From Stenotrophomonas maltophilia (GTDB lineage Bacteria; Pseudomonadota; Gammaproteobacteria; Xanthomonadales; Xanthomonadaceae), in NCBI RefSeq assembly GCF_001676385.1, contig NZ_LYVJ01000017.1:1-64000 (forward strand): DNA of 64,000 bases, in the 5' to 3' direction. The notes under the pieces were generated by a model. That model was given only the letters and a program-made list of their open reading frames with translations. It had not been told where the DNA came from and searched no databases. The position numbers were made by a program, and so were the translations under genes. This document shows, one piece after another, positions 1 to 64,000 of the stretch (the first letter of the stretch is position 1; each line of letters opens with the position of its first letter).

Positions 1-55
1 GCGGATACCCCGCCAACCCCACCCGCCCGGCCCCAGACAGATTCCGGTTGCCGAT

Positions 56-306
56 CCACCACGGGAAGATCAAGAGAAAAGGCAGAAGCAGGAGCAACAG
101 CAACGGCAATGGCGGCTGGCAGGCTCGGCTTTGCGAGCGAAGCGACCCGCTCTTGCTCTTGTTTGTGATTTTCCGTGGTGGACGCCGCAGGAAACTGTCC
201 AAGGCCGGGTGGGTAGGCGGGACGGGGGTGTCCGCGGCATGGATGCCGCGGCCAAGCCCCCATGGATGGGTTTACGGCGTCCCCCGACCCGCCTACCCAC
301 CCGGCC
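56..306. repeat. Compound palindromic intergenic repeat
   Basis: No gene is seen in the first 449 bases. They hold nested inverted repeats. Bases 203-221 (GGCCGGGTGGGTAGGCGGG) are an exact reverse complement of 288-306, and the pairing continues inward between 224-228 and 281-285. Inside this lie a perfect palindrome at 232-251 (CCGCGGCAT arms around GG) and a CCCAT/ATGGG hairpin near 258-270. A second inverted repeat pairs CCACCACGG near 57-65 with CCGTGGTGG near 173-181. This is a non-coding Xanthomonadaceae-type repeat that could fold into a long stem in RNA. Confidence 0.75.
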
Positions 307-449
307 AAGCCCAAGAATCACGCTGTAGCGCCACCACGGAGGGGCTCCGCCGTTCGCCGCCCCCCGCCGAAGGCGCGCTTCTGCGCTGCAACATGCCCGT
401 GCGCAATCCTGCGCCATCATGGACCTCCCGCCCCCGCCAGGACCGTGCC

Positions 450-857
450 ATGCAGCAGTACCTGCTTCTGATCTATATCGAGCCTGCCCTGCTGCAGGCC
501 CTGCCCACCGAAGAGTTCAACGCGCTGATGCGCGACTGCCTGGCCCACGCGGACAAGCTGCAGGCCGAGGGCACGCTGCTGCTTGCGCAGAAGCTGCAGC
601 CGGTCGACACCGCCCAGACCCTGCGCGTGCGCGATGGCCACAGCCGTGTACTGGATGGCCCGTTCGCCGAAACCCGCGAACTGCTGGCCGGCTTCAACCT
701 GATCGTCGCCCGCGACCGCGATGAAGCCATGCGCATCGCCCGCGACTTCCCGTGGGCACGCTTCGGCAGCATCGAGGTGCGGCCGCTGGAAGACATGGAC
801 GCCGAGCGCGAACGCTGCGGCGCCCCGGCTTCGGCTATGGCAGCAGCCGTACTCTGA
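450..857 (+). CDS. YciI/YCII-related domain protein (DGPF family)
   Basis: A 135-residue protein of the YCII-related (DGPFAETKE) family. Residues 69-77 read DGPFAETRE, the family signature, in a ferredoxin-like alpha/beta domain spanning nearly the whole chain. Such proteins are small and cytoplasmic; many occur beside ECF sigma factors, but no sigma factor is seen here and no reaction can be assigned. An open frame runs upstream through the palindromic repeat, so the start was placed at the ATG opening MQQYLLLIYIE, where family similarity begins. The 3' end overlaps the convergent NHL/M23 gene by 23 bp. Confidence 0.85.
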   Translation: MQQYLLLIYIEPALLQALPTEEFNALMRDCLAHADKLQAEGTLLLAQKLQPVDTAQTLRVRDGHSRVLDGPFAETRELLAGFNLIVARDRDEAMRIARDFPWARFGSIEVRPLEDMDAERERCGAPASAMAAAVL

Positions 858-2916
858 TCTCGCGCGGGCCCACGCCTTCGTTGCCGCTGTAGTCGCGCAC
901 GCTGGCGCGCACGGTGTACTCCCCCGGCGGCAGTGCCGCCGGCTGCCAGCGCCCGGTCTCCATCAGGCCATCACGCACGGTGTTGGTAGCCAGGTAGCGG
1001 AACCGGGTCACCGCACTGCCGTGCACGGTAATGCCGCTGTCCGGTGCGTAGGCCACGCGTACCGCTTCCTTCTGCGGCGGCATGCGGTTGAACACGATGT
1101 TCCAGCGCGGCTGTTCGTAGCCCTGCAGCGGCTGCCCGCCGGCATCGAGGATCTGGTAGCCCACCTGGTACATGCCCAGGCGGCGGCGCGGCAGGTTGTT
1201 GTCGACCTGGTCCCAGGCCTCGATCACGATCTGCACGCCGCGGCCCTGCCGCGCCACCATCACCACGCCATCGCTGCCTGCGGCCATCGGCTGGTCGTTG
1301 TCGTCCAGCAGCGCTACATCGGTGATGCGCGGTGCGAAACGATCGGCGTAGTTGTGGAAACCCAGCGCCACTGCATTGGTCTCGTAACCACCGGTACCCA
1401 CGGCCAGGTGCACGTGCGCCTGGTTGTTGATGCTGCCCAGGCGGTCGCCAACGTGGATGCGCATGCCGCGGCGCACGCGCATCCGCTGCAGCTTGCCCTG
1501 CTCGTCGTACAGCCCCTGCCAGCGCGCGTCGAACGGCTCATCGCGCGGGGTGCGGCCGACCCGCATATGAATGTACTTGAGGCGGTCCACGGCCAGGCCC
1601 TCGGCCTGCTCGCCCAGGTTCCAGGCCGCCACCGGGCTGCTGATCTTGCCATTGGCGATCGCCAGCACGGTCTGGCCCACATCACCGCGCACGTCGAAGC
1701 CGCCATGCAGGTGGTGGCGGCTCTCACCGCTGAAGTTGCCGCGCACTTCACCCAGCGTGCCGACCACTTCGTGCCAGCCGTCCTGCGGTGCCAGCGGCCA
1801 ACGGCCCCCGGTCTCCGGCAACGCGGCATCGGCGGCCGGGCCGACCAGCGCCGGCGCAGGCAGCTCGCCCACCGGCAGCGGGCGCAGGCGGTGCAGGCGG
1901 TAGCTGGCGGCGTCGGCCACCAGCAGGCTGCCATCGGCATCCAGCGCCAATCCGCTGGGGCGGGCCAGGCGCGGCAGGCGACCGTTGCCGACCAGCGCGA
2001 TCTGGTGGCCCTGCGGCGTCACTTGCACGATGCGGCCATCGAGATCGCCCACGTACAGCACGCCGTCGTGGGTGGTGGCCAGCGACAGCGGCCCATTGAT
2101 CACGCCACCGGCGGCGACCACGGTGCTGACCGTGCCATCGGCCCCAACCCGGCGCACCGCGTTGTTGAACAGGTCGGCCACCAGCAGTGCGCCCTGCGCA
2201 TCGAAGGCCAGGGCCACCGGCGTATCGAAGCGCGCAGCGGCGCCCGTGCCATCGGCCAGGCCCGGCCGATCGCTGCCGGCCAGGGTGCGCACGTTGCCAT
2301 CGGTACCGATCACCCGGATGCGGTCATTGAAGGTATCGGCCACGTAGACCTGGCCCTGCGCATCCACTGCGATGCCCATCGGCGCATCGAAGCGTGCCTG
2401 CGTGGCCGGGCCATCGGCGTGGCCCTGTTCGCCACCGGCCAGCGTGGTCACCTGGCCATCGGTGCCGATGCGGCGGATGGCATGGTTGCCGGTGTCGGCC
2501 ACATACAGGTTGCCCTGCGCATCGGCGGCGATGCCTGAGGGCGTGTTGAAACTGGCCTGCAGTGCCGGGCCATCAACGCGCCCCTCGCCCTGCCCGGCCA
2601 CCGTTTCGACGCGGCCATCGGGCAAGCGGCGGCGGATGCGGTTGTTGTCACCGGCATCGGTGAAATAGACGCTGCCATCAGCGCTGCGCAGCAACGCGTA
2701 CGGATCAGCGAAACGTGCCTGCGCGGACGCTCCATCGCGGTCACCCGGGTGCCCATCGCCGGCCAGCGGCTCGATCTGCGCGGTCCAGGCCAGCGGCGTT
2801 GGAACCGGACCCGCCGGTTCAGCCAGCGTTTGCAGCGGTGTCTCCCACCCGGTTGCGGCCAATGCCACTACCGTCGCCAACGCAACGCCTGCTGCCATCC
2901 ATTGCCACCGTGCCAT
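835..2916 (-). CDS. NHL-repeat beta-propeller fused to M23 (LytM-like) peptidase domain
   Basis: A 693-residue envelope protein. An N-terminal hydrophobic helix (about residues 7-22) anchors or exports it. Residues about 50-345 hold five to six NHL repeats (LYVADTGNHAIRRI, VYVADTFNDRIRVI, LLVADLFNNAVRRV), expected to form a propeller. Residues about 385-505 carry M23 metallopeptidase signatures: HGGFD near 404-408 (HxGxD) followed by GQTVLAIANGKI, and HVH near 501-503. A beta-rich C-terminal domain follows. It may bind and cleave cell-wall or other peptides, which is inference. An upstream ATG would add 18 residues; this start gives MARWQWMAAG and a sensible signal anchor. Confidence 0.8.
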   Translation of the reverse strand: MARWQWMAAGVALATVVALAATGWETPLQTLAEPAGPVPTPLAWTAQIEPLAGDGHPGDRDGASAQARFADPYALLRSADGSVYFTDAGDNNRIRRRLPDGRVETVAGQGEGRVDGPALQASFNTPSGIAADAQGNLYVADTGNHAIRRIGTDGQVTTLAGGEQGHADGPATQARFDAPMGIAVDAQGQVYVADTFNDRIRVIGTDGNVRTLAGSDRPGLADGTGAAARFDTPVALAFDAQGALLVADLFNNAVRRVGADGTVSTVVAAGGVINGPLSLATTHDGVLYVGDLDGRIVQVTPQGHQIALVGNGRLPRLARPSGLALDADGSLLVADAASYRLHRLRPLPVGELPAPALVGPAADAALPETGGRWPLAPQDGWHEVVGTLGEVRGNFSGESRHHLHGGFDVRGDVGQTVLAIANGKISSPVAAWNLGEQAEGLAVDRLKYIHMRVGRTPRDEPFDARWQGLYDEQGKLQRMRVRRGMRIHVGDRLGSINNQAHVHLAVGTGGYETNAVALGFHNYADRFAPRITDVALLDDNDQPMAAGSDGVVMVARQGRGVQIVIEAWDQVDNNLPRRRLGMYQVGYQILDAGGQPLQGYEQPRWNIVFNRMPPQKEAVRVAYAPDSGITVHGSAVTRFRYLATNTVRDGLMETGRWQPAALPPGEYTVRASVRDYSGNEGVGPREIRVRLLP

Positions 2917-3077
2917 CGTGCTGCGCTGCCTGCTGTCTGATGAGGCACCGACAATAGACGCTGAAAGCACGATCCGCCATGGTCAATCGTACGGTCAAAC
3001 GCCAGAATTCCATCCATCGCGCTTGTTCTCGCTGGCTGCAGCGGGTTCAATGCGGTTCCCACGGATGGAAATCCTCC

Positions 3078-4598
3078 ATGCCCCGCGTCCTCCCCCTCGC
3101 CGCCCTGCTGGTGGCCGCATTGGCCAGCACGTCCGCCACCGCATCGATCACGGTGGCGCCACAGAAGCCGTCCGTCACCGCCGATGCGATGCACCAGGCC
3201 TATGCCACGCGATGGGATGAGGCCATCCAGCAGTCGCGCAGCGGCAACACGCTGGGCGCACTGATCGCGATGGAACGGCTGATGGAAGATCCGATGCTGG
3301 ATGACTTCGATGCCGAACATCGCGGCCGCGCCGCGCAGGTGGCGGGCTGGACCGCGATGGTGCAGAAGAAGCCGGGCCAGGCCCGCCGCTACCTGCAGCG
3401 GGCGCAGGAGGCGCTGCCGGAGGATGCACAGATCCTGCTGACCCTGATGTCGCTGGAGTTGTCCGAGAACCAGCCCGCTGCGGCCACGCAGCACCTGTTG
3501 CAGGCGCTGGAACACGCCGAGGCACCGCTGCCGCTCGAACGGGCGGCCATCAACTACCTGCAGTACCGCCTGCGCGACCAACCGCAGCAGCGCATGGCAC
3601 TGCTGCAGGCGTTGTTCGACAACGGCTGGAAGGGCGATGGCCTGGAACCGGCCGGACTATGGATGGTGCTGGCCACGCTGCAGGCCGACAACGGTCGCGG
3701 CGCCGACGTGCCGGCCACGCTGGCCCGCATCGGCAGCCCGGCCGAGATCATCCGGCTGCGCAGCGACAAGCGCTTCGACCGCTATGTCGACCGTACCGAC
3801 CCGCGCTTTGATCCGGTGCAGGCTGCACAGAAGCACCTCGACGAACTGCGTGTCTCCGGCCTGCTCGACCACACGCTGGATGCACGCTTGGCCGAGTTCG
3901 GCAACACGCTGCTGATGCTGGATCGCAACGAGGAAGTGCTGGCATTGACCGACGGCATGGCCCGTGCGGCGGCCGAAGGCGAATCGCCTTCGGCGGCGGA
4001 GGCCGAATGGGTCGCCTGGCTGCTCACCAGCCGGCTCACTGCACTGCGCCGGCTGGGCCGCACCGACGACGCGCTGGAGACAGCCAGGCTGGCCACACGC
4101 ATTGGCGCGCTCGGTCCGGACGGGGCCGAGCACCAGATGAATCTCGGCTTCTTCTTCAGTTCGCTCGGCCGCATGCAGGATGCCGCAGCGACGGTGGACG
4201 GCATGCGTGGCCTGGCCGGTTACGGCAAGGCCGCACAGGCCCTGCTGCAGTTCGCGGCTGCCCGCGAACGGGGCGATACCCAGGCCATGGACGCCGCGCG
4301 CGCGGTGATCCTGGCCCAACGCAACGATGCCCCGCTGTTCCATCGCGAGATGCTGCTGGAGGAAGGTGACCTGGATGGCGCCGCCGCAGTGCTGATCGAG
4401 CAGCTGCGTTCGCCGATCGAACGGGGCGAGGCATTGGCCAGCCTGCAGGACATGCGTACCTATCCATCGCTGCCCGGCGACGTGAAGATCGATGCGGCCT
4501 GGCGCGCACTCAAGCAGCGCGCCGACGTGCAGGCCGAGGTCGCGCGCGTCGGCCGCATCGAACGCTACGAACTGGTCGGCAGCGCGACCTCGCGCTGA
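3078..4598 (+). CDS. Exported tetratricopeptide-repeat protein
   Basis: A 506-residue protein. The chosen start, MPRVLPLAALLVAALASTSATA, gives a clean signal peptide, whereas the longer open frame upstream does not. The mature part is almost all paired alpha-helices with Ala/Leu-rich TPR spacing, for example RRYLQRAQEALPEDAQILLTL and related pairs, so it is probably a periplasmic scaffold. A possible ribosome site (GGAAATCC) precedes the ATG. A SMAG-type palindrome 10 bp after the stop separates it from the convergent transglycosylase gene. No partner or substrate can be named. Confidence 0.75.
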   Translation: MPRVLPLAALLVAALASTSATASITVAPQKPSVTADAMHQAYATRWDEAIQQSRSGNTLGALIAMERLMEDPMLDDFDAEHRGRAAQVAGWTAMVQKKPGQARRYLQRAQEALPEDAQILLTLMSLELSENQPAAATQHLLQALEHAEAPLPLERAAINYLQYRLRDQPQQRMALLQALFDNGWKGDGLEPAGLWMVLATLQADNGRGADVPATLARIGSPAEIIRLRSDKRFDRYVDRTDPRFDPVQAAQKHLDELRVSGLLDHTLDARLAEFGNTLLMLDRNEEVLALTDGMARAAAEGESPSAAEAEWVAWLLTSRLTALRRLGRTDDALETARLATRIGALGPDGAEHQMNLGFFFSSLGRMQDAAATVDGMRGLAGYGKAAQALLQFAAARERGDTQAMDAARAVILAQRNDAPLFHREMLLEEGDLDGAAAVLIEQLRSPIERGEALASLQDMRTYPSLPGDVKIDAAWRALKQRADVQAEVARVGRIERYELVGSATSR

Positions 4599-4608
4599 AC
4601 GGCTTTTG

Positions 4609-4669
4609 TGTAGAGCCGAGCCGATGCTCGGCTGCAATTGGCGCAGCCGAGCATCGGCTCGGCTCTACA
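4609..4669. repeat. SMAG-type GTAG palindrome
   Basis: Starts TGTAGAGCCGAGCCGATGCT and ends with its reverse complement AGCATCGGCTCGGCTCTACA, around a short AATTGG-containing centre. It lies between two convergent genes, where transcribed copies can end messages or alter 3' stability (inference). Confidence 0.9.
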
Positions 4670-4695
4670 ACGCCACGTGCAGGCAGCACCGTCCG

Positions 4696-5472
4696 CTAGC
4701 GTGCCGGCACCTCGCTGCGGATGCCCATCGCCTCGCGGTAGCGCGCGTACAGCGCCATGACCTTGTCCACGTAGGCCAGCGTTTCGGCATAGGGCGGCAC
4801 GCCCTTGTAGCGCGTCACCGCACCGATGCCGGCGTTGTATGCTGCCGCCGCCAGCGGCAGGTCGCCGTGGTAGCGACGCAGCAGCGCGCGCATGTAGCGC
4901 GCACCACCTTCGATCGACTGCTGCGGCGAGAACGGATCGCGCACCCCATACTCCTGCGCGGTCTCGGGCATCAGCTGCATCACACCCTGCGCACCTTTGG
5001 TCGAGACCGCACGCGGATCGAAGTTGCTCTCGGCATGGGCGATCGCACGCAGCCAGGCGTCGTCGACGCCGGTCGCCCTGGCGGCGGCCTTGAACTGCTT
5101 GGCATGCTGCGCCAGCTGCGGCCTGCCGACCTTGCCCAGGCCTTCGTGGGCCGGTTCACCCGGTGGCGTGGCCACGGTGAACTTCAGGAACACCCGCGAG
5201 CCGGGAAGGTTGCGGGTCGAATAGACCAGTACGCCATCCTGCTCGCGCTCGTACAGCACGCCGCTGAACACGCCCATGTTGCCCCACAGGTTCGGGGTCT
5301 GGATGGCGTTGTCATCAATTTGCCTGGGAGTGCAGCGCGAACCCGGCTCCGGCGCGGTCGCCAGGCTGACGGTGTTGCCCTGCACGCAGCGGTAGACGGT
5401 GCGTGCAGCGGCCGGCCCGGGCCACAGGCTGGGCAGCAGCAACAGCGCGAGCAGGAGGGGACGACGGGACAT
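4696..5472 (-). CDS. Exported lytic transglycosylase (SLT/Slt70 family, DUF4124-like N-terminus)
   Basis: A 258-residue murein lytic transglycosylase that cleaves glycan strands to 1,6-anhydro-MurNAc ends. Residues 1-23 form a signal peptide ending in an AxA-type site. Residues 24-50 (RTVYRCVQGNTVSL...RC) resemble a DUF4124-like region. The SLT domain covers about 125-245, with catalytic Glu148 in AHAESNFDPRAVS, then GAQGVMQLMPET and AAAYNAGIGAV, the usual family motifs. It lies alone, convergent with the TPR gene and upstream of cycA on the same strand, separated from it by 197 bp of palindromic repeats. Confidence 0.92.
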   Translation of the reverse strand: MSRRPLLLALLLLPSLWPGPAAARTVYRCVQGNTVSLATAPEPGSRCTPRQIDDNAIQTPNLWGNMGVFSGVLYEREQDGVLVYSTRNLPGSRVFLKFTVATPPGEPAHEGLGKVGRPQLAQHAKQFKAAARATGVDDAWLRAIAHAESNFDPRAVSTKGAQGVMQLMPETAQEYGVRDPFSPQQSIEGGARYMRALLRRYHGDLPLAAAAYNAGIGAVTRYKGVPPYAETLAYVDKVMALYARYREAMGIRSEVPAR

Positions 5473-5544
5473 GGCGGCCGGATCATCCGGCCGCGCCCGC
5501 TAATGCGGGGTGAATGGGGGTCGGCGGGGCGGCGCCCTGCACCC

Positions 5545-5655
5545 GCGTAGTGCCAGCCGCTGGCCGGCAACCCCAACAGCAACAGCAACGGCCGATTTCC
5601 TGCGAGGCGGCGGGGTCGGATCCCGTTGCTTGGCAACGGGCTCTGGCCCCACTCA
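5545..5655. repeat. Palindromic repeats between transglycosylase and cycA
   Basis: Contains a GCCAGCCGCTGGCCGGCAAC element near 5551-5570 and a second inverted repeat at about 5611-5653, pairing GGGGTCGGATCCCGTTGC with GGCAACGGG...GGCCCC. Both families recur elsewhere in this window. Confidence 0.7.
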
Positions 5656-5669
5656 ACAAACAGTCGACA

Positions 5670-7040
5670 CTACCCGGTCCTCCGGCGCAGCCAATACCCC
5701 GCGCCCAGCAGCACGAACCACACCGGGCTGGCGATCAGGGCCTGGCGGGTGTCGCCCTGCAGGCTCAGCAGCACCAGCACGCTGGCGAAGAACAGCAGGC
5801 ACGCCCAGCACATGGCAACGCCGCCGGGCATCCTGAAGCGCGAGGCGGCGTGGCGCTCGGGGTAGCGGCGGCGGTAGACCATGTAAGCCACCAGGATCAG
5901 CGACCAGACGAAGATGAACAGTACCGTCGCCAGCGTCGTCACCAGGGTGAAAGCGGTCACCAGGTTCGGAATCAGGTAGATCAGCAGCGTGCCGCCCAGC
6001 AGGCACAGGCAGGAGAACAACAGGCCGCGCGCGGGCACCGCCGCGCGCGACAGGCGCGACAGTCCACGCGGCGCGTGGCCCTCCTCGGCCAGGCCGTACA
6101 GCATGCGGCTGGTAGAGAAGATGCCGCTGTTGGCCGAGGACGTGGCCGAGGTCAGCACCACGAAGTTGATCAGGCTGGCCGCGGCGGGAATACCGGCCAG
6201 CACGAACAGCTGCACGAACGGGCTCTTGTCCGGCACCACCTGGCGCCACGGCGTGACCGCCATGATGGTGATCAGCGCCAGCACGTAGAAGATGATGATG
6301 CGCACCGGAATCGAGTTGATCGCCTTGGGCAGGTTGCGCTCGGGGTCGGCGGTCTCGGCGGCGGTGGTGCCGACCAGCTCGATGCCGACGAAGGCGAACA
6401 CCGCAATCTGGAAACCGGCGAAGAACCCGGCCAGGCCCATCGGGAACAGGCCGCCGTCATTCCACAGGTTCGACAGCGACGCGGTGTGGCCACTGGGCGA
6501 GGTGAAGCCCCAGGCGACCAGGCCGGCGCCGGTGATGATCAGCGCACAGATCGCCACGATCTTGATCAGGGCGAACCAGAATTCCATTTCACCGAACAGC
6601 TTCACCGTCACCAGGTTCAACCCCAGCAACAGCAGCACGCAGGCCAGCGCCGGGACCCAGGCGTCCAGGCCGGGGAACCAGAACTGCGCGTAGGCGGCAA
6701 TCGCGATCACATCGGCAATGGCGGTGACGATCCAGCAGAACCAGTAGGTCCAGCCACAGAAGAACCCGGCCCAGGGCCCGAGCAGGTCGGTGGAGAAATC
6801 GATGAAGGATTTGTACTGCAGGTTCGACAGCAGCAGCTCGCCCATCGCGCGCATGACGAAGAACAGCATCGCGCCGATGATCAGGTAGACAAGAACGATG
6901 GACGGGCCGGCGAGGCTGATGGTCTTGCCCGACCCCATGAACAGGCCGGTGCCGATGGCACCGCCGATGGCGATCAGTTGCAGGTGGCGGTTGGACAGGC
7001 TGCGGCGCAGGTGCTCTGGGGCGTTTGCGGGCTCGGTCAT
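5670..7040 (-). CDS. D-serine/D-alanine/glycine transporter CycA
   Basis: A 456-residue amino acid permease of the APC superfamily (AAT family) with about 12 membrane segments. It imports D-alanine, D-serine and glycine by proton symport in enteric bacteria. The N-terminal stretch RRSLSNRHLQLIAIGGAIGT and segments such as GLFMGSGKTISLAGPSI, LLGPWAGFFCGWTYWFCW and FQIAVFAFVGIELVGTTAAE nearly match E. coli CycA, and length is close to that protein (470). It is a monocistronic minus-strand gene. Uptake of D-amino acids fits a genome rich in murein-processing genes, but that link is inference. Confidence 0.93.
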   Translation of the reverse strand: MTEPANAPEHLRRSLSNRHLQLIAIGGAIGTGLFMGSGKTISLAGPSIVLVYLIIGAMLFFVMRAMGELLLSNLQYKSFIDFSTDLLGPWAGFFCGWTYWFCWIVTAIADVIAIAAYAQFWFPGLDAWVPALACVLLLLGLNLVTVKLFGEMEFWFALIKIVAICALIITGAGLVAWGFTSPSGHTASLSNLWNDGGLFPMGLAGFFAGFQIAVFAFVGIELVGTTAAETADPERNLPKAINSIPVRIIIFYVLALITIMAVTPWRQVVPDKSPFVQLFVLAGIPAAASLINFVVLTSATSSANSGIFSTSRMLYGLAEEGHAPRGLSRLSRAAVPARGLLFSCLCLLGGTLLIYLIPNLVTAFTLVTTLATVLFIFVWSLILVAYMVYRRRYPERHAASRFRMPGGVAMCWACLLFFASVLVLLSLQGDTRQALIASPVWFVLLGAGYWLRRRTG

Positions 7041-7272
7041 TGGACGGGGGAAGGGGCGGGGGAAGCGTTCGACGGTAGTCCTCCGCGGCGCCGGGCGCCA
7101 GCATCAGATGGCCAAGTGCGTCAAACATCGCCGCTTTCACTACAATGTGACCCAATACCGGATTCCGCCCATTCCGCCTGGCCCATGGCCATGCTCAGAT
7201 AGCGGAACCTGCCCGAGGAGCGGTCCCACCGGCCATGCCCCCTGCCCTGCCTTCCCCGCTGGAGCTCCGGCC

Positions 7273-8889
7273 ATGAGCCGGTTGCGCATCATCATCGGAG
7301 GCACCGCGCTGGCGCTGCTGGCGGCGGCCGCACCGATCGCGGTGATGGCCTACGCCACCTGGGACCGCGCGGTCGCTGTCGAGCAGCAGCGGCTGCATGA
7401 CATCGCCCTGCGCACCCTCCAGCGCTCCGATCTGTCGTACCACGAGGCGCTTGCCGCGCTGAAGTCGGCCGAAGCCAGCACGGCCCGCGGCTGCAACGCG
7501 GAGCATATCCGCCGCATGCAGTCGCTGGTGATGACCACGCCGTCGGCGGACCAGATGGGCTATTTCGAAGGGGGCAAGCTGCGCTGCACCTCGTGGGGGC
7601 CGTTCCTGGGTGACGTGACCCAGCCCCGGGCCGACCATGTCACCAGCGACGGCGCGGGCATCGCCGTGGATGTGCGCCCGGAAGCCAACGGACGCCGCCA
7701 GGTGCTGTCTATCCTGTACGGTTCCTACGACGTGCTGGTCGACCCCCACCGCTTTGTCGATGTCATCGCCGACCCTCACGTTCGCCTGGCCCTGGCCAGC
7801 CCGGACGGCCGCCTGCTGGCCAAGCAGGCCGGCATGGACCCGGCCCTGCTGCAGACCCTTCTGCGCGCGCCGGGCGAAGGCCTGGACCAGAACACGCTGT
7901 ACGCTACCGCGCGCAACGAGCAATGGCTGGCGATCGCCACCACGCCACGCACCGCGCTGGCGGCGACTTTCCGCCAGCAGGCCTGGCTGTATGTGCCATT
8001 GGGCCTGCTGCTGGCCACGGCGGGTGCCGGACTGGTGATCTGGCTGTCACGCCGGCGCCTGTCGCTGCGCGGCGAACTGGCCACGGCGATCCGCCGCCGC
8101 GAACTGTACCTGCATTACCAGCCGATCATCGAACTGGACACCGGTATCTGCGTCGGCGCCGAAGCACTGGTCCGCTGGCAGCGCCCGGATGGCACCCAGG
8201 TCCGGCCCGACCTGTTCATTCCATTGGCCGAAGAAGCCGGGATGATCGGTGCCCTCACCGAACTGGTGATCGAGAACGTGGTCCGCGACATGCGCGACCT
8301 GCTGGTCGCCGATCGCAGCGCGCACATCGCCATCAACCTCGCCGCCGAAGACATCAGCAGCGGCCGTGCGCTGAAGATGATCTCCAGGCACATGGCCGGC
8401 AGCGGGATCCTGCCGCAGCAGATCTGGATGGAAGCCACCGAGCGAGGCTTCCTCGACCTGGACCGTGCCCGCCCGATGCTGGCGGCGGCGCGGCGGGCCG
8501 GGCACAGCGTGGCCATCGACGATTTCGGCGTGGGCTTTTCCAGCCTCCATTACCTGGAACAACTGCCCCTGGATGCGTTGAAGATCGACAAGTCGTTCAT
8601 CGATGCGATCGGCACCGAAAGTGCGACCAGCCCGGTAACACCGCACATCATCGACATGGCCAAGGCGCTGGGATTGTGGGTGGTGGCCGAGGGCGTTGAG
8701 ACCGAGGCGCAGTTGGCGTACCTGCACAGCCGCAAGGTGGAATTCGGGCAAGGCTGGCTGTTCTCGCGGCCGCTGCCCCGCGACGAGTTCGTGGCTTTCC
8801 ATCGCAAGCGGCAGCAGCACTACGGCGCGGCGCGGGAACACATGCAGAACCCACGAAGCGTGCCGATCGAGCGCGAGACGATCGAATAG
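7273..8889 (+). CDS. Membrane EAL-domain cyclic-di-GMP phosphodiesterase with CSS-like periplasmic domain
   Basis: A 538-residue inner-membrane protein. Two helices (about 4-26 and 238-258) bracket a periplasmic domain of the CSS-motif type with Cys74 and Cys105 (RCTSWG), which in related PDEs can form a redox-sensitive disulphide. The cytoplasmic EAL domain (about 270-515) has GAEALVRW at 295-302, INLAAED, EATERGF, DDFGVGFSSL, LKIDKSF and EGVETE, so the residues for hydrolysing c-di-GMP to pGpG seem present. The frame is open far upstream; the ATG giving MSRLRIIIGG was chosen because the membrane helix follows directly. A GC-rich hairpin overlaps its stop. Confidence 0.88.
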   Translation: MSRLRIIIGGTALALLAAAAPIAVMAYATWDRAVAVEQQRLHDIALRTLQRSDLSYHEALAALKSAEASTARGCNAEHIRRMQSLVMTTPSADQMGYFEGGKLRCTSWGPFLGDVTQPRADHVTSDGAGIAVDVRPEANGRRQVLSILYGSYDVLVDPHRFVDVIADPHVRLALASPDGRLLAKQAGMDPALLQTLLRAPGEGLDQNTLYATARNEQWLAIATTPRTALAATFRQQAWLYVPLGLLLATAGAGLVIWLSRRRLSLRGELATAIRRRELYLHYQPIIELDTGICVGAEALVRWQRPDGTQVRPDLFIPLAEEAGMIGALTELVIENVVRDMRDLLVADRSAHIAINLAAEDISSGRALKMISRHMAGSGILPQQIWMEATERGFLDLDRARPMLAAARRAGHSVAIDDFGVGFSSLHYLEQLPLDALKIDKSFIDAIGTESATSPVTPHIIDMAKALGLWVVAEGVETEAQLAYLHSRKVEFGQGWLFSRPLPRDEFVAFHRKRQQHYGAAREHMQNPRSVPIERETIE

Positions 8890-8909
8890 GGCGGCCGGCG
8901 GCGCCGCCC
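8889..8909. terminator. GC-rich hairpin between convergent genes
   Basis: GGGCGGC (8889-8895) pairs with GCCGCCC (8903-8909) directly at the EAL gene stop, 21 bp before the end of the convergent MFS gene. There is no clear T-run, so terminator function is tentative. Confidence 0.4.
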
Positions 8910-8929
8910 AGCACGGCTGGCGTGGACGA

Positions 8930-10114
8930 CTACGCCCACGCTCTCGGCCGCGCCACCAGCCACGCCACGGCCACCACCAGCAGCAGCAACGGCAGCCATC
9001 CCAGCCGGCCGGGGCCCCCGGCCTGCAGCAGCACGCCGCCCGCTACACCGCCGGCGGCAATGGCCAGGTTCCAGCCCGTCACCAGCATGGACTGCGCCAG
9101 ATCGGCCGCAGCCCCCGCGCGGCGCGCGAGCGCGGTCTGGAACAGGGTGGGCACTGCGCCGAACGCCACGCCCCACAGCAGGGTGGCCAGCAGCAGCGGC
9201 GTGGCCTGGGCCGGCCACAGCAGCAGGGCCAGCACCGGCACGATGAAACCAACCACGGCGGCCCAGACCAATGCGCGCAGGTGCCTGTCCACCCCCCAGC
9301 CCGCAATGCCGATGCCGGCGATGGCCGCCACGCCGAAGCCCAGCAGCAACCGGTCCAGCCACGCACCTGCGCCGGCCTCCAGCGCCAGCGGCTCGATGTA
9401 GGTGTAGAGAACGTTGTGGGCCAGCACGTACAGGGCCATCACGCACAGCGTGCTGCGCACGCCGGGCATGCGCCACACCGCGCCCAGCGGCGTGCGCCGG
9501 CCGCCAGCGGCAGCCGGCAACGCCGGCAATGCCCACCGCGCATACGCCAGCAGCAGCAGTCCCAGTCCACTCATCAGCGCGAAGGCCCAGCGCCAACCGA
9601 CCTGCTGGCCCAGCAGCGTGCCTGCCGGGACCCCCAGAGACAGCGCCAGCGGTGAACCCACCATCGCCACGGCAATGGCCCGGCCCTGCAACGACGGCAC
9701 CACCATGCGCGCCGCGTAACCGGCAACCAGCGACCACAACAGCCCCCCGCTGACGCCTGCAACGAACCGCGCAGCCAGCATCAGCGGATAGCTGCTGCTC
9801 CATGCGGTCAGCGTGTTGACCACCACGAAGCCCGCCATCGCGGCCAGCAACAACGGGCGCCGTGGCAGGCGCTGGGTCAGCGCGGTCATCGGCAGTGCGG
9901 CCAATACCGAGCCGAGTGCATAGACGCTGACCAGTTGGCCGATCGCCGCGTCGCTCACCCGCAGGCTTTCGCCCATCGGCCGCAACACGCCGGCCGGCAA
10001 GGTCTCGGTCAGCAGGGTGATGAAGCCCGCGCCGGCCAGCGCCAGCAGGCCTGCCCATGGCAGGCGCGTGGCCTCACCGGCCGGGCTGGCGGCATCGATG
10101 GTGTGGCCGCTCAT
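8930..10114 (-). CDS. MFS transporter (DHA1-like family)
   Basis: A 394-residue major facilitator protein with 12 predicted helices. The N-terminal half resembles sugar-efflux/chloramphenicol-resistance-like DHA1 carriers (TLLTETLPAGVLRPMGESL, then GQLVSVYALGSVLAALPMTA and the loop TQRLPRRPLLLAAM between helices 2 and 3). It is expected to export a small molecule by proton antiport; the substrate is unknown. Its ATG overlaps the stop of the upstream serine hydrolase gene as ATGA, so the two are translationally coupled, and a LysR gene lies divergently upstream of the pair. Confidence 0.85.
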   Translation of the reverse strand: MSGHTIDAASPAGEATRLPWAGLLALAGAGFITLLTETLPAGVLRPMGESLRVSDAAIGQLVSVYALGSVLAALPMTALTQRLPRRPLLLAAMAGFVVVNTLTAWSSSYPLMLAARFVAGVSGGLLWSLVAGYAARMVVPSLQGRAIAVAMVGSPLALSLGVPAGTLLGQQVGWRWAFALMSGLGLLLLAYARWALPALPAAAGGRRTPLGAVWRMPGVRSTLCVMALYVLAHNVLYTYIEPLALEAGAGAWLDRLLLGFGVAAIAGIGIAGWGVDRHLRALVWAAVVGFIVPVLALLLWPAQATPLLLATLLWGVAFGAVPTLFQTALARRAGAAADLAQSMLVTGWNLAIAAGGVAGGVLLQAGGPGRLGWLPLLLLVVAVAWLVARPRAWA

Positions 10115-11298
10115 CGGACGGCCTCCAGATCGGCATAGACCGCATCGCGCAGTTCGTCGACGAAGCGGCCATGCATGCCTTCGTACAGCGTGTTGGTCAG
10201 CGCGACCACGCTCAACCCGCGCGCCAGGTCGACGAACCAGCTGTGGCCATAGGCACCGCCCCAGCGCCAGGTGCCTTCGCGCTGCGGGGTACCGCTGGCG
10301 GCGGCATCGCGCAGCACCGCAAAGCCCAGCCCGAATCCCCAGCCTGCCGGTTCGGGTGGCCCCTGCTCACCAACCTGGGGGGTGGCCATCTCCGCCGCCA
10401 GCGCAGCCGGCAGCAGGCCGGAGCGCTGCACGTCGCGCAACGCCTCCAGCACCGCCATCACCTCATCGGCGGTACCGACCAGGCCGGCGCCTGCGGAGGC
10501 GAACCGGCGGGCATCGGTGGCGCGCGCCAGGCTGTATTCGATGCCTACCGTGCCCTCGAAGGGAGCGACCACCTCGCCCTCCTGCAGGCGATGCGGTCGC
10601 GGTGCGTCGCTCACATAGGGCGTAGCCAACCGCGCGGCATCCGTCGTTGCGAACGCCGTGTCGCGCAGGCCCAGCGGCGCGGCGACCAGGCGTGCGAACA
10701 ACGACGGCAGCATCTCACCGGTCGCCGCTTCGGCCACCGCGCCTGCCACATCCACGCCCAACGAGTACATCCACTGGCTGCCGGGCACGAACAGCAACGG
10801 CGCCTGGGCGATTCGCCGCACGTTCTCGGCGAGGGACAACGGGTTGGCATCCATGCCATCGCTGACACCGGCACGTGCGTAGGGCCCGTTGGCATCGGCC
10901 TCGAGGAAGCGGTAGCCCAGCCCGCTGCTGTGACTGAGCAACTGGCGCAGGCTGATCGGTGGCGTGCTGCCGTCGGGCAGGGCTGGGCGGAAGTTGGGCA
11001 GCCAACGCTGCACCGGCGCATCCAGGTCGAGCACTCCCTCTGCCACCAGGCGCAGGATCACCGCGGTCAGCAGCGGCTTGCTCACCGATGCCAGCCGGAA
11101 CAGCTGGCATCGCCGCATCGCCCTGCCCGACTCGCGGTCGGCCAACCCGGTCGCGCTGGCGTGGCGCAGCTCGCCGTGCTCGCGCACCAGCACCACCGCA
11201 CCGACCAGACGCAGCGGGTGGACCTGCTGCAGCAGCCGCTGCACCGAGGGCAGCGCAGGCAGGGTGTCAGGGGAAGGAACTGCATTCATCGCGGTCAT
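10111..11298 (-). CDS. Class C beta-lactamase-family serine hydrolase
   Basis: A 395-residue protein of the beta-lactamase/PBP4*/esterase family. The acylation motif SVSK lies at residues 71-74, followed by LLSHSSGLGYR. A WGGAYGHSWFVDLARG segment corresponds to the third active-site motif; the middle motif is YSL rather than the usual YxN. There is no signal peptide, so it is likely a cytoplasmic esterase or amidase, not a true beta-lactamase. Two ATGs 9 bp apart are possible starts (11298 or 11289). It forms an ATGA-coupled operon with the MFS gene, divergent from the LysR gene that probably controls both. Confidence 0.82.
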   Translation of the reverse strand: MTAMNAVPSPDTLPALPSVQRLLQQVHPLRLVGAVVLVREHGELRHASATGLADRESGRAMRRCQLFRLASVSKPLLTAVILRLVAEGVLDLDAPVQRWLPNFRPALPDGSTPPISLRQLLSHSSGLGYRFLEADANGPYARAGVSDGMDANPLSLAENVRRIAQAPLLFVPGSQWMYSLGVDVAGAVAEAATGEMLPSLFARLVAAPLGLRDTAFATTDAARLATPYVSDAPRPHRLQEGEVVAPFEGTVGIEYSLARATDARRFASAGAGLVGTADEVMAVLEALRDVQRSGLLPAALAAEMATPQVGEQGPPEPAGWGFGLGFAVLRDAAASGTPQREGTWRWGGAYGHSWFVDLARGLSVVALTNTLYEGMHGRFVDELRDAVYADLEAVR

Positions 11299-11516
11299 CC
11301 GTGGGGAGAGGCCCGCCACGTTAGGCAGCACGCCGCAACGCAAAAAGCCGGTTGCCGCTCCGCGCATCATGGACCGTGCAGTCCGCAATGGGCATCGTGA
11401 CCGGAACTGCAAGGCCACGACGCCTGGCCGCCCGACCTGCACCACAGCGTTGCAGGGGTGGTGCGGCCGCAGCGATGGCGCCCTCCTACCCTGCTGTTTT
11501 CGCCGCACGCACGCCC

Positions 11517-12422
11517 ATGTCAGTCCTGGACAACCTCGCCAACCTGCAGACCTTCGTGCACGCCGCCGACACCCGCAGCTTCGTCGAGACCGGGCGCCTG
11601 CAGGGCATCTCTGCCTCCGCTGCCGGCAAGTGCGTGGCGCGGCTGGAACACGCGCTCGGCGTGCGCCTGTTCCATCGCAGCACGCGCAGCATCACGCTCA
11701 CCGCCGAGGGCCAGCTGTTCCTGGCCCGCTGCCGGCGCATCCTCGACGAACGCGATGCCGCGCGCACCGAGCTTGCACAACCCCACGCCACGCCCAGCGG
11801 CACGCTGCGCATCAGCCTGCCGCTGGTCGGCGACCTGACCCTGCCGTTGATGGCCGAATTCATGGCGGCCTACCCCGATATCCGCCTCGACCTGGACTTC
11901 TGCGACCGCCTGGTCGATGTCATCGAGGAAGGCTTCGACGCCGTGCTGCGCGTCGGTGAGCCCAGCGATTCGCGCATGAACGCGCGCCGCCTGGGCGTAT
12001 TTCCGCGCCGCGTCGTCGCCTCGCCGGGCTACCTGCAGCGCCGCGGTGTTCCGCGCACGCCGGCCGATCTGATGCGGCACACCCTCCTGCACTACCGCTT
12101 CCCCAGCAGCGGCAAGCTGGAGCCGTGGCCGATCCACTGGCCTGATGGGGAAGTCCCCCAGGAGTTGCCGGTGCACATGGTGGCCAACACCATCGAAGCC
12201 CGCGTGGCCCTCGCGCTGCGCGACGTCGGCCTGGCCTTCGTGCCGGTGCACTCGGTGCGCGATGCACTGGCCGATGGCCGCCTGGTCAGCGTGCTGGAAG
12301 ACCACGTGCATTCCTGCGGCACCTTCCACCTGCTGTGGCCTTCCGGTCGCCACGTGCTGCCCAAGCTGCGGGTGTTCATCGACTTCGTCGGCGCGCGCCT
12401 GGATACCGTGCCGTCGGCCTGA
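11517..12422 (+). CDS. LysR-family transcriptional regulator
   Basis: A 301-residue LysR-type regulator. The winged helix-turn-helix occupies residues about 5-62 (LQTFVHAADTRSFVETGRL...LGVRLFHRSTRSITLTAEG). The effector-binding domain from about 90 is of the CrgA/AaeR-like group, with LRISLPLVGDLTLPLMAEF. The start MSVLDNLANL was chosen because the HTH begins immediately; the longer frame adds a basic non-family tail. It is divergent from the serine hydrolase-MFS operon across about 218 bp, the classical arrangement for control of the neighbouring operon (inference). Confidence 0.9.
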   Translation: MSVLDNLANLQTFVHAADTRSFVETGRLQGISASAAGKCVARLEHALGVRLFHRSTRSITLTAEGQLFLARCRRILDERDAARTELAQPHATPSGTLRISLPLVGDLTLPLMAEFMAAYPDIRLDLDFCDRLVDVIEEGFDAVLRVGEPSDSRMNARRLGVFPRRVVASPGYLQRRGVPRTPADLMRHTLLHYRFPSSGKLEPWPIHWPDGEVPQELPVHMVANTIEARVALALRDVGLAFVPVHSVRDALADGRLVSVLEDHVHSCGTFHLLWPSGRHVLPKLRVFIDFVGARLDTVPSA

Positions 12423-12449
12423 CCACGCCACGCCATGCGTGGATGGCCC

Positions 12450-12518
12450 TGTAGAGTCGCGCCATGCTCGACTTCGGATGCCAGGCGAAGCGCAGCCGAG
12501 CGTGGGCTCGACTCTACA
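12450..12518. repeat. SMAG-type GTAG palindrome (imperfect)
   Basis: Begins TGTAGAGTCG and ends CGACTCTACA, with inner arms containing GCTCGACTT and GCCGAGCGTGGGCTCGAC. It lies just after the LysR gene. Confidence 0.85.
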
Positions 12519-12564
12519 GAACCACCCGAACAGCGGTAGCGCCGGACCATTCAGCCAGCAGCGC

Positions 12565-12693
12565 TATACTGTCCGCTCATTCCTCCAAGAGGCTTGCGAC
12601 CGATGCGCCAGTGATGCCGCCGTCTTCCCACCAGACGGCCTGACTCTTCCCGCCCCTGCGCGCAGGGGAGAACCCGGCATCCATGGAGGTCGC
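12565..12693 (+). promoter_or_regulatory. Attenuator-like leader of the ABC-F gene
   Basis: A -10-like TATACT lies at 12565-12570. The leader then has two tiny ORFs joined by TGATG: ATG CGC CAG TGA (12603-12614) and a 9-codon ORF from 12614 to 12643. The second ORF covers a perfect hairpin, GCCGTCT (12619-12625) with AGACGGC (12633-12639), and is followed by the palindrome CCCCTGCGCGCAGGGG (12653-12668). Ribosome site GGAGG at 12685-12689 precedes the ATG. The arrangement resembles translation-coupled attenuation seen upstream of some antibiotic-responsive ABC-F genes; function here is inference. Confidence 0.4.
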
Positions 12694-14301
12694 ATGACTT
12701 CGCACTCCCTCACGCTCGATCGCGTGTCGTATCGGTTGGCCGACGGCCGGCCGTTGTTTTCCGATCTGTCCTTTTCCTTCGATCCGGTCGCCACCGGGCT
12801 GGTCGGTGCCAATGGCACCGGCAAGAGCGTGCTCGCCCGCCTGCTGTCGGGCCGCCTGCCGCCCGACAGCGGCCAGGTGCGCGGCAGTGGCCGCGTGTTC
12901 CTGTTGCCCACGCCCGGCTATCCACCTGCCGGTACCGTGGGAGAGCTGGCCGGTGTCGGCGAAGAGCTGGCCGCGCTCGCGCGCATCGAAGCAGGCAGCG
13001 TGGACGAGGCTGACTTCGCCCGCGTCGGTGACCGATGGGACCTGCGCGAACGGCTGCTGCAGCAATGGCGGGCGCTACAGCTGCCCAGCGATCTCGACCC
13101 GGCCCACCCGGCGGCGCGCCTCAGTGGCGGGCAGGCCATGCAGGTCGCGCTGTCCGGCGCCTGGGCCAGCGGCGCCGACTGGCTGATCCTGGACGAGCCC
13201 AGCAATCATCTTGATGCCCGCCATCGGCAGCAGTTGTACGAGCAGCTGCAGCAGTGGCGCGGCGGCCTGCTGGTGATCAGCCACGACCGCGAACTGCTGG
13301 ACCACATGCAGCAGATCGTCGAACTCGATGCACGTGGACTGCATCGCTATGGCGGACCCTGGCAGCGCTATGCCGACGCGCGCGCCGCCGAACGCGAAGC
13401 CGCCGCCGCCCAGCTTGACCATGCGCGTGCCCAGCACCGGCAGCAGCAACGCAACGCACGCGAACAGCACGAACGCCAGCAACAGCGCCAGGCACGCGGC
13501 AATCGCGATGCGAAGCAGGCCAACCAGGCGCCGATCCTGCTCGGCCGGCAGAAGCAGCGCGCTGAGGCCAGCCATGGCCGTGCGCAGCAGGTGCAGGCCG
13601 AGCGCCTGCAGGCCAGTGCCGAGCAGCTGCGCGCGGCAGCCTCGGCGGTTCACGTCGCCCCGGAACTGGCGCTGTTCGCCGGTGAGGGCGAACGCGGCAG
13701 CACACGCCTGCTGCAGGCGGAGTCACTGGTGCTGCCACATGGCTGCGACGCCCCGCTGCATCTGGAGATCCGCCGGGGGCAGCGCATCGCCGTGATCGGT
13801 GACAACGGCAGTGGCAAATCCACCTTGCTGCGCGTGTTGGCCGGCCAGTTGCCGGCACGCAGTGGCGGCGTGCAGCGTCATGCCCCCTTGGCCCTGCTCG
13901 ACCAGCAACTGTTGGGGTTGTCGGGCGAGCGCGGCATCCTCGAAACCGTACAGGCCGCCAACCCAGGGGCTGATCCCGGCGAACTGCGTACGCGGCTGGC
14001 GCTGCTGGGGCTGGACGCACAGCGCATCCAGCGCCCCTCCAGCAGCCTCAGCGATGGCGAGCGGGTGAAAGGCGCGCTGGCCGGCGTGCTGTATGCCGAC
14101 CCGGCACCACAGCTGTTGCTGCTGGACGAGCCCGGCAATGCACTGGACCTGGGCGCATTGCAGGCGCTGGAAGAATTGCTGGCGGCATGGCCGGGAGCGC
14201 TGGTGATGGTCAGCCACGACCGGCACCTGCTGCACGCGTTGCGCCCAACGCAGGTGCTGCAGGTGGGCGCCGGCGGCTGGCAATGGCGCGACGAACCGTA
14301 G
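12694..14301 (+). CDS. ABC-F family ATPase
   Basis: A 535-residue cytoplasmic protein with two ATP-binding cassettes and no membrane helices. Cassette 1: Walker A GANGTGKS (38-45), signature LSGGQAMQV, Walker B WLILDEPSNHLD. Cassette 2: GDNGSGKST, LSDGERVKG, LLLLDEPGNALD. The linker (about 230-310) is a Gln/Arg/Ala-rich coiled coil, as in ABC-F factors that act on the ribosome. Length is typical. Whether it is a housekeeping (Uup/YheS/YbiT-like) or antibiotic-protection member cannot be told. The start follows a GGAGG site; the long upstream open frame is discarded. Confidence 0.9.
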   Translation: MTSHSLTLDRVSYRLADGRPLFSDLSFSFDPVATGLVGANGTGKSVLARLLSGRLPPDSGQVRGSGRVFLLPTPGYPPAGTVGELAGVGEELAALARIEAGSVDEADFARVGDRWDLRERLLQQWRALQLPSDLDPAHPAARLSGGQAMQVALSGAWASGADWLILDEPSNHLDARHRQQLYEQLQQWRGGLLVISHDRELLDHMQQIVELDARGLHRYGGPWQRYADARAAEREAAAAQLDHARAQHRQQQRNAREQHERQQQRQARGNRDAKQANQAPILLGRQKQRAEASHGRAQQVQAERLQASAEQLRAAASAVHVAPELALFAGEGERGSTRLLQAESLVLPHGCDAPLHLEIRRGQRIAVIGDNGSGKSTLLRVLAGQLPARSGGVQRHAPLALLDQQLLGLSGERGILETVQAANPGADPGELRTRLALLGLDAQRIQRPSSSLSDGERVKGALAGVLYADPAPQLLLLDEPGNALDLGALQALEELLAAWPGALVMVSHDRHLLHALRPTQVLQVGAGGWQWRDEP

Positions 14302-14305
14302 GCCC

Positions 14306-14384
14306 GTGCCCACGCTCGGCTGCCATGGATCCATCCCATGCATGGATGCAATGATCGACAGCCGAGCGCGGGCTCGGCTCTACA
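14306..14384. repeat. SMAG-type palindrome with embedded ATGGATCCAT element
   Basis: CCACGCTCGGCTG pairs with CAGCCGAGCGCGGGCTCGGC and ends GGCTCTACA. The centre holds CCATGGATCCATCCCATGCA, a CATGGATG-rich element that recurs at 12430 and 19455. It separates convergent genes. Confidence 0.8.
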
Positions 14385-14396
14385 AGGGCATGCCGC

Positions 14397-15722
14397 TCAC
14401 CGCTTCCACAGCGGGAACGCCTGCGGCAGCTGCTGCCACAGCAACGGGCCGGCGCGCAGCTCCTGGTCGTTGAGCAGGCAGGCGTCCAGCTCTGCGCGCA
14501 CCGCGCGCTCGTCCATGTGTACGCCGATCACCACCAGCTCCTGGCGGCGATCGCCCCACAACGGGTGCCACAGGCGCTGCATGGCCGAATGCGCAGCCTC
14601 GTCCGGGAATGTGTCCAGGCCCGGCAACGGCGCGCTCCAGCACCCCGCCTGCTGCCGCGCCCAGCCGAGGTCGCTGTAGGGCAGCTGCGTCGGCGGCAGC
14701 AAGGGCGTGGTGTCTTCCAGACCGGCACGCACGCGCTCGCGCGCGGCGTACCAGAAACCCGCCGCCTGCGTGCGCGTCGCGGCACCGACGCTGTTCAGCT
14801 CACCCACCCAGTCCATGCGGTTGGCCAGCCAGAACCAGCCCTTGCTGCGTATCACGCCGGGCATGCCCGACTGCAGCACGCGTGCGAAACGCGCGGGGTG
14901 GAACGGACGCCGCGAGCGGTAGACGAAACTGCCGATGCCATATTCCTCGGTCTCCGGCGTATGTTCGCCGCGCAGTTCCTTCACCCAGCCCGGTGCGCGC
15001 TGCGCGCGCTCGAAGTCGAAGCGGCCAGTGTCCAGCAGCTCGGCCAGCGGCACATCGCCGAAGCGGGACAGCAGCAGTTTCGCGTCGCGGTTCAGTCCAC
15101 GCAGCACCGCCAGCGTGTCCTGCAGCACTTCGTCATCCACCTGGTCGACCTTGCTGACCACGATCACATCGGCAAATTCGACCTGCTCGCAGAGCAGGTC
15201 GACCACCCCGCGGTCGTCTTCCGGTCCGGCCTGCTGGCCGCGCTCGGCCAGGCGCAGCGTCGAACCGAAATCGGCGAGGAACGCGCTGCCATCGACCACG
15301 GTCACCATCGTGTCCAGGCGCGCGATGTCATTCAGGCTGAAGCCCTGCGCGTCGCGCACTGCAAAGGTGGCCGCCACCGGCATCGGCTCGCCGATCCCGG
15401 TCGACTCAATCAGCAGGTAGTCGTAGCGGCCAGCAGTGGCCAGGCGCCGCACTTCCTGCAGCAGGTCATCGCGCAGCGTGCAGCAGATGCAGCCGTTGCT
15501 GAACTCCACCAGCGTCTCCTCGGTGCGGCGCAGTTCGGCGCCGCCCTCGCGCACCCACTGCGCGTCGATGTTGACCTCGCTCATGTCGTTGACGATGACC
15601 GCCACACGCCGCCCGTCGCGGTTGCGCAGGATCTGGTTGAGCAGGGTGGTCTTGCCGGCCCCGAGAAAGCCGGACAGCACGGTGACCGGAAGGCGACGGT
15701 CGGCGCGGGAAACAGTGTTCAT
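14397..15722 (-). CDS. COG0523 GTPase, putative zinc chaperone (ZigA-like)
   Basis: A 441-residue G3E GTPase of the CobW/COG0523 family. Walker A is [10 protein letters not shown] (17-26), the metal-binding CxCC motif is GCICC with Cys78, Cys80 and Cys81, and SKVDQVDD is the guanine-specificity motif. A CobW C-terminal domain ends in VVIGVHMDE. Zur-regulated members load zinc into client proteins when zinc is scarce. The start [10 protein letters not shown] was preferred because the longer frame would run into the Zur-like box. It is divergent from a MerC-like gene, sharing that box, which supports a zinc-starvation role. Confidence 0.87.
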
Positions 15723-15751
15723 GTCAGAGCCGGTTGGCAGCGGGACGACAA

Positions 15752-15768
15752 ATGTTACTGTATAACAC
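15752..15768. promoter_or_regulatory. Zur-type operator between COG0523 and MerC-like genes
   Basis: TGTTA (15753-15757) and TAACA (15763-15767) form a perfect inverted repeat around CTGTA, matching the TGTTA-N5-TAACA layout of gammaproteobacterial Zur boxes. It lies 31 bp from the COG0523 start and 25 bp from the MerC-like start, so one repressor could control both. Confidence 0.65.
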
Positions 15769-15791
15769 TTGTTGTGCAAGGAGCCCCCCCG

Positions 15792-16163
15792 ATGAAGTCA
15801 CCCTCTGCCGCCCTGCTCGATGCCGGCGCGGTCACCCTGTCCGGCCTGTGCCTGCTGCACTGCCTCGCCCTGCCCCTGCTCGCCAGCGCGCTGCCGCTGT
15901 TCGGTGCCTGGGCCGACGCGGGATGGGTGCATCTGCTGTTCGTGGCCATCGCCCTGCCGCTGACCGGCTATGCCCTATGGCGTGCAGCCCGCCGTCGTCC
16001 GCTGCCCGCACTGGCCTGGGCCGCCGCGGGCACCGGCCTGGCGCTGTTGCTGGCCGGGGCGCTCGCCCTGCCCTCGCATGAGTGGGAGACCCCCCTGACG
16101 GTCGCCGGCAGCCTGCTGTTGGCAGCCACGCACCTCTGGAACGCGCGGCGACGGCACCGGTAG
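15792..16163 (+). CDS. MerC-domain inner membrane protein
   Basis: A 123-residue protein with four predicted membrane helices. It begins [21 protein letters not shown], where Cys-Leu-Leu-His-Cys (CxxHC) matches the metal-binding cysteines of MerC-family proteins in the first helix. No mercury-resistance genes (merR, merA) are nearby. The Zur-like box and the divergent COG0523 gene suggest zinc transport or sensing rather than mercury. The ATG at this position follows an AAGGAG-like site; the longer frame upstream is antisense to the COG0523 gene and is rejected. Confidence 0.75.
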
Positions 16164-16165
16164 CG

Positions 16166-16250
16166 CTGGCCGCTGGCCGCTGGCCGCTGGCCGGCAACCG
16201 TGCGCGCTTCGGACGCAACCTGCAATTGCCGGCAAGCGGCCGGCGCTACC
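16166..16250. repeat. GCTGGCCG-rich palindromic repeat
   Basis: Four tandem GCTGGCCGCT-like units lead into GCTGGCCGGCAACCG, paired with TTGCCGGCAAGCGGCCGGCG near 16227-16246. It is a compact copy of the GCCGGCCGCTGGCCGGCA family, between convergent genes. Confidence 0.75.
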
Positions 16251-16253
16251 GGA

Positions 16254-16538
16254 TCACTTCCCGTAGCGGCGCAACAACGCCACCAGCACCTCGGCCTCGG
16301 CCGCCCGCTGCTGCGGGTCCTCGGCGCCCACCACGTGTTCCTGCAGATGCTCGTGCAGCAGCTCCATCAGCAGGCCATGGGCGGCACCACGTACGGCGGC
16401 GACCTGCACCAGCACGTCGGCGCAATCACCCGCTTCGCCTTCCGGCCTGTCCAGCGCCTGCTCCAACGCCGCCACCTGCCCGCCGATCCGGCGCACCCGG
16501 GCCAGCAGCTGCTTTCGATTCGTGTGTACATGGGCCAT
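16254..16538 (-). CDS. CsoR/RcnR-family metal-sensing repressor (DmeR-like)
   Basis: A 94-residue all-helical repressor of the CsoR/RcnR/FrmR family (DUF156). Sequence MAHVHTNRKQLLARVRRIGG opens the DNA-contact helix. The ligand set of RcnR (His3, Cys35, His60, His64) is matched by His3, Cys39, His64 and His68, allowing for a four-residue insertion near residue 33, so it should sense Ni(II) or Co(II) rather than Cu(I) or formaldehyde. It is divergent from a His-rich CDF exporter, the dmeR-dmeF pairing. Loss of DNA binding on metal loading would turn on the exporter. Confidence 0.85.
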   Translation of the reverse strand: MAHVHTNRKQLLARVRRIGGQVAALEQALDRPEGEAGDCADVLVQVAAVRGAAHGLLMELLHEHLQEHVVGAEDPQQRAAEAEVLVALLRRYGK

Positions 16539-16547
16539 GCCGGGATC

Positions 16548-16569
16548 GTATACCCTATGGGGGTATCCC
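16548..16569. promoter_or_regulatory. Probable DmeR/RcnR-type operator
   Basis: GTATACCC-TATG-GGGGTATC forms an A/T-flanked G/C-tract palindrome, the style of site bound by RcnR/DmeR/FrmR proteins. It lies 10 bp from the repressor start and 22 bp from the exporter start, so it could silence both promoters. Confidence 0.65.
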
Positions 16570-16590
16570 TTCCACCCTCTGGTCTCCCCC

Positions 16591-17565
16591 ATGCACCTGG
16601 ATGCCCTGGCCGCCGCCCGTCGCCACGAACATCGCTTCGACGACGGCAATCCGCTGGCCGAACGCAATACCCGCCGCGCCATGTGGCTTACCGTCAGCAT
16701 GATGCTGGTGGAGATCATCGGCGGCTGGTGGTTCAACTCCATGGCCGTGCTCGCTGATGGCTGGCACATGAGCTCGCACGCACTGGCGCTGGGCCTTGCG
16801 GTGTTCGCCTATCGCTGTGCGCGCCGCTATGCGCACGATCCACGGTTCGCCTTCGGCACCTGGAAGATCGAGATCCTGGCGGGCTATACCAGCGCCATCG
16901 CCCTGCTCGGTGTCGCTGCGCTGATGGCGGTGCAGTCATTGCAGCGGCTGTGGGTGCCGGCGCCCATCCACTACGATGAAGCGATCGTCATCGCTGCGGT
17001 CGGGCTGGGCGTGAACCTGCTGTGCGCCTGGTGGCTGCACGACAGCCCCGGCCACGCGCATCATCACCATGGGCACGATCATGGCCATCATCATGGGCAT
17101 GACCACGATCACGATCACGATCACGGCCATGCGCACGCTCACGACCTCAACCTGCGCTCGGCCTACCTCCACGTGCTGGCCGACGCCGCCACCTCGGTGC
17201 TGGCCATCGTCGCCCTGCTCGGCGGCAAGCTGCTCGGCCTGACCTGGCTGGACCCGGTGATGGGCCTGGTCGGCGCGGTGCTGGTCACGGTGTGGGCGGT
17301 TGGCCTGCTGCGCGACAGTGGCCGCATCCTGCTCGACGCGCAGATGGACGCGCCGGTGGTGGCCGAAGTGCGCGAAGTGATCGAACAGGGCCCGTGGCCT
17401 GCACGCCTGGCCGACCTGCATGTCTGGCAGGTGGGGCGCGGCAAGTACGCGGTCAGCGCCAGCGTGGTCACCAGCGACGCCAGCCTGGATGCCGACACCG
17501 TGCGCAACGCGCTGGCGATCCACGAAGAACTGGTGCATGTAACGGTGGAGATCCACCGCAGCTGA
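16591..17565 (+). CDS. Cation diffusion facilitator, Co/Ni exporter of DmeF type
   Basis: A 324-residue CDF (SLC30-like) antiporter with six membrane helices. The metal-site helices show SMAVLADGWHMSSHALALG (helix 2) and LHVLADAATSVLAIVALLGG (helix 5). A very His/Asp-rich cytoplasmic loop (about 152-187, repeats of HDHGH and DHDHDH) joins helices 4 and 5, as in DmeF and ZitB. The short C-terminal domain ends VTVEIHRS. The start was set after the operator. Pairing with an RcnR-type regulator points to cobalt/nickel efflux; zinc is an alternative. Confidence 0.85.
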   Translation: MHLDALAAARRHEHRFDDGNPLAERNTRRAMWLTVSMMLVEIIGGWWFNSMAVLADGWHMSSHALALGLAVFAYRCARRYAHDPRFAFGTWKIEILAGYTSAIALLGVAALMAVQSLQRLWVPAPIHYDEAIVIAAVGLGVNLLCAWWLHDSPGHAHHHHGHDHGHHHGHDHDHDHDHGHAHAHDLNLRSAYLHVLADAATSVLAIVALLGGKLLGLTWLDPVMGLVGAVLVTVWAVGLLRDSGRILLDAQMDAPVVAEVREVIEQGPWPARLADLHVWQVGRGKYAVSASVVTSDASLDADTVRNALAIHEELVHVTVEIHRS

Positions 17566-17588
17566 ACCTGCGCGACTGCCGTCGAATC

Positions 17589-17684
17589 TGTAGCCGAGCC
17601 CACGCTCGGCTTGCCACTGCCTTTGTAGAGCCGAGCCATGCTCGGCTGTCGCAGACCATAAGCCGAGCGTGGGCTCGGCTCTAC
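17589..17684. repeat. Compound SMAG-type palindromes
   Basis: Three GTAG-type arms in a row: TGTAGCCGAGCCCACGCTCGG, TGTAGAGCCGAGCCATGCTC and AGCCGAGCGTGGGCTCGGCT ending TCTACA. The outer pair matches, as do the inner GAGCCATGCTCGGC arms, so alternative folds are possible. It lies between convergent genes. Confidence 0.85.
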
Positions 17685-17686
17685 AC

Positions 17687-17890
17687 TCAAAGCTCCAACA
17701 TCATCCGCAGCAGGTACATCAGCCGCGGCAGCGCGCTCAGCACCGCACCACCGATGCCGATCCACGGCCAGCGCTCGCCGCGCACGCGTGAGGCCATCGC
17801 CAGGCCGCAGCCCGCCAGCCCCGCGCCCCAACCCACTGCAATACCCAGCCAACTGGCCACGCCGCACCAGGGTGCCTTGCCCTGCGCCAT
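17687..17890 (-). CDS. Small hypothetical membrane protein
   Basis: A 67-residue protein with two hydrophobic helices (about 9-33 and 42-62). A purine-rich stretch (AGGGGG) lies just upstream of the ATG. The frame is open much further upstream, but that extension is antisense to the neighbouring lipoprotein gene, so the short form is preferred. No family was recognised. It is divergent from the lipoprotein and directly follows the SMAG repeat. Confidence 0.5.
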   Translation of the reverse strand: MAQGKAPWCGVASWLGIAVGWGAGLAGCGLAMASRVRGERWPWIGIGGAVLSALPRLMYLLRMMLEL

Positions 17891-17980
17891 CCGAAACCCC
17901 CTGTGTCCTTGCCGAATTTCTGTACGGGACACGCCCGCGTGCTGCCTACACTGGCCGCACCTGCCCTGTAGGGACATCCC

Positions 17981-18397
17981 ATGCGCACGCGCCGCCTGCT
18001 GCTGCCCGGTGCCCTCCTGCTGCTCACCGCGTGCGGTGACGGGGCACGGCTTCCCTTCTCCGCCGACCCGCTGCAGGGCTGCTTCGCGACCCGCGCGGGC
18101 AAACCCGCCGACTTCCGCATCGACAAGGAAGGTGGCCAGTACTTCGTCTCGTTCAGCCGTGGCGAGCAGTGGCAGCGCGAACCCAACGCCCTGCACAAGG
18201 CCACGTCCAGCGAGATCAGCCGCTACTTCCGCGAAGACGCCGACCAGATCGACAGTGCGTTGATCCGCATGGCTGGCGGCTTCGGCATCTTCCACTTCAA
18301 CAAGGGTGCGACGTTGAAGGGCAAGGCCAGTGACAGTGATTACATGGCGCTGATGCTGATCGGGGCCGGGCCGGTGTATGCGGTGAGGTGCGATTAG
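17981..18397 (+). CDS. Small predicted lipoprotein
   Basis: A 138-residue protein with a lipoprotein signal (MRTRRLLLPGALLLLTACGD; lipobox LTAC with Cys18). The mature part contains FRIDKEGGQYFVSFSRGEQW and ends ALMLIGAGPVYAVRCD, with a second cysteine near the C-terminus. No family was recognised. A degraded, internally deleted copy of the same gene lies about 1.1 kb downstream (19242-19415), so the locus has been duplicated. Probably sorted to the periplasmic face of an envelope membrane. Confidence 0.75.
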   Translation: MRTRRLLLPGALLLLTACGDGARLPFSADPLQGCFATRAGKPADFRIDKEGGQYFVSFSRGEQWQREPNALHKATSSEISRYFREDADQIDSALIRMAGGFGIFHFNKGATLKGKASDSDYMALMLIGAGPVYAVRCD

Positions 18398-18508
18398 CGA
18401 CACCGGTTTTTGAGGAATGTTTGAAATCCGAATAACTGCGTGATGCAACCCAATGCACCACTGGGCAAGTAGTGAAGATGGAGCCTCACCCAGATTGGAG
18501 AGGTCCAG

Positions 18509-19171
18509 ATGAAATTGCACGTAGCCACTCTCATGTTCATCGTCTCTGCATCCGTGCAGGCAGCAGACGGTACTCCAGCTGATAGACAGACCGCTGACGA
18601 AGCGAAGTCCCCAGCGAGAATTGTTCGCAGCGCAGAATGGCCTGACTCCATCGGGCGAACGGTCAGTGTGGAGCAGTCCCTCACCCGCAACTCGAAGGGG
18701 CAATATGTATATCGCTACGATGATCAATCGGAAGCAACGAAGCAGTACCACGAGGCTTCCTGCGCAGATATTGGGATGAATCCCGCCAAGGGCGAGTCCA
18801 TCACGGTGGGGCCAGGAAGCGCTGCATGGCATTGCTCAAGCATCGAGTCGAACGGCGCTAGTGACGCAAAGAGTACGGACTATGTATTCGCCTATGCACC
18901 CAATGGACAGGTATCAGCCGGCCAGAACTTCGTTTCCCACGGAACTGTGAGATTCAACAGCTCAGTCAGCGGGAACATCCAGGGTAGCGCGCAAATCGAC
19001 AACGGAAGGTGCCAGACCTTTTATAGCGAGTATTACCCACCCAACACTGTGGGGAATCACACCGCGAGAGTCCTCTGCTTCGCTCATGCCCCACAGACCA
19101 TGAATACGTTGATGGAAGGGTGCGTACCGCGCGCCTGCGCAAGCGATCGCGGTTCCATCAGGGCCGACTGA
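18509..19171 (+). CDS. Exported hypothetical protein
   Basis: A 220-residue protein with signal peptide MKLHVATLMFIVSASVQAAD. The mature region is rich in Ser, Asn, Gln and Tyr, has four cysteines (EASCADIG, AWHCSS, GRCQTFY, RVLCFAH) plus two near the end, and looks like a small disulphide-bonded beta-rich domain. Codon use is more AT-rich than its neighbours, and it sits between the lipoprotein and its degraded copy, so it may have arrived with that duplication. A GGAGAGG ribosome site precedes the ATG. No family was recognised. Confidence 0.65.
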   Translation: MKLHVATLMFIVSASVQAADGTPADRQTADEAKSPARIVRSAEWPDSIGRTVSVEQSLTRNSKGQYVYRYDDQSEATKQYHEASCADIGMNPAKGESITVGPGSAAWHCSSIESNGASDAKSTDYVFAYAPNGQVSAGQNFVSHGTVRFNSSVSGNIQGSAQIDNGRCQTFYSEYYPPNTVGNHTARVLCFAHAPQTMNTLMEGCVPRACASDRGSIRAD

Positions 19172-19241
19172 TACCTGGCCCCCCTGCCACGGCTGCAATC
19201 ATCACTGACATCATTCCGTTCTGACTTCACCAGCTGCCCCC

Positions 19242-19415
19242 TGGCTTTCGGGCGGCTTCCGCATCGACAAGGAAGGTGGCCAGTAATTCTTCCCCTTCGG
19301 TCGCGATGGCCAGTAGGAGCGCGATCCAAGAGCCCTGCACAAGGCCAGCGACCGCGACTACATCGTGCTGATTCTGATCGGGGCCGGGCCGGTGTATGCG
19401 GTGAAGTGCAATTGA
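19242..19415 (+). pseudogene. Degraded partial copy of the 17981-18397 lipoprotein gene
   Basis: Reading GGC GGC TTC CGC ATC GAC AAG, the segment gives FRIDKEGGQ, then stop TAA, FFPFGRDGQ, stop TAG, ERDPRALHKA, SDRDYIVLILIGAGPVYAVKC and a terminal TGA. It aligns in frame with FRIDKEGGQYFVSFSRGEQW...ALHKA and SDSDYMALMLIGAGPVYAVRC of the intact gene, but lacks the signal peptide and about 35 central residues. Two in-frame stops and the deletion mark it as a pseudogene. Confidence 0.85.
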
Positions 19416-19417
19416 AC

Positions 19418-19512
19418 TGTAAATCCGAGCCCACGCTCGGCTCCTTTTGCAGTGGATCCACGCCATGCGTGGATGCAGGCATGGTGGAGCCAAGGGTGGG
19501 CTCGGTCCTACA
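19418..19512. repeat. Diverged SMAG-type palindrome with GGATCCACGCC element
   Basis: TGTAAATCCGAGCCCACGCT at the left end faces GGTGGGCTCGGTCCTACA at the right. The centre carries GTGGATCCACGCCATGCGTG, like the elements at 12430 and 14330. Together with the pseudogene it fills the 386-base gap before the methyltransferase gene. Confidence 0.7.
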
Positions 19513-19557
19513 ACAGCTGCGGTACCATGCCCTCCCCCGAACCGCCCCGGTACCGCC

Positions 19558-20400
19558 GTGCCCCATTACACCGGCCCCCTGCTGACCCGCGACAGCGCCG
19601 ACACCCTGCGCCGTGCCCATGACAAGGGCGCTGCCGACTGGCAGGGCTCGCTCGACCTCGGCCGCAGCCAGGACTGCGTGGCGCTGGATGCGGACGGCTT
19701 CCACTTCCGGGGCCAGCCCTATCCCTGGCCGGGCAAGCTGAAGGACCGCACGCTGTATTACTGGGATGGCGAGGAGTTCGCGCCGATCTCGCGCTACAGC
19801 GGCTCGCTGATCAAGCTGGTGCCGACCGAATGGGGCGCACCGACGTTCGAGATCGACGGCATCAAGATGCTGCCGACCTCGAAGCTGTCGCCATTCGAGG
19901 ATGCGCGCCGCAAGGTCGAGCTGGTCGCTCCGGCCGGCAAGGTCATCCTCGATACCTGCGGTGGCCTCGGCTACTTCGCCGCGTGTGCGCTGGAAGCCGG
20001 TGCCGGCCAGATCCGATCATTCGAGAAGAACGCCGATGTGATGTGGCTGCGCACGCTCAACCCGTGGTCGCCGGACCCGGACTCGGCGGCCGCCGGGGGC
20101 CGCCTGCAGTTCAGCCACGGCGACGTCTCCCAGCAGATCGAACAGGTGGCCAGCAACAGCGTCGACGCGATCCTGCACGACCCGCCGCGCTTCGGCATCG
20201 CCGGCGAGTTGTACTCGCAGGTGTTCTATGACCACCTGGCGCGCGTCATCCGCAAGGGCGGGCGGTTGTTCCATTACACCGGCGCCCCGAACAAGCTGAC
20301 CAGCGGTCGCGATGTACCGCGCGAAGTGGCCAAGCGCCTGGAAAAGGCCGGTTTCAAGGCCGAGCTGGCACTGGACGGCGTGCTCGCCGTCAGGCGCTGA
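19558..20400 (+). CDS. SAM-dependent methyltransferase (spermine-synthase-like fold)
   Basis: A 280-residue Rossmann-fold methyltransferase. An N-terminal beta-rich region (about 1-115) precedes motif I LDTCGGLGYFAACALEAG, then RSFEKNADVMWLRTLNPWSP (motif II), DAILHDPPRFG (motif IV, DPPR) and RVIRKGGRLFHYTGAPN. A DPPR motif is common in enzymes that methylate planar nitrogens or related groups; the substrate is unknown. No ATG fits the family start, so GTG at 19558 (VPHYTGPLLTRD) was chosen. It stands alone, convergent with the deacetylase. Confidence 0.75.
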   Translation: MPHYTGPLLTRDSADTLRRAHDKGAADWQGSLDLGRSQDCVALDADGFHFRGQPYPWPGKLKDRTLYYWDGEEFAPISRYSGSLIKLVPTEWGAPTFEIDGIKMLPTSKLSPFEDARRKVELVAPAGKVILDTCGGLGYFAACALEAGAGQIRSFEKNADVMWLRTLNPWSPDPDSAAAGGRLQFSHGDVSQQIEQVASNSVDAILHDPPRFGIAGELYSQVFYDHLARVIRKGGRLFHYTGAPNKLTSGRDVPREVAKRLEKAGFKAELALDGVLAVRR

Positions 20401-20403
20401 GCG

Positions 20404-21372
20404 TCACTCCGAATCGACCTTGGCCAGCTTCATCACCCACGCCGGCACCTCCGGTTCGCCCGCGTAGAAGGACTTCGGCTTGTTCTCCGCCATCGCCCAG
20501 CGGTGCAGCCAGCTGGGGCCATAGCGGCCGTTGTAGCCTTCGGCACCCCGCGCATACGCCGGGTCACGCATCGCTTCGTCCAGCGAAATGAAGCGATAGC
20601 CACGGCGTTTCGTCGCCGCCACCAGTTCGGCGAAGGCGGCGGCGTTGAGTTCGTTGGCATGCATGAGCCACACCTGTGGCACTGCGTAGCCCAGCAATGC
20701 CTGGGACTGCCGCTCGTAGTAGTCCAGCTTGTTCAGCATGTAGGGCACGTAGCCCCTGCGCAGTTGCGCCAGCGTCGCTTCGCGCGCCGGGGAATCCGGC
20801 TGTTCGTTCATCACGTTGGCATAGGCGAACGCCCACACCCACTCTCCGTTGTCCACCGTCACCGGCGCCACGCGGTAGCCGTGCCGCCTGAAGAACGCAT
20901 CCATCTGCGCGCGCTCCTCTGCGGTGCGTCCAGCGCGCAGGTAGGGATGCCGCATCCACGTCGGCACCTGGCCACGTTCGGCCAGCAACGGCCGCAGCAC
21001 CGTCTCGCCGCGCAGGAAATCCTGCTGGAACGCCGCCACGCCATTGGCATTGAGGTCCATGTGCGACCAGGTGTGATTGCCCAGCACGTAGCCGGCGTCC
21101 AGCCAATCGCGCAGCATCTGCACCCGCGCCGGCTGCACCTGCCCATCGACCTCCAGCTTGTTCTCGTTGACGAAGCCGATCACCGGCACGGCCGCCTGGC
21201 GCAGCTGCGCCATCAGTGCGTCATGCCGTGCCTGCAGGTCAGCCGGCGCGATCTGATCCAGCCGCGCCCAGGGCAGGTCGTCGATGGTCACCGCGATGCG
21301 GCGATCGCTCCCGGCGGCGTGCACCGCGAGCGACAGCAGCAGCAATGGCAAAGCACGCAGCAACAAGCGCAT
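20404..21372 (-). CDS. Exported polysaccharide deacetylase family protein
   Basis: A 322-residue protein with a signal peptide (residues 1-19, LLLLSLAVHAA). The NodB-like domain begins RIAVTIDDLPW with the catalytic/metal Asp pair at 31-32, then GNHTWSHMDLN supplies the metal-binding His-x3-His. RHPYLRAGR and VDNGEWVW follow. It should remove acetyl groups from a glycan in the periplasm (peptidoglycan or exopolysaccharide; not decidable). The start at 21372 was chosen for the signal peptide, because the open frame runs on into the upstream gene. Confidence 0.83.
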   Translation of the reverse strand: MRLLLRALPLLLLSLAVHAAGSDRRIAVTIDDLPWARLDQIAPADLQARHDALMAQLRQAAVPVIGFVNENKLEVDGQVQPARVQMLRDWLDAGYVLGNHTWSHMDLNANGVAAFQQDFLRGETVLRPLLAERGQVPTWMRHPYLRAGRTAEERAQMDAFFRRHGYRVAPVTVDNGEWVWAFAYANVMNEQPDSPAREATLAQLRRGYVPYMLNKLDYYERQSQALLGYAVPQVWLMHANELNAAAFAELVAATKRRGYRFISLDEAMRDPAYARGAEGYNGRYGPSWLHRWAMAENKPKSFYAGEPEVPAWVMKLAKVDSE

Positions 21373-21448
21373 CGGATCTTCCCTGGCGTGGCGAGGCGTC
21401 GACTGTAGCGCGTATCCGGGCTTCCGGCGTGGCCCGCGGGAGCTCCCG

Positions 21449-22120
21449 TTACGCCCGGCGCCGCCTTCCCTGCCGCGCACGCGCAATCGCCCGCCACAGC
21501 GCAACGCCCGCCACCATCGCCACCGCCAGCAAAGCGGCCAGCACCAGCGCCAGGTCATCCGGGTTGCGCAGCAACGACGCGTTCTGGCGGGTGAGGATAT
21601 CGAACACCAGCTGCTGGGCCTGCGCCAACGGCACCTCGCCCTGCGGGGCCAGCTCCACAAGGCACGAGGCCGGGGCCAGCGTGGCCACGCTGGTCCATGC
21701 CACTTCGTACAGATGCAGCGTCCACGCGGCCGCGACCAGCAACGCGCCATGCAGCACCATCAGCGTCCCGTTCGCGACGCGCAGGCGCCCCTGCAGCCGG
21801 CCGGCCCGGTAAGCCCCCATCGACATCGCCCCCAGCAGCGCCAGCACCACGCCCGCCATCGGAACCCACTCGAACGGCAGCCACGCCTGCAGGGCCTCGG
21901 AACGCGACATCAACTGCTCCGCCACCTGCATGCGCGCCACCGGATCGGGGCCACCGCATGCCTGTTCCACCGGCTCCAGCAGCAGGTCTACCCGGTAGCG
22001 GAAGAAGCCCGCAGCCAGCGCCACGGCCAGCAATGCGACCCATTGCAACACCAGCAGCATGGGACCCGGGCCACAGGCACGGCAGAAGCGGGACGCAACG
22101 GACACAAGCGGTTCATCCAT
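21449..22120 (-). CDS. Hypothetical multi-pass membrane protein
   Basis: A 223-residue protein with four predicted helices (about MLLVLQWVALLAVALAAGFF, VPMAGVVLALLGAMSMGAY, GTLMVLHGALLVAAAWTL and LALVLAALLAVAMVAGVALW) and a C-terminal basic tail. A soluble loop with conserved-looking cysteines separates helices 1 and 2. No family was recognised. The ATG at 22120 is preferred; a TTG 60 bp upstream is also possible. It precedes the deacetylase on the same strand by 76 bp, so co-transcription is possible. Confidence 0.6.
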   Translation of the reverse strand: MDEPLVSVASRFCRACGPGPMLLVLQWVALLAVALAAGFFRYRVDLLLEPVEQACGGPDPVARMQVAEQLMSRSEALQAWLPFEWVPMAGVVLALLGAMSMGAYRAGRLQGRLRVANGTLMVLHGALLVAAAWTLHLYEVAWTSVATLAPASCLVELAPQGEVPLAQAQQLVFDILTRQNASLLRNPDDLALVLAALLAVAMVAGVALWRAIARARQGRRRRA

Positions 22121-22241
22121 GACAACGGAGGACCATCCTAACCACGGCACCCCGGGGTTGTCGGCAGGCGGATGCGACAATCTTCAGCCTGCCCGGTAGG
22201 ATGTCGAGCCGACGGAACAGGCGCGTGCCGGAGTCGAGTGG

Positions 22242-22922
22242 ATGGTAGTGCTGTATCTGGCCGTGCGGGTGTTGTTTCCGCTATCGGTATTCGTGCTGGC
22301 CTGCAGCGTGCTGTCGCGCCTGATCAACGCCCGCCTGGCCCGCCTGCCACGCGTTCCCTTGAACCTGCCCGAGCCCAGCAGCAGCCCGCGCAGGAAAGAC
22401 CGGCGCCTGCATGCGCGCGCACTGCGGCGCCGCCCGGGCCTGCGCACTGCTACCCGGCCCGCAACCGCACCACGACGCTGGCACATTGCAGCGGCCTGCA
22501 TCGCCGTGTCGGCTCTGGTCGCCGCCGTGGCGATCACGCCCGATGGCGCGCGCTTCCTGGTCATGGCCCGCAGCCTCACCGGCTACCCCGCCACCGTTGC
22601 CGAGGTCCGCGTTCCCGCGGCGGCACACGCGGTGCTGCTGCAGGCGTGGCAACCCGTGCTCTCGCACCTCTCCCGGCCGGTATCGATGCGCTACCCGGTG
22701 CCCCGCACCGGCGCCACGCATGAAGCGCATGCCACGCTTCCCGTGCAGGTCAGGCATCGTCCTGACGCGCTGCAGATCGCCACGGCCATACCCGTGGAAG
22801 CCGAGGCGTTGCGCACCGAACTTGCCCGGCTGGGCGGCGTGCCGCGTGAGGCCATCACCGTCCGCCAGGACGAAATCTCCCCGTGGATGCAGCCCGGATG
22901 GCAACCCTGGCCCGGCCGGTAG
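22242..22922 (+). CDS. Hypothetical membrane-anchored protein
   Basis: A 226-residue protein with an N-terminal helix (about 3-24), an Arg/Pro-rich cytoplasmic stretch (about 35-78), a second helix (about 80-97, AAACIAVSALVAAVAITP) and a soluble C-terminal domain of about 125 residues. No family was recognised. Base composition matches the chromosome. It is divergent from the membrane protein at 21449 and convergent with the hydrolase at 22960. Overlapping open frames exist, so this call rests on the membrane topology and a weak GAGTGG ribosome site. Confidence 0.5.
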   Translation: MVVLYLAVRVLFPLSVFVLACSVLSRLINARLARLPRVPLNLPEPSSSPRRKDRRLHARALRRRPGLRTATRPATAPRRWHIAAACIAVSALVAAVAITPDGARFLVMARSLTGYPATVAEVRVPAAAHAVLLQAWQPVLSHLSRPVSMRYPVPRTGATHEAHATLPVQVRHRPDALQIATAIPVEAEALRTELARLGGVPREAITVRQDEISPWMQPGWQPWPGR

Positions 22923-22959
22923 CGCCGGACGGGGCGTCCAGGACAAGCATCGCGAATGC

Positions 22960-23772
22960 CTAGCGCTTCAGGAAATTCAGCAACGCCAGATTGAAATGGT
23001 CGGCGTGGCTGGTATTGCAGCCATGCGGCGCCCCCTGCAGCATCACCACCTCGCTGCCCGGAATCGCACGATGCGTGCGCTTTCCGGAGCCCTCGAACGG
23101 CACGATGGCGTCGCTGTCGCCGTGCAGGATCAGCGTCGGCACGGTGATCTTCTGCAGGTCGCGGCGGAAATCCGTGGTGGCGAATGCCTGCATGCAGCCC
23201 AGCGCAGCCGCCTGGTCCGATTGATGGCACAGCGCGATGGCCGACTGCCGCTCGTCCTCGGTAACCATCAGCTTGCCGTTGGCGCTGAAGAACTGGCGCG
23301 TGAAGTCATCGAAGAACGCCTCGCGATCTGCCTGCAACCCCTTGCGCATTTCGTCGGCCGCGTCCGGGGTCAGCGGTCCTTCCGGGTTGTCGTCGGCGCG
23401 CAGCAGGCAGGGCGGCACCGCAGCGGCGAACACCACGCTGTGCAGGCGCGCCTGGCCATGGTTGGCCACGTAGCGCGCCACCTCGCCGCCACCCATCGAA
23501 AAACCCACCAGCGTCACGTCGTGCAGATCGCGGTCTTCGATCAGCGCGGCCAGGTCTGCGGCCAGCGTGTCGTAGTCATAGCCGTCGGCGGGCTTGTCAG
23601 AACGGCCAAAGCCCCGGCGGTCGTAACAGATCACTCGATGCTGGGCGTCACGCAGGATCGGCACCTGCGCCTTCCAGGCGTCCGCCGACAACGGCCAACC
23701 GTGGATCAGGATCACCGGGCGGCCGTCGCCGCCGCTGTCTTCAACATGCAGCCGGATGCGGGAAGCAGGCAT
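22960..23772 (-). CDS. Alpha/beta hydrolase, non-haem chloroperoxidase/arylesterase type
   Basis: A 270-residue alpha/beta-hydrolase. The oxyanion region is LIHGWPLSADAW (22-33), nucleophile Ser92 lies in GFSMGGGEV, an acid is in LHGDSDAIVPF, and the catalytic His is in GAPHGCNTSH. YDRRGFGRSDKP is typical of the cofactor-free haloperoxidase/arylesterase group, whose members hydrolyse esters or peracids. There is no signal peptide. The start at 23772 follows CAGGAGCCCCC. It stands alone; the substrate is unknown. Confidence 0.85.
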   Translation of the reverse strand: MPASRIRLHVEDSGGDGRPVILIHGWPLSADAWKAQVPILRDAQHRVICYDRRGFGRSDKPADGYDYDTLAADLAALIEDRDLHDVTLVGFSMGGGEVARYVANHGQARLHSVVFAAAVPPCLLRADDNPEGPLTPDAADEMRKGLQADREAFFDDFTRQFFSANGKLMVTEDERQSAIALCHQSDQAAALGCMQAFATTDFRRDLQKITVPTLILHGDSDAIVPFEGSGKRTHRAIPGSEVVMLQGAPHGCNTSHADHFNLALLNFLKR

Positions 23773-24217
23773 GGGGGCTCCTGTGGAAGGGGAGAACGTG
23801 CAGGCTAGTGGCGCCGCCCTGTGGAGGCCGTGAGGGAATCGCACTCCCTCATGACATCGCCTGCACATCCACCGGCCGCGCCGCGGCCGTTGAGGGGCAG
23901 CCTGCGCCAAGCACGCTGTCCGCATCCGGCACATGGCTATTCGGGGGACTACATGCCAGCCCTAGTGCCGGCCAGGGGCGTGTCGGGGCACGCTGGATCC
24001 CTTAGGAAGCACTACGAGCAAAACACCGTTGCGTTTTTGGCGTGACCATCGAAGACCAGCACACGATGGATACTTGCTTCCGCGCATCGACAATTGCCGC
24101 AACTTGGCGCGGTACAGATGGTACTTTGCAGCCTCAGGCGCTCGAGCAAAGTGCACGCCCCCGCAGAATGCTGGCGAACAGAAGTCAGTTTAATGAGATG
24201 GAAGGAAATATCGATCA
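23773..24217. other. 445-base intergenic stretch without recognised feature
   Basis: No open frame with family similarity, palindrome of the local repeat families, or terminator was seen. Base composition shifts from GC-rich on the left to more AT-rich on the right, where the next gene also has atypical codon use. The region just before 24218 (AAGGAAATATCGATCA) supplies that gene's ribosome site. Confidence 0.5.
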
Positions 24218-25309
24218 ATGAACAAGAGCCATTCCGAGCTCGCGACAGCCATCGACAATCTGGTCGCCGAACTACGGCCCGTGCTGGCCTGGATCGAACG
24301 TCATCCAGTGCTCATCGCATCCATCGCGGTGCTGCTTCCGAGCGCTGGCATCTATTACTATGCAGTGAGGGAGCAACTGCCTCTCAGTCTGCTTTCCACC
24401 GATGCAGTTTCTGCACTTCCCATGTTGCTGGCAGTAACAGGGCTACGCATCCTCGCTTTGTCCGTGCTCTTCTTCTCCCCCGTCGTGCTGTCACCCAACC
24501 GTTTCTCATACACACCGGACCGGGGAATCAAACTACTACCCGAGGATCCCGCCAGCCGAGACAGAACGATTTTCCGCTGGAGCCTTGCCCTGATCGCTCC
24601 GGGCGCACTTCATTTCGCCGGGATCTATGTCGCGTCTTTCTATGACACTCTTTCGACAATTGCGCTCTGGATCAGCACGCCAGGTTGCCTACTTATTTTC
24701 GTAATCATATCGCGCTGGGCGAAGCCGGAAGACAGGAAACAAAAATGGCTATCCCTGGACACCTACTTCTTGCTGGTCACGGGATTTCTGCAGCTATTGT
24801 CGATCAATACAATCATGCAGCTCGCGCTCGGCCTGGTGGTCACGAAGAGCAACTTGGAGATTGGCGCATCTCTGCTTGGTGCTTCGGTTGCACTTGGCTT
24901 TCTTCAGTCCGTGGTCATACGAGCCGTGGACGGACTAAGTGAGCGGTACGGTGTTGGGACACTTGCCGTCTCATTTGCATCCGTCGTGATCATTGTGGGA
25001 ATGCTGTTCCCTCCAACAGGCGCCTTCCTGACGGCGCAGGTTGTCAATCCACCAGGTGAAAAATCCAAGGGCTGCATGATGCTGACCCTACGGTCCCGCG
25101 ACAGTGCATCCATCAAGCTTCTGGTGGGTGATGGCACTGCTACCGATCAGATCAAAGTGGTGTACTCAACGAGCTCGGTACTTCTTGTTCGAATGAAGAA
25201 TGACGATAGCGGGACAATTTATCGAATTCCCGTGGATCAGGTTTCAGAGTTCAAGCAATGCCCCCGAGAACAGGGTGCGAGAGAGCCATCAAAGGCAACA
25301 ATTTCCTAA
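24218..25309 (+). CDS. Hypothetical multi-pass membrane protein with soluble C-terminal domain
   Basis: A 363-residue protein with about eight hydrophobic helices between residues 30 and 275 (first ones ASIAVLLPSAGIYYYA and LRILALSVLFFSPVVL), then a soluble C-terminal domain of about 75 residues with two cysteines (SKGCMMLTL and FKQCPREQ). Codon use is more AT-rich than the flanking genes, suggesting acquisition. An AAGGAA site precedes the ATG and a perfect hairpin follows the stop. No family was recognised. Confidence 0.7.
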   Translation: MNKSHSELATAIDNLVAELRPVLAWIERHPVLIASIAVLLPSAGIYYYAVREQLPLSLLSTDAVSALPMLLAVTGLRILALSVLFFSPVVLSPNRFSYTPDRGIKLLPEDPASRDRTIFRWSLALIAPGALHFAGIYVASFYDTLSTIALWISTPGCLLIFVIISRWAKPEDRKQKWLSLDTYFLLVTGFLQLLSINTIMQLALGLVVTKSNLEIGASLLGASVALGFLQSVVIRAVDGLSERYGVGTLAVSFASVVIIVGMLFPPTGAFLTAQVVNPPGEKSKGCMMLTLRSRDSASIKLLVGDGTATDQIKVVYSTSSVLLVRMKNDDSGTIYRIPVDQVSEFKQCPREQGAREPSKATIS

Positions 25310-25328
25310 TGGCCTAATTTGAGCCACC

Positions 25329-25354
25329 GCCGCCTGTGCATATGCACAGGCGGC
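25329..25354. terminator. Perfect 26-bp palindrome between convergent genes
   Basis: GCCGCCTGTGCAT is followed directly by its reverse complement ATGCACAGGCGGC. It lies 20 bp after the membrane protein stop and 14 bp before the end of the convergent propeller gene. It lacks a T-run, so it may act as a bidirectional hairpin terminator or a protein-binding site. Confidence 0.55.
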
Positions 25355-25367
25355 CCCATCGAACGCC

Positions 25368-26513
25368 TTACAACTGAATCCGCGCCACGCTCTCGTTCGC
25401 GTCCTTGGCCTCTTCCTCGCCATTCTTGATGCTCACGAACAGCACGTTGTTCTTCTCATCCAGCGCCAGGCTGTTCGGGTGGGCCGGAACCGGGTAGGTG
25501 GCCACCTTCTGGTAACTGTCACTGTTGTACGCGGTCACCGTACCCGCCTCGCGGTTGGTCACGTACAGGCGCTTGCGCGGGGCGTCCAGCAGGATGCCCA
25601 ATGGGCCGGCGTCGGTGGGGATGCTGGCCAGTTCCTTGCCGTCGTGGCGGTCGAGCACCAGCACGCGCTGGCCCGGGTGCTTGCTGACCAGGCCGCTGCT
25701 CTTGGCCTGGTAGCCGCGCAGGAATTCCGAGCCCTGGTCCGTGACGAACAGGCGCGTGCCGGCCGGATCCAGCGCGATGTTCATCGGCTGCTCGGCGGCG
25801 ATCCCGTGCTGCGCCACCACCTTGCCGGAATCGGTGTCCACCACCACCAGATCGGCCAGCAGGTTGCTGGCGTACACGCGCTTGTTGCCCGCATCCAGCG
25901 CCAGGCCGGGCGCCTTGGCGTTGCCCAGGCCCTCGATCGTGTTGATCACCTTCAGCGTGGTGGTATCAATGACGAACAGCACGCTGCCGGTATCCGGCTG
26001 GCTGGTGTGGCCGGTCACATACAGGCGGTTGGCGGCGCTGTCGACCACCAGTTCGCGCAGGTCGTGGGTATAGGCGGCCTTGCCATCCTTGCCGGTCTTC
26101 TTTTCCATCAGCTGCACGGTGCCGATGGCCGTGTTCTGTGCGGTGTCGACCACGGTCACTGACAGGTCCACGGTATTGCCCACGTACAGGCGATCATGGG
26201 CATCGTCGAGCGCCACGCCGAACGCCTTGCGCTGCAGCGGGATGCGGGTTTCCACGGCCAGCGTGGCCGGATTCAGGCGCAGCACCTGGGCCGGGCCGGC
26301 GGCCTCGCCGAAGCCGCCGGACGAGGCGACGAACACGGCGTTCTGTTTCGGGCTGTAGGCCAGCTCATACAGGCCCTGGGCCACAGCCTGGCGCTGCACG
26401 GCGGTGGTGGCGCTGGCGGCCGGAGCGTTATCGGCGAAGGCAGAGGGCGCGCCGAGGCTGAGCGACACGGCAAGGGCCAGGGCGGCCGAGCGGAAAGCGG
26501 AATGACGGAACAT
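25368..26513 (-). CDS. YncE-like exported beta-propeller protein
   Basis: A 381-residue protein. Residues 1-27 form a signal peptide ending SAFADN. The rest comprises about seven YVTN-type repeats (RLYVGNTVDLSVTVVDT, RLYVTGHTSQPDTGSVLFVIDT, RVYASNLLADLVVVDT, RLYVTNREAGTVTAYN). It resembles E. coli YncE, a periplasmic seven-bladed propeller; some YncE homologues are iron-regulated, but no Fur box was recognised here. Length matches YncE (353 residues). It is a single gene at the left edge of the accessory island. Confidence 0.82.
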   Translation of the reverse strand: MFRHSAFRSAALALAVSLSLGAPSAFADNAPAASATTAVQRQAVAQGLYELAYSPKQNAVFVASSGGFGEAAGPAQVLRLNPATLAVETRIPLQRKAFGVALDDAHDRLYVGNTVDLSVTVVDTAQNTAIGTVQLMEKKTGKDGKAAYTHDLRELVVDSAANRLYVTGHTSQPDTGSVLFVIDTTTLKVINTIEGLGNAKAPGLALDAGNKRVYASNLLADLVVVDTDSGKVVAQHGIAAEQPMNIALDPAGTRLFVTDQGSEFLRGYQAKSSGLVSKHPGQRVLVLDRHDGKELASIPTDAGPLGILLDAPRKRLYVTNREAGTVTAYNSDSYQKVATYPVPAHPNSLALDEKNNVLFVSIKNGEEEAKDANESVARIQL

Positions 26514-26646
26514 GCGAGCATCCTTGAAAGGGCACGGGAAGGTGTCCTGGCTCGCTGGGCCGTGCGGAGACGGCCGTTCCGGGGGGTGTGCACCGGATGG
26601 GCTGGCTGGGTTGCGGGGCAATGGTAGCAGTTCCCGCCCGCGGAAA

Positions 26647-26667
26647 CCCCTCCTTGCCAAGGAGGGG
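26647..26667 (-). terminator. Hairpin after the effector gene
   Basis: CCCCTCCTT (26647-26655) pairs with AAGGAGGGG (26659-26667). On the minus strand it is followed by TTTCC. It lies 24 bp beyond the stop of the T4SS effector gene and probably ends that message. Confidence 0.5.
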
Positions 26668-26690
26668 CGCGGAGGCACGCGCCCTCGCCG

Positions 26691-29306
26691 TCATTCCATG
26701 CCGAGCACGGGGGCCTGCACTGCGTGCTGGGCCTGCGCATCCCGCGATGATGACTCAAGCTGGCGATCCCTGCTCTCCTCGAGCGCCCGCTGGCTCAGCT
26801 GGGCGTACTGCTGCATCGATGTTTCCACGGGCGTCTGCACTGCTTGCTCCGTGCGCATGGATGCCATGGGAAACGGAAACCGGCTCATCTCGCCCTGTAT
26901 GAGGAACACCGTATGCCCGGCCGGGTGCAGCGCCGTTTCGCTGCTCAGCCGCACATGGTCCACGCGGGTCAGGCCGTGGTCCTTGGCCAGCACCAGCAAG
27001 CTCGCGCTCATCCGCTCGCTGAGGCCATCAGAGGTTCGCCCATGCGCAGCATCCAGCGCCGCCACGCCCGTGCGGATCTGTTCGTAGAGCGCAGAATCCG
27101 GGCTTCCGGCCGGCAGCAACTCCAGCCCCTGCGGCCGCGTGTCCGAGGCGTGCGCGGCGGCCGGTGTCATCGGTGCCCCTGCGGAGGGCGGCGCCGTGCC
27201 CTGCCGTTCCGTCGTCTCCGTCAATGCGGGTTCCCCGTTGGCACGCGCCCGCACCTCATTCCACGCCGCCTGCAGCTCCTGCGTGCTGGTAGTCGCGACC
27301 GCGCGCGCCACACCGTCCTGGCCTACCTGGTAATGGGTGATGGGCCTGGAGGCGCCCGCGTTGCCCTCGGCTACAGGCCCCAGTTCCTGCAATGTGGGAC
27401 CCGTAATGCCGAGCTGCTCGCGCGTGCGCGCCGTGGCCAGCGCAATGGCCTGCTCCCACGCCGGGGTCAGCGCAACGCCCGCAGCGTAGTAGCTGTGGCG
27501 CAGCTCGTTCTGGTTCACTTCCGCCGCCGACGGCAGCGGCCGCGATTCCAATGCGGCAATGGTCTGGTTGAACTGATCGAGCGACGGCTGCTGGATGGTG
27601 CGGGTCAGTTCCAGCTCCAGCGCCATGTTGCCCTGCGCGATCTGGCCAGCATGGCTCCATCGCCCTGCTTCGTCGCGCTGGTAGAGCTGGTTGTCCGAGC
27701 CCTGGACGGCGTCGGGCTTGGCACGGGCCTGCTCCACTGCTTCCGGCACCAGCGGCACGAAGTCACTTGCGCGTGTAGCAGCACGGGTCTCCAGGTAACT
27801 GGCGGCGATCGCGGCCTTGCCGTTGGCGATGTTGTTCTCGATGCGCTGGACCGCCTCGCGATTCAACTCGTTGGCGCGCTCGGGGCTGGCGGTCTGCGTC
27901 TCGTACACCCCCCTGTCGTTGGCGCCGGACACGCCAATCTTGACCTGCCGCGTCCACTGCTCGGTCTGCGCATCGCGGTGCCAGTTGGGATTGTCCAGAC
28001 GGCCCTCGCCGTCCCGCGCCGGGATGCTGAAGGGATCCTGCGGTGGCGGTGCCTTGCCCAGTGCCAGCTCTACCGCTTTTACATGGGCGTATGCGCCCAG
28101 CTCGCGGGCCTTCTCGTAACTGGCACCCACGCTGCGCTCAGCGGGATTGCCCTGGCCGTCACCCGCGCTGTCCATGACCGCCTGACGGTCCCAATTGCGG
28201 CCATTGAACTGCCACGTGACGCCGGCCTTGTCGGTCTGCTGATAGATGGCGCGGTTGTCGAGCAGATCGGCGCCCTTGTCGAACGCCTTACTCATCAGCA
28301 GCGCATCGCCTGCGACGATGGCGGCCGGGACGAAACTGGAGGTGCCAATCACCGATGCCGTAGCCATGCCACCGATCCAGCCACCGCCGTTGCGCGCCAA
28401 GGCATGGGTGAGCTCGGACTGGGCGGCAGTGCCGTTGCCCTCTTCCAGCAGCTGCGAAGTACGACGGGCGGTAATGACAGCGTCGGCGCCAGAGGCGAGC
28501 AGGCCGCCGGATCGGATCAGTTGGCTGGTGGAGGCTTCGCCGAGGAGGAGGTCCATAGTGATGCCGCCTTGTTGCAAGCGAGGCGCACGAATGCGATAGG
28601 CAGCCTCCTCACCTAGCACTCGCTCCACTTTCAGGATGCCCGGCTCCGACATGACAATCCGACCAGATTGTTGCGCATCGGAGATTGCCGCCGACAAGCT
28701 GTTCCTCTGAAGCTCAAGATCACTTCCTTTAGTCAGCTTGGTGCCGAACTGATCATGGACATCCAGCAAGGCCACAATGCGCGATTCAGTTCTGGTCACT
28801 AGAAGATGCATTCGCTCGTCTGGACGCATGCCAGTCAACGCGCCGTACTGCGAAGAGTGGACCTGCGCGTAGCGATCGACATTCCCGAAGAATGCCTGCG
28901 TTCGCGGCCTGATGGCATCTGAATCCATGCCAAGAGGGGCGTTCGTGTAAAGATCACCGTTGACTAGGCCAATCGTCATCGTGTCGCGAAGGCCGTTGAC
29001 CTGAGCTGCCACGCGCTGCATCGCAGCCACGTCACCGCGAAGCGCAGCTTGGCCGTCTGGTGATGCCTCGATCATCTCCAGAGAAAAGGTGATTCCGTTT
29101 TGATAGTCCTTGATCGGCCCCCCGCCATGAGGGGAAACACCCATGGCAGCAGCGAGCCTCTTGTCTGCCGGCATGTAGAGCAGGTTCTCGAACACATCCT
29201 TCTCAACGAGCTCTGCATCCACCAATGCCTGCAGAAAATCGTTGTTATTGAAGGTTTGTTGCTCAAGCACATGGTGCTTCTGAAGAATCGGACTGTTACG
29301 CGGCAT
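26691..29306 (-). CDS. Predicted type IV secretion antibacterial effector: AHH-like nuclease with XVIPCD-like C-terminus
   Basis: An 871-residue modular toxin. The N-terminus resembles AHH nucleases of the HNH/EndoVII group: His11-His12 in QKHHVLEQQ, Asn41 in ENLLYMP and His60 in SPHGGGPIKDY. The middle holds a Gly/Ala-rich hydrophobic stretch (about 325-350) and Gln/Ala-rich helices. The last 120 residues resemble the XVIPCD signal that carries X-Tfe effectors to the killing T4SS of Xanthomonas and Stenotrophomonas: GLTRVDHVRLSSETALHPAG, VFLIQGEMSRF, then a Gln-rich tail. A putative immunity gene precedes it by 34 bp. GAGG lies 8 bp before its ATG. Cutting DNA of rival bacteria is inference. 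Confidence 0.8.
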   Translation of the reverse strand: MPRNSPILQKHHVLEQQTFNNNDFLQALVDAELVEKDVFENLLYMPADKRLAAAMGVSPHGGGPIKDYQNGITFSLEMIEASPDGQAALRGDVAAMQRVAAQVNGLRDTMTIGLVNGDLYTNAPLGMDSDAIRPRTQAFFGNVDRYAQVHSSQYGALTGMRPDERMHLLVTRTESRIVALLDVHDQFGTKLTKGSDLELQRNSLSAAISDAQQSGRIVMSEPGILKVERVLGEEAAYRIRAPRLQQGGITMDLLLGEASTSQLIRSGGLLASGADAVITARRTSQLLEEGNGTAAQSELTHALARNGGGWIGGMATASVIGTSSFVPAAIVAGDALLMSKAFDKGADLLDNRAIYQQTDKAGVTWQFNGRNWDRQAVMDSAGDGQGNPAERSVGASYEKARELGAYAHVKAVELALGKAPPPQDPFSIPARDGEGRLDNPNWHRDAQTEQWTRQVKIGVSGANDRGVYETQTASPERANELNREAVQRIENNIANGKAAIAASYLETRAATRASDFVPLVPEAVEQARAKPDAVQGSDNQLYQRDEAGRWSHAGQIAQGNMALELELTRTIQQPSLDQFNQTIAALESRPLPSAAEVNQNELRHSYYAAGVALTPAWEQAIALATARTREQLGITGPTLQELGPVAEGNAGASRPITHYQVGQDGVARAVATTSTQELQAAWNEVRARANGEPALTETTERQGTAPPSAGAPMTPAAAHASDTRPQGLELLPAGSPDSALYEQIRTGVAALDAAHGRTSDGLSERMSASLLVLAKDHGLTRVDHVRLSSETALHPAGHTVFLIQGEMSRFPFPMASMRTEQAVQTPVETSMQQYAQLSQRALEESRDRQLESSSRDAQAQHAVQAPVLGME

Positions 29307-29340
29307 AGAGCGACCTCTTCCTTGAGTTCAATCAGCGGAC

Positions 29341-29994
29341 TCAGATATCAGCTGCGTCCGTAAACGATAGTCCTCGCGACTCGCCCCTACCACCGATGCC
29401 GGCGGCCAGAACCGCATCGCGCAAAGCGCTGTCACAGAAAACCAGGTTCCCTGAGTACGGCGTTCGGAATATGTGCGCCTGGTTGATGACATCCTTTCGG
29501 AACGCCAGGGAACTTCCACCCCTGAGGTCGTAAAACTTGCCTCCGGGATAGCCCTCGTCGCGGACAACGCGGAGCTTTGACGCAGCTTCATCGACCGCAT
29601 CGATCACTCGGGTCACATCGCAGAGGAAGTAGCGCGGCCCTTCAGATCCATTGGCGAGGCGGTATTCGCTCTCCGCAAACTCGAATCCGTTGGGATCGAC
29701 AGAGACGAACGCGTTGCGCAAGCGCTCCGAGACGAGCCAGTAACCGCTCATCCCTCCTTCAAGATCTTCAGGAAGCCCCCCCTTCTTGGGTGAGTGAACC
29801 AACAGTGGTTTCTCTGCCAAAGGTGGAAATCCACCCCCTTCAGGACGTAGGATCAGCCGTGGAGGCGTGCGAAGTTTCTTCACATTCTCGAACACTACCC
29901 CGTGACCCTTTCCCCCGCGAGTGGTGTCCGGCATCAAGAGGAAGAATTCTCCGCGTCTGGGCTGAGTTGACTCCATTTGCTCCATGATATTCAT
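29341..29994 (-). CDS. Imm11-like (DUF1629) putative immunity protein
   Basis: A 217-residue cytoplasmic protein resembling the DUF1629/Imm11 family: FFLLMPDTTRGG near the N-terminus, GGMSGYWLVSERLRNAFVSV in the middle, and AHIFRTPYSGNLVFCDSALR with a closing GIGGRGLSF-like motif. Imm11-type proteins neutralise polymorphic toxins, including AHH/HNH nucleases. It is placed directly upstream of the effector on the same strand, the usual order for X-Tfi/X-Tfe pairs. A second ATG at 29985 is equally plausible as the start because AAGGG lies nearer to it at useful spacing. Confidence 0.75.
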   Translation of the reverse strand: MNIMEQMESTQPRRGEFFLLMPDTTRGGKGHGVVFENVKKLRTPPRLILRPEGGGFPPLAEKPLLVHSPKKGGLPEDLEGGMSGYWLVSERLRNAFVSVDPNGFEFAESEYRLANGSEGPRYFLCDVTRVIDAVDEAASKLRVVRDEGYPGGKFYDLRGGSSLAFRKDVINQAHIFRTPYSGNLVFCDSALRDAVLAAGIGGRGESRGLSFTDAADI

Positions 29995-30172
29995 CCCTTA
30001 CAAAGTCCTAATTGCTAGCCTAGGGCCAACCGAAAGAGGGGGAGGCGACCTCCTTTCATTTACGTGAAAGCTGGCACCACGCCTACCGCACTTTACCCCG
30101 GCGTGACCTGGCTGTCGTACATTCCCAACGCACCGAAGCTCCAAGAGCTGGCACTCCCCAATTTCAGCTCCG

Positions 30173-30550
30173 CTAGGCCAACACCAGATCCCCATTGATC
30201 AGCGCCACCTTCACCGTGTCCTGCAGCATCCTCACGGCCTCCACTGCCCGAACGGTAGAACCTAGGTCGCCTTCAAGCGCCCCCTGCCCGTCTGGCGATG
30301 CCTCGATGGCAGCCAACTGCTGCAACATGCCCTGTGTGTAGGCATCAATCGGCTCCTGCACATAGCGCGCGCATCCCAGCTCATCTGCGAACGCCTGCTC
30401 AATGGGCAGGTACAGCCAATTGGGTGCAGAGTTGATGTCGAACTCGCCCACCGCCTGCAGATGGCGAAGTAGGTTGCTTCCCGCAATGATCGTGGGACCG
30501 ATGATCAACTGAGAATCGAACAGCGCGTCATTGTCTCCGATGGCAGCCAT
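30173..30550 (-). CDS. Short paralog of the effector nuclease domain lacking catalytic histidines
   Basis: A 125-residue protein that aligns along its length with the first about 125 residues of the 26691-29306 effector: NWLYLPIEQAF against NLLYMPADKRL, and IEASPDGQGALEGD against IEASPDGQAALRGD. Effector positions His11-His12 are Gln14-Leu15 here and His60 is Tyr63, while Asn41 is kept as Asn44. It should therefore be catalytically dead. There is no XVIPCD, so it is not an obvious T4SS substrate. AAGGAG lies 4 bases before its ATG. It may be a truncated relic, a decoy or an accessory immunity factor. It is transcribed towards the immunity and effector genes. Confidence 0.7.
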   Translation of the reverse strand: MAAIGDNDALFDSQLIIGPTIIAGSNLLRHLQAVGEFDINSAPNWLYLPIEQAFADELGCARYVQEPIDAYTQGMLQQLAAIEASPDGQGALEGDLGSTVRAVEAVRMLQDTVKVALINGDLVLA

Positions 30551-30717
30551 GGGTCTCCTTTCCTATGGGTGTTGCGATGGGTAACTACGGTCCTCTTTTA
30601 CTCTGGCATGCATTGGTATGCAATCGGACCACAATCAAATTTTGCGCACCGCCGACGGCGCGTCCCGCCGTGTGAAACCTATCGCGGCCACACTCCTCTT
30701 CTCACTGGAGGATGCCC

Positions 30718-30927
30718 ATGATCAGACTCGACCCCACATGGCTGGAAGCCTTCGACAAGGAGCTGCTCCACCTGTTCGCCATCGACCATCGCGATGCCGG
30801 CATGGATGAATACCTGCTGGACTGCTATGCAGACCTTCCGCCGCGCGAGGCGGCACTGGCCCTCGGCAGCGACTACCACCTGGAGCGCGACGATGCGCTG
30901 TGGCCACGGCCGGGCGTGCCTATGTAA
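30718..30927 (+). CDS. Small acidic hypothetical protein
   Basis: A 69-residue acidic protein beginning MIRLDPTWLEAFDKELLHLF, helical throughout by eye. A GGAGG site at 30707-30711 is well spaced for this ATG; an ATG two codons upstream is too close to it. It is divergent from the dead nuclease paralog. No family was recognised; its place in the conflict island suggests an accessory role, but nothing more can be said. Confidence 0.6.
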   Translation: MIRLDPTWLEAFDKELLHLFAIDHRDAGMDEYLLDCYADLPPREAALALGSDYHLERDDALWPRPGVPM

Positions 30928-31018
30928 CCCGCGCAACAGTCCCGCAAGCCGGCATTCAAGGCAAGCGATGCCAGGGGATGGACGCTAAGTTGGCAGCGCA
31001 CCGGAATGGAAACCACGC

Positions 31019-31444
31019 ATGCCCCGTTTGAACACCGCCCTGGCACTGAACCTCGATCTGATGCTGCTGGACGCTACGCCTGCCATGGTCATGGCGGCAG
31101 ACCCGCAGGTTTCCACTGATGTGTTCGTGGAGCGCGGTGACAACCCTACCTTCGAGCGGCAGCAGGCGCCTGCCGTTGTGTATTCAACGGCCCCGGTCAC
31201 GCCGCCCGATACCTTGCTGCAGGTCCCCATGGCGGTGCTGTTTGTTGCTCAGCTGGATGAGCTGGGCCACGTTTCCAACGTGATGGTGGTGCGGTCCAGC
31301 GGACTACGGGACATTGATCGTGCGGCCTTTACCGCAGTGGTCCAGTGGCGCTTCGAACCGATCGTGGTTGAGGGCGTCGCGCGGCATGCGCGGGTTCGGG
31401 TGCGTTTGAGCTTCGTGGCTTCGGCGGAGGCGCCGCTCGGCTGA
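31019..31444 (+). CDS. TonB C-terminal-domain protein lacking a membrane anchor
   Basis: A 141-residue protein. The C-terminal 75 residues match the TonB_C fold: LGHVSNVMVVRSSGLRDIDRAAFTAVVQWRFEP followed by a beta strand ending VRVRLSFVAS. The N-terminus lacks the membrane helix and Pro-rich linker of a true TonB; only a weak hydrophobic stretch (LALNLDLMLLDATPAMVMAA) could act as a signal. It may be an exported stand-alone energy-transducer domain or a truncated relic. It stands alone in the island. Confidence 0.65.
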   Translation: MPRLNTALALNLDLMLLDATPAMVMAADPQVSTDVFVERGDNPTFERQQAPAVVYSTAPVTPPDTLLQVPMAVLFVAQLDELGHVSNVMVVRSSGLRDIDRAAFTAVVQWRFEPIVVEGVARHARVRVRLSFVASAEAPLG

Positions 31445-31572
31445 ACCGCTGGTTCAATCTGTCGCGATCGACCCTACGCCATGGCCCTGACTGCTGGCAT
31501 TCCTACCCTTGGGGCCAATAACGCCAAGCCCTTGAAGACCGTTGCAGCGCAATCGCTTGCCGGCTTAACACC

Positions 31573-31896
31573 GTGTGCGACAATGCCGAAAGCGTCAGGA
31601 CTGGCAATCGTCGGTTCTGCAGTTTCTTGGCATTTGGCAGCTGCGCGGGTATCTCTTGGCGTGCCACCGGAAAAGGGTGGCGCGGGACTCGAAAACCCGT
31701 CTATGTACCAGATGTATGCGCTTGCCGGCCGGCGTCACCTTTTGTGTGGCGCCGGCTGGCAATCCGTTCGCGTTCCATGGCGGGCGGTGCGTGGGGATCT
31801 TCGGATCCGCCGGTCTGGTATATGCCGGTTTTCGAGCCCGCACCGTCCGCCACCTTTATTGGTGGCGCTGCTATTTGTCCTGTACGGAGCATTGCC
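31573..31896 (+). ncRNA. Structured 5' leader RNA with alternative long-range pairings (C4-like candidate)
   Basis: A 324-base non-coding stretch before the 122-residue gene. The arm 31682-31712 (GCGGGACTCGAAAACC...TATGTACCAGA) is a near-perfect reverse complement of 31814-31842 (TCTGGTATATGCCGGTTTTC...). GGTGGCG at 31676-31682 can pair with CGCCACC at 31847-31853, which can instead pair locally with GGTGGCG at 31860-31866 just before the ATG. Local hairpins lie at 31723-31760 (11-bp stem, one G-U pair) and 31795-31808 (GGATC-TTCG-GATCC). Competing pairings around a start codon suggest attenuation or antisense control. Likeness to phage C4 antisense RNA is tentative. The 128 bases before it hold nothing recognised. 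Confidence 0.5.
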
Positions 31897-32265
31897 ATGA
31901 ACACATCGGACTTCCGTTCCCTGCACGCGCAGTACGATCCGGACAATGCCGAAACCGAGCGCGCACCCTCCCTCGATCCCAACGCATTCGTCGCCACGCT
32001 TCGCCGCATCGGAACTGGTGCAGCGGCGGATGGCCAGCCTTGGCCGGAGCGGCATCAGCTGCCTGGGCGCTGTCTACAGCTGGCGGATGCGGACTGCGCA
32101 CTAGCCGGGCTGCGTGTGGTGGCGGAGCTGATGCTGGCTGCGGAGCGGACTCGGCAGAACGGCGCGCCCCAGGAGTACCTGGGGGATCGGGTGATGGAAG
32201 GGTTGAAGATGGCGTGTGTGGCGTTGACTGCGCAGGTGGCTGAGCGGTTACAGGTGCGGGAGTAG
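31897..32265 (+). CDS. Small hypothetical protein under a structured RNA leader
   Basis: A 122-residue protein: a polar N-terminal third, then helices ALAGLRVVAELMLAAERTRQ and YLGDRVMEGLKMACVALTAQ. Its layout recalls small Pseudomonas DUF3077/DUF6124-type proteins but no clear match was recognised. A CGGAGC site lies 7 bases before the ATG. Longer open frames overlapping it in two phases run through the leader RNA and were rejected because the leader shows RNA-type pairings rather than codon structure. Confidence 0.55.
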   Translation: MNTSDFRSLHAQYDPDNAETERAPSLDPNAFVATLRRIGTGAAADGQPWPERHQLPGRCLQLADADCALAGLRVVAELMLAAERTRQNGAPQEYLGDRVMEGLKMACVALTAQVAERLQVRE

Positions 32266-32294
32266 CGCGCGCTTCGCTACGCACATCGAATGCG

Positions 32295-32783
32295 ATGCGC
32301 CGGATCGTATCCACGCTCCGAAGTATCCGCCGCGGCCTGATCCGTTTAGCCTCCAACACTGGCCTCACTATGCCGAGCCGGACTTTGCTTGCCCTGACAG
32401 CGGCAGCGCTACTGGGATTGATCATTGGCGGGACGTACGCACCAGCCACCACAATGACGCTTGAGAATTGCCCAAGACTCACCGACTCGGAGTTTGCCGT
32501 GCTTCGGGCCGACGCCGAGAGCTTTGCCGAAGCGTTGGCTTGCCATGGCGTCACCATCGAAAAGCATGATCCCAGTAGACGCTTCTTTGATATGAGCGTA
32601 CTTGGCGACGCCATTCTGTTCGTGGACAACTCTGGGCCAAGTCTTCTGATCGTCACCATGTCTACGGCCGCAAGCGGTGCATTAGAGCTACAGCGCTGGA
32701 AAGATGGATGGGGCTCACCCGAGGGACGCCGGAGGAACTTGAGCGCATCTGAGGACGGCTGCCCTTGGTCTGCATCCCAATAG
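32295..32783 (+). CDS. Hypothetical membrane-anchored protein
   Basis: A 162-residue protein with one hydrophobic helix (about residues 29-46, LLALTAAALLGLIIGGTY) followed by a periplasmic-type domain with two cysteines (LENCPRL and EALACHGV). From the ATG at 32370 the helix would lie at the N-terminus as a signal anchor, so that start, giving 137 residues, is as likely. Codon use is mildly AT-richer than the core genome. No family was recognised. Confidence 0.5.
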   Translation: MRRIVSTLRSIRRGLIRLASNTGLTMPSRTLLALTAAALLGLIIGGTYAPATTMTLENCPRLTDSEFAVLRADAESFAEALACHGVTIEKHDPSRRFFDMSVLGDAILFVDNSGPSLLIVTMSTAASGALELQRWKDGWGSPEGRRRNLSASEDGCPWSASQ

Positions 32784-32891
32784 ACCCCCATCTGCACCCC
32801 ATCCTGACAGCCAAACCCGTCAGCCAATGCCACAAGGAACCTGGTTCTGGCTAGAATCCTGGGCACTTAGCTTCTGGGACAGGGATCTGGG

Positions 32892-33821
32892 ATGGAACTC
32901 CCATTCGAGGTGGGCGCGCTCTACAACCGTCAAAAGCAAATCCACGGCATATTTGGCGGGCAACAGCAAGGCGGCATTTCGACACCTAGGGAGCATCCGC
33001 TAGTCATCGCGTTCACTGGCGAAGCCGGCGTGTCTCATGGCTATCATGATTTCTGGGACGACGACGAAGTCTTTCATTACTTCGGCGAGGGTCAAGTCGG
33101 AGACATGAAGTATGTGGCGGGCAACCGAGCGATCGGCGAGCACGTCAAAGATGGCAAGACGCTCGTAGTGTTTCAGATGATGGGCAAGGGGCGGCCCTAC
33201 CGATACCTTGGTAGGTTCATGTGCCAGTCCTCCTACGTTCAACCTGGCACGCCAGATCGAGAAGGCCAGCCAAGGTCTGCGATCGTGTTCCGCTTGAGAT
33301 CGCTGGAAGCCTCACTGGGCCTCGCGGCGAGTGAGGCGGACCAAGCTGAGATCGATGCAGCGATCGATGACGTCGGCGCGACCAGCACAAGACGCGAAAC
33401 CGAAGTGCGGACAAAACAACGCCTGTTCCGTGAGCGCCTGATTGGCGTTGAGAAGGGCTGTCGACTGACCGGCATTGAGGATCTGAGATTCCTTCGCGCG
33501 AGCCATATCAAGCCATGGGCAGATAGCACTCATAGCGAACGCGTTGACGGGGAGAATGGACTCCTGCTGGCCCCGCATGCGGATCTGCTTTTTGACCGCG
33601 GTTGGATTAGTTTTTCGTCGAGCGGTCGCCTAATAGTTTCGAGCAGCCTACCGTCGGACGTACAAGTTCGTCTTGGCCTGAAATTACATGCCTCACTTCG
33701 TTATGGAGTCTTCTCCGCGAAGCAACTTAGCTTCTTGGAATTTCACCGAGACGTGGTTTTTGATAGCCACCATTCCACATTGCATTCCACAGAGAATGTT
33801 CACCTTGGGCTCCTTCGCTAG
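32892..33821 (+). CDS. SRA/YDG-like plus HNH endonuclease (modification-dependent restriction candidate)
   Basis: A 309-residue protein. The N-terminal half (about 5-135) resembles YDG/SRA-type modified-DNA readers: VGALYNRQKQIHGIFGGQQQGG, FTGEAGVSHGYHD, YVAGNRAIGEHVKDGKTLVVFQ. The C-terminal half carries an HNH domain of the HNH_2 type: Cys190 in EKGCRLTG, RASHIKPWADSTHSERVDGENGLLL with His205, and HADLLFDRGWISF. This order matches McrA-like enzymes that cut methylated or otherwise modified phage DNA. It is convergent with the Hachiman-like operon, marking a defence island. Confidence 0.78.
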   Translation: MELPFEVGALYNRQKQIHGIFGGQQQGGISTPREHPLVIAFTGEAGVSHGYHDFWDDDEVFHYFGEGQVGDMKYVAGNRAIGEHVKDGKTLVVFQMMGKGRPYRYLGRFMCQSSYVQPGTPDREGQPRSAIVFRLRSLEASLGLAASEADQAEIDAAIDDVGATSTRRETEVRTKQRLFRERLIGVEKGCRLTGIEDLRFLRASHIKPWADSTHSERVDGENGLLLAPHADLLFDRGWISFSSSGRLIVSSSLPSDVQVRLGLKLHASLRYGVFSAKQLSFLEFHRDVVFDSHHSTLHSTENVHLGLLR

Positions 33822-34084
33822 TTCATGCCCGGTGACGCAGACGCGTCTGAATTGCGGCAGGAACACCTCAATAACGTCGCCAAGCTGATTGATTCACGGC
33901 GAACGCCGAATGACGCGCCTACCTTGGCAATCGATCAGCCCGACCCATGTGTTGCGCTTGCCAATTGAGACCGCCCAGCCTCAATAGCCACCAATGCACC
34001 GCCTTGCCCTCTGGACCAATCACCAGCCAGACAGCCGCCAAACTGGGGCATTCGATTTTCATCGAAGATGCACAGAACTGGGCA

Positions 34085-34384
34085 CTACCAAATACCAGTT
34101 ACACAACGCTTATAGGTGAATTCAACCTTGGTTAGATCCTTTCTAACTACCCAAAAACACTGCCCACCATATCCATCAGCCTCAACAATGAAGTGGTCAA
34201 CTCCCACTCCCGCCTTCTCTTCATAACTAATGTGCTTAGACAACAGCGCAGTGAGATCTATCGCATCCGAGTCAGATACGCGATCACCTTTGCCGTACGA
34301 ATTTAGCATCTTACTGAAAAATTCCAACGCATCTTTCTGACGAGGAAAGTGCCTCTCACCGACACGCACCGGCTTCGCTGCCAT
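34085..34384 (-). CDS. DUF3223-domain protein
   Basis: A 99-residue protein matching the DUF3223 pattern: ERHFPRQKDALEFFSKMLNSYGKGDRVSDSDAIDLTALLSKH, then EKAGVGVDHFIVEADGYGGQCFWVVRKD and FTYKRCV. This small domain occurs in bacterial HNH/phage-linked proteins and at the C-terminus of some plant RNA polymerase subunits; its role is not settled. It is the last gene of the minus-strand defence operon, 17 bp after the preceding ORF. It may be a nucleic-acid-binding accessory. Confidence 0.72.
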   Translation of the reverse strand: MAAKPVRVGERHFPRQKDALEFFSKMLNSYGKGDRVSDSDAIDLTALLSKHISYEEKAGVGVDHFIVEADGYGGQCFWVVRKDLTKVEFTYKRCVTGIW

Positions 34385-34401
34385 ATCCTTAACCCTTAAA
34401 T

Positions 34402-35091
34402 TTACATGTACCAGGCCAATACCGACCTTAGTTTTTGGCTAACGCCCTCAATGCTGGATCTGAAGACAACCTCATTCTCGTCAGCCTTAACAACATGCGG
34501 TAGGAGCTCCTCAATCTGATCGGGCAGAAACCCATACCTCATCAACATGACATTCACGTTATCATTGGTCCCGAATCTAATGAGCTCCATGAACTTAAGA
34601 GCCGTGACATCCTTTGTATTTCTGTAATAAATTCGAGCCGCAGCAACAAAAACATCAAATAGGCAAAATGATATTACTTTGTCCAAGTAGTCATACGTGT
34701 CAAACATTACAACATCATAACTAACCTTCTCCTTGGGAGTATTCCTTTCAAATAGTGAAAACGCCTTCTGGAGATTGGAGTCCGGCAGAATGGTGGCGGG
34801 CTGAGAGAATTCGGCATAGGGCTTTTCTTTCTCATCACGCCTCGATATCGAACTGAACCGCATACCAACTATCTCTCTGAAAGTTCTCCCGGAGAAAGAC
34901 TGAATCAGAATGAAAATTGCTTGCCGAAAAACGGAGTACTCTCCTTCAAGCAATGGCCGCCCCATATACGCTTCATAAATAAGCCTCAAACTCGCCTCAA
35001 TCTGCGCTCTTTCGGAACGCTTATCCGCGCCCCTCAGCGCATCTCTTACGCGAACTCCATCAACGTAGAGAATCTCAAGAACGGCCTGCAT
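34402..35091 (-). CDS. Third ORF of the Hachiman-like locus, or displaced C-terminus of HamB
   Basis: A 229-residue, largely helical protein with no recognised catalytic motif: MQAVLEILYVDGVRVRDALRG, FRQAIFILIQSFSGRTFREIVG and DYLDKVISFCLFDVFVAAARIYY. Its ATG lies inside the helicase gene, overlapping its end by 46 bp in another phase. Joined to the helicase it would make about 760 residues, near the length of AbpB-type helicases, so a frameshift in one ancestral gene is a real alternative to a separate gene. AT-rich codon use matches hamB. Confidence 0.6.
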   Translation of the reverse strand: MQAVLEILYVDGVRVRDALRGADKRSERAQIEASLRLIYEAYMGRPLLEGEYSVFRQAIFILIQSFSGRTFREIVGMRFSSISRRDEKEKPYAEFSQPATILPDSNLQKAFSLFERNTPKEKVSYDVVMFDTYDYLDKVISFCLFDVFVAAARIYYRNTKDVTALKFMELIRFGTNDNVNVMLMRYGFLPDQIEELLPHVVKADENEVVFRSSIEGVSQKLRSVLAWYM

Positions 35092-36683
35092 TGCTCCGAG
35101 CGCGGCACTTCCGGAAAGACGATCAGCTCTGGTCTGCGGATATGCAAGTCATCGTTGAATTGATCTGTTCGTATTGCCTCTATTACCTCCCGATCCTCAC
35201 TAGAGCGATCTTCGTCTAAGGATTCAATCAAAGACTGATCAGACAATGAATATTCATCTTCCAACCTCTTGATTAATAGTTTTGCGTTTTTGGTGTAAAC
35301 GTATCCGTAGTCAAAACTGTCCGATGATGACAATCGCCCGGCCCTACCAATTAGGTTTTTGAACGCCAGAGATCGCTTCGCTTCATTTTCAGCATGAATC
35401 TTCATACTATTCAGCCAAACCACGTCGAAGGGCATATTTACGCCTTGCGCGAGCGTACTAGTCGCGAAGCATATCCTGCAATATCCCAATCTAATGTACT
35501 CTTCGAGAAGAAACCTAACTTCTAGCGGGACTGATCCATGATGAATCACAACGCCCTTTTGGAGAAGCTCTATCATTCTTGATCGATGATTTACCTGATC
35601 AGCCCCGACCAACTTCCTGACGCTGTCAACAATTGAAATCGCCTTCACCTCCTTTAGAACAGGAAGGGAATCCACGTAATCCTGGAACTCCACAATGAAT
35701 TTTCCATTGTATATTGACTGCTTTGTTACATAAGCCAGTATAGATTTCCCAGAATGGAGCGCGAACTTCGAAAAATCCCCTTCGAACTTAACACAATCGC
35801 GAAGGCGCTCCCCTTGCCTTGAGAAGGGACTAAAGTAGTAGTCAGATCCATTCCCATGCCTTTGAATGAACACCTTCCCGACCGCACCCTGCTCGTAAGA
35901 TTTTGAGAACGCGTTACCACTTAGGAACCCATGCTTTTTGAACTGCGCCTCAGGGTTCTTCACAAAAGGATGTGCAAATATTAGCCTTGCAGAAGGAAAA
36001 TGCTTTGACACACGGCGAACGAGATGATCGAAGACCACCCCCCTCATCCCCTCATCTGAGACCTGCGCCTCGTCGAAAAAGAATACCTTTATATCTAAAT
36101 CAAGCAAAGGATCGAATATATCTCTTGCTCGCTCAGGAGTAAGTACAAATATTCGCCGCGGCGCTCTTGACTTGAACACCGAATCAACGAAAGGCATGAT
36201 CATAACCTTCTTATCGCGAGCGAAGTGTTCGCGCAAGGCGCCAACGTACTCTGCTATTAGGGCACGTGACGGCACAACAATTATCGCGTCACCATTTTCC
36301 TGAGATATGAAGTCTCGGATTGAGTAGGACTTTCCGGCACTGGTAGGCGCTGAGATTGAAACCAGCTTATGGTTTCGTATAGCAGAAACCAGACTGGCTT
36401 GAACAGGAGTCAGAACCTGATTTCCCTGCACTCTGTTCGCTTCTCCCATACGCGACATCAGAAAGGAGTACAGGCTGTTAGGCTCCCCGAGCTTATAGAA
36501 CAGCCCCATCGATGCAATGATGTCTTCTTCGAAATCCTTGAAGACAGTCTCATGAAACTCACGATATAGACTAATCTCCTCCAGCTTCTCTTGCGTGTCT
36601 GGCCCAACCTGGTGAAGGCGTTCAAGAATAGCTGACAGTGTTACTGACGGATTTTTGTCGTTCGCAATTGATTCAGGCGTCAT
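35046..36683 (-). CDS. Hachiman/AbpAB-like SF2 helicase HamB
   Basis: A 545-residue superfamily 2 helicase. Motif I is APTSAGKS (112-119), motif II is DEAQ (204-207), motif V ATSTLAQGVN (407-416) and motif VI NLIGRAGR (443-450), as in Hachiman HamB and related DEAD/DEAH helicases that scan DNA. Its start overlaps hamA by 11 bp, so translation is coupled. The C-terminus stops shortly after the helicase core (LMEFA), and an overlapping ORF continues, so the gene may be truncated by a frameshift. GC content is clearly below that of aceE next door, indicating transfer. Confidence 0.72.
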   Translation of the reverse strand: MTPESIANDKNPSVTLSAILERLHQVGPDTQEKLEEISLYREFHETVFKDFEEDIIASMGLFYKLGEPNSLYSFLMSRMGEANRVQGNQVLTPVQASLVSAIRNHKLVSISAPTSAGKSYSIRDFISQENGDAIIVVPSRALIAEYVGALREHFARDKKVMIMPFVDSVFKSRAPRRIFVLTPERARDIFDPLLDLDIKVFFFDEAQVSDEGMRGVVFDHLVRRVSKHFPSARLIFAHPFVKNPEAQFKKHGFLSGNAFSKSYEQGAVGKVFIQRHGNGSDYYFSPFSRQGERLRDCVKFEGDFSKFALHSGKSILAYVTKQSIYNGKFIVEFQDYVDSLPVLKEVKAISIVDSVRKLVGADQVNHRSRMIELLQKGVVIHHGSVPLEVRFLLEEYIRLGYCRICFATSTLAQGVNMPFDVVWLNSMKIHAENEAKRSLAFKNLIGRAGRLSSSDSFDYGYVYTKNAKLLIKRLEDEYSLSDQSLIESLDEDRSSEDREVIEAIRTDQFNDDLHIRRPELIVFPEVPRSEQCRPFLRFSTLMEFA

Positions 36684-37392
36684 TAGACACCCCCACCAGG
36701 AAAATCTGCTTAATCCCTCTCGACTTAGAAAAATCGATCGCAGATCTTAGAGCGTTCCCCATTATGACTTCATGATTCTTGCCAAGAAGAGAGAATGCCG
36801 CGACCACACCAAATTTGTCGTCATTAAGAAGCGCCGCCGGGCCGGGGCATATTTTTGAAAGATGAACATAATCCCTCAAGTGCTTCTCTGCCTCAACAAA
36901 ATCGGATGCCTGGGAGATCGCCAAGCCGTGTGGTGAGGACACCCTCGAGTACTTTGCTTCTCCAAAGTTGAGGAACCCATTTGGGCAGACGGTGTGAAAG
37001 TCGAAGCCCTCGTTCTGCTTCAGCTGAGGTTTCCAGAGCTCCGCAAGAGGAACTTCCGTGTGTCCCAATAGCGATTTCAGGGCCCGCGCGGAGCCAATCG
37101 AAACCATAAGCTCCCCGAAGTCCTCTGCCACGGGTGAGCTGGGCACTTTCTTGAATATTTCGCAAAGCACCCGAGACGTCTCTGCAACGGTTTTCTGATA
37201 TGCCCGTCTAGTCCCCTGGTCAAGGTCCGACATCCACGAGGTGTCGACAACTGTCTCAGTGAGTTTTGCAGATAACTTAGTGAGATCTGTTACGGAGACT
37301 TTGCAAGAGATAATGGACAGCGCATCATCGCCAATCATTGAGATGTGCTCGCATCCCCAATCATCATCTTTGAAGCTCATGCTAGCGGACAT
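36673..37392 (-). CDS. Hachiman-like nuclease HamA (DUF1837)
   Basis: A 239-residue protein of the DUF1837/HamA type. A PD-(D/E)xK-like set is visible: Glu94 in DFGELMVS, Asp131 in EGFDFHTV, and Glu145-Ala-Lys147 in NFGEAKYS. In Hachiman, HamA is held inactive by the HamB helicase and degrades DNA once damaged or phage DNA is sensed. Sequence ending GIKQIFLVGVSNDA is family-like. GGAGG lies 5 bp before the chosen ATG, leader of the operon hamA-hamB-ORF-DUF3223. An AbpA-like relation is an alternative label. Confidence 0.72.
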   Translation of the reverse strand: MSASMSFKDDDWGCEHISMIGDDALSIISCKVSVTDLTKLSAKLTETVVDTSWMSDLDQGTRRAYQKTVAETSRVLCEIFKKVPSSPVAEDFGELMVSIGSARALKSLLGHTEVPLAELWKPQLKQNEGFDFHTVCPNGFLNFGEAKYSRVSSPHGLAISQASDFVEAEKHLRDYVHLSKICPGPAALLNDDKFGVVAAFSLLGKNHEVIMGNALRSAIDFSKSRGIKQIFLVGVSNDA

Positions 37393-37492
37393 CCTTTCCT
37401 CCGAAAGCCAGATCTGAGTTTGTTCAACTTATCAGGTATCGGACGGAGAATCTCGTTCTTGAGCATGTGAATCGAATTGCCGCTGGCCAAAA

Positions 37493-37519
37493 AGAAAGCG
37501 GCCACATGGGCCGCTTTCT
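37493..37519 (-). terminator. Rho-independent terminator of aceE
   Basis: AGAAAGCGGCC (37493-37503) pairs exactly with GGCCGCTTTCT (37509-37519); on the minus strand it is followed by TTTTTGG. It lies 18 bp beyond the aceE stop. Confidence 0.85.
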
Positions 37520-37536
37520 CTGTCACCTATCAGGAA

Positions 37537-40224
37537 TCAAACCCCAACAGGATTAGCCTTCTCCGGATCAATCTTGTACTGCTTGATCGCCCGGGCCACA
37601 TCCTTCGCGGTCATCTTCCCTTCCTTCGCCAGCGCCGCAATCGCGGCATGCGCGATGTAGTAGCGATCCACCTCAAAGAAGCGGCGCAGGTTCGCACGCG
37701 TATCCGAGCGACCAAACCCATCCGTACCCAGCACCGTGTAGCTCATCGGCACGAACGCGCGGATCTGGTCCGCATACGCACGCACGTAGTCGGTGGCGGC
37801 AATCGCCGGGCCCTGGCGGCCTTCCAGCAGCTGGGTCACGTAGGCCTTGCGCTGCTCACCTTCCGGATGCAGGCGGTTGGCACGCTCCACGTCGAAACCA
37901 TCGCGGCGCAGTTCGTTGAAGCTCGGGCAGCTCCAGATGTCGGCGGTCACGCCGAAGTCCTTGTCCAGCAGCTCGGCGGCGGCAATGGCTTCGCGCAGGA
38001 TGGTGCCCGAACCCAGCAGCTGCACGCGCAGCTCGCCCTTCTTCGGCTTGCCGGCGTCGGTCAGCAGGTACATGCCCTTGACGATGCCTTCGGCCGCGCC
38101 TTCCGGCATGTCCGGGTGGCTGTAGTTCTCGTTCATCAGGGTGACGTAGTAGTACTCGTCCACCTGGTCTTCCATCATGCGCTTGGTGCCGTGCTGCAGG
38201 ATCACCGTCACTTCGTAGCCGAAGGTCGGGTCGTAGCTGCGCACGTTCGGGATGCCACCGGCCACCAGGTGGCTGAAGCCATCTTCGTGCTGCAGGCCCT
38301 CGCCGTTCAGCGTGGTGCGGCCGGCGGTGCCGCCCAGCAGGAAGCCGCGGGTACGCATGTCGGCCGCCTGCCATGCCAAGTCGCCCACGCGCTGGAAGCC
38401 GAACATCGAGTAGTAGATGTAGAACGGCAGCATCGGCACGTTGCTGACCGAGTAGCTGGTACCGGCAGCCATCCACGAGGCGATGGCGCCCGGCTCGCTG
38501 ATGCCCTGCTGCAGCACCTGGCCGCTCTGGTCTTCGCGGTAGAACATCAGCTGGTCGGCGTCCACCGGCTTGTACTTCTGGCCGAACGGCGCGTAGATGC
38601 CGATCTGGCGGAACAGGCCTTCCATGCCGAAGGTACGGGCTTCGTCGGCCACGATCGGCACGATGTGCGGGCCCAGTTCCTTGTCGCGCAGGGTGATGTT
38701 CAGGCTCTGCACGAACGCCATGGTGGTGGAGTAGGTGCGCTCGCCGCTGCTCTTCAGCAGGCGCTCGTAGGCTTCCAGCTTCGGCGCCACGAAAGTCTTG
38801 TCGGCCTTGCGGCGGCGCTGCGGCAGGTAACCGCCCAGGGCGGCACGGCGTTCCTGCAGGTACTGCACTTCCGGCGAATCCGGGCCCGGGTGGTAGAACG
38901 GCACCTGGCCGTTGGCCAGCTGCGCGTCGGTCACCGGGATGTTGAAGCGGTCGCGGAAGTGGCGCACCGCTTCGTCGTCCAGCTTCTTGGTCTGGTGGGT
39001 CGGGTTCAGTGCTTCACCGGCGCTGCCCATGCCGTAACCCTTCACGGTCTTGGCCAGGATGACGGTCGGCATGCCCTTGGTGTTCACGGCCTGGTGGTAG
39101 GCGGCGTACACCTTGTGCGGGTCGTGGCCACCACGGTTCAGGCGCCAGATGTCGTCGTCGCTCAGGCCGGCGACCATCGCGGCGGTCTCCGGGTACTTGC
39201 CGAAGAAATGCTCGCGCGTATAGGCGCCGCCGAAGGCCTTGCAGTTCTGGTATTCGCCGTCGACGGTTTCCATCATCAGCTTCTTCAGGACGCCGTTGGT
39301 GTCCTTGGCCAGCAGGGCATCCCAGTAACCGCCCCACAGCAACTTGATGACGTTCCAGCCGCCACCACGGAACACGCCTTCCAGTTCCTGGATGATCTTG
39401 CCGTTGCCGCGCACCGGGCCGTCCAGGCGCTGCAGGTTGCAGTTCACCACGAAGATCAGGTTGTCCAGGCCTTCACGGCCAGCCAGCGCGATGGCACCCA
39501 GGGTTTCCGGCTCGTCGCTCTCGCCGTCGCCGATGAAGCACCACACCTTGCGGTCGGACTTCTCGATCAGGCCACGGTTTTCCAGGTAGCGCATGAACTG
39601 CGCCTGGTAGATGGCGGCCAGCGGGCCCAGGCCCATCGACACGGTCGGGGTCTGCCAGTAGTCCGGCATCAGCCACGGGTGCGGGTACGAGGACAGGCCA
39701 CCGCCGTCCACTTCCATGCGGAACTTGTCCAGCTGCTCTTCGCTGATGCGACCTTCCAAGAAGGAACGCGCGTAGATGCCCGGGGCGCTGTGGCCCTGGA
39801 TGAACAGCAGGTCGCCCGGGTGGTTTTCGCTGGGGGCGCGCCAGAAGTGGTTGAAGCCCACGTCGTACAGGGTGGCGCCGGAAGCGAACGAGGCGATGTG
39901 GCCGCCCAGGTCACCCGGCTTGCGGTTGGCGCGCACCACGGTGGCCATCGCGTTCCAGCGGATGATCGAACGGATGCGCCATTCCAGCTCGGCGTTGCCC
40001 GGGCTCTTGGCCTCGAACTGCGGCTCGATGGTATTGACGTATTCGGTGGTGGGAGAGAACGGCAGGTAGGCGCCCGAACGACGGGTCAGTTCCACCATGC
40101 CTTCCAGCAGCTGATGCGCGCGCTCGGGGCCCTCGACATCAATAACGGCCTTCAACGACTCGATCCACTCCTGGGTTTCCACAGGATTCGGGTCGTTATT
40201 CAGCACCTCGTTCAACCAGTTCAT
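37537..40224 (-). CDS. Pyruvate dehydrogenase E1 component, homodimeric
   Basis: An 895-residue thiamine-diphosphate enzyme that decarboxylates pyruvate and passes the acetyl group to the E2 lipoyl domain of the pyruvate dehydrogenase complex. It aligns along its length with E. coli AceE (887): GHIASFASGATLYDVGFNHFWRA, GDGESDEPETLGAIALAGRE...NCNLQRLDGPV (ThDP site, GDGE...NCN), ADEARTFGMEGLFRQIGIY and SGRTTLNGEGLQHEDG, ending VNPVGV. The ATG at 40224 follows GGGAG at good spacing; earlier in-frame ATGs exist. No aceF or lpd lies beside it in the window. A terminator follows. Confidence 0.96.
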   Translation of the reverse strand: MNWLNEVLNNDPNPVETQEWIESLKAVIDVEGPERAHQLLEGMVELTRRSGAYLPFSPTTEYVNTIEPQFEAKSPGNAELEWRIRSIIRWNAMATVVRANRKPGDLGGHIASFASGATLYDVGFNHFWRAPSENHPGDLLFIQGHSAPGIYARSFLEGRISEEQLDKFRMEVDGGGLSSYPHPWLMPDYWQTPTVSMGLGPLAAIYQAQFMRYLENRGLIEKSDRKVWCFIGDGESDEPETLGAIALAGREGLDNLIFVVNCNLQRLDGPVRGNGKIIQELEGVFRGGGWNVIKLLWGGYWDALLAKDTNGVLKKLMMETVDGEYQNCKAFGGAYTREHFFGKYPETAAMVAGLSDDDIWRLNRGGHDPHKVYAAYHQAVNTKGMPTVILAKTVKGYGMGSAGEALNPTHQTKKLDDEAVRHFRDRFNIPVTDAQLANGQVPFYHPGPDSPEVQYLQERRAALGGYLPQRRRKADKTFVAPKLEAYERLLKSSGERTYSTTMAFVQSLNITLRDKELGPHIVPIVADEARTFGMEGLFRQIGIYAPFGQKYKPVDADQLMFYREDQSGQVLQQGISEPGAIASWMAAGTSYSVSNVPMLPFYIYYSMFGFQRVGDLAWQAADMRTRGFLLGGTAGRTTLNGEGLQHEDGFSHLVAGGIPNVRSYDPTFGYEVTVILQHGTKRMMEDQVDEYYYVTLMNENYSHPDMPEGAAEGIVKGMYLLTDAGKPKKGELRVQLLGSGTILREAIAAAELLDKDFGVTADIWSCPSFNELRRDGFDVERANRLHPEGEQRKAYVTQLLEGRQGPAIAATDYVRAYADQIRAFVPMSYTVLGTDGFGRSDTRANLRRFFEVDRYYIAHAAIAALAKEGKMTAKDVARAIKQYKIDPEKANPVGV

Positions 40225-40544
40225 TAGCGCTCCCATGACCGCACGCACGCGCGCGACTGTTGTATAGATTTCTAGACCGCAAAGTGTAGCGCACCAAGGG
40301 CTTTCGTCACTTGGCTACGCTGGCGTATGGATGCATGCAGCCAGTGTCCGCAAGGCCTGTCCCGGCCTGTCCGGCGGCGGGACAGGCCCCTGTTTCCGGC
40401 CACTGCGGCGCGCTCTGGCCGCCGCGCGGCTGTCGCATTCGGCCCGCTGCGCCCATGCGCAGGACGCAGTGTTACTGCGATCGATGACCGTAGCAGGGCG
40501 ACCCGGGTGACGGGGTCGGCCGTCTCCGGGGCGGGGCACTGAAC

Positions 40545-40680
40545 CGGCGGCAACATGTCGCGTCTGGCACTGGAGGTGCCCTCGGCGGGCACTCAAGCTG
40601 GCAGGGAGTCCTGGCCTCGACCGGCCGTTGCTCCCTTCCACAGTTGTTGCCGGGGCGCCCTGCAAGGGGCGCCCTTTTTT
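40545..40680 (+). ncRNA. Candidate small RNA ending in a strong intrinsic terminator
   Basis: CGGCAACA (40548-40555) pairs exactly with TGTTGCCG (40645-40652) to close a multi-branch fold. Inside lie GTGCCC/GGGCAC (40576-40581 with 40587-40592) and GGGAG/CTCCC (40604-40608 with 40631-40635) enclosing a GGCC/GGCC stem. Directly after the closing arm comes a terminator: GGGCGCCC (40653-40660), loop TGCAAG, GGGCGCCC (40667-40674), TTTTTT. There is no gene on this strand upstream in the 557-base gap after aceE, so the terminator implies an independent transcript. The rest of the gap shows nothing recognised. Family unknown. Confidence 0.55.
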
Positions 40681-40743
40681 CATGCTCATGGCCCAAAACA
40701 CCCCTGCGTGTGGCCGGATCGGTGATTGCCGGCACCGGCCTAT

Positions 40744-40779
40744 CGATATATCGTTTGCGCACTCGTTACCGATATATCG
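40744..40779 (+). promoter_or_regulatory. Twin CGATATATCG operators upstream of padR-like gene
   Basis: The perfect 10-bp palindrome CGATATATCG occurs at 40744-40753 and again at 40770-40779, 26 bp apart centre to centre, the second ending 2 bp before the start codon. PadR proteins bind such A/T-centred dyads and often repress their own gene. Confidence 0.65.
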
Positions 40780-40781
40780 AA

Positions 40782-41342
40782 ATGAGCCGTTCCCCTTCCC
40801 GCAGAACCCCTTCCACCGATGCTGCGGTACCCCGGCGCCATGGCCAGCCACGGGTGCTGAGCCGGGGTGACCTGCGCCTGCTGGTGCTGTCCCTGATCGG
40901 TGAGCAGCCGCGCCACGGCTACGAGCTGATGCAGCTGATCAGCAGCCAGTTCATGCAGGCCTACACGCCCAGCGCCGGCACGATGTACCCGCTGCTGGCC
41001 AGCTTCGAGCAGGCCGGCTGGATCCAGGCCGAGGAAGTGGAGGGGCGCCGCATCTTCCGCATCACGGCGGCGGGCGAATTCGAGTTGAAGGTGCAACGCC
41101 CGCAGGTGCGCCTGGCGCAGCGCCGCGCCTTCGACCGTGCCCGCGAGATCACCAAGGCGTCGCTGCCGCAGCCGCTGGCCAGCGCCCTGCGCGAGTTCAA
41201 GCAGGCGCTGGTGCACCACCACGGGCGCTGGACCGAGGGCGAAGCGGACGAAGTGGCGGCGCTGCTGATGCGGGCCTCGGCGCTGCTCAACGGCAATGCC
41301 GGTAGCCAGAACCCGACCCTTTCAACGACCCAGCCAGACTGA
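40782..41342 (+). CDS. PadR-family transcriptional regulator
   Basis: A 186-residue regulator. The PadR winged-helix domain covers about 25-105: GDLRLLVLSLIGEQPRHGYELMQLI and TPSAGTMYPLLASFEQAGWIQAEEVEGRRIFRITAAGE. A C-terminal dimerisation helix follows (about 110-165). The start was taken just after the second operator. It precedes the siderophore-interacting protein gene by 59 bp on the same strand, a pairing found repeatedly in proteobacteria, so it likely controls both. Confidence 0.88.
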   Translation: MSRSPSRRTPSTDAAVPRRHGQPRVLSRGDLRLLVLSLIGEQPRHGYELMQLISSQFMQAYTPSAGTMYPLLASFEQAGWIQAEEVEGRRIFRITAAGEFELKVQRPQVRLAQRRAFDRAREITKASLPQPLASALREFKQALVHHHGRWTEGEADEVAALLMRASALLNGNAGSQNPTLSTTQPD

Positions 41343-41401
41343 CGCCCGCCAGGTCCTCCCCTACGCCGCGCCCCGCGCGCGACACCTTTACAGGTACTGC
41401 C

Positions 41402-42199
41402 ATGACCGAACACAACAACACGCGCCTGCGCCTGGATGTGCGCTTCCGCGAACTGACCGTGCTGCGCACCGAGGACGTCACCCCGCACATGCGCCGCGTG
41501 GTGCTGGGCGGCGACGATCTGGCCGGCTTCGATTCGCCGGGTGCCGATGACCACATCAAGCTGTTCTTCCCCAACAGCAGCGGCGAGACGGTGCTGCCGG
41601 TGCTGACCGCCGAAGGCCGCAGCTACCCGCAGGGCAAGGAGCCCTCGCCGGCCCGGGACTACACGCCACGCTGGTGGGACCACGAGCGCGGCGAGTTGGC
41701 CATCGACTTCGTGCTGCACGACCAGGGCATTGCCGGTCCATGGGCCGAGCGTGCGCAGCCGGGCGATACGCTGGTGATCGGCGGCCCGCGCGGTTCGTTC
41801 GTGGTGGCCGACAGCTACGACGCGTATGTGCTGATCGGCGATGAAACCGCGCTGCCGGCCATCGCCCGCTGGCTGGACGTGCTGCCGGAGGGCGCCGAAG
41901 TGCAGGCCTTCATCGAAGTGAGCGATGAAGCCGAGCGCCAGGACCTGCCGCAGTACGAGAACGTGCGCATCCACTGGCTGGAGCGCAATGGTTTCCCGGC
42001 GGCCAGCAGCACGCTGCTGGAAGACATGCTGACCGACTTCGAGGTCCCGGAGGGCGACACCTTCTACTGGATCGCCACCGAATCGCGTCGCGCACGGATG
42101 ATGCGCAAGTTCATCGAAGGCCACCTGGGCGTGCCACGCGACTGGATCCGCTCGACCGGCTACTGGAAGGCGCACCCGGACGAAACCGACGGCGATTGA
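41402..42199 (+). CDS. Siderophore-interacting protein, ferric-siderophore reductase (ViuB/SIP family)
   Basis: A 265-residue flavoprotein of the NAD(P)H-dependent ferric-siderophore reductase family. The FAD-binding domain (about 10-130) contains TPHMRRVVLGGDDL, ADDHIKLFFP and RDYTPRWWD. The SIP domain (about 135-260) contains GDTLVIGGPRGSFVV, LIGDETALPAIARWL and FYWIATESRRARMMRKFI. It reduces Fe(III)-siderophore in the cytoplasm to free the iron. It lies behind the PadR gene and is likely co-regulated. No siderophore biosynthesis genes are in the window. Confidence 0.9.
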   Translation: MTEHNNTRLRLDVRFRELTVLRTEDVTPHMRRVVLGGDDLAGFDSPGADDHIKLFFPNSSGETVLPVLTAEGRSYPQGKEPSPARDYTPRWWDHERGELAIDFVLHDQGIAGPWAERAQPGDTLVIGGPRGSFVVADSYDAYVLIGDETALPAIARWLDVLPEGAEVQAFIEVSDEAERQDLPQYENVRIHWLERNGFPAASSTLLEDMLTDFEVPEGDTFYWIATESRRARMMRKFIEGHLGVPRDWIRSTGYWKAHPDETDGD

Positions 42200-42246
42200 C
42201 CGGGCCGCCGGTGCGTGCGGGCCGTTGGCCCGCACGCCTTTGACTA

Positions 42247-42340
42247 TGTAGAGCCGAGCCCACGCTCGGCTGCTCTTCGTTCCGCCATCGGAGAACCATC
42301 GCGCTGCGCGCGTTGAGCCGAGCATGGGCTCGGCTCTACA
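42247..42340. repeat. SMAG-type GTAG palindrome with long centre
   Basis: TGTAGAGCCGAGCCCACGCT at the left faces AGCCGAGCATGGGCTCGGCT ending CTACA at the right; the roughly 40-base centre includes GCGCTGCGCGCG. Confidence 0.88.
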
Positions 42341-42421
42341 GGGATTCCGCCGCCCGGTTCGACGCATCAGCTGGCAAGCAGTGCGACAATCGCGCTCCTT
42401 TCCCGCAGCGACGAGGCCCAC

Positions 42422-42823
42422 ATGGGCAGATTGACCCTGGCCGGCGTGGATGCGCTGCGTATCCGCTTCGCCGATGACGCGGCCTGCGATGCCGCGCTGG
42501 CTGCTTTTGCCACCCCGGCTGCATTGCGCGCGCCGCTGCGTGATCTGGTGGACGCACAGCACCGCCTGTTGCAGGCCGACTACGAAGTGGCGCAGGTGGC
42601 CGACGTCTTGCGCCGCGACCAGAAGTACGCGCCGGCAGGCCGCCCGTCGGTGCACATCGTGCAGCTGCGCAAGCAGCAGGCTGCCACCAGGCAGGCGGCG
42701 CTGATCGCACGCCAGGTAGTGGCGCAGGCCGCGCAGGCCTTCGTGCGGGCAAGCGGGCTGGCGGTGAAGGCGAAGCAGAGCCCGAGCGAGGCGTGCGGGG
42801 TTTGGTTGGGCGCGTTGCGCTGA
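42422..42823 (+). CDS. Small hypothetical cytoplasmic protein
   Basis: A 133-residue, Ala-rich helical protein starting MGRLTLAGVDALRIRFADDA. Middle region HRLLQADYEVAQVADVLRRDQK and a basic C-terminal half (RKQQAATRQAALIARQVVAQ) suggest a coiled, possibly nucleic-acid-binding protein. Codon use matches the core genome. No family was recognised. It lies alone between repeats. Confidence 0.55.
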   Translation: MGRLTLAGVDALRIRFADDAACDAALAAFATPAALRAPLRDLVDAQHRLLQADYEVAQVADVLRRDQKYAPAGRPSVHIVQLRKQQAATRQAALIARQVVAQAAQAFVRASGLAVKAKQSPSEACGVWLGALR

Positions 42824-42884
42824 GGGATCGTGCGGACCAACGGTCCGCACCCACCAGATGCCGGTTGGCACCTACCGGATAGTG

Positions 42885-42906
42885 CCGGCCGCTGGCCGGC
42901 AACCCC
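42885..42906. repeat. GCCGGCCGCTGGCCGGCA palindrome
   Basis: Copy of the short palindromic repeat family (GTGCCGGCCGCTGGCCGGCA) also seen near 5551, 16166, 52908 and 55428. It lies between the hypothetical gene and the terminator of the convergent YceI gene. Confidence 0.8.
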
Positions 42907-42937
42907 ATCGGCATCGGGCACCTCGCATGCAGAGCCC

Positions 42938-42965
42938 AAAAAGAAGGCCCGCTTTCCAGCGGGCC
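42938..42965 (-). terminator. Rho-independent terminator of the YceI gene
   Basis: GGCCCGCT (42946-42953), loop TTCC, AGCGGGCC (42958-42965); on the minus strand followed by TTCTTTTT. It lies 33 bp after the stop. Confidence 0.85.
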
Positions 42966-42998
42966 TCCTGCCTTCTCACGACGAGTGAGCTGGGTGCA

Positions 42999-43706
42999 TC
43001 ACGCGGCCGGCTTTTCGCCGGTGGCTTCGGTGGTGATGCGGATCTTCACTTCATCGCTGACGTTCGGGGCGTAGGCGCCGACACCGAAATCGCTGCGCTT
43101 GAGGGTGGTGGTGGCATCGAAGCCAGCGGCCGGGACCTTGGCCATCGGATGCTCGCCGCCGCCATTGATGGTGACGTCCAGGGTGACCGGCTTGGTGATG
43201 TCCTTGATGGTCAGGTCACCGGTGACGGTCAGCTTGTTGGTGCCGGCCGATTCCACCTTGGTGCTCTTGAACGAGGCGGTCGGGAACTTGGCAGCGTCGA
43301 AGAAATCGGCGCTCTTCAGGTGCTCGTCGAACTTGGCGGTGAAGCTGTTCAGGCCGCTGAGCGGCAGCTTCACTTCGACGGTGGACTTGGTGACGTCGGC
43401 GGCGTCGTACACCAGGGTGCCTTCGACGTTGCCGAAATGCGCGCTCGGGTTGGAGAAGCCGAAGTGGCTCCACTGGGCCAGCACGTCGGTGTGGCTCGGG
43501 TCCAGCTTGTAGGTGCCGGAGGCGATGGTGATCGCTTCGGCGGCCGGCGCGGCAGCGGCGGCATCGGCGGCCGGGGCGGCGGCCTGCTCGGTGGTGGCCG
43601 GGGTGGCGGCATCCGCGGCCGGGGCAGCGGTGTCGGCCGGCTTGGAGCAGGCGGCAATGGCCAGGGTCAGGGCCAGCGGCAGCAGCAGTTTACGGGTGGC
43701 GCTCAT
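42999..43706 (-). CDS. YceI-family lipoprotein
   Basis: A 235-residue lipoprotein (MSATRKLLLPLALTLAIAAC, Cys20) with an Ala/Pro-rich linker (about 22-60) and a YceI lipid-binding lipocalin-like barrel (about 62-235): GTYKLDPSHTDVLAQWSHFGFSNP, VEVKLPLSGLNSFTAKFDEHLKSADFF, TGDLTIKDITKPVTLDV, RSDFGVGAYAPNVSDEVKI. YceI proteins bind isoprenoid-like lipids in the periplasm; the quinone link is family knowledge. It has its own terminator and sits 88 bp downstream of the rutE-like gene on the same strand. Confidence 0.9.
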   Translation of the reverse strand: MSATRKLLLPLALTLAIAACSKPADTAAPAADAATPATTEQAAAPAADAAAAAPAAEAITIASGTYKLDPSHTDVLAQWSHFGFSNPSAHFGNVEGTLVYDAADVTKSTVEVKLPLSGLNSFTAKFDEHLKSADFFDAAKFPTASFKSTKVESAGTNKLTVTGDLTIKDITKPVTLDVTINGGGEHPMAKVPAAGFDATTTLKRSDFGVGAYAPNVSDEVKIRITTEATGEKPAA

Positions 43707-43794
43707 CTGAGGAACTCTCCGGATCGTAGGGTGGGTACACACGGTGCAGCAATGGGCCGCCGCGGGGCAGCGGGCCCGGAACCGATACAGCGGC

Positions 43795-44385
43795 TTACGC
43801 GATGCGCGCCGCTTCGTCGAACGACAGGCGCGGCAGGCGCGGGAACAGGCCCGCCGGGTCACCGTAACCCAGGTTGACCAGGAAATTCGACTTGATGGAG
43901 GTACCGGCGAAGAACGCTTCGTCGACCTTGGCCGGGTCGAAGCCGGACATCGGGCCGGCATCCAGGCCCAGCGCGCGCGCGGCCAGGATCAGGTAGGCGC
44001 CCTGCAGGCTGCCGTTGCGGATGGCGGCTTCGTGGCGGCCTTCCTGCGGACCGTCGAACCAGGCCTTGGCATCGGTGTGAGGGAACAGGTACGGCAGCTT
44101 CTCGTGGAAGTCCAGGTCGAAGCCGATGATGACCGTGACCGGCGCAGCCATGGTCTTGGCCAGGTTGCCTTCGGACAGCGCCGGGGCCAGCTTCTCCTTG
44201 GCCTCCTTCGACTTCACGAAGACGAAGCGGGCCGGCGTGGTGTTGGCCGCGGTCGGTCCCCACTTCACCAGCTCGTACAGCTCCTTCAGCAGGCTGTCCG
44301 GCACCGGCGTGTCGAGGAAGGCATTCTGGGTGCGGGCGGTACGGAACAGCTGGTCGAGGGCGGCAGCGTCGAGCGCGTGGGACAT
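43795..44385 (-). CDS. Malonic semialdehyde reductase RutE-like nitroreductase
   Basis: A 196-residue flavin reductase of the NfsB/RutE type. Motifs: [19 protein letters not shown] at the start, [44 protein letters not shown] and [11 protein letters not shown]. RutE reduces malonic semialdehyde to 3-hydroxypropionate in pyrimidine breakdown, but no other rut genes are nearby, so the substrate could be another aldehyde or nitro compound. The start was set at [14 protein letters not shown]; the open frame upstream overlaps the divergent gene. Confidence 0.85.
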
Positions 44386-44504
44386 CGATGGATCTCCAGG
44401 GCGGCTAAGGGAAGTCATGGCCCGCAGGGGCGCAGGGCGAAACGACGAGCCGCAGTGTAGAGTGTCGCGACTGTTGCAACACCCAGCAGAGCTGAAACGA
44501 ATTA

Positions 44505-45473
44505 ATGCCAATGGTGAAACGATCGAGCGCGCCCTGGACGATCACGGATGGCCGTGCGGGCAATGTCCGCCAGGCGGTCGCGCTGGCCGCGGCGCTGCGC
44601 CGGGGCACGCATCGGCCCCTGGTCCTGCAACCGCGCGCGCCCTGGCGCTGGCTGTCGCCGCGCCGCCTGCCGGGCGATGTGAACGGCTACGGTGAGGCCT
44701 TTGCGTCACTGGCCGACGAGGCGCCGGCGCTGGCAATCGGCTGCGGGCGCCAGGCCGCCGGCGCGCTGCGCGTGTTGCGCGCGCGCGGCAGCCAGGTAGT
44801 GCAGATCCTCGACCCGCGCATCGGCGCGCGCCATTGGGACGTCGTCGTGGTGCCCGAGCACGACCAGCTGCGCGGCAGCAATGTGCTGACCCTGATCGGC
44901 AGCCTCAACCCCGTGGACGACGACTGGCTGGCCTGGGGCCGCGCCGCGTTCGCCGGCTTCAGTACCCTGCCGGGCCCGCGTACGGCACTGCTGGTGGGCG
45001 GGCCGACGGCGCTGGCGCCCTGGGACCCGGCGGCGATGGTCGGCGTGTTCCAGGCGCTGGCCGAGCGGATCCGCAGCGAAGGCGGCAGCCTGCTGGCGAC
45101 GACCTCGCGGCGCACTCCACCCGCACTGGCCGAAATCCTGCGCGCCACCTTCGCCGATCTGCCGCATGTGATCTGGGGCGATGGCGGCGACGGCGTGAAT
45201 CCCTATGGCGGGCTGCTCGGATGGGCCAACCGCGTGGTGGTCTCGCCGGATTCGGTGAATCTGCTTTCCGAGGCCTGCGCCACGCGCATGCCGGTGATGG
45301 TGGCGCTGGCCGATACCGCGCAGGGCCGGCTGGCGCGGTTCCAGCAGCAGCTGCGCGAGCGCGGCCGCCTGCAGCCACGATGGCTGGACTGGCACTACGA
45401 CCGCATCGAACCGCTGCGCGAAACCACGCGCATCGCCACGGAAGTGACGGCGCGGCTGGGTCTTGCACCATGA
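44505..45473 (+). CDS. Mitochondrial-fission ELM1-like protein (DUF1022 family)
   Basis: A 322-residue protein of the ELM1/DUF1022 family, a glycosyltransferase-B-like fold found in plants and proteobacteria. Visible signatures are [18 protein letters not shown] at the N-terminus, [31 protein letters not shown] and a C-terminal [22 protein letters not shown] resembling a sugar-nucleotide site. In bacteria it often lies near lipid A or cell-envelope genes; here it is divergent from the rutE-like gene. The reaction is unknown. Confidence 0.82.
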
Positions 45474-45671
45474 ATGCCAGCCGCCGGTGGAGACGCACCG
45501 CGAACACGCGGGCTTGAACAAGGCGCGGCGCGAAAACACTGGCCGCCCAGCGGCCCACCACCATGCGGCGGGCGACATGATGAGTGAAGCCCTGCAAAGC
45601 TGAACGACCGGTTTTGGTTTTGCCGCGGGCCGGGCGGATAATGCGCCATCCCTCATTCCTCCTGGCTCGCC

Positions 45672-46232
45672 ATGTCCGCGCGTCCTTCCCCTGTGTTTGC
45701 TCCGCTGACCGCACGCGCACGGGTGCTGTCGGTGCTGGCGATGGGCGCAGTGGTGCTGCTGTCCAACGTACTGGTGCAATACCCGATCAATGATTGGTTG
45801 ACCTGGGGCGCCTTCAGTTATCCGGTGGCGTTCCTGGTCAGCAACCTGATCAATCGCCGCTTCGGGCCCGGCCCGGCCCGCCACGTGGCGTGGACGGGTT
45901 TTGCGGTCGCGGTACTGCTGTCGATCTGGGTGGCGACACCGCGCATCGCCATTGCCTCGTGCTCGGCGTTCATCGTCGCCCAGCTGCTGGACATCACCGT
46001 GTTCGACCGCCTGCGCCGTGGCAGCTGGTGGCGCGCACCGATGGTGGCCACCACCTGCAGCGCGACGGTGGATACCACGATCTTCTGGTCGATCGCGTTT
46101 GCCGGTTCCAGCCTGCCGTGGGTGAGCTGGGCAGCCGGCGACCTGGCGGTGAAGCTGGCGATCGGTGTCTGCCTGCTGGCGCCGTTCCGCGCGCTGCTGT
46201 GGAAGATGGCGCCGCTGCGCGCGGCCAGCTGA
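45672..46232 (+). CDS. YhhQ/VUT-family queuosine precursor transporter
   Basis: A 186-residue inner-membrane protein with about five helices. Signatures: LLSNVLVQYPINDWLTWGAFSYPVAFLVSNLINRRFG near the start, SCSAFIVAQLLDITVFDRLRRG and ATVDTTIFWSIAFAG. Family members such as E. coli YhhQ import queuosine precursors (preQ0/preQ1). No preQ1 riboswitch could be made out in the 198 bases upstream, which hold nothing else recognised. It is followed by a block of palindromic repeats. Confidence 0.87.
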   Translation: MSARPSPVFAPLTARARVLSVLAMGAVVLLSNVLVQYPINDWLTWGAFSYPVAFLVSNLINRRFGPGPARHVAWTGFAVAVLLSIWVATPRIAIASCSAFIVAQLLDITVFDRLRRGSWWRAPMVATTCSATVDTTIFWSIAFAGSSLPWVSWAAGDLAVKLAIGVCLLAPFRALLWKMAPLRAAS

Positions 46233-46244
46233 CCGCCATTGCCC

Positions 46245-46628
46245 TGGTGGGTGCCAACCTTGGTTGGCACGCTCCATCGGAGTTCATTACCGCTGACAGA
46301 TTGTGCCGACCAACGGTCGGCACCTACCAGGAGCGGGGCATCGCAGGGCCATTGATCCGGTAGTCGCCAACCTTGGTTGGCGCTTGGCATTCATGCCAAC
46401 CAAGGTTGGCATCTACCAACGGCGGGCCATCGCAGGACCATTGATCCGGTGGGTGCCGACCGTTGGTCGGCACGCCCTGCAGAACTCATCGCTGCCGACA
46501 GATTGTGCCGACCAACGGTCGGCACCTACCAGGAGCGGGGCATCGCAGGGCCATTGATCCGGTAGTCGCCAACCTTGGTTGGCGCTTGGCATTCATGCCA
46601 ACCAAGATTGGCATCTACCAACTGCAGT
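46245..46628. repeat. Tandem block of GTAG palindromes with a 202-bp repeat unit
   Basis: The gap between the transporter and glnE is filled by seven short palindromes of two types: GTGCCGACCAACGGTCGGCA and GCCAACC(A/T)(A/T)GGTTGGC. A unit starting GACAGATTGTGCCGAC at 46295 recurs almost identically 202 bp later at 46497, including the spacer GGAGCGGGGCATCGCAGGG, so the block arose by segmental duplication of repeats. Several arms carry GGTAGATGCC-like GTAG ends. Confidence 0.88.
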
Positions 46629-46645
46629 CCTCCGCCATCCGCCAC

Positions 46646-49441
46646 TCAGGCGAACGGCAGCTCTGCCGCTCTGCACGCCGCCGTAATCGCTGCACACGCC
46701 TCTTCAATCACCGGCGTGGTCGGTGCCAATCGCGGGCGCCGATCCAGCGTGCAGGCCAGGCCCACGTCCAGCAGGGTTGCATGCGCGGCATGCAGTGCCT
46801 GCGCCGTATCGTCGGGCAGGAAGCCGGCGGCGGCCAACGCATCGATCAAAGATGGCGTATCACGTGGCTGCAGTACTGCCGCATGCTGCGCGCCGCGGGC
46901 CAGCACGCCGGTCTGCAGCAGGAATTCCAGGTCCACCACTCCGCCGGCGCCCTGCTTGAGGTCCAGCCGCGCTGCGTCGCTGCGGTCCAGCTCGGCGCGC
47001 ATGCGGCCACGCATCTTCAGCACGTCGGCATACAACGTGGCCGGATCGCGTTCGCGCCCCAGCGTCTGCGCGCGGACCTGCTCGAAATCGGCCAGCAGGC
47101 TGGCATCGCCGGCCACGCCACGTGCGCGCACCAGCGCCTGGTGCTCCCAGGTCCACGCGCGCTCACGCTGGTACTCGGTATAGCTGGCCAGCGAAGACAC
47201 CAACGATCCCTTGCCACCGTCCGGGCGCAGGCGCACGTCGATGTCGTATAACCGACCGGCCGCCGTAACCGCACCCAGCAGCGCCATCACCTTCTGCGCC
47301 AGGCGCGCGTACCAGCGCCCCGGTTCCAGCGGTCGCGCGCCATCGCTGGCGTCCACGCCCGCGGGATTGTCGTGCAGGAACACCAGGTCCAGATCGGAGC
47401 CGAAGCCCAGTTCGAGACCGCCCAGGCTGCCGTAGCCGATGATCGCGAAGCGCCCGCCGGGAATCCCGCCATGTGCGGTGCGCATGTCCGCCTCGGCCAT
47501 CGCCAGCACGGTCACCACCACCGCCTGCGCCAACTCGGCCAGTTGCCGGGTGCTGTCCACCGCGCCCTGGCGCCCGTCCAGCGTGGCCATTGCCATGCGG
47601 AAACTCAGCGCCAGTCGGGTCTCGTTGAGCCAGCGCAGGGCGGACTCGGGATCTTCCACTGCCAGCACCTGCTGGCACTCGGCCAGCATGCCGGGCGCAT
47701 CGGGCATCGGCCCGGACACGCGCACATCCAGCAGTTCGTCCAGCAGCAGCGGATACGCCGCCAGGCGCTCGGCCAGCAGCGCACTGCGTGCCAGCACGTC
47801 CACCAGCCGCGCCAGTGCGCTGGGTTGTTCGTCCAGCAGGGCCAGATAGCTGGTCCGGCGCAGCACCGCCTGCAGCAGGCCGAGCACGCGCCTGAGCGCG
47901 GCATCCGGCTGCGGCGAACGCGTGGCGGCGTGCAGCAACGCCGGCAGCACGCGATCCAGCCGCGCGCGCGCGGCATCGGAGAGTGACTTCACGCCACTGC
48001 CCTGGGCGAAATCGCGCAGCGACTGGTCGGCGCCACCCGCATCGAGGAAACCGGCTTCGGCCAACAGCGGTGCATTGCTGCCCTCGGGCAGGCTGCGCCA
48101 GTAATTGGCCAGTGCGTCGGGCGCGGCCTGGCCTTTGCGCGGGGCCAGCAGTGCGGCGAATTCGATGCTGACCCGCTGCTGCTGTTCGGCCAGCGCTGTG
48201 CGCAGCACCTGCCAGTCCGGGTAGCCAAGGCCGAGGGCGATGCGCTCGCGATCCAGCGCATCGCTGGGCAGCACGTGGGTCTGCGCGTCACGCAGCATCT
48301 GCAGGCGGTTTTCCAGGCGCCGCAGGAACAAATAGGCCTCGCGCAGCGCGCTGCCATCCTCTGGCGCGATCTGCCCGGCGGCGACCAGTGCATCCAATGC
48401 CACCAGCAGGCGGCGCTCGCGCAGTGCCGGTTCACGGCCACCGCGGATCAGCTGCAACGCCTGGCACAGGAACTCGATTTCACGGATGCCGCCGGCACCG
48501 CGCTTGATGTCTTCGTGCAGTTCGCGGCGCGCGACCTCGGCACTGATCGCGGCCTTCATCTCGCGCAGGCCATCAAGCGCGGTGAAATCCAGGTAGCGGC
48601 GGTACACGAACGGGCGCAGGGTCTGCAGCCAGGTTTCACCGGCGTCGATATCACCGGCCACCGCGCGCGCCTTCAGCCAGGCATAGCGCTCCCAGTCGCG
48701 GCCCTCGCGCTGGAAATACTGGTCCATCGCGGCGAACGACAGCGCGACCCGGCCGGCACTGCCAAACGGGCGCAGGCGCAGGTCGACGCGGTGGCTGAAG
48801 CCATCGACGGTGGTTTCGTCCAGCAGCTTGGCCAGGCGCTGGCCCAGGCGGGCGAAGTACTCCTCGGCGGCCAGCGCGCGCGGTCCGTCCGATTCGCCGC
48901 TGTGCGGATAGGCGTAGACCAGGTCGATATCAGAGCTGAAGTTAAGCTCGCCGCCGCCGAGCTTGCCGAGGCCGAACACCACCAGCTGCTGCGCGGTCCC
49001 GTCCCCGTCGCGGACAACGCCGTGGCGCTGGGCGAACTCCTGCTGCAGGGCATCCAGCGCCAGCCGCAGGCAGTCCTCCGCCAGGCGGGTCGCGCCGGCC
49101 AGGGTCTGCACCACGTCATCCAGCCCGGCCAGGTCGCGCCAGACCAGCCGCGTGGACATCGCCGCACGCCACCGCCGCAGCTGCGCTGGCCAGTCGCTGG
49201 GCTGCTGGGGGTCAAGCACGGGCGCGGGGACCGGCGGGCACTCGGGGGCGGCCAGCTGGGCCAGCAACGCGGGTTGGCGTACCAGGGTGTCGAGGGCGAA
49301 GTCGCTGGCCACCGCCAGCCGGGTCAGCAACGGCAGAAGGTCTGCCGGGATGGGCCCGGGCAGGACCTGCGCCAGGCGCGCCAGGGCGCGGTCTACAAGG
49401 GGCTGCAGGGTGGCGGGCAGGTCTGCGGGGGCAAGGGTCAT
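46646..49441 (-). CDS. Bifunctional glutamine synthetase adenylyltransferase/adenylyl-removing enzyme
   Basis: A 931-residue enzyme (E. coli GlnE is 946) that adenylylates and deadenylylates glutamine synthetase in response to PII and glutamine. The N-terminal deadenylylase nucleotidyltransferase domain has [20 protein letters not shown]; the C-terminal adenylylase domain has [20 protein letters not shown] followed by [15 protein letters not shown]. The frame stays open upstream; the ATG giving [15 protein letters not shown] was chosen by family length and because repeats fill the upstream part. It stands alone and ends 18 bp from the repeat block. Confidence 0.95.
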
Positions 49442-49463
49442 GGACGGATTGTATCGACCGGCC

Positions 49464-49560
49464 GGGGCCAGATCCCTTTTGCCCTGGGCAAAGGGCTTTG
49501 ACCCCAGGAATGCCGCAGTTGGGTCAGAGCCTTTTGCCTGTGGCAAGAGGCTCCGACCCC
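49464..49560. repeat. Two GGGTCAGA-type inverted repeats
   Basis: First: GGGGCCAGATCCCTTTTGCC (about 49464-49483) against GGCAAAGGGCTTTGACCCC. Second: GGGTCAGAGCCTTTTGCC (49521-49538) against GGCAAGAGGCTCCGACCCC. The same family occurs at 5611-5653 and 55483-55523. Confidence 0.75.
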
Positions 49561-49596
49561 GCGCCATGTGCGCGTATTCATACTGGGCGACAGGCA

Positions 49597-49790
49597 ATAA
49601 AAAAGCCCGCTTGCAGCGAACTGCCAGCGGGCTCTGCTCCCTCCCCCACGTCGGGATGCGGAGCCATCGTGCGGGCTGCGAAAGCACTTTGCACGCTGCA
49701 CTGCAAAACAGAACCGGTGGGTATGGGTGCCTCCGCCAGGGAAAAGCCATTCCACGAAGGTAGAACCCCCCGTACGGATGAGGATGGCCG
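49597..49790 (-). ncRNA. Possible minus-strand small RNA with intrinsic terminator
   Basis: On the minus strand AGCCCGCT (49633-49626) pairs with AGCGGGCT (49611-49604), followed by TTTTTTATT: a good terminator. The gene to the right runs the other way, so any transcript ending here must start within about 49640-49800. That stretch is rich in short palindromes (GCACTTTGCACGCTGCACTG, GGTGGGTATGGGTGCC). No promoter or known RNA family was recognised. Confidence 0.35.
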
Positions 49791-49823
49791 ATAATCGGGA
49801 TTCCCCCCAGAAACACTGTCGTC

Positions 49824-51338
49824 ATGTCTGTTGATCGCATCGCCAACGCGCGTCTTCGTGACCGCGTGGTCTCCGCCGAGGCCGCAGCCGCGCTGATCCA
49901 GCCCGGTGAAACCGTGGCCATGAGCGGCTTTACCGGCTCCGGGTATCCCAAGGCCGTTCCCGTGGAGCTGGCCCGCCGCATCGAGGCAGTGCACGCCCAG
50001 GGCCAACCCTTCCAGATCAAGCTGATGACCGGCGCCTCCACCGCGCCGGAACTCGATGGCGCGCTGGCCAAGGCCGATGGCATCGCCATGCGCATGCCGT
50101 TCCAGAGCGATCCGGATGCGCGCAACCGCATCAACGCCGGCAAGCTGGACTACATCGACATCCACCTGAGCCACGTCGCCCAGCACGTGTGGTTCGGTTT
50201 CTACGGCGAGATCGATACTGCCGTGATCGAGGTCTCGGCCATCCGCGAGGACGGTTCGCTGGTGCCGTCCACGTCGGTGGGCAACAACAAGACCTGGCTG
50301 GACCTGGCGAAGAAGGTGATCGTCGAGGTCAACGAATGGCAGCCGGCCGGCGTCGACGGCATGCATGACATCTACTACGGCACCGCGCTGCCACCGCACC
50401 GCAAGCCGATTCCGCTGGTGAACGCCAACGATCGAATCGGTGATACCGCGCTGCGCTGCGACCCGGACAAGATCGTGGCCGTGGTGCGTACCAACGGGCC
50501 AGACCGCAACAGCCCGTTCAGCCCGATCGACGCCACCAGCGAACAGATCGCCTCGCACCTGATCGAGTTCCTCAAGCACGAGGTGAAGAAGGGCCGCCTG
50601 CCGCCGAACCTGCTGCCGCTGCAGTCGGGCGTGGGCAACATCCCCAACGCGGTGCTGGCCGGCCTGGCCAGGAGCGGTTTCCGCGACCTCGCCGCGTTCA
50701 CCGAGGTGATCCAGGACGGCATGCTCGACCTGCTGCGTGACGGCGTGCTGAGCTACGCCTCATGCACCGGCTTCGCGCTGAGCCCGCAGGCCAACGAAGC
50801 GTTCAAGCAGAACATCGATTTCTACCGCGAGCGCATCATCATGCGCACGCAGGAGATCTCCAACCATCCGGAACTGGTGCGCCGCCTGGGCTGCATCGGC
50901 ATGAACGGCATGATCGAGGTGGACATCTACGGCAACGTCAATTCGACGCACGTGATGGGCACGCGGATCATGAACGGCATCGGCGGCTCGGGTGACTTTG
51001 CCCGCAACGGTTTCCTGTCGGCGTTCCTTAGCCCGTCCACGGCCAAGAACGGCACCATCTCGGCGATCGTGCCGATGGCCAGCCATGTCGACCACACCGA
51101 GCACGACGTGTCGGTGATCGTTACCGAACAGGGCCTGGCCGACCTGCGCGGCCTGACCCCGCGCAGGCGCGCGCAGGTGCTGATCGACAACTGCGCGCAT
51201 CCGGATTTCCGCGCGCAGCTGCAGGACTACTTCGACCGCGCCAGCCACGAAAGCTACGGCAAGCACACCCCGCACCTGCTGCCCGAAGCACTGTCGTGGC
51301 ACCAGCGCTGGCTGGACACGGGCACGATGAAGGGGTGA
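49824..51338 (+). CDS. Succinate:acetate/propionate CoA-transferase (acetyl-CoA hydrolase family)
   Basis: A 504-residue class I CoA-transferase of the acetyl-CoA hydrolase/succinate CoA-transferase group. The catalytic glutamate is Glu294 in [11 protein letters not shown], the position used in AarC of Acetobacter. Other landmarks are [43 protein letters not shown] and [15 protein letters not shown]. It swaps CoA between succinate and acetate or propionate. It starts right after the possible small RNA region; a SMAG palindrome follows the stop. AarC, Cat1 or ScpC orthology is not resolved. Confidence 0.9.
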
Positions 51339-51348
51339 GGCCCGCTTC

Positions 51349-51410
51349 TGTAGAGTCGAGCCATGCTCGACTCTCCATCCCAGTGCAGCCGAGCATGGCT
51401 CGGCTCTACA
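51349..51410. repeat. SMAG-type GTAG palindrome
   Basis: TGTAGAGTCGAGCCATGCTC faces GAGCATGGCTCGGCTCTACA around a short CCATCCCAGTG centre. It lies between convergent genes. Confidence 0.9.
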
Positions 51411-51445
51411 AGGGCAGGGTCCTGCCCCCAGGCACGGACACTCCT

Positions 51446-52810
51446 TCAAGCTGTACGCAGCGCCGCCAGTGATTCGGCCTGCAGCCGCTCGTAGATCTCG
51501 AACTCGTCGTTCACGGCCACGCCCAGCGCCTGCTCGAAGGCTTCGCGGTTGGCCTGCGCGGCATACGCACGCTGTTCTTCGCCGCCCAGGTTCGACTGGA
51601 AAATGCCTGCGGCACTGACCGGCAGGAAATCCTCATAGACGATGGGATCAGCCGTGGCCAAGCCGGCAGCGACCAGCACTTCGGCCGGCAGGTCGGCCAC
51701 GCGTTCCGGCGCGGCACGGCCGGCGTCGGTCAGCTGGTAGCGGTAATACCCCAGGCCTTCCTGGCGCAGCGTGTCATGGTCGTCCGGGAAACTGGCGAAC
51801 ACCGCCTGCAGGCGCTGGCCATAGTCGCCACCGGTACTGCCGGCACCGTCGGTATCGCGCGCCTGCGCCAGCAGCTGGTCGTACAGCGCGCGGCCCTTCG
51901 GGGTCAGCGCCAGGCCGCGTTGTTCGATCTCGCCGAAGCGCGCGGTATGGGTACCCGCATCGCCGCCGTCCTCGTCCGGGAAGTGCACGGGCTCTTCGAG
52001 CGCCTTGAAGCTGGTCTGGCGCAACAGGATCGGGCAGGCGCGGCGCGGCGGGCCTTCGATCACCGCCTTGGCCGCCATGCCATGTTCGATCATCGCCGCC
52101 TGCGCGGCATCGATATCCAGCGTGCGTGGCGTGAGGTGGTTGATGTGCGGGCCACGGAAGCTGACCACGTCGGCGATCAGCCGGTGCGCATCGTGCAGGG
52201 CCTGGTACGTCGGCAGGTCGACGGTGGCGTCACCATGCCAGCGGAACGTTTCCAATGCTTCATCGACAAAGCGCCCGGCATCGGCCTGCGACAGGCCGCC
52301 GTCACGCTCGGCCTGCTCGATCAGCGCCAGTGCGCCGTCGGTGAAGATGCGGCGGCGTGCCAGGATCTTCGCCGACTCGGCACGCAAGGCCTCGTCTTCG
52401 ATCAGCTCCAGGCGCAGCAACGAGGTGAACACACGGAACGGGTTCTGCGCCAGCGCGGCGCCGGTCAGCGGCCGGAACGCGGTGGAATGCACCGGCACGC
52501 CCGCGACCGACAGGTCGTAGTAGCCGACCGGGTACATGCCCATCACCGCGAACAGGCGGCGCAGCGTGGCCAGTTCCTGCGCGGTGCCGACCCGGATCGC
52601 GCCGTGGCGTTCCTCGTCCAGGCGCGCGCGCTCGTCATTGCGTTGCAGCTGCGCGGCCAGGGCCGCGTCCTGCGCCAGCACCTGCGCGTTGATCCGCTCC
52701 ACCAGTTCCACCAGCGTGCCGTACAAGGGCACTTCGGTGCGGTACATGCGGGACATGGCCTGTGCGAACAGCCGGCGGATCACATCGGGCGAAACGAAAG
52801 AGGCACTCAT
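51446..52810 (-). CDS. 2-oxoadipate dioxygenase/decarboxylase-like (HglS/YdcJ, DUF1338)
   Basis: A 454-residue member of the DUF1338 vicinal-oxygen-chelate family. The Fe(II) ligands of HglS appear kept: a His in VPVHSTAFR, a His in GPHINHLTPRTLDID, and a Glu in ARFGEIEQRG. HglS converts 2-oxoadipate to D-2-hydroxyglutarate in lysine breakdown. No other lysine-catabolic genes are seen nearby. The ATG at 52810 opens MSASFVSPDVIRRLF. It is monocistronic and convergent with the CoA-transferase. Confidence 0.85.
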   Translation of the reverse strand: MSASFVSPDVIRRLFAQAMSRMYRTEVPLYGTLVELVERINAQVLAQDAALAAQLQRNDERARLDEERHGAIRVGTAQELATLRRLFAVMGMYPVGYYDLSVAGVPVHSTAFRPLTGAALAQNPFRVFTSLLRLELIEDEALRAESAKILARRRIFTDGALALIEQAERDGGLSQADAGRFVDEALETFRWHGDATVDLPTYQALHDAHRLIADVVSFRGPHINHLTPRTLDIDAAQAAMIEHGMAAKAVIEGPPRRACPILLRQTSFKALEEPVHFPDEDGGDAGTHTARFGEIEQRGLALTPKGRALYDQLLAQARDTDGAGSTGGDYGQRLQAVFASFPDDHDTLRQEGLGYYRYQLTDAGRAAPERVADLPAEVLVAAGLATADPIVYEDFLPVSAAGIFQSNLGGEEQRAYAAQANREAFEQALGVAVNDEFEIYERLQAESLAALRTA

Positions 52811-52907
52811 CAGTCACTCGATTACGGGAACGGGGAACGGCGAGAAGCCGTATTGTCGCCGGAGCGCGCGGCCGGAGCGATATGCAGAGCAACATGAAGG
52901 AAATCGG

Positions 52908-52979
52908 TAGTGCCGGCCGCTGGCCGGCAACCGCTGCAAGCAGGTACCCCGAGGTTGCCGGCCGGCGGCCGGCACTACC
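52908..52979. repeat. Paired GCCGGCCGCTGGCCGGCA palindromes
   Basis: GTAGTGCCGGCCGCTGGCCG at the left faces CCGGCCGGCGGCCGGCACTACC at the right, forming a long stem with a GCTGCAAGCAGG centre. It ends at the stop of the next minus-strand gene. Confidence 0.85.
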
Positions 52980-53463
52980 GGTTGAGCTGGCGCTTCAACG
53001 TGGCGTCCAGGGTGATCGGACGGTCCCAGTGCCCATAGCTGGCCACGATGGCATGGCGCAGCGCGCGGTAATGCAGGTTGTCCGGCTTTACCGGCATGCG
53101 CTTCACCACCGCTTCCCAGCCGCCTGCCGGGTCCTCGCTGAAGGCGCGCACGCTGTCGCGGCAGGTCTGGCCGCTGGCCTTGGCCCAGAAGCAGGCGAAG
53201 TAGATGTCCCCGGCCTGCCAGCCATGGGTGGTGAACAACGCACTGATGTAACCGCGCGGTACGCCGGCGTAGCGCGACACCTCGTCGAGGAAGGCGTCGG
53301 GGTAGCGCTCGGCGTAATGGTTGATGTCGCGCAGCTGGGCATCGACCCAGCGGTCGCCGGTGCCCACCTCATAGGCGGCCGATCGTTCGGCCGTCTGCTG
53401 CGCCAGCACGGTGGCCGGCGCCAGCAGCAGGGACAACATCAGCGCGCGCAGTCGGTGGTTCAT
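52975..53463 (-). CDS. Exported hypothetical protein
   Basis: A 162-residue protein with signal peptide MNHRLRALMLSLLLAPATVLA (cut near AQ). The mature part, RWVDAQLRDINHYAERYPDAFLDEVSRYAGVPRGYISALF, is helical, with a Trp-rich middle (GWQAGDIYFACFWAKASGQTC, two Cys likely bridged) and a C-terminal LRHAIVASYGHWDRP. Such small exported proteins are frequent in Xanthomonadaceae; function unknown. It lies 31 bp after the HAD gene on the same strand, so co-transcription is possible. Confidence 0.7.
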   Translation of the reverse strand: MNHRLRALMLSLLLAPATVLAQQTAERSAAYEVGTGDRWVDAQLRDINHYAERYPDAFLDEVSRYAGVPRGYISALFTTHGWQAGDIYFACFWAKASGQTCRDSVRAFSEDPAGGWEAVVKRMPVKPDNLHYRALRHAIVASYGHWDRPITLDATLKRQLNR

Positions 53464-53494
53464 GACCCGATTCTGCCGCAGCGGACGGGCCCTG

Positions 53495-54247
53495 TCAGGC
53501 CGCCGCGGCGGCCTTGGCCTCGATCGCGGCCAGCGCGGCCGGCCAGTCGTGGGCGGTATCGGCGGTGACCATGCGCGGCTCATCGTCGGCCACGCCATGC
53601 TGGGTCTCGTGTGCCCAGGTCACCGCGTAAGGGGTGTGCACACCCCAGCCACCGAGCGTGACCACCGGCTCGATATCCGAACGCAGTGAGTTGCCGACCA
53701 TGACGAAGCGCTCCATCGGCAGGTCGAACTCGGCCAGCACGCGGGCGTACGTTTCCGGATCCTTCTCGGAAACGATCTCGATGCGCGGGAACAGTTCGGC
53801 GAGGTTGGCGACCTTGATCTTCGCTTCCTGGTGGAACAGGTCGCCCTTGGTGATCAGCACCACCGGGTAGTGCTCGGAAATGGCCGACACCGCTTCACGC
53901 ACACCCTCGATCAGCTCGACCGGGTGGCGCAGGGTCGCGTGGCCGATATCGAGGATGCGCTGGATGTCCTTCGCTTCGATGCGCTGGCCGGTGATGTCGA
54001 TGGCCGCCTCGATCATCGACAGCGTCATGCTCTTCACGCCGTAGCCGAAGGTGCCCAGGTGGCGCTGCTGCACTTCCAGCAGATGGCGCGCGGTCTGGCT
54101 GTCATGCACGTCGACATAGCGCGACAGCAGGTCAAGGTAGTCCTGCTCGGCCTTGCGGTAATAATCCTCGCTCTTCCACAGCGTATCGTCACCGTCAAAA
54201 CCGACCAGGCCGATGGAGCGCGAGGGCGCAGGCGTGGAGGTGTTCAT
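53495..54247 (-). CDS. HAD-superfamily hydrolase
   Basis: A 250-residue haloacid-dehalogenase-like phosphatase. Motif I is GFDGDDTLW with Asp18 nucleophile and Asp20; motif II VVLITKGD; motif III Lys in HQEAKIKV; motif IV MVGNSLRSDIEPV. A helical cap lies between about 30 and 110. There is no signal peptide. The substrate is unknown. A terminator for the upstream EF-hand gene lies just before it, so it has its own promoter. Confidence 0.85.
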   Translation of the reverse strand: MNTSTPAPSRSIGLVGFDGDDTLWKSEDYYRKAEQDYLDLLSRYVDVHDSQTARHLLEVQQRHLGTFGYGVKSMTLSMIEAAIDITGQRIEAKDIQRILDIGHATLRHPVELIEGVREAVSAISEHYPVVLITKGDLFHQEAKIKVANLAELFPRIEIVSEKDPETYARVLAEFDLPMERFVMVGNSLRSDIEPVVTLGGWGVHTPYAVTWAHETQHGVADDEPRMVTADTAHDWPAALAAIEAKAAAAA

Positions 54248-54276
54248 CGCCCAAGGATACAGGGGCCATGGCGTCG

Positions 54277-54308
54277 AAAAAAACCCGGGCGGCCGCAGCC
54301 GCCCGGGT
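54277..54308 (-). terminator. Rho-independent terminator of the EF-hand gene
   Basis: On the minus strand AACCCGGGCGGCTGC pairs with GCCGCCCGGGTT and is followed by a run of seven T (plus-strand A run at 54277-54283). It lies 24 bp beyond the EF-hand gene stop. Confidence 0.88.
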
Positions 54309-54331
54309 TCCCATACGCCCCGATGCAGGAA

Positions 54332-54748
54332 TTACCTGCCCTGTGCGCCCTGCGCCGCGCCACCGGCGCCGGCCTGCTGGGCGGCCACGTAGGCCTTGTA
54401 CTCATCGGCGCTCAGCTCGCCGTCCTTGTTGGTATCGGCCTGGTCGAACACCTGGGCCAGGCCGGCATTCACCTGTGCCTCGGACTTGCTGATGGTGCCG
54501 TTGCCATCGGTATCGATGCTGGCCCAGGTCTGGCCACCGCCATTGGCCTGTGCCGATGCCGCGGCGGCGGCATTGCTCGCCTGGTCAGCCGCCTGGCCGG
54601 CCTGTGCCGCTGACTGCTGGGCCTGCGCGGCCTCGTTCTGCGCCTGCGCGGCCTGCTGCTTGGCCGACTGGGCCATCGCCGGGATGGCCAGCACGCTGCC
54701 GGCGGCGACGATCAGGGCGATCAGGGGCTTGCGGTTGCGAATAGTCAT
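54332..54748 (-). CDS. Exported EF-hand calcium-binding protein
   Basis: A 138-residue protein. Residues 1-26 form a signal peptide (LIALIVAAGSVLAIPAMAQ). Residues about 28-68 are an Ala/Gln-rich low-complexity helix. Two EF-hand loops follow: DTDGNGTISKSE and DTNKDGELSADE, both with full Asp/Asn/Glu ligand sets. A Gly/Ala-rich tail ends AQGAQGR. Probably a periplasmic Ca(II)-binding protein; partner unknown. It has a strong terminator of its own. Confidence 0.85.
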   Translation of the reverse strand: MTIRNRKPLIALIVAAGSVLAIPAMAQSAKQQAAQAQNEAAQAQQSAAQAGQAADQASNAAAAASAQANGGGQTWASIDTDGNGTISKSEAQVNAGLAQVFDQADTNKDGELSADEYKAYVAAQQAGAGGAAQGAQGR

Positions 54749-54982
54749 CAGGGGTGTCTCCTACCGATTGGGTGGTGTGTTGCGCGGCGAGTTGTTTCCG
54801 CACGGCACCTACCCTGCCACCGCCTTTCTGAACCGGTTTTGCGCCGCGACCGGCATCAACACGCACGATTAACCATTCGCCGCCACGCATGCATTAGCGC
54901 AGTGGTTAGCGTCAAGTGAGCGGCGCATAAGCTGCGCATTCAGCGCAGCAGGATTTAACCCGGAGCGAACGAAAAACCGGTG

Positions 54983-55354
54983 TCAGTCGACGGTTTTCCC
55001 CGATGAGCGCGAACTGAACAACACCCATCCCAGTGCGACGCCCGCCAGCGCACCGGCCATTTCCAGCACAACGCGGCTGCCGAGTTCATTCGGATCGTGG
55101 ATGGTGGCCAGGAACAGGCGTGCATATAGCGGCGACTCCAGGCGCACGATGCCCATGTAGAACAGCTTCCATGCATCGATGCCGGCGGAAATCACCACCG
55201 ACAGGACACACGCCCAGCCGATCGCATGGCCCATCGACCAGTGCAGCAACCGGCACAGCCGCGACCACAGGAAGTACACCAGCAGGCCGACCAGCAGGGC
55301 GATGGCGCCGGCTTCCAGGGTGCCGAGCAGGCCGAAGTGCAGGGGAAGGTTCAT
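54983..55354 (-). CDS. Small hypothetical membrane protein
   Basis: A 123-residue protein with three predicted helices (TLEAGAIALLVGLLVYFLW, AIGWACVLSVVISAGIDAW and VVLEMAGALAGVALGWVLF) and a short polar tail. No family was recognised. The 234 bases between its end and the EF-hand gene start hold no clear gene or repeat. A palindrome of the GCCGGCCGCTGGCC family lies upstream of its start. Confidence 0.6.
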   Translation of the reverse strand: MNLPLHFGLLGTLEAGAIALLVGLLVYFLWSRLCRLLHWSMGHAIGWACVLSVVISAGIDAWKLFYMGIVRLESPLYARLFLATIHDPNELGSRVVLEMAGALAGVALGWVLFSSRSSGKTVD

Positions 55355-55427
55355 CGGGTGGGCCGGGATGAGAAGGCGGCCAGTCTAAGGGGTATCGGCA
55401 GGGTTGCACCCTGCACCTGCGGCAGTG

Positions 55428-55523
55428 CCGGCCGCTGGCCGGCAACATCAACGAGATGGCGCACCAAATCGTTGCGAGGGTCGGGGTCAGATCCGTTTTC
55501 CTATGGAGAACGGATCTAGCCCC
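55428..55523. repeat. Adjacent GCCGGCCGCTGGCC and GGGTCAGA palindromes
   Basis: GTGCCGGCCGCTGGCCGGCA at about 55426-55445 is followed by GGGGTCAGATCCGTTTTC (55483-55500) paired with GAGAACGGATCTAGCCCC (55506-55523). Both families recur in the window. Confidence 0.75.
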
Positions 55524-55542
55524 AGCCCATGAAGGGTGCCAG

Positions 55543-56256
55543 CTACCGCACGGGAACGTCGTAAGCGGTACCGGGATCCGGTTCCGGCTGGAACGTGTAG
55601 TGCCACCACTCCTGCGGATAGTTCACGAAACCGCGCCGTGCCATTGCCTGCACCAGTTGCCGCCGGTTCGCCTGCTGCGTCTCACCCAGCCCGCTCGCCT
55701 GCGTATGCGCACGTGGCCCGAAGAAGTCGAAGTCGGTGCCCATGTCCAACGGCGTACATGCGCCGCTGCGGCAATCCAGCAGGCCCAGATCCACCGTGGC
55801 GCCGCGGCTGTGGCCGGAGCGCTCGGCGATGTAGCCGTCGGCCAGCAGGCGCGGCTTGTCCAGGTCCGGATACTGCAGCGCCTTGCGCGACTGTTCACGG
55901 GGGTCATTCACCCAGGCCATGAACGCCTGCACCGCACGCACCGGCCGGTAGCAGTCGTAGAGCCGCAGGCCGAAACCATCGGCGCGCAGGTCCTGTTCCA
56001 CCTGTGCCAGCGCCTTCGCCACCGGCGCCAGGAGGTAGCACGAAGGCGCCTCGTAGCCGGGCACACGTGCGCCGGTGAAGTTATTGGCGCCGGCATAGCG
56101 GATATCCATGTCGATGCCTGGCGACAACGTGCGGATCTCCACCAGTCCGGCGCTGGCCGCGTCGGTGGCCGGTGAAACACGCGGTGGCTCAGCGGCGCTG
56201 GCGGTCGCTGCCAGGGCAATCGCCAACGCGAGTGAAATGCAGGTCCTGGAAGTCAT
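55543..56256 (-). CDS. Exported D-alanyl-D-alanine dipeptidase (VanX/DdpX family)
   Basis: A 237-residue peptidase with signal peptide MTSRTCISLALAIALAATASA. The VanX zinc site is visible: SGHSRGATVD with His149 and Asp156, and EWWHY with Glu216 and His219. RLYDCYRPVRAVQAF is also typical. It splits D-Ala-D-Ala in the periplasm, here more likely for nutrition or recycling than glycopeptide resistance, since no vanHA genes are present. Its start overlaps the upstream hydrolase gene by 68 bp in another phase, so the signal peptide is encoded inside that gene. Confidence 0.9.
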   Translation of the reverse strand: MTSRTCISLALAIALAATASAAEPPRVSPATDAASAGLVEIRTLSPGIDMDIRYAGANNFTGARVPGYEAPSCYLLAPVAKALAQVEQDLRADGFGLRLYDCYRPVRAVQAFMAWVNDPREQSRKALQYPDLDKPRLLADGYIAERSGHSRGATVDLGLLDCRSGACTPLDMGTDFDFFGPRAHTQASGLGETQQANRRQLVQAMARRGFVNYPQEWWHYTFQPEPDPGTAYDVPVR

Positions 56257-57739
56257 AGCTGAAGTCGATGTCCGGATCGATGGCGCGCAGGTCCAGCGTG
56301 GGCGGTGCACCGTCCCCTGGCTGCAACCAGGCCTGTGCGTCTTCGCCCAGCGTATCCCAGCGCAGCAGCCAGCGCCCCTGCAGCTGCAGCACGGCCCCCT
56401 GCAGCCGGGGCGACTTGTCAACGCTGAAGCGCAGGCCGTCCTTGCCCGGGCACAACGAGGCCGGCCCCAGCCAGGGGTCGCGGTACCGGCCCTGCCAGCG
56501 CGGCAGATCAGAAACCGACGATGGCTGCGCATCCGAAGTCGCAGGCCGTTGATGGCCCGTCGCGGCGCGTGCCGCCTGGTCGGCCTTCAGCTCGGCGAGG
56601 TACTCCATCGCCGGCCGCGCATCGTCCGGCGCGGTGAAGCGCTTCAGCGTGGCCTGCATCAGCGCAGTGCGCGCGTCCTCGCCGTCGCCGTTGATCAGCA
56701 TCACCACGCCCACCTTGCGGTCGGGCAGCAGTGCCAACGACGAGTACATGCCCGACAGCGTACCGGTGTGCGCGACTTTCCACTGCCCGTCCATGTCCGA
56801 AACGCGCCAGCCATAGCCGTATCCATAGAAGTGCGCATTGTCCCAGCGTCGCTGGCGCTCGCCCAGCGGCATCGGCATGTGCAAGGTCCACAGCGTACGG
56901 CGCTGCTCGCTGTCCAGCCAGCCCGGCACCCGGGAGGGATCCAGCAGCACCTGCATCCAGCGGGTCATGTCGCGCAGCGAGCAGCGGATGCCACCGGCCG
57001 CCATCGAGGTCAGGTCCGGACTGATCGGTGCATCCGCATCCACCACCTCGTTACGATCACCGCGCCAGGCATGGGGTTGCGCCACGTTGCCGACGCCCTT
57101 CACCGACCACGCACCCACCTGGCACCGCGTCATGCCCACTGGTTCGAACACCTGCTCGCGCATCAGCTGGTCATAGGGCTTGCCACCGGCGGCCGCAGCG
57201 ACCTCACCGGCCACCACGTACATCAGGTTGTCGTAGGCATAGCGGCTGCGGAAGCTGCTGACCGGCTTCAGGTGTGCAAGCCCGCCAATGATGTCGGCGC
57301 GGGTGAAGGCATTCGGCTCCGGCCACAGCATCAGGTCACCGGCACCGAGGCCAAGGCCGCTGTTGTGGATCAGCAGGTCGCGCACTTGCATCTGCCGGCC
57401 CACCCACGCGTCATGCATGCGGAAATCCGGCAGATGCTGCTGCACCGGGTCATCCCAGCGCAGCCGGCCCTGCTGCACCAGCCGCGCCAGCAGCGCGGCG
57501 GTCATCGCCTTGCTGTTGGAGGCGATCTTGAACAGCGTGTCCTCGTCGATGCGGCCGCCGTCGCCGCGCGATCCTTCGGCGTGGCGATAGACTACCTGCC
57601 CGTTGTCGACCACCGCCATGGCCAGCCCGGGCAGGTGCTCGTGCCGGACCACGGCGGCGACATCGGCATCGAGGGAGGCGGTGCCCGCCGCGGCGGCAGA
57701 CGGTGCCGCCAGCGCGGCCAGGAGCCATGGCAGGTGCAT
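56189..57739 (-). CDS. Exported class C beta-lactamase-family serine hydrolase (D-aminopeptidase-like)
   Basis: A 516-residue serine hydrolase with a short signal peptide (MHLPWLLAALAAPSAAAAG). Active-site motifs are SNSK (74-77), YDN within RYAYDNLMYVVAG, and HTG in VAHTGTLSGMYSS. After the catalytic domain (to about 370) comes a C-terminal DUF3471-like beta domain with RWQGRYRDPWLG. Such enzymes act on D-amino-acid-containing peptides; placement between a VanX dipeptidase and a TonB receptor suits a muropeptide peptidase. An ATG 15 bp upstream is possible. Confidence 0.83.
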   Translation of the reverse strand: MHLPWLLAALAAPSAAAAGTASLDADVAAVVRHEHLPGLAMAVVDNGQVVYRHAEGSRGDGGRIDEDTLFKIASNSKAMTAALLARLVQQGRLRWDDPVQQHLPDFRMHDAWVGRQMQVRDLLIHNSGLGLGAGDLMLWPEPNAFTRADIIGGLAHLKPVSSFRSRYAYDNLMYVVAGEVAAAAGGKPYDQLMREQVFEPVGMTRCQVGAWSVKGVGNVAQPHAWRGDRNEVVDADAPISPDLTSMAAGGIRCSLRDMTRWMQVLLDPSRVPGWLDSEQRRTLWTLHMPMPLGERQRRWDNAHFYGYGYGWRVSDMDGQWKVAHTGTLSGMYSSLALLPDRKVGVVMLINGDGEDARTALMQATLKRFTAPDDARPAMEYLAELKADQAARAATGHQRPATSDAQPSSVSDLPRWQGRYRDPWLGPASLCPGKDGLRFSVDKSPRLQGAVLQLQGRWLLRWDTLGEDAQAWLQPGDGAPPTLDLRAIDPDIDFSYDFQDLHFTRVGDCPGSDRQRR

Positions 57740-57760
57740 GACCACGCCCGGCACCGCCTC

Positions 57761-60760
57761 TCAGTAGGCCCAGGTGACGGTCAGCTGCGCGTAGCGCGGC
57801 GACTGGAACCCGGTACCGTAGCCATACAGCGGATTCGGCGTACCGATGCTGTCCTGTGGTTCGTAGTCCTGGTCGACGGTCACCACGCGTTGCTGGTTGA
57901 GCACGTTGTACACCGCCAGCTTCAGGCGCAGATCGGTGGGGATCGGCACCTTGTACGACACGCTCACGTCCAGGTCGTAGGTCCACGGCGTGCGCCCATC
58001 GCCACCGCGCGGGGAATGCACGAACACGCGTTCGGACGGCACCGTGGCCTGGCAGTTGGACACACACACGTAGTAGCTGTGGAAGTCGGTGTCATCGAAC
58101 GGATTGCCGGCACCGAAGCGGGTGATCGGGCTGCCCGACTGCACGCCCAGGGTCGCGGCCACGCTCAGGTTCTCGGTCAACGCGTAACTGCCACGGAACT
58201 TGAACTGGTGGCGACGATCGTTGGCCAGGTAGCCGTAACCCCGGTAGTTCACCCACGGGTTGTCGAAGTTCTCGGTGCGCCCGGCATCGGCGAAGTCGGT
58301 ATCGGAGTTGACCGGGCCTTCGGCATTGCCGCGGCCGTAGGCCAGGGTGTAGGAGGCGTTGAAGCCCCACTTGCCATCCCACGCGCGGTCGACCTGCAGT
58401 TCCAGCGCCTTGTAATCACGCTTGGGCTTCACCCAACCGCGCTGGCCGACGTAGTTGCCGTCATCGTCGTACAGCGCCCAGCCTTCCTTGGAGGTGTCGA
58501 TGCTGATCCAGCCGTCATTGCTGCCGTCACAGTTGGTGTCGCCCCACACGGTATTGGTCCGGCCCGGGTTGCCCATGATCCACACCCCGTCGATGGCACC
58601 GCACTGGCCGGTGGCCGTGATGTTCATGTCATCGATGGCGTTGTGCAGGCGGCGGTAGGTCACGCTGGCACCGATCGACCAGGCTTCGTTGATCATCTGC
58701 TGGAAGCCGAGGATCGCCTCATCCTGGTACACCGGGTCCATGTCCCGGTTCACTTCGGCACGCAGGTCCGGCACGCTGCCGTCGCCCTGCGAATTGTCCA
58801 CCGGGCCGATCTGCGCACCCAGGACAGGAACGTTGTTGGCCGCACCACTGTAGCCGAGGAATTCGTACCAGGTACGCTCGTCGAGGAATCCGCCGGCCTG
58901 CTTGATGTTGATGACGTTGGCCACCGGCAGGAAGTAGCGGCCAAGGTTGCCGAATACCTTGGTGGTGCCATCGCCGCGAACGTCCCAGGAGAAGCCCAGG
59001 CGCGGGGCCAGCATGTCGTCGATCTTGATGTAGCTGCTGCCGTCGCCGCCCTTGTTGTCGAACGCTTCCAGGCGCAGGCCCATGTTCAGCAGCAGGTTCG
59101 GCGTCACCTGCCAGTTGTCTTCCAGGTAGTAGGCCGAGTTGATCGTCTCGAAGGCACCTTCCACTTCATAGCGACGGGTACGCGCCACCAGGCCGCTGGC
59201 CGGCACCACGCCGCCGTTGAGCGAGCTGCCGGGCGTACGGGCGTAGATGTCATAGCGCAGCCCCCCCGGGCCGGGATAGGCGCGACTGTAATCGGAGGTA
59301 TTTTCTTCGCGGTCCAGGCCGAAGCGCAGCAGGTGGTTGCCCAGCGTCCATTCGAAATCGGCGCGCGCGGCCTTTCGCGTGTCCAGTGCGGATTCGAGCT
59401 GCGAACTGCTGGTGCAGCTGCGATCACCCTGTAGTGAGGGCGGCACGCCCTGGCTGGCGGTGCGGTTGTCGAACACACGGTTGCAGTTCTGGTCCATCAG
59501 CGAGCTCTGCACGCGATTGCGCTTGTTCTCGCCATACATCAGCTTCATGGTCAGGTCGTTGTTAACCTGCCAGCTATAGGTGCCGGACCAGTTCTTGCCA
59601 CCCACCGTGTTGTAGATCTGGTTGCTGCGCTCGCCTACAGTCTCTCCCGTGGCGTAGTCATAGGCATAGACATCGGTGAGCGTCTTGCTCTTGTCCGAGA
59701 AGCCGAACAGCGACAGCATCTGGTTGTCGGTGATCTGCCAGTCGATCTTGCCGCCCCAGAACGGGTCGTCGGCCTTGCCCTGGCTCAGCCGCGTACCGGC
59801 ATCGTTGGTGGAGGTCGGGCGGTAATCGCGCGCTTCGTACATGCCGAAGAAGAACAGGCGGTCCTGTACCAGCGCGCCGGAGGCGAACACGTTCAGTGCG
59901 CTGCGGCTGTAGTCGTCGCGGCTGGCGGTGATGTAGCGGCTGCCGCTGCCGTCGTAGCGGTCACGTGCCTGCGACTGCCAGGCACGCGGCTCGAACACCA
60001 GCTCGGCACCGGCCTTGAAGTCATTGCTGCCCGAGCGGGTCACCGCATTGATGACGCCGCCGGTGCTGCGCCCGAACTCGACCGAGTAGCCGCCGGTCTT
60101 GACCTGGAACTCCTGGTAGAACGAGAACGGCACCGACGAGAAGCCGACCCGGTTGTAGAAGTCGGTGACGTTCAGGCCGTTGATGTAGACGGTGTTCTCG
60201 GCCACCGACGAGCCGCCGAAGGAAATGCCCTGCCCGCCCAGCGATCCCTTGCCCTTCACCGCGCCCGGCGCGAGCAGCGCCACTGCGGTGATGTCACGGT
60301 CCACCGGCAGGCGCGACAGCTCCTCGCGGGTGATGTTGGTGGCCGACTCGGTGGACTTCACGTCCACCATCGACACCACCTGCGGCGCGCGCACTTCCAC
60401 CGTACCCAGGGTACTGACCGCGCCCAGCGGCACGTTCACCGTGGTGGCACTGCCCAGGCTGACGGTGACCTGGCCGACACGGCTGGCCGCACCGCCCGGC
60501 AGGCTCACCTCCATGTCGTAGGTACCGACCGGCAGCAGCGGAATGCGATAGCTGCCGTTGGCCTCGGCCTGGACCGAACGGACGAAACCGGTGGCCGGGT
60601 TACGTACCGTCACGGTGGCGCCCGGCGGTACCTGGCCGCCGTCACTGACCAGCCGGCCGGTCACGGAACCATCCTGTGCGAATGCGCTGGGTGCGATCAC
60701 CCCCAGACACGCCCCAAGGGCGACGCACAACGCCGCCCGCTTGATGCTGTAAGCCTTCAT
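57761..60760 (-). CDS. Oar-like TonB-dependent outer-membrane receptor
   Basis: A 999-residue receptor. Residues 1-28 form a signal peptide (APSAFAQ). Residues about 30-115 form a carboxypeptidase-regulatory-like (CNA-B type) domain: SVTGRLVSDGGQVPPGATVTV...RIPLLPVGTYDMEVSLPGG. The plug (about 125-240) includes RLPVDRDITAVALLAPGAV and GINGL-type NTVYINGLNVTDF. A 22-strand barrel follows, ending aromatic (AQLTVTWAY). Oar-type receptors in Xanthomonadaceae take up oligopeptides or glycans. Position between peptidases suggests uptake of murein or other peptides (inference). It is 51 bp downstream of the transglutaminase gene. Confidence 0.9.
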   Translation of the reverse strand: MKAYSIKRAALCVALGACLGVIAPSAFAQDGSVTGRLVSDGGQVPPGATVTVRNPATGFVRSVQAEANGSYRIPLLPVGTYDMEVSLPGGAASRVGQVTVSLGSATTVNVPLGAVSTLGTVEVRAPQVVSMVDVKSTESATNITREELSRLPVDRDITAVALLAPGAVKGKGSLGGQGISFGGSSVAENTVYINGLNVTDFYNRVGFSSVPFSFYQEFQVKTGGYSVEFGRSTGGVINAVTRSGSNDFKAGAELVFEPRAWQSQARDRYDGSGSRYITASRDDYSRSALNVFASGALVQDRLFFFGMYEARDYRPTSTNDAGTRLSQGKADDPFWGGKIDWQITDNQMLSLFGFSDKSKTLTDVYAYDYATGETVGERSNQIYNTVGGKNWSGTYSWQVNNDLTMKLMYGENKRNRVQSSLMDQNCNRVFDNRTASQGVPPSLQGDRSCTSSSQLESALDTRKAARADFEWTLGNHLLRFGLDREENTSDYSRAYPGPGGLRYDIYARTPGSSLNGGVVPASGLVARTRRYEVEGAFETINSAYYLEDNWQVTPNLLLNMGLRLEAFDNKGGDGSSYIKIDDMLAPRLGFSWDVRGDGTTKVFGNLGRYFLPVANVINIKQAGGFLDERTWYEFLGYSGAANNVPVLGAQIGPVDNSQGDGSVPDLRAEVNRDMDPVYQDEAILGFQQMINEAWSIGASVTYRRLHNAIDDMNITATGQCGAIDGVWIMGNPGRTNTVWGDTNCDGSNDGWISIDTSKEGWALYDDDGNYVGQRGWVKPKRDYKALELQVDRAWDGKWGFNASYTLAYGRGNAEGPVNSDTDFADAGRTENFDNPWVNYRGYGYLANDRRHQFKFRGSYALTENLSVAATLGVQSGSPITRFGAGNPFDDTDFHSYYVCVSNCQATVPSERVFVHSPRGGDGRTPWTYDLDVSVSYKVPIPTDLRLKLAVYNVLNQQRVVTVDQDYEPQDSIGTPNPLYGYGTGFQSPRYAQLTVTWAY

Positions 60761-60811
60761 CCCCTGCTCTCTCCTGCAAGAATTGAATGGTGTGGAATGT
60801 GCCGTGTCGCG

Positions 60812-62284
60812 CTAGCGTTGCCTGGCTGGCAGTAGCCGCCACTGGAAGTCGTAGCTCCATTGATCGAAGTACAGGTTGCCGCCTGCCCACTCGGCCTCGC
60901 CGCGCTGCGAGTCGACCGTTTCCGAGCGGAAGTGCTGCTTGGCCGGCACAAAGGGCTGGCCGAAATCGTCGTTGAAGGCAATGCGGTAGCCATCGAGGCC
61001 ACCCAGGTAGAAATCGCGCAGGGCCGGGATATCGCTGGCCAGCGCACCGGTGGTCACGTCCATCGGCAGCCAGCCATACGGCGCCAGGTAGACCTGCCCC
61101 CAGTCATGCAGGTTGTTGTAGCCACTGCCGTCGTCGGAGAACACCATGCCCGACTGCCAGCGTGCGGGGATGCCGTTCAGGCGCAGGAGCGCGATCAGCA
61201 GCAACGTCTGCTGCCCGCAGTCGGCATGGCCGGCACGCAGCGCGTAGTCGCTGATGTTGCTGAGCGTGGAATATTCGCGCGCACCGGCCCACGGAATGCG
61301 GTCGACCGCGGCAAACAGCCTGCGCACCACTTCATACGGGCGCGTCTCGCCCTGCAGCACCTGGTCGGAGAACAGCTTCAGCGCCGGGGTGAAGCGCACA
61401 TGCGGCAGCTGTTCGGCCAGGTAGGGCTTCAAGGCCGGATCAGCCGGAGTCGGCTGCACCTTGGCCGGGTCGATCGCGGTATGCCGGGCGAGGATCGTGA
61501 CCGCGTAACGGATCTCGAAGCGGGTCGGCTTGCCGGCTACCGCTTTGGCTTCCAGGTAGGCGGTGCGCTGCAGGGTACTGGCGGGTGCCACCCGCGCCTT
61601 GCTCGGGGCGCTGCCCAGCCACTGCACCTGCTCCTGCTGGCCCGGGATCTCGCGCGGATACGGAATCCAGGCACGCACGGTTTCGCCGGCCGGCACGGCG
61701 TCGGCCTTCACCGTGAGCGATTGGGTGAATTCGATGCGCTGCGGCAGCACCGAGGCCTGGCCGCTCTGTTCGGCCGCGGCAAGCACGCGCGCGTGGTGCG
61801 CGTTGAGTACCTCGTTCGGGCCCGGCGCCGGCATCGGTGCATCCTTGCGGCGGCGTGCGCGTGCCTCATCGCTGAGCAGGAACAGGTTCGACGGTGCACG
61901 CTTGAAGTACCAGCGCGTGCCGTCGATGTCCAGGTGCTCGATCAGGCCCAACTGGTCCCAGCGCGCGAATTCTTCGTCGGTGAGGTCCGGAATCCAGCGA
62001 CGCACGGCAGACTTGGCGGCGGATTCGTCCAGGCTGAAGTCCTGGCGGATGCGGCGCATGCGCTCGCGCTGGAAAGCGTCTTCGACCGCGCCTGTTCCGG
62101 TGGCCAGGAGCTCCTCGGCATCGCTGAAGCGACCGCTGTCGATCAGGTCGATCACCTGCGTCTGGCGCGCCCGCTGCTGGCTGTTATGCCCATCCGTTGC
62201 CTGCGTGGCAGACGCCCACAGCAGCAGCGCGGCACACAGGCCAGCGGCGGCAGGCAGACGCGGTTTGCGAACGGCAGGATCCAC
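60812..62284 (-). CDS. Exported transglutaminase-like cysteine protease domain protein
   Basis: A 490-residue protein. The GTG at 62284 was chosen because GGGGAAGGG lies 5 bp upstream and a signal peptide (AAAGLCAALLLWASATQA) follows. A helical region (about 40-155) precedes a beta region (about 185-285) and a transglutaminase-like core (about 300-440): Cys in GHADCGQQTLLLIALLRLNGIPARW, His in NLHDWGQVYLAPYGW and Asp in PMDVT. Bacterial homologues are mostly peptidases. It leads the minus-strand operon with the TonB receptor and two peptidases. Confidence 0.82.
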   Translation of the reverse strand: MDPAVRKPRLPAAAGLCAALLLWASATQATDGHNSQQRARQTQVIDLIDSGRFSDAEELLATGTGAVEDAFQRERMRRIRQDFSLDESAAKSAVRRWIPDLTDEEFARWDQLGLIEHLDIDGTRWYFKRAPSNLFLLSDEARARRRKDAPMPAPGPNEVLNAHHARVLAAAEQSGQASVLPQRIEFTQSLTVKADAVPAGETVRAWIPYPREIPGQQEQVQWLGSAPSKARVAPASTLQRTAYLEAKAVAGKPTRFEIRYAVTILARHTAIDPAKVQPTPADPALKPYLAEQLPHVRFTPALKLFSDQVLQGETRPYEVVRRLFAAVDRIPWAGAREYSTLSNISDYALRAGHADCGQQTLLLIALLRLNGIPARWQSGMVFSDDGSGYNNLHDWGQVYLAPYGWLPMDVTTGALASDIPALRDFYLGGLDGYRIAFNDDFGQPFVPAKQHFRSETVDSQRGEAEWAGGNLYFDQWSYDFQWRLLPARQR

Positions 62285-62407
62285 AGCGACCCTTCCCCAG
62301 CGCGGGTGGTAAGGGCTGTGTAACACGGGCCGGGGGACCGGTCAATAATTTATTCTTGCTTTCGCCAGTGAAAGGAATAAATATTCCAACTGGCATTCGA
62401 GGAGGGT
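62285..62407. promoter_or_regulatory. Shared divergent promoter region of the murein-peptide cluster
   Basis: These 123 bases separate the two arms of the cluster and include an unusually AT-rich core (AATAATTTATTCTTGC and AAAGGAATAAATATTCCAAC, about 62343-62391). AATAAATATT is a partial dyad. A GAGGAGGG site serves the rightward gene. No regulator gene is adjacent. Confidence 0.5.
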
Positions 62408-63856
62408 ATGCAGCGCATGATCCTGGCTTCCCGCGCACCGGACCGGCAGTGGCCGCGCCGGTTGACCCTGGCCCTGTGCCTGCTGGCCGCACCGGCTTTC
62501 GCACAGGCTGCACCGCCACCTGACCCCGGCACACCGCTGCCCTACGTGGTCGGCCTGCACGAGGCCTATCTGACACCCCAGTACTGGGCGGCGCGGCTGG
62601 ACAACGCCGACTTGCCGATCCTGGACCGCGCGCAGATCGACGCACAGAACGCGCGGATGCGGGCGCAGGACAGCCACATCCAGGACATCGCCACACTGCC
62701 CGCCCAGCTTGATGCGGCGACGGTGCGTGCCAGCATCAGCGCATTGTCGCGCTGGCCCGAGCGTGCACTGTTCAACGAGAAAGGCCAGCCCATCGCCCCC
62801 GCGCTGCGCAGTGGCATCGAAGCCAACCTCGGCCTCGATGCGATTCCCGCGCACGTCGCGCCGGTATACGGGCTGGTGGTGAAGCGTGCCGCGCTACGCA
62901 CCTTCCCCACCCGCGAGCGCGTCTTCAGCACTGCCGGTGACACCGACATCGACCGCTTCCAGGAATCTGCATTGTTCCCGGGCGACAAGGTCGCCGTGGT
63001 CCATCGCAGCGCCGATGGCCGTTGGCTGTTCGTGCACAGCGAGCGTTACAGCGCGTGGATCGAAGCCGATGCCATCGCCAGCGGCGACAAGGCCACGGTG
63101 CTCGGCTATGGCACGAAGGGCCCGTACCGCATCGTCACCGGTGCCACCGCGCAGACCGCCTATACCCCGGAAGAGCCACGCGTCTCGCGCCTGCAGCTGG
63201 ACATGGGCGTACGCCTGCCGGTGCTGGCCGACTGGCCTGCTTCAGAACCGGTGAACGGCCAGCAGGCCCACGCCTCGTGGGTGGTGCAGTTGCCGGTGCG
63301 CGAAGCCGATGGCCGCCTGAAACTGGTGCCAGCGCTGCTGCCGCGCTCGCAGGATACCGCCGCCGACTACCTGCCGCTGACCCCGCGCCTGCTGCTGCAG
63401 CAGGCCTTCAAGTTCCTGGGCGAACGCTACGGCTGGGGCCATGACTACGACACCCGCGACTGCAGCGGGTTCGTCTCCGAGATCTACCGCAGCTTCGGCG
63501 TGCTGTTGCCGCGCAATACCAGTGCACAGGCGGTCAGCCCGGCGCTGGATCGCCTGCCGTTCACCGGCAAGGACAGCAAAGCGGTACGCGACCGTGCCGT
63601 CGCCGAGCTACAGGTCGGCGACCTGGTCTACATCCCTGGCCACGTGATGATGGCCATCGGCCACGTCGACGGCCGCACCTGGGTGATCCACGATACGGCG
63701 GGCGGCAGCTGGTTCGGAGCCGACGGCACGCGCGTGCAGGCCCATCTCAATGGTGTTTCGGTCACGCCGCTGGAGCCGATGATGGCCAGCGACACCGTCC
63801 GCTACATCGACCGCATCACCAACATCCAGCGCCTGCGGGCCAAGACTCCTGAATGA
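62408..63856 (+). CDS. SH3b-NlpC/P60 endopeptidase (YkfC-like)
   Basis: A 482-residue exported cysteine peptidase. A signal peptide covers about 1-35 (LALCLLAAPAFAQAA). Two bacterial SH3-type regions follow (about 150-240, including RTFPTRERVFS and DGRWLFVHSERYSAWI). The NlpC/P60 core has Cys352 in RDCSGFVSEIYRSFG and His412 in GHVMMAIGHVDG. Family members such as YkfC cut gamma-D-Glu to diamino-acid bonds in murein peptides. It is coupled by ATGA overlap to a dipeptide epimerase, as in B. subtilis ykfBC. ATG at 62417 is an alternative start. Confidence 0.88.
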   Translation: MQRMILASRAPDRQWPRRLTLALCLLAAPAFAQAAPPPDPGTPLPYVVGLHEAYLTPQYWAARLDNADLPILDRAQIDAQNARMRAQDSHIQDIATLPAQLDAATVRASISALSRWPERALFNEKGQPIAPALRSGIEANLGLDAIPAHVAPVYGLVVKRAALRTFPTRERVFSTAGDTDIDRFQESALFPGDKVAVVHRSADGRWLFVHSERYSAWIEADAIASGDKATVLGYGTKGPYRIVTGATAQTAYTPEEPRVSRLQLDMGVRLPVLADWPASEPVNGQQAHASWVVQLPVREADGRLKLVPALLPRSQDTAADYLPLTPRLLLQQAFKFLGERYGWGHDYDTRDCSGFVSEIYRSFGVLLPRNTSAQAVSPALDRLPFTGKDSKAVRDRAVAELQVGDLVYIPGHVMMAIGHVDGRTWVIHDTAGGSWFGADGTRVQAHLNGVSVTPLEPMMASDTVRYIDRITNIQRLRAKTPE

Positions 63857-64000
63857 AGATCACCGCCATCGAACTGGGCATGCTGCGCGTGCCGCTGAAG
63901 ACGCCGTTCAAGACTGCTCTGCGCACGGTGGAAACCGTGGAGGACGTGGTGGTGCTGGTCCGCACCGACACCGGCCACATCGGCTATGGCGAAGCGCCGG
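63853..64000 (+). CDS. Dipeptide epimerase, N-terminal part (L-Ala-D/L-Glu epimerase-like), cut by window end
   Basis: The first 49 codons read MKITAIELGMLRVPLKTPFK, then ALRTVETVEDVVVLVRTDTGHIGYGEAP, the N-terminal capping domain of enolase-superfamily dipeptide epimerases (YcjG/YkfB). These convert L-Ala-D-Glu from murein to L-Ala-L-Glu so that ordinary peptidases can use it. Its ATG overlaps the stop of the NlpC/P60 gene. Only the start is visible, so catalytic lysines and metal ligands cannot be checked. Confidence 0.8.
   Translation, partial: MKITAIELGMLRVPLKTPFKTALRTVETVEDVVVLVRTDTGHIGYGEAP

Follow-up and report, generated by a model that had tools for sequence, protein, structure and literature searches.

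The window, a 64,000-nucleotide stretch of Stenotrophomonas maltophilia DNA, contained four minus-strand ORFs at all of the coordinates given in the original prediction. A hamA-like gene (36673..37392) encoded a divergent PD-(D/E)xK-type effector nuclease of 239 amino acids. It overlapped by 11 bp a 545-aa ORF (35046..36683) that carried the helicase motor and made up the N-terminal two thirds of hamB. The C-terminal third of hamB lay in another frame, in a 229-aa ORF (34402..35091) that shared 46 bp (35046-35091) with the helicase ORF. A further 17 bp separated this ORF from a DUF3223 gene (34085..34384, 99 aa), called HamC2 by PADLOC, that appeared intact. Both overlaps and the 17-bp gap had been noted earlier, as had the AT-rich composition and single direction of the genes. 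The four ORFs had a G+C content of 0.46-0.51; that of the neighbouring gene aceE was 0.65 and that of most of the window ~0.65-0.70. The flank at 28-34 kb also had a lowered G+C content (~0.51-0.62).

The hamA-like product had no family match above cut-off in Pfam, PADLOC or NCBIfam, and the HamA family PF08878 (DUF1837) had no match in this genome at E up to 1. The AF2 model of the protein (pLDDT 83.7, pTM 0.83) was aligned by VIA-align with HamA 8vx9_A at Z 10.5 (195 of 239 residues, rmsd 4.7, 10% identity). Z was 9.7 to 8vxy_A and 8.9 to 8zue_A, and the best row other than HamA or AbpA reached 6.2. With Foldseek alone, no hit of this protein had an E below 1e-3. The E...D...ExK residues of HamA recognised earlier (E94, D131, E145 and K147) were invariant across 19 aligned sequences: the window protein and 18 relatives sharing 44-57% identity with it. 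These 18 further loci were found in Pseudomonadota, Campylobacterota and Verrucomicrobiota. A collection-wide scan with the HamA alignment gave 17 loci among 108 pattern matches; a first collection-wide scan with the helicase ORF as query gave none.

At an E limit of 0.01, Pfam had no model that matched any of the 19 lineage members. PADLOC HamA (DUF1837) matched one of them, weakly (E 3e-4), and at E 0.01 PADLOC missed the other 18. HHalign of the 19 sequences against 11 classical HamA sequences gave probabilities of 0.5 (whole set) and 0.2-5.2 (subsets), which are not significant; the GE, GFD and GEAK motifs stood opposite each other in the whole-set alignment, itself not significant. Sequence searches of the PDB returned no match with the HamA profile and a single row (E 0.51) with the window protein alone. 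By its predicted structure, the window protein has the HamA fold and is divergent from the known sequence families.

The helicase ORF matched PADLOC HamB (best HamB1 model, E 1.2e-52; best HamB2 model, 9.1e-42) and Pfam DEAD (1.3e-9), with Helicase_C (2.6e-4) just below that model's cut-off. Together with the HamA fold match, the HamB match upheld the Hachiman-type pairing first proposed for these genes. No other helicase match was found in this genome at E up to 1e-3. The 229-aa ORF matched a HamB profile at its C-terminal end (E 5e-4; positions 745-841 of 866). Each of 18 distinct relatives (L013, L015-L031) encoded HamB as one uninterrupted protein of 758-776 aa, which covered both ORFs. 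Identity to these 18 proteins was 47.5-58.6% for residues 1-515 of the helicase ORF and, in 18 of 18, 35-50% between the 229-aa ORF and their C-terminal third.

Both frames were open across 35046..35148 (minus strand), and within this interval the homology switched frame. Beyond approximately residue 515 the helicase ORF continued to its stop in the wrong frame, with no similarity to HamB. The frame of the 229-aa ORF was open upstream to 35148 and encoded conserved HamB residues there without a start codon; a conserved P-x-S-K-x-E-R-L type segment beside the break was in this frame, upstream of the first start codon of the ORF. Aligned with full-length HamB, the two ORFs together covered one HamB. 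hamB is thus frameshifted in the assembly of this strain, and full-length HamB is absent from this genome, the two ORFs being in different frames. A frameshifted hamB was one of two options raised at the outset; the other, that of two extra components in a four-gene variant, was abandoned because the 229-aa ORF is the remainder of HamB. The 229-aa ORF as a separate fourth component was rejected on the single HamB of all 18 relatives and the conserved residues upstream of its start.

On the HamB model of the relative from Luteimonas gilva (L015; pLDDT 76.7), the break corresponded to approximately residue 518. This position lies in a short beta-hairpin flanked by helices 498-509 and 520-526 and does not coincide with a boundary between domains in the predicted fold. 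The ratio of C-terminal to N-terminal identity was 0.824 for the window HamB vs. a mean of 0.862 (sd 0.067) over 138 intact-intact pairs, which were not independent and from which pairs with N-terminal identity >=75% were left out. Because the C-terminal part showed no clear decay, the lesion is of recent date, is wrong, or is tolerated.

It is unlikely that the break stems from faulty sequencing or assembly and that the cell carries an intact hamB within a functional Hachiman-type system that includes DUF3223. The lesion was seen in one draft genome of 51 contigs from one strain, the C-terminal part had no clear loss of similarity, and hamA and DUF3223 appeared intact. However, the overlap contained no homopolymer longer than 3, so that it is not a typical site of indel error, and the reading frame of neighbouring aceE was intact. 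SF2 helicases are modular, and both ORFs were open, with a 46-bp overlap and no clear decay, as would suit a four-gene variant in which the ORFs are translated separately and reassemble into a working HamB. Such a split is very improbable, as none of the 18 relatives was split, conserved residues lay upstream of the start of the second ORF, and that start would fall inside a predicted helix (529-542 of the Luteimonas gilva model). A programmed ribosomal frameshift, for which the overlap was open in both frames and which could thus have joined the two ORFs, was rejected as the least credible account: no X-XXY-YYZ slippery heptamer occurred in 35040-35160 and 18 of 18 relatives need no such frameshift.

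Residues 80-763 of the Luteimonas gilva HamB model aligned with HamB 8vx9_B over 552 residues (4.1 Å, Z 17.3); Brr2, Pol theta and further Ski2-like helicases scored level with 8vx9_B or higher (Z 16.5-18.3), and the fold match is not HamB-specific. The alignment to 8vx9_B did not include model residues 1-79, presumed to be the HamA-binding part. In the HamB tree, the window sequence clustered with those of L013 and L015 (100/99); they were part of a branch of 19 rows from which the six type II HamB rows stood apart. Judged by the tree, both HamA and HamB of the window fall in a distinct, divergent HamAB lineage.

The operon lay directly after the core gene aceE (junction 37393..37536, minus strand), in a variable defence hotspot. 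In an alignment of four related genomes DNA similarity ended at the aceE stop codon, and the operon was absent from the aceE site in 8 of 8 same-genus genomes. The operon is probably horizontally acquired. The HamA lineage was not found in viral contigs or, at E 1e-5, in plasmids. A phage or prophage origin was rejected, given the lack of relatives of the HamA lineage in viral contigs and of matches to the window DUF3223 in phage records (50,697 records, tblastn, E 1e-3). The window DUF3223 also had no confirmed relative in viral contigs in a single-protein scan that reaches close relatives only. ORF 59 of Sinorhizobium phage AP-16-3 is reported in PMC10460002 as a "DCL family protein", so phages may carry distant proteins of the DUF3223 type.

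The DUF3223 ORF matched Pfam DUF3223 (4.8e-16), PADLOC PDLC00203 (HamC2; 5.2e-35, profile positions 1-97 of 99) and PDB 2k0m (E 3.4e-19). No DUF3223 gene was found in the 18 relatives of the window's HamAB lineage by blastp, or by a tblastn search in which seven DUF3223 proteins served as queries and which recovered 23 of 24 control loci. L021 has just 127 bp after hamB, leaving 17 informative relatives. As DUF3223 was not found beside any of these 17, the window's lineage probably gained it separately. DUF3223 as a repeated last gene of such operons, a point put forward for checking at the outset, held for five intact classical Hachiman plasmid operons and not for the lineage itself. Homologous loci with an uninterrupted HamB and no DUF3223, an arrangement that the original prediction held to count against it, were found within the lineage, whereas the five classical plasmid operons carry DUF3223.

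The DUF3223 gene could be a passenger of the hotspot, outside the system: it was not found in the informative relatives, 9 of 24 DUF3223 loci had no clear partner, and the genes after hamB varied among relatives (among the matches listed). This reading is rather doubtful in view of the 17-bp gap, the shared strand and low G+C content, the last position of DUF3223 after hamB in the five plasmid loci, and the HamC2 identity of its best PADLOC models.

Partners at the 24 DUF3223 loci were: Hachiman (8), SMC/AAA-type ATPases (5), ABC-three-component systems (2), and no clear partner (9). The partners beyond Hachiman were the less expected result. At seven loci (L045, L048, L053, L054, L066, L072, and L075), DUF3223 likewise stood beside DNA-sensing-type ATPase genes of SMC/AAA-type or ABC-3C (Lamassu-like) systems, but the partner was an SMC/RecF/AAA_13-type ATPase rather than a Ski2-like helicase with HamA; in L075 an HD-CE/HATPase gene lay between DUF3223 and the ATPase partner. 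The DUF3223 tree, built from a short protein, had no firm branches and just two starred forks, and clustering of the Hachiman label did not exceed that of shuffled labels (as low in 225 of 500). Separately, hamB was broken in three of the eight Hachiman-DUF3223 loci (L055, remnant; L068, deletion and inversion; L069, transposase insertion) vs. 0 of 18 HamA-selected loci, in small sets that were sampled differently.

Hachiman with DUF3223 is already published, in PMC8565338, as Hachiman type II (hamA-hamB-hamC), with a proven operon cloned from Sphingopyxis witflariensis, and by title and abstract this was the only one of six papers mentioning DUF3223 to concern bacterial defence. In the open-access literature searched, no paper joined DUF3223 with ABC-3C or SMC-ATPase defence by title or abstract. 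The window shared with type II a HamA-like nuclease, a Ski2-like helicase directly after hamA, DUF3223 adjoining hamAB as the last gene, the HamC2 models and a low-G+C mobile setting. It differed in that its HamA, which had the fold and D-E(X)K residues of HamA, was unmatched by PF08878 or PADLOC, its HamA and HamB formed a separate lineage, outside that of classical DUF3223-bearing operons, no other member found in this lineage had DUF3223, and its hamB was frameshifted. The divergent HamAB branch is hardly recognised by current databases.

Compared with Hachiman of E. coli ECOR31, as given in excerpts of PMC12278908 and in PDB 8vx9, the window shared the HamA fold and E-D-ExK residues, and in an intact relative the helicase core and the domains after it aligned with HamB. 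Identity was ~10% for the window HamA and 16% for the Luteimonas gilva HamB, the solved HamB chain has 1174 aa vs. ~760 in the lineage, and DUF3223 is extra in the window. AbpAB (PDB 8zue; PMC10732053) likewise has a HamA-like domain and an SF2 helicase partner. AbpA is described in excerpts of PMC12278908 as an N-terminal Cap4-like domain followed by a HamA-like C-terminal domain; its chain has 531 aa, whereas the 239-aa window HamA aligned solely to 8zue_A 259-522. AbpAB, the other likeness suggested initially, was rejected as the identity of the locus, as the window HamA is too short and the N-terminal AbpA domain is absent.

Taken together, the family assignments, the shifted frame, the intact relatives, the predicted folds and the hotspot argue that the locus is probably a three-gene Hachiman-type operon (hamA-hamB-DUF3223/hamC) of a divergent HamAB lineage, horizontally acquired at the aceE hotspot, with hamB broken by a frameshift after the helicase motor. 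By analogy with E. coli Hachiman, in the intact relatives the N-terminal helices of HamB would hold the HamA nuclease while HamB patrols DNA; on meeting damaged or single-stranded DNA, ATP use by HamB would allow HamA to degrade DNA, and the infection would be aborted. DUF3223 would be an add-on, probably tuning or targeting the sensor, and this is the weakest step. In the window, the frameshift would leave a helicase core of 545 residues, with the remaining 229 residues out of frame. The window HamB should have lost the greater part of its DNA-binding cleft, and in this genome the system is therefore most likely inactive.

Somewhat more speculatively, DUF3223 might be a portable accessory common to several defence systems that sense DNA integrity: classical Hachiman, the separate HamAB lineage, and SMC/RecF-, AAA_13-type ATPase and ABC-three-component (Lamassu-like) systems. 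It might have been recruited repeatedly as an adjacent, usually last gene through which various DNA sensors are coupled to a common target of the cell or the phage. A comparable role, in the recruitment of RNA polymerase V, is proposed for its plant relative, the DeCL domain. The window HamAB lineage would be a further Hachiman branch missed by present HamA models.

The broken hamB would represent either a costly immune system being lost or a draft-genome error, and cautions against calling four-gene variants from a single genome. Hachiman is probably under-counted, because a divergent HamA lineage is missed by Pfam (19 of 19) and PADLOC (18 of 19); alignments of this lineage could serve as the starting point for a new model. 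If several DNA-damage-sensing defence systems do share DUF3223 as a module, its function would be approachable in the simplest such system, and DUF3223 would tie bacterial defence to the DeCL domain found in plant silencing polymerases.

The operon was comprised of four minus-strand ORFs, in transcription order: a hamA-like gene (36673-37392; 239 aa), a helicase ORF (35046-36683; 545 aa), a 229-aa ORF (34402-35091), and a DUF3223 gene (34085-34384). The 46-bp overlap of the second and third ORFs, the 17-bp gap before the last, and the low G+C of the original prediction were all re-found. Promoter and terminator scanning of the operon gave no more sites than shuffled sequence.

In PADLOC, the 545-aa ORF matched HamB models with E down to 1.2e-52. 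For the 229-aa ORF, the sole match fell near the C terminus of a single HamB profile (positions 745-841 of 866; E 5e-4). At E 1e-10 the helicase ORF matched 9 of 297 same-family genomes: its own, where no other match occurred at E up to 1e-3, two with close matches (G293 and G099; E below 1e-200), and six with remote helicases (E ~1e-11 to 1e-12). The 229-aa ORF matched three of the 297, itself plus G293 and G099, and in those two genomes one unbroken frame, of 785 or 769 codons, took in the matches to both window ORFs. A profile of the HamA lineage (A1) recovered 17 loci in genome contigs, one being the G099 locus of Luteimonas gilva. Of the 18 distinct relatives compared (L013, L015-L031), 16 belong to Pseudomonadota, one to Campylobacterota (L028), and one to Verrucomicrobiota (L024).

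Two alternatives had been proposed: a frameshifted hamB or a four-gene variant with two extra components. When aligned, both window ORFs fell within a single ORF of 758-776 aa in 18/18 relatives. Past the last matching helicase residues, the common segment lay in the frame of the 229-aa ORF, 5′ of its first start codon; over that segment the last 30 residues of the helicase ORF had no similarity to the relatives. A separate gene would have no such conserved residues ahead of its start, which argues for the first alternative. We read the two ORFs, from these alignments, as one hamB gene carrying a frameshift; the 229-aa ORF is the remainder of hamB, not an extra component.

A sequencing or assembly error, in which case the break is not real, is less likely than a true lesion. 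The ratio of C- to N-terminal identity was 0.824 for the window against a mean of 0.862 (sd 0.067) in 138 intact-intact pairs, which are not independent and exclude those with N-terminal identity of at least 75%. Because this is within one sd, the C-terminal part is not visibly decayed, as expected of recent lesion and error alike; against error, no homopolymer in the overlap exceeds three bases. A programmed ribosomal frameshift joining both ORFs was also raised, but the overlap lacks a slippery heptamer. A clean functional split into two separately acting ORFs is unlikely, since in a model of intact L. gilva HamB (18-row alignment; pLDDT 76.7; pTM 0.73) helices 498-509 and 520-526 flank a short beta-hairpin that contains the break (~residue 518), and helix 529-542 would contain the start of the 229-aa ORF. 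The region around the break probably corresponds to the degenerate winged helix known from HamB.

Residues 80-763 of the L. gilva model aligned with HamB 8vx9_B over 552 residues (4.1 A; Z 17.3), more than in any other of the 50 rows listed. Brr2, Pol theta, and other Ski2-like helicases had Z tied with or above this value (up to 18.3), so the fold identifies a Ski2-like helicase without singling out HamB. Among solved structures, the window helicase is closest in sequence to 9wh1_B, with 8vx9_B second. The former (853 aa) carries the annotation "DNA polymerase theta (Helicase domain only)" but outscores HamB 8vx9, and may be a HamB-like protein under a wrong label. A tree of 31 helicases, with long branches and several rows of odd composition, placed the window, L013, and L015 in one clade (100/99) within a 19-row branch that stands apart from six HamB of DUF3223-bearing classical operons.

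The original prediction of a HamA-like E-D-ExK protein stood at the level of fold and residues; no family match above cut-off was found in Pfam, PADLOC, or NCBIfam. The PF08878 HamA profile did not recover the protein in a whole-genome search, none of 19 lineage members had a Pfam match at E 0.01, one had a weak PADLOC HamA match (E 3e-4), and HHalign gave no significant match between the lineage and 11 classical HamA proteins. An AF2 model from 19 sequences (pLDDT 83.7) gave nothing below E 1e-3 with Foldseek alone. VIA-align matched it to HamA 8vx9_A (Z 10.5; 195 residues; 4.7 A; 10% identity), 8vxy_A (Z 9.7), and AbpA 8zue_A residues 259-522 (Z 8.9), the next row having Z 6.2. E94, D131, E145, and K147 were invariant in the 19 aligned sequences, and hamA preceded hamB in 19/19 loci. 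Because of the modelled fold, these residues, and this position, the 239-aa protein is a strongly divergent HamA.

The core gene aceE ends 144 bp before the start of the operon. Eight of 20 other same-genus genomes with aceE were read (L088-L095), and none carried the operon. Similarity to the window stopped at 37508-37537 in all eight and resumed at 32.2-33.8 kb in seven (exception, L095). DNA downstream of aceE was unlike the window in 8/8, with defence-type families in the seven scanned (L093 left out). This low-G+C cargo comprised C5 methyltransferases (L089, L090), NsnA (L090), a HEC-01A ATPase (L091), an RT_UG5-nitrilase DRT (L092), MrcB-like AAA (L088), HD-CE/HATPase (L094), and GmrSD_N (L095). 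Large interval proteins without a PADLOC match included L088 4248-6365, L089 6376-7818, and some in L094 and L095. The aceE 3′ end (window 30700-37540) is a defence hotspot in the genus.

Other window features were a gene for an X-Tfes XVIPCD protein (26694-29306; Pfam 3.8e-24) and, after it, an Imm11 immunity gene (29344-29994; 3.8e-64); the XVIPCD domain is characteristic of secreted effectors with antibacterial activity. An HNH endonuclease gene (32892-33821; PADLOC HNH 8.4e-21, Pfam HNH_2 1.4e-10) had a weak, under-cut-off SRA-like N-terminal match; DNA like this region occurred in L091 (89%, up to 33761). Between it and DUF3223 lay a minus-strand coding-like remnant with stops (33820-34080), possibly an insertion-sequence relic.

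Whether DUF3223 repeatedly ends such operons was a check proposed with the original prediction. Neither ORF blastp nor tblastn found it in any of the 18 relatives; the tblastn search used seven DUF3223 queries and detected 23/24 control loci. Sequence downstream of hamB was 127 bp in L021, 1,347 bp in L017, and at least 3.7 kb elsewhere, so 17 relatives were informative. The two nearest relatives carried a different third gene (323-330 aa; L013 9124-10116, L014 6046-7017; 54% identical) 27 bp after hamB, which neither Pfam nor PADLOC models matched at E up to 1. Genes 3′ of hamB varied in other relatives (e.g., DUF3024 in L018, among genes listed).

Neighbors were read at 24 DUF3223 loci, drawn from 12 of 21 plasmid records and all 12 further genomes (6/369 and 7/398 matched, own included in each; 2/61, one counted before). 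Classical Hachiman neighbored DUF3223 in 8/24, with hamB intact in L046, L047, L049, L051, and L056 and broken in L055, L068, and L069 (remnant; deletion plus inversion; transposase insertion). SMC/RecF- or AAA_13-type ATPases were found in 5/24 (L045, L054, L066 with DUF3223 first, L072, and L075 with an HD-CE/HATPase gene in between) and ABC-three-component (ABC-3C) systems in 2/24 (L048, L053, both with CTD9). No clear partner was seen in 9/24 (L050, L052, L063, L064, L065, L067, L070, L071, L073). PADLOC scored the ABC-3C ATPases as LmuB (Lamassu) and that of L066 as PDC-S06; for the remaining SMC-type ATPases, LmuB was the best, though weaker, match (L075 outside scan). No report of DUF3223 beside such ATPases or ABC-3C genes was found at title and abstract level. 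In a weak DUF3223 tree, the starred branches imply a minimum of two changes in the Hachiman label, and HamC of L049, L051, and L056 shared a 100/99 fork with SMC-linked L072, L050, and L052. Partner switching is therefore likely, though not firmly shown.

Hachiman with DUF3223 is type II, ~3.8% of Hachiman systems (379); an example from Sphingopyxis witflariensis defends E. coli from one or more phages, and HamC is assigned no function there (PMC8565338). DUF3223 matched PDB 8him, 8hyj, and 8xmb (E 1.6e-4 to 2.3e-3) and, judged by sequence, is the DeCL domain of plant Pol IV/Pol V largest subunits. The Pol V domain has been suggested to serve recruitment (PMC6753486), and HamC may be a recruiting or adaptor protein. 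Sinorhizobium phage AP-16-3 ORF 59 is called "DCL family protein" (PMC10460002), NCBI's name for DUF3223 proteins; a phage protein close to this family might merit attention as counter-defence.

In Hachiman, the HamB N-terminal helical bundle contributes to HamA binding, the likely cleft for nucleic acid is built from the degenerate winged helix together with the C-terminal helices, and DNA damage detection releases the HamA nuclease (PMC12278908). In the window, the HamB motor lies ahead of the break and the putative cleft-forming parts lie beyond it, so the truncated protein might still bind HamA without sensing DNA. Expressed Hachiman is mildly toxic (PMC12278908), and the burden that such systems place on fitness would account for their loss by frameshift. 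Overall, the system is of a known kind; its lineage, and the pairing of this lineage with DUF3223, is a variant half seen by current models.
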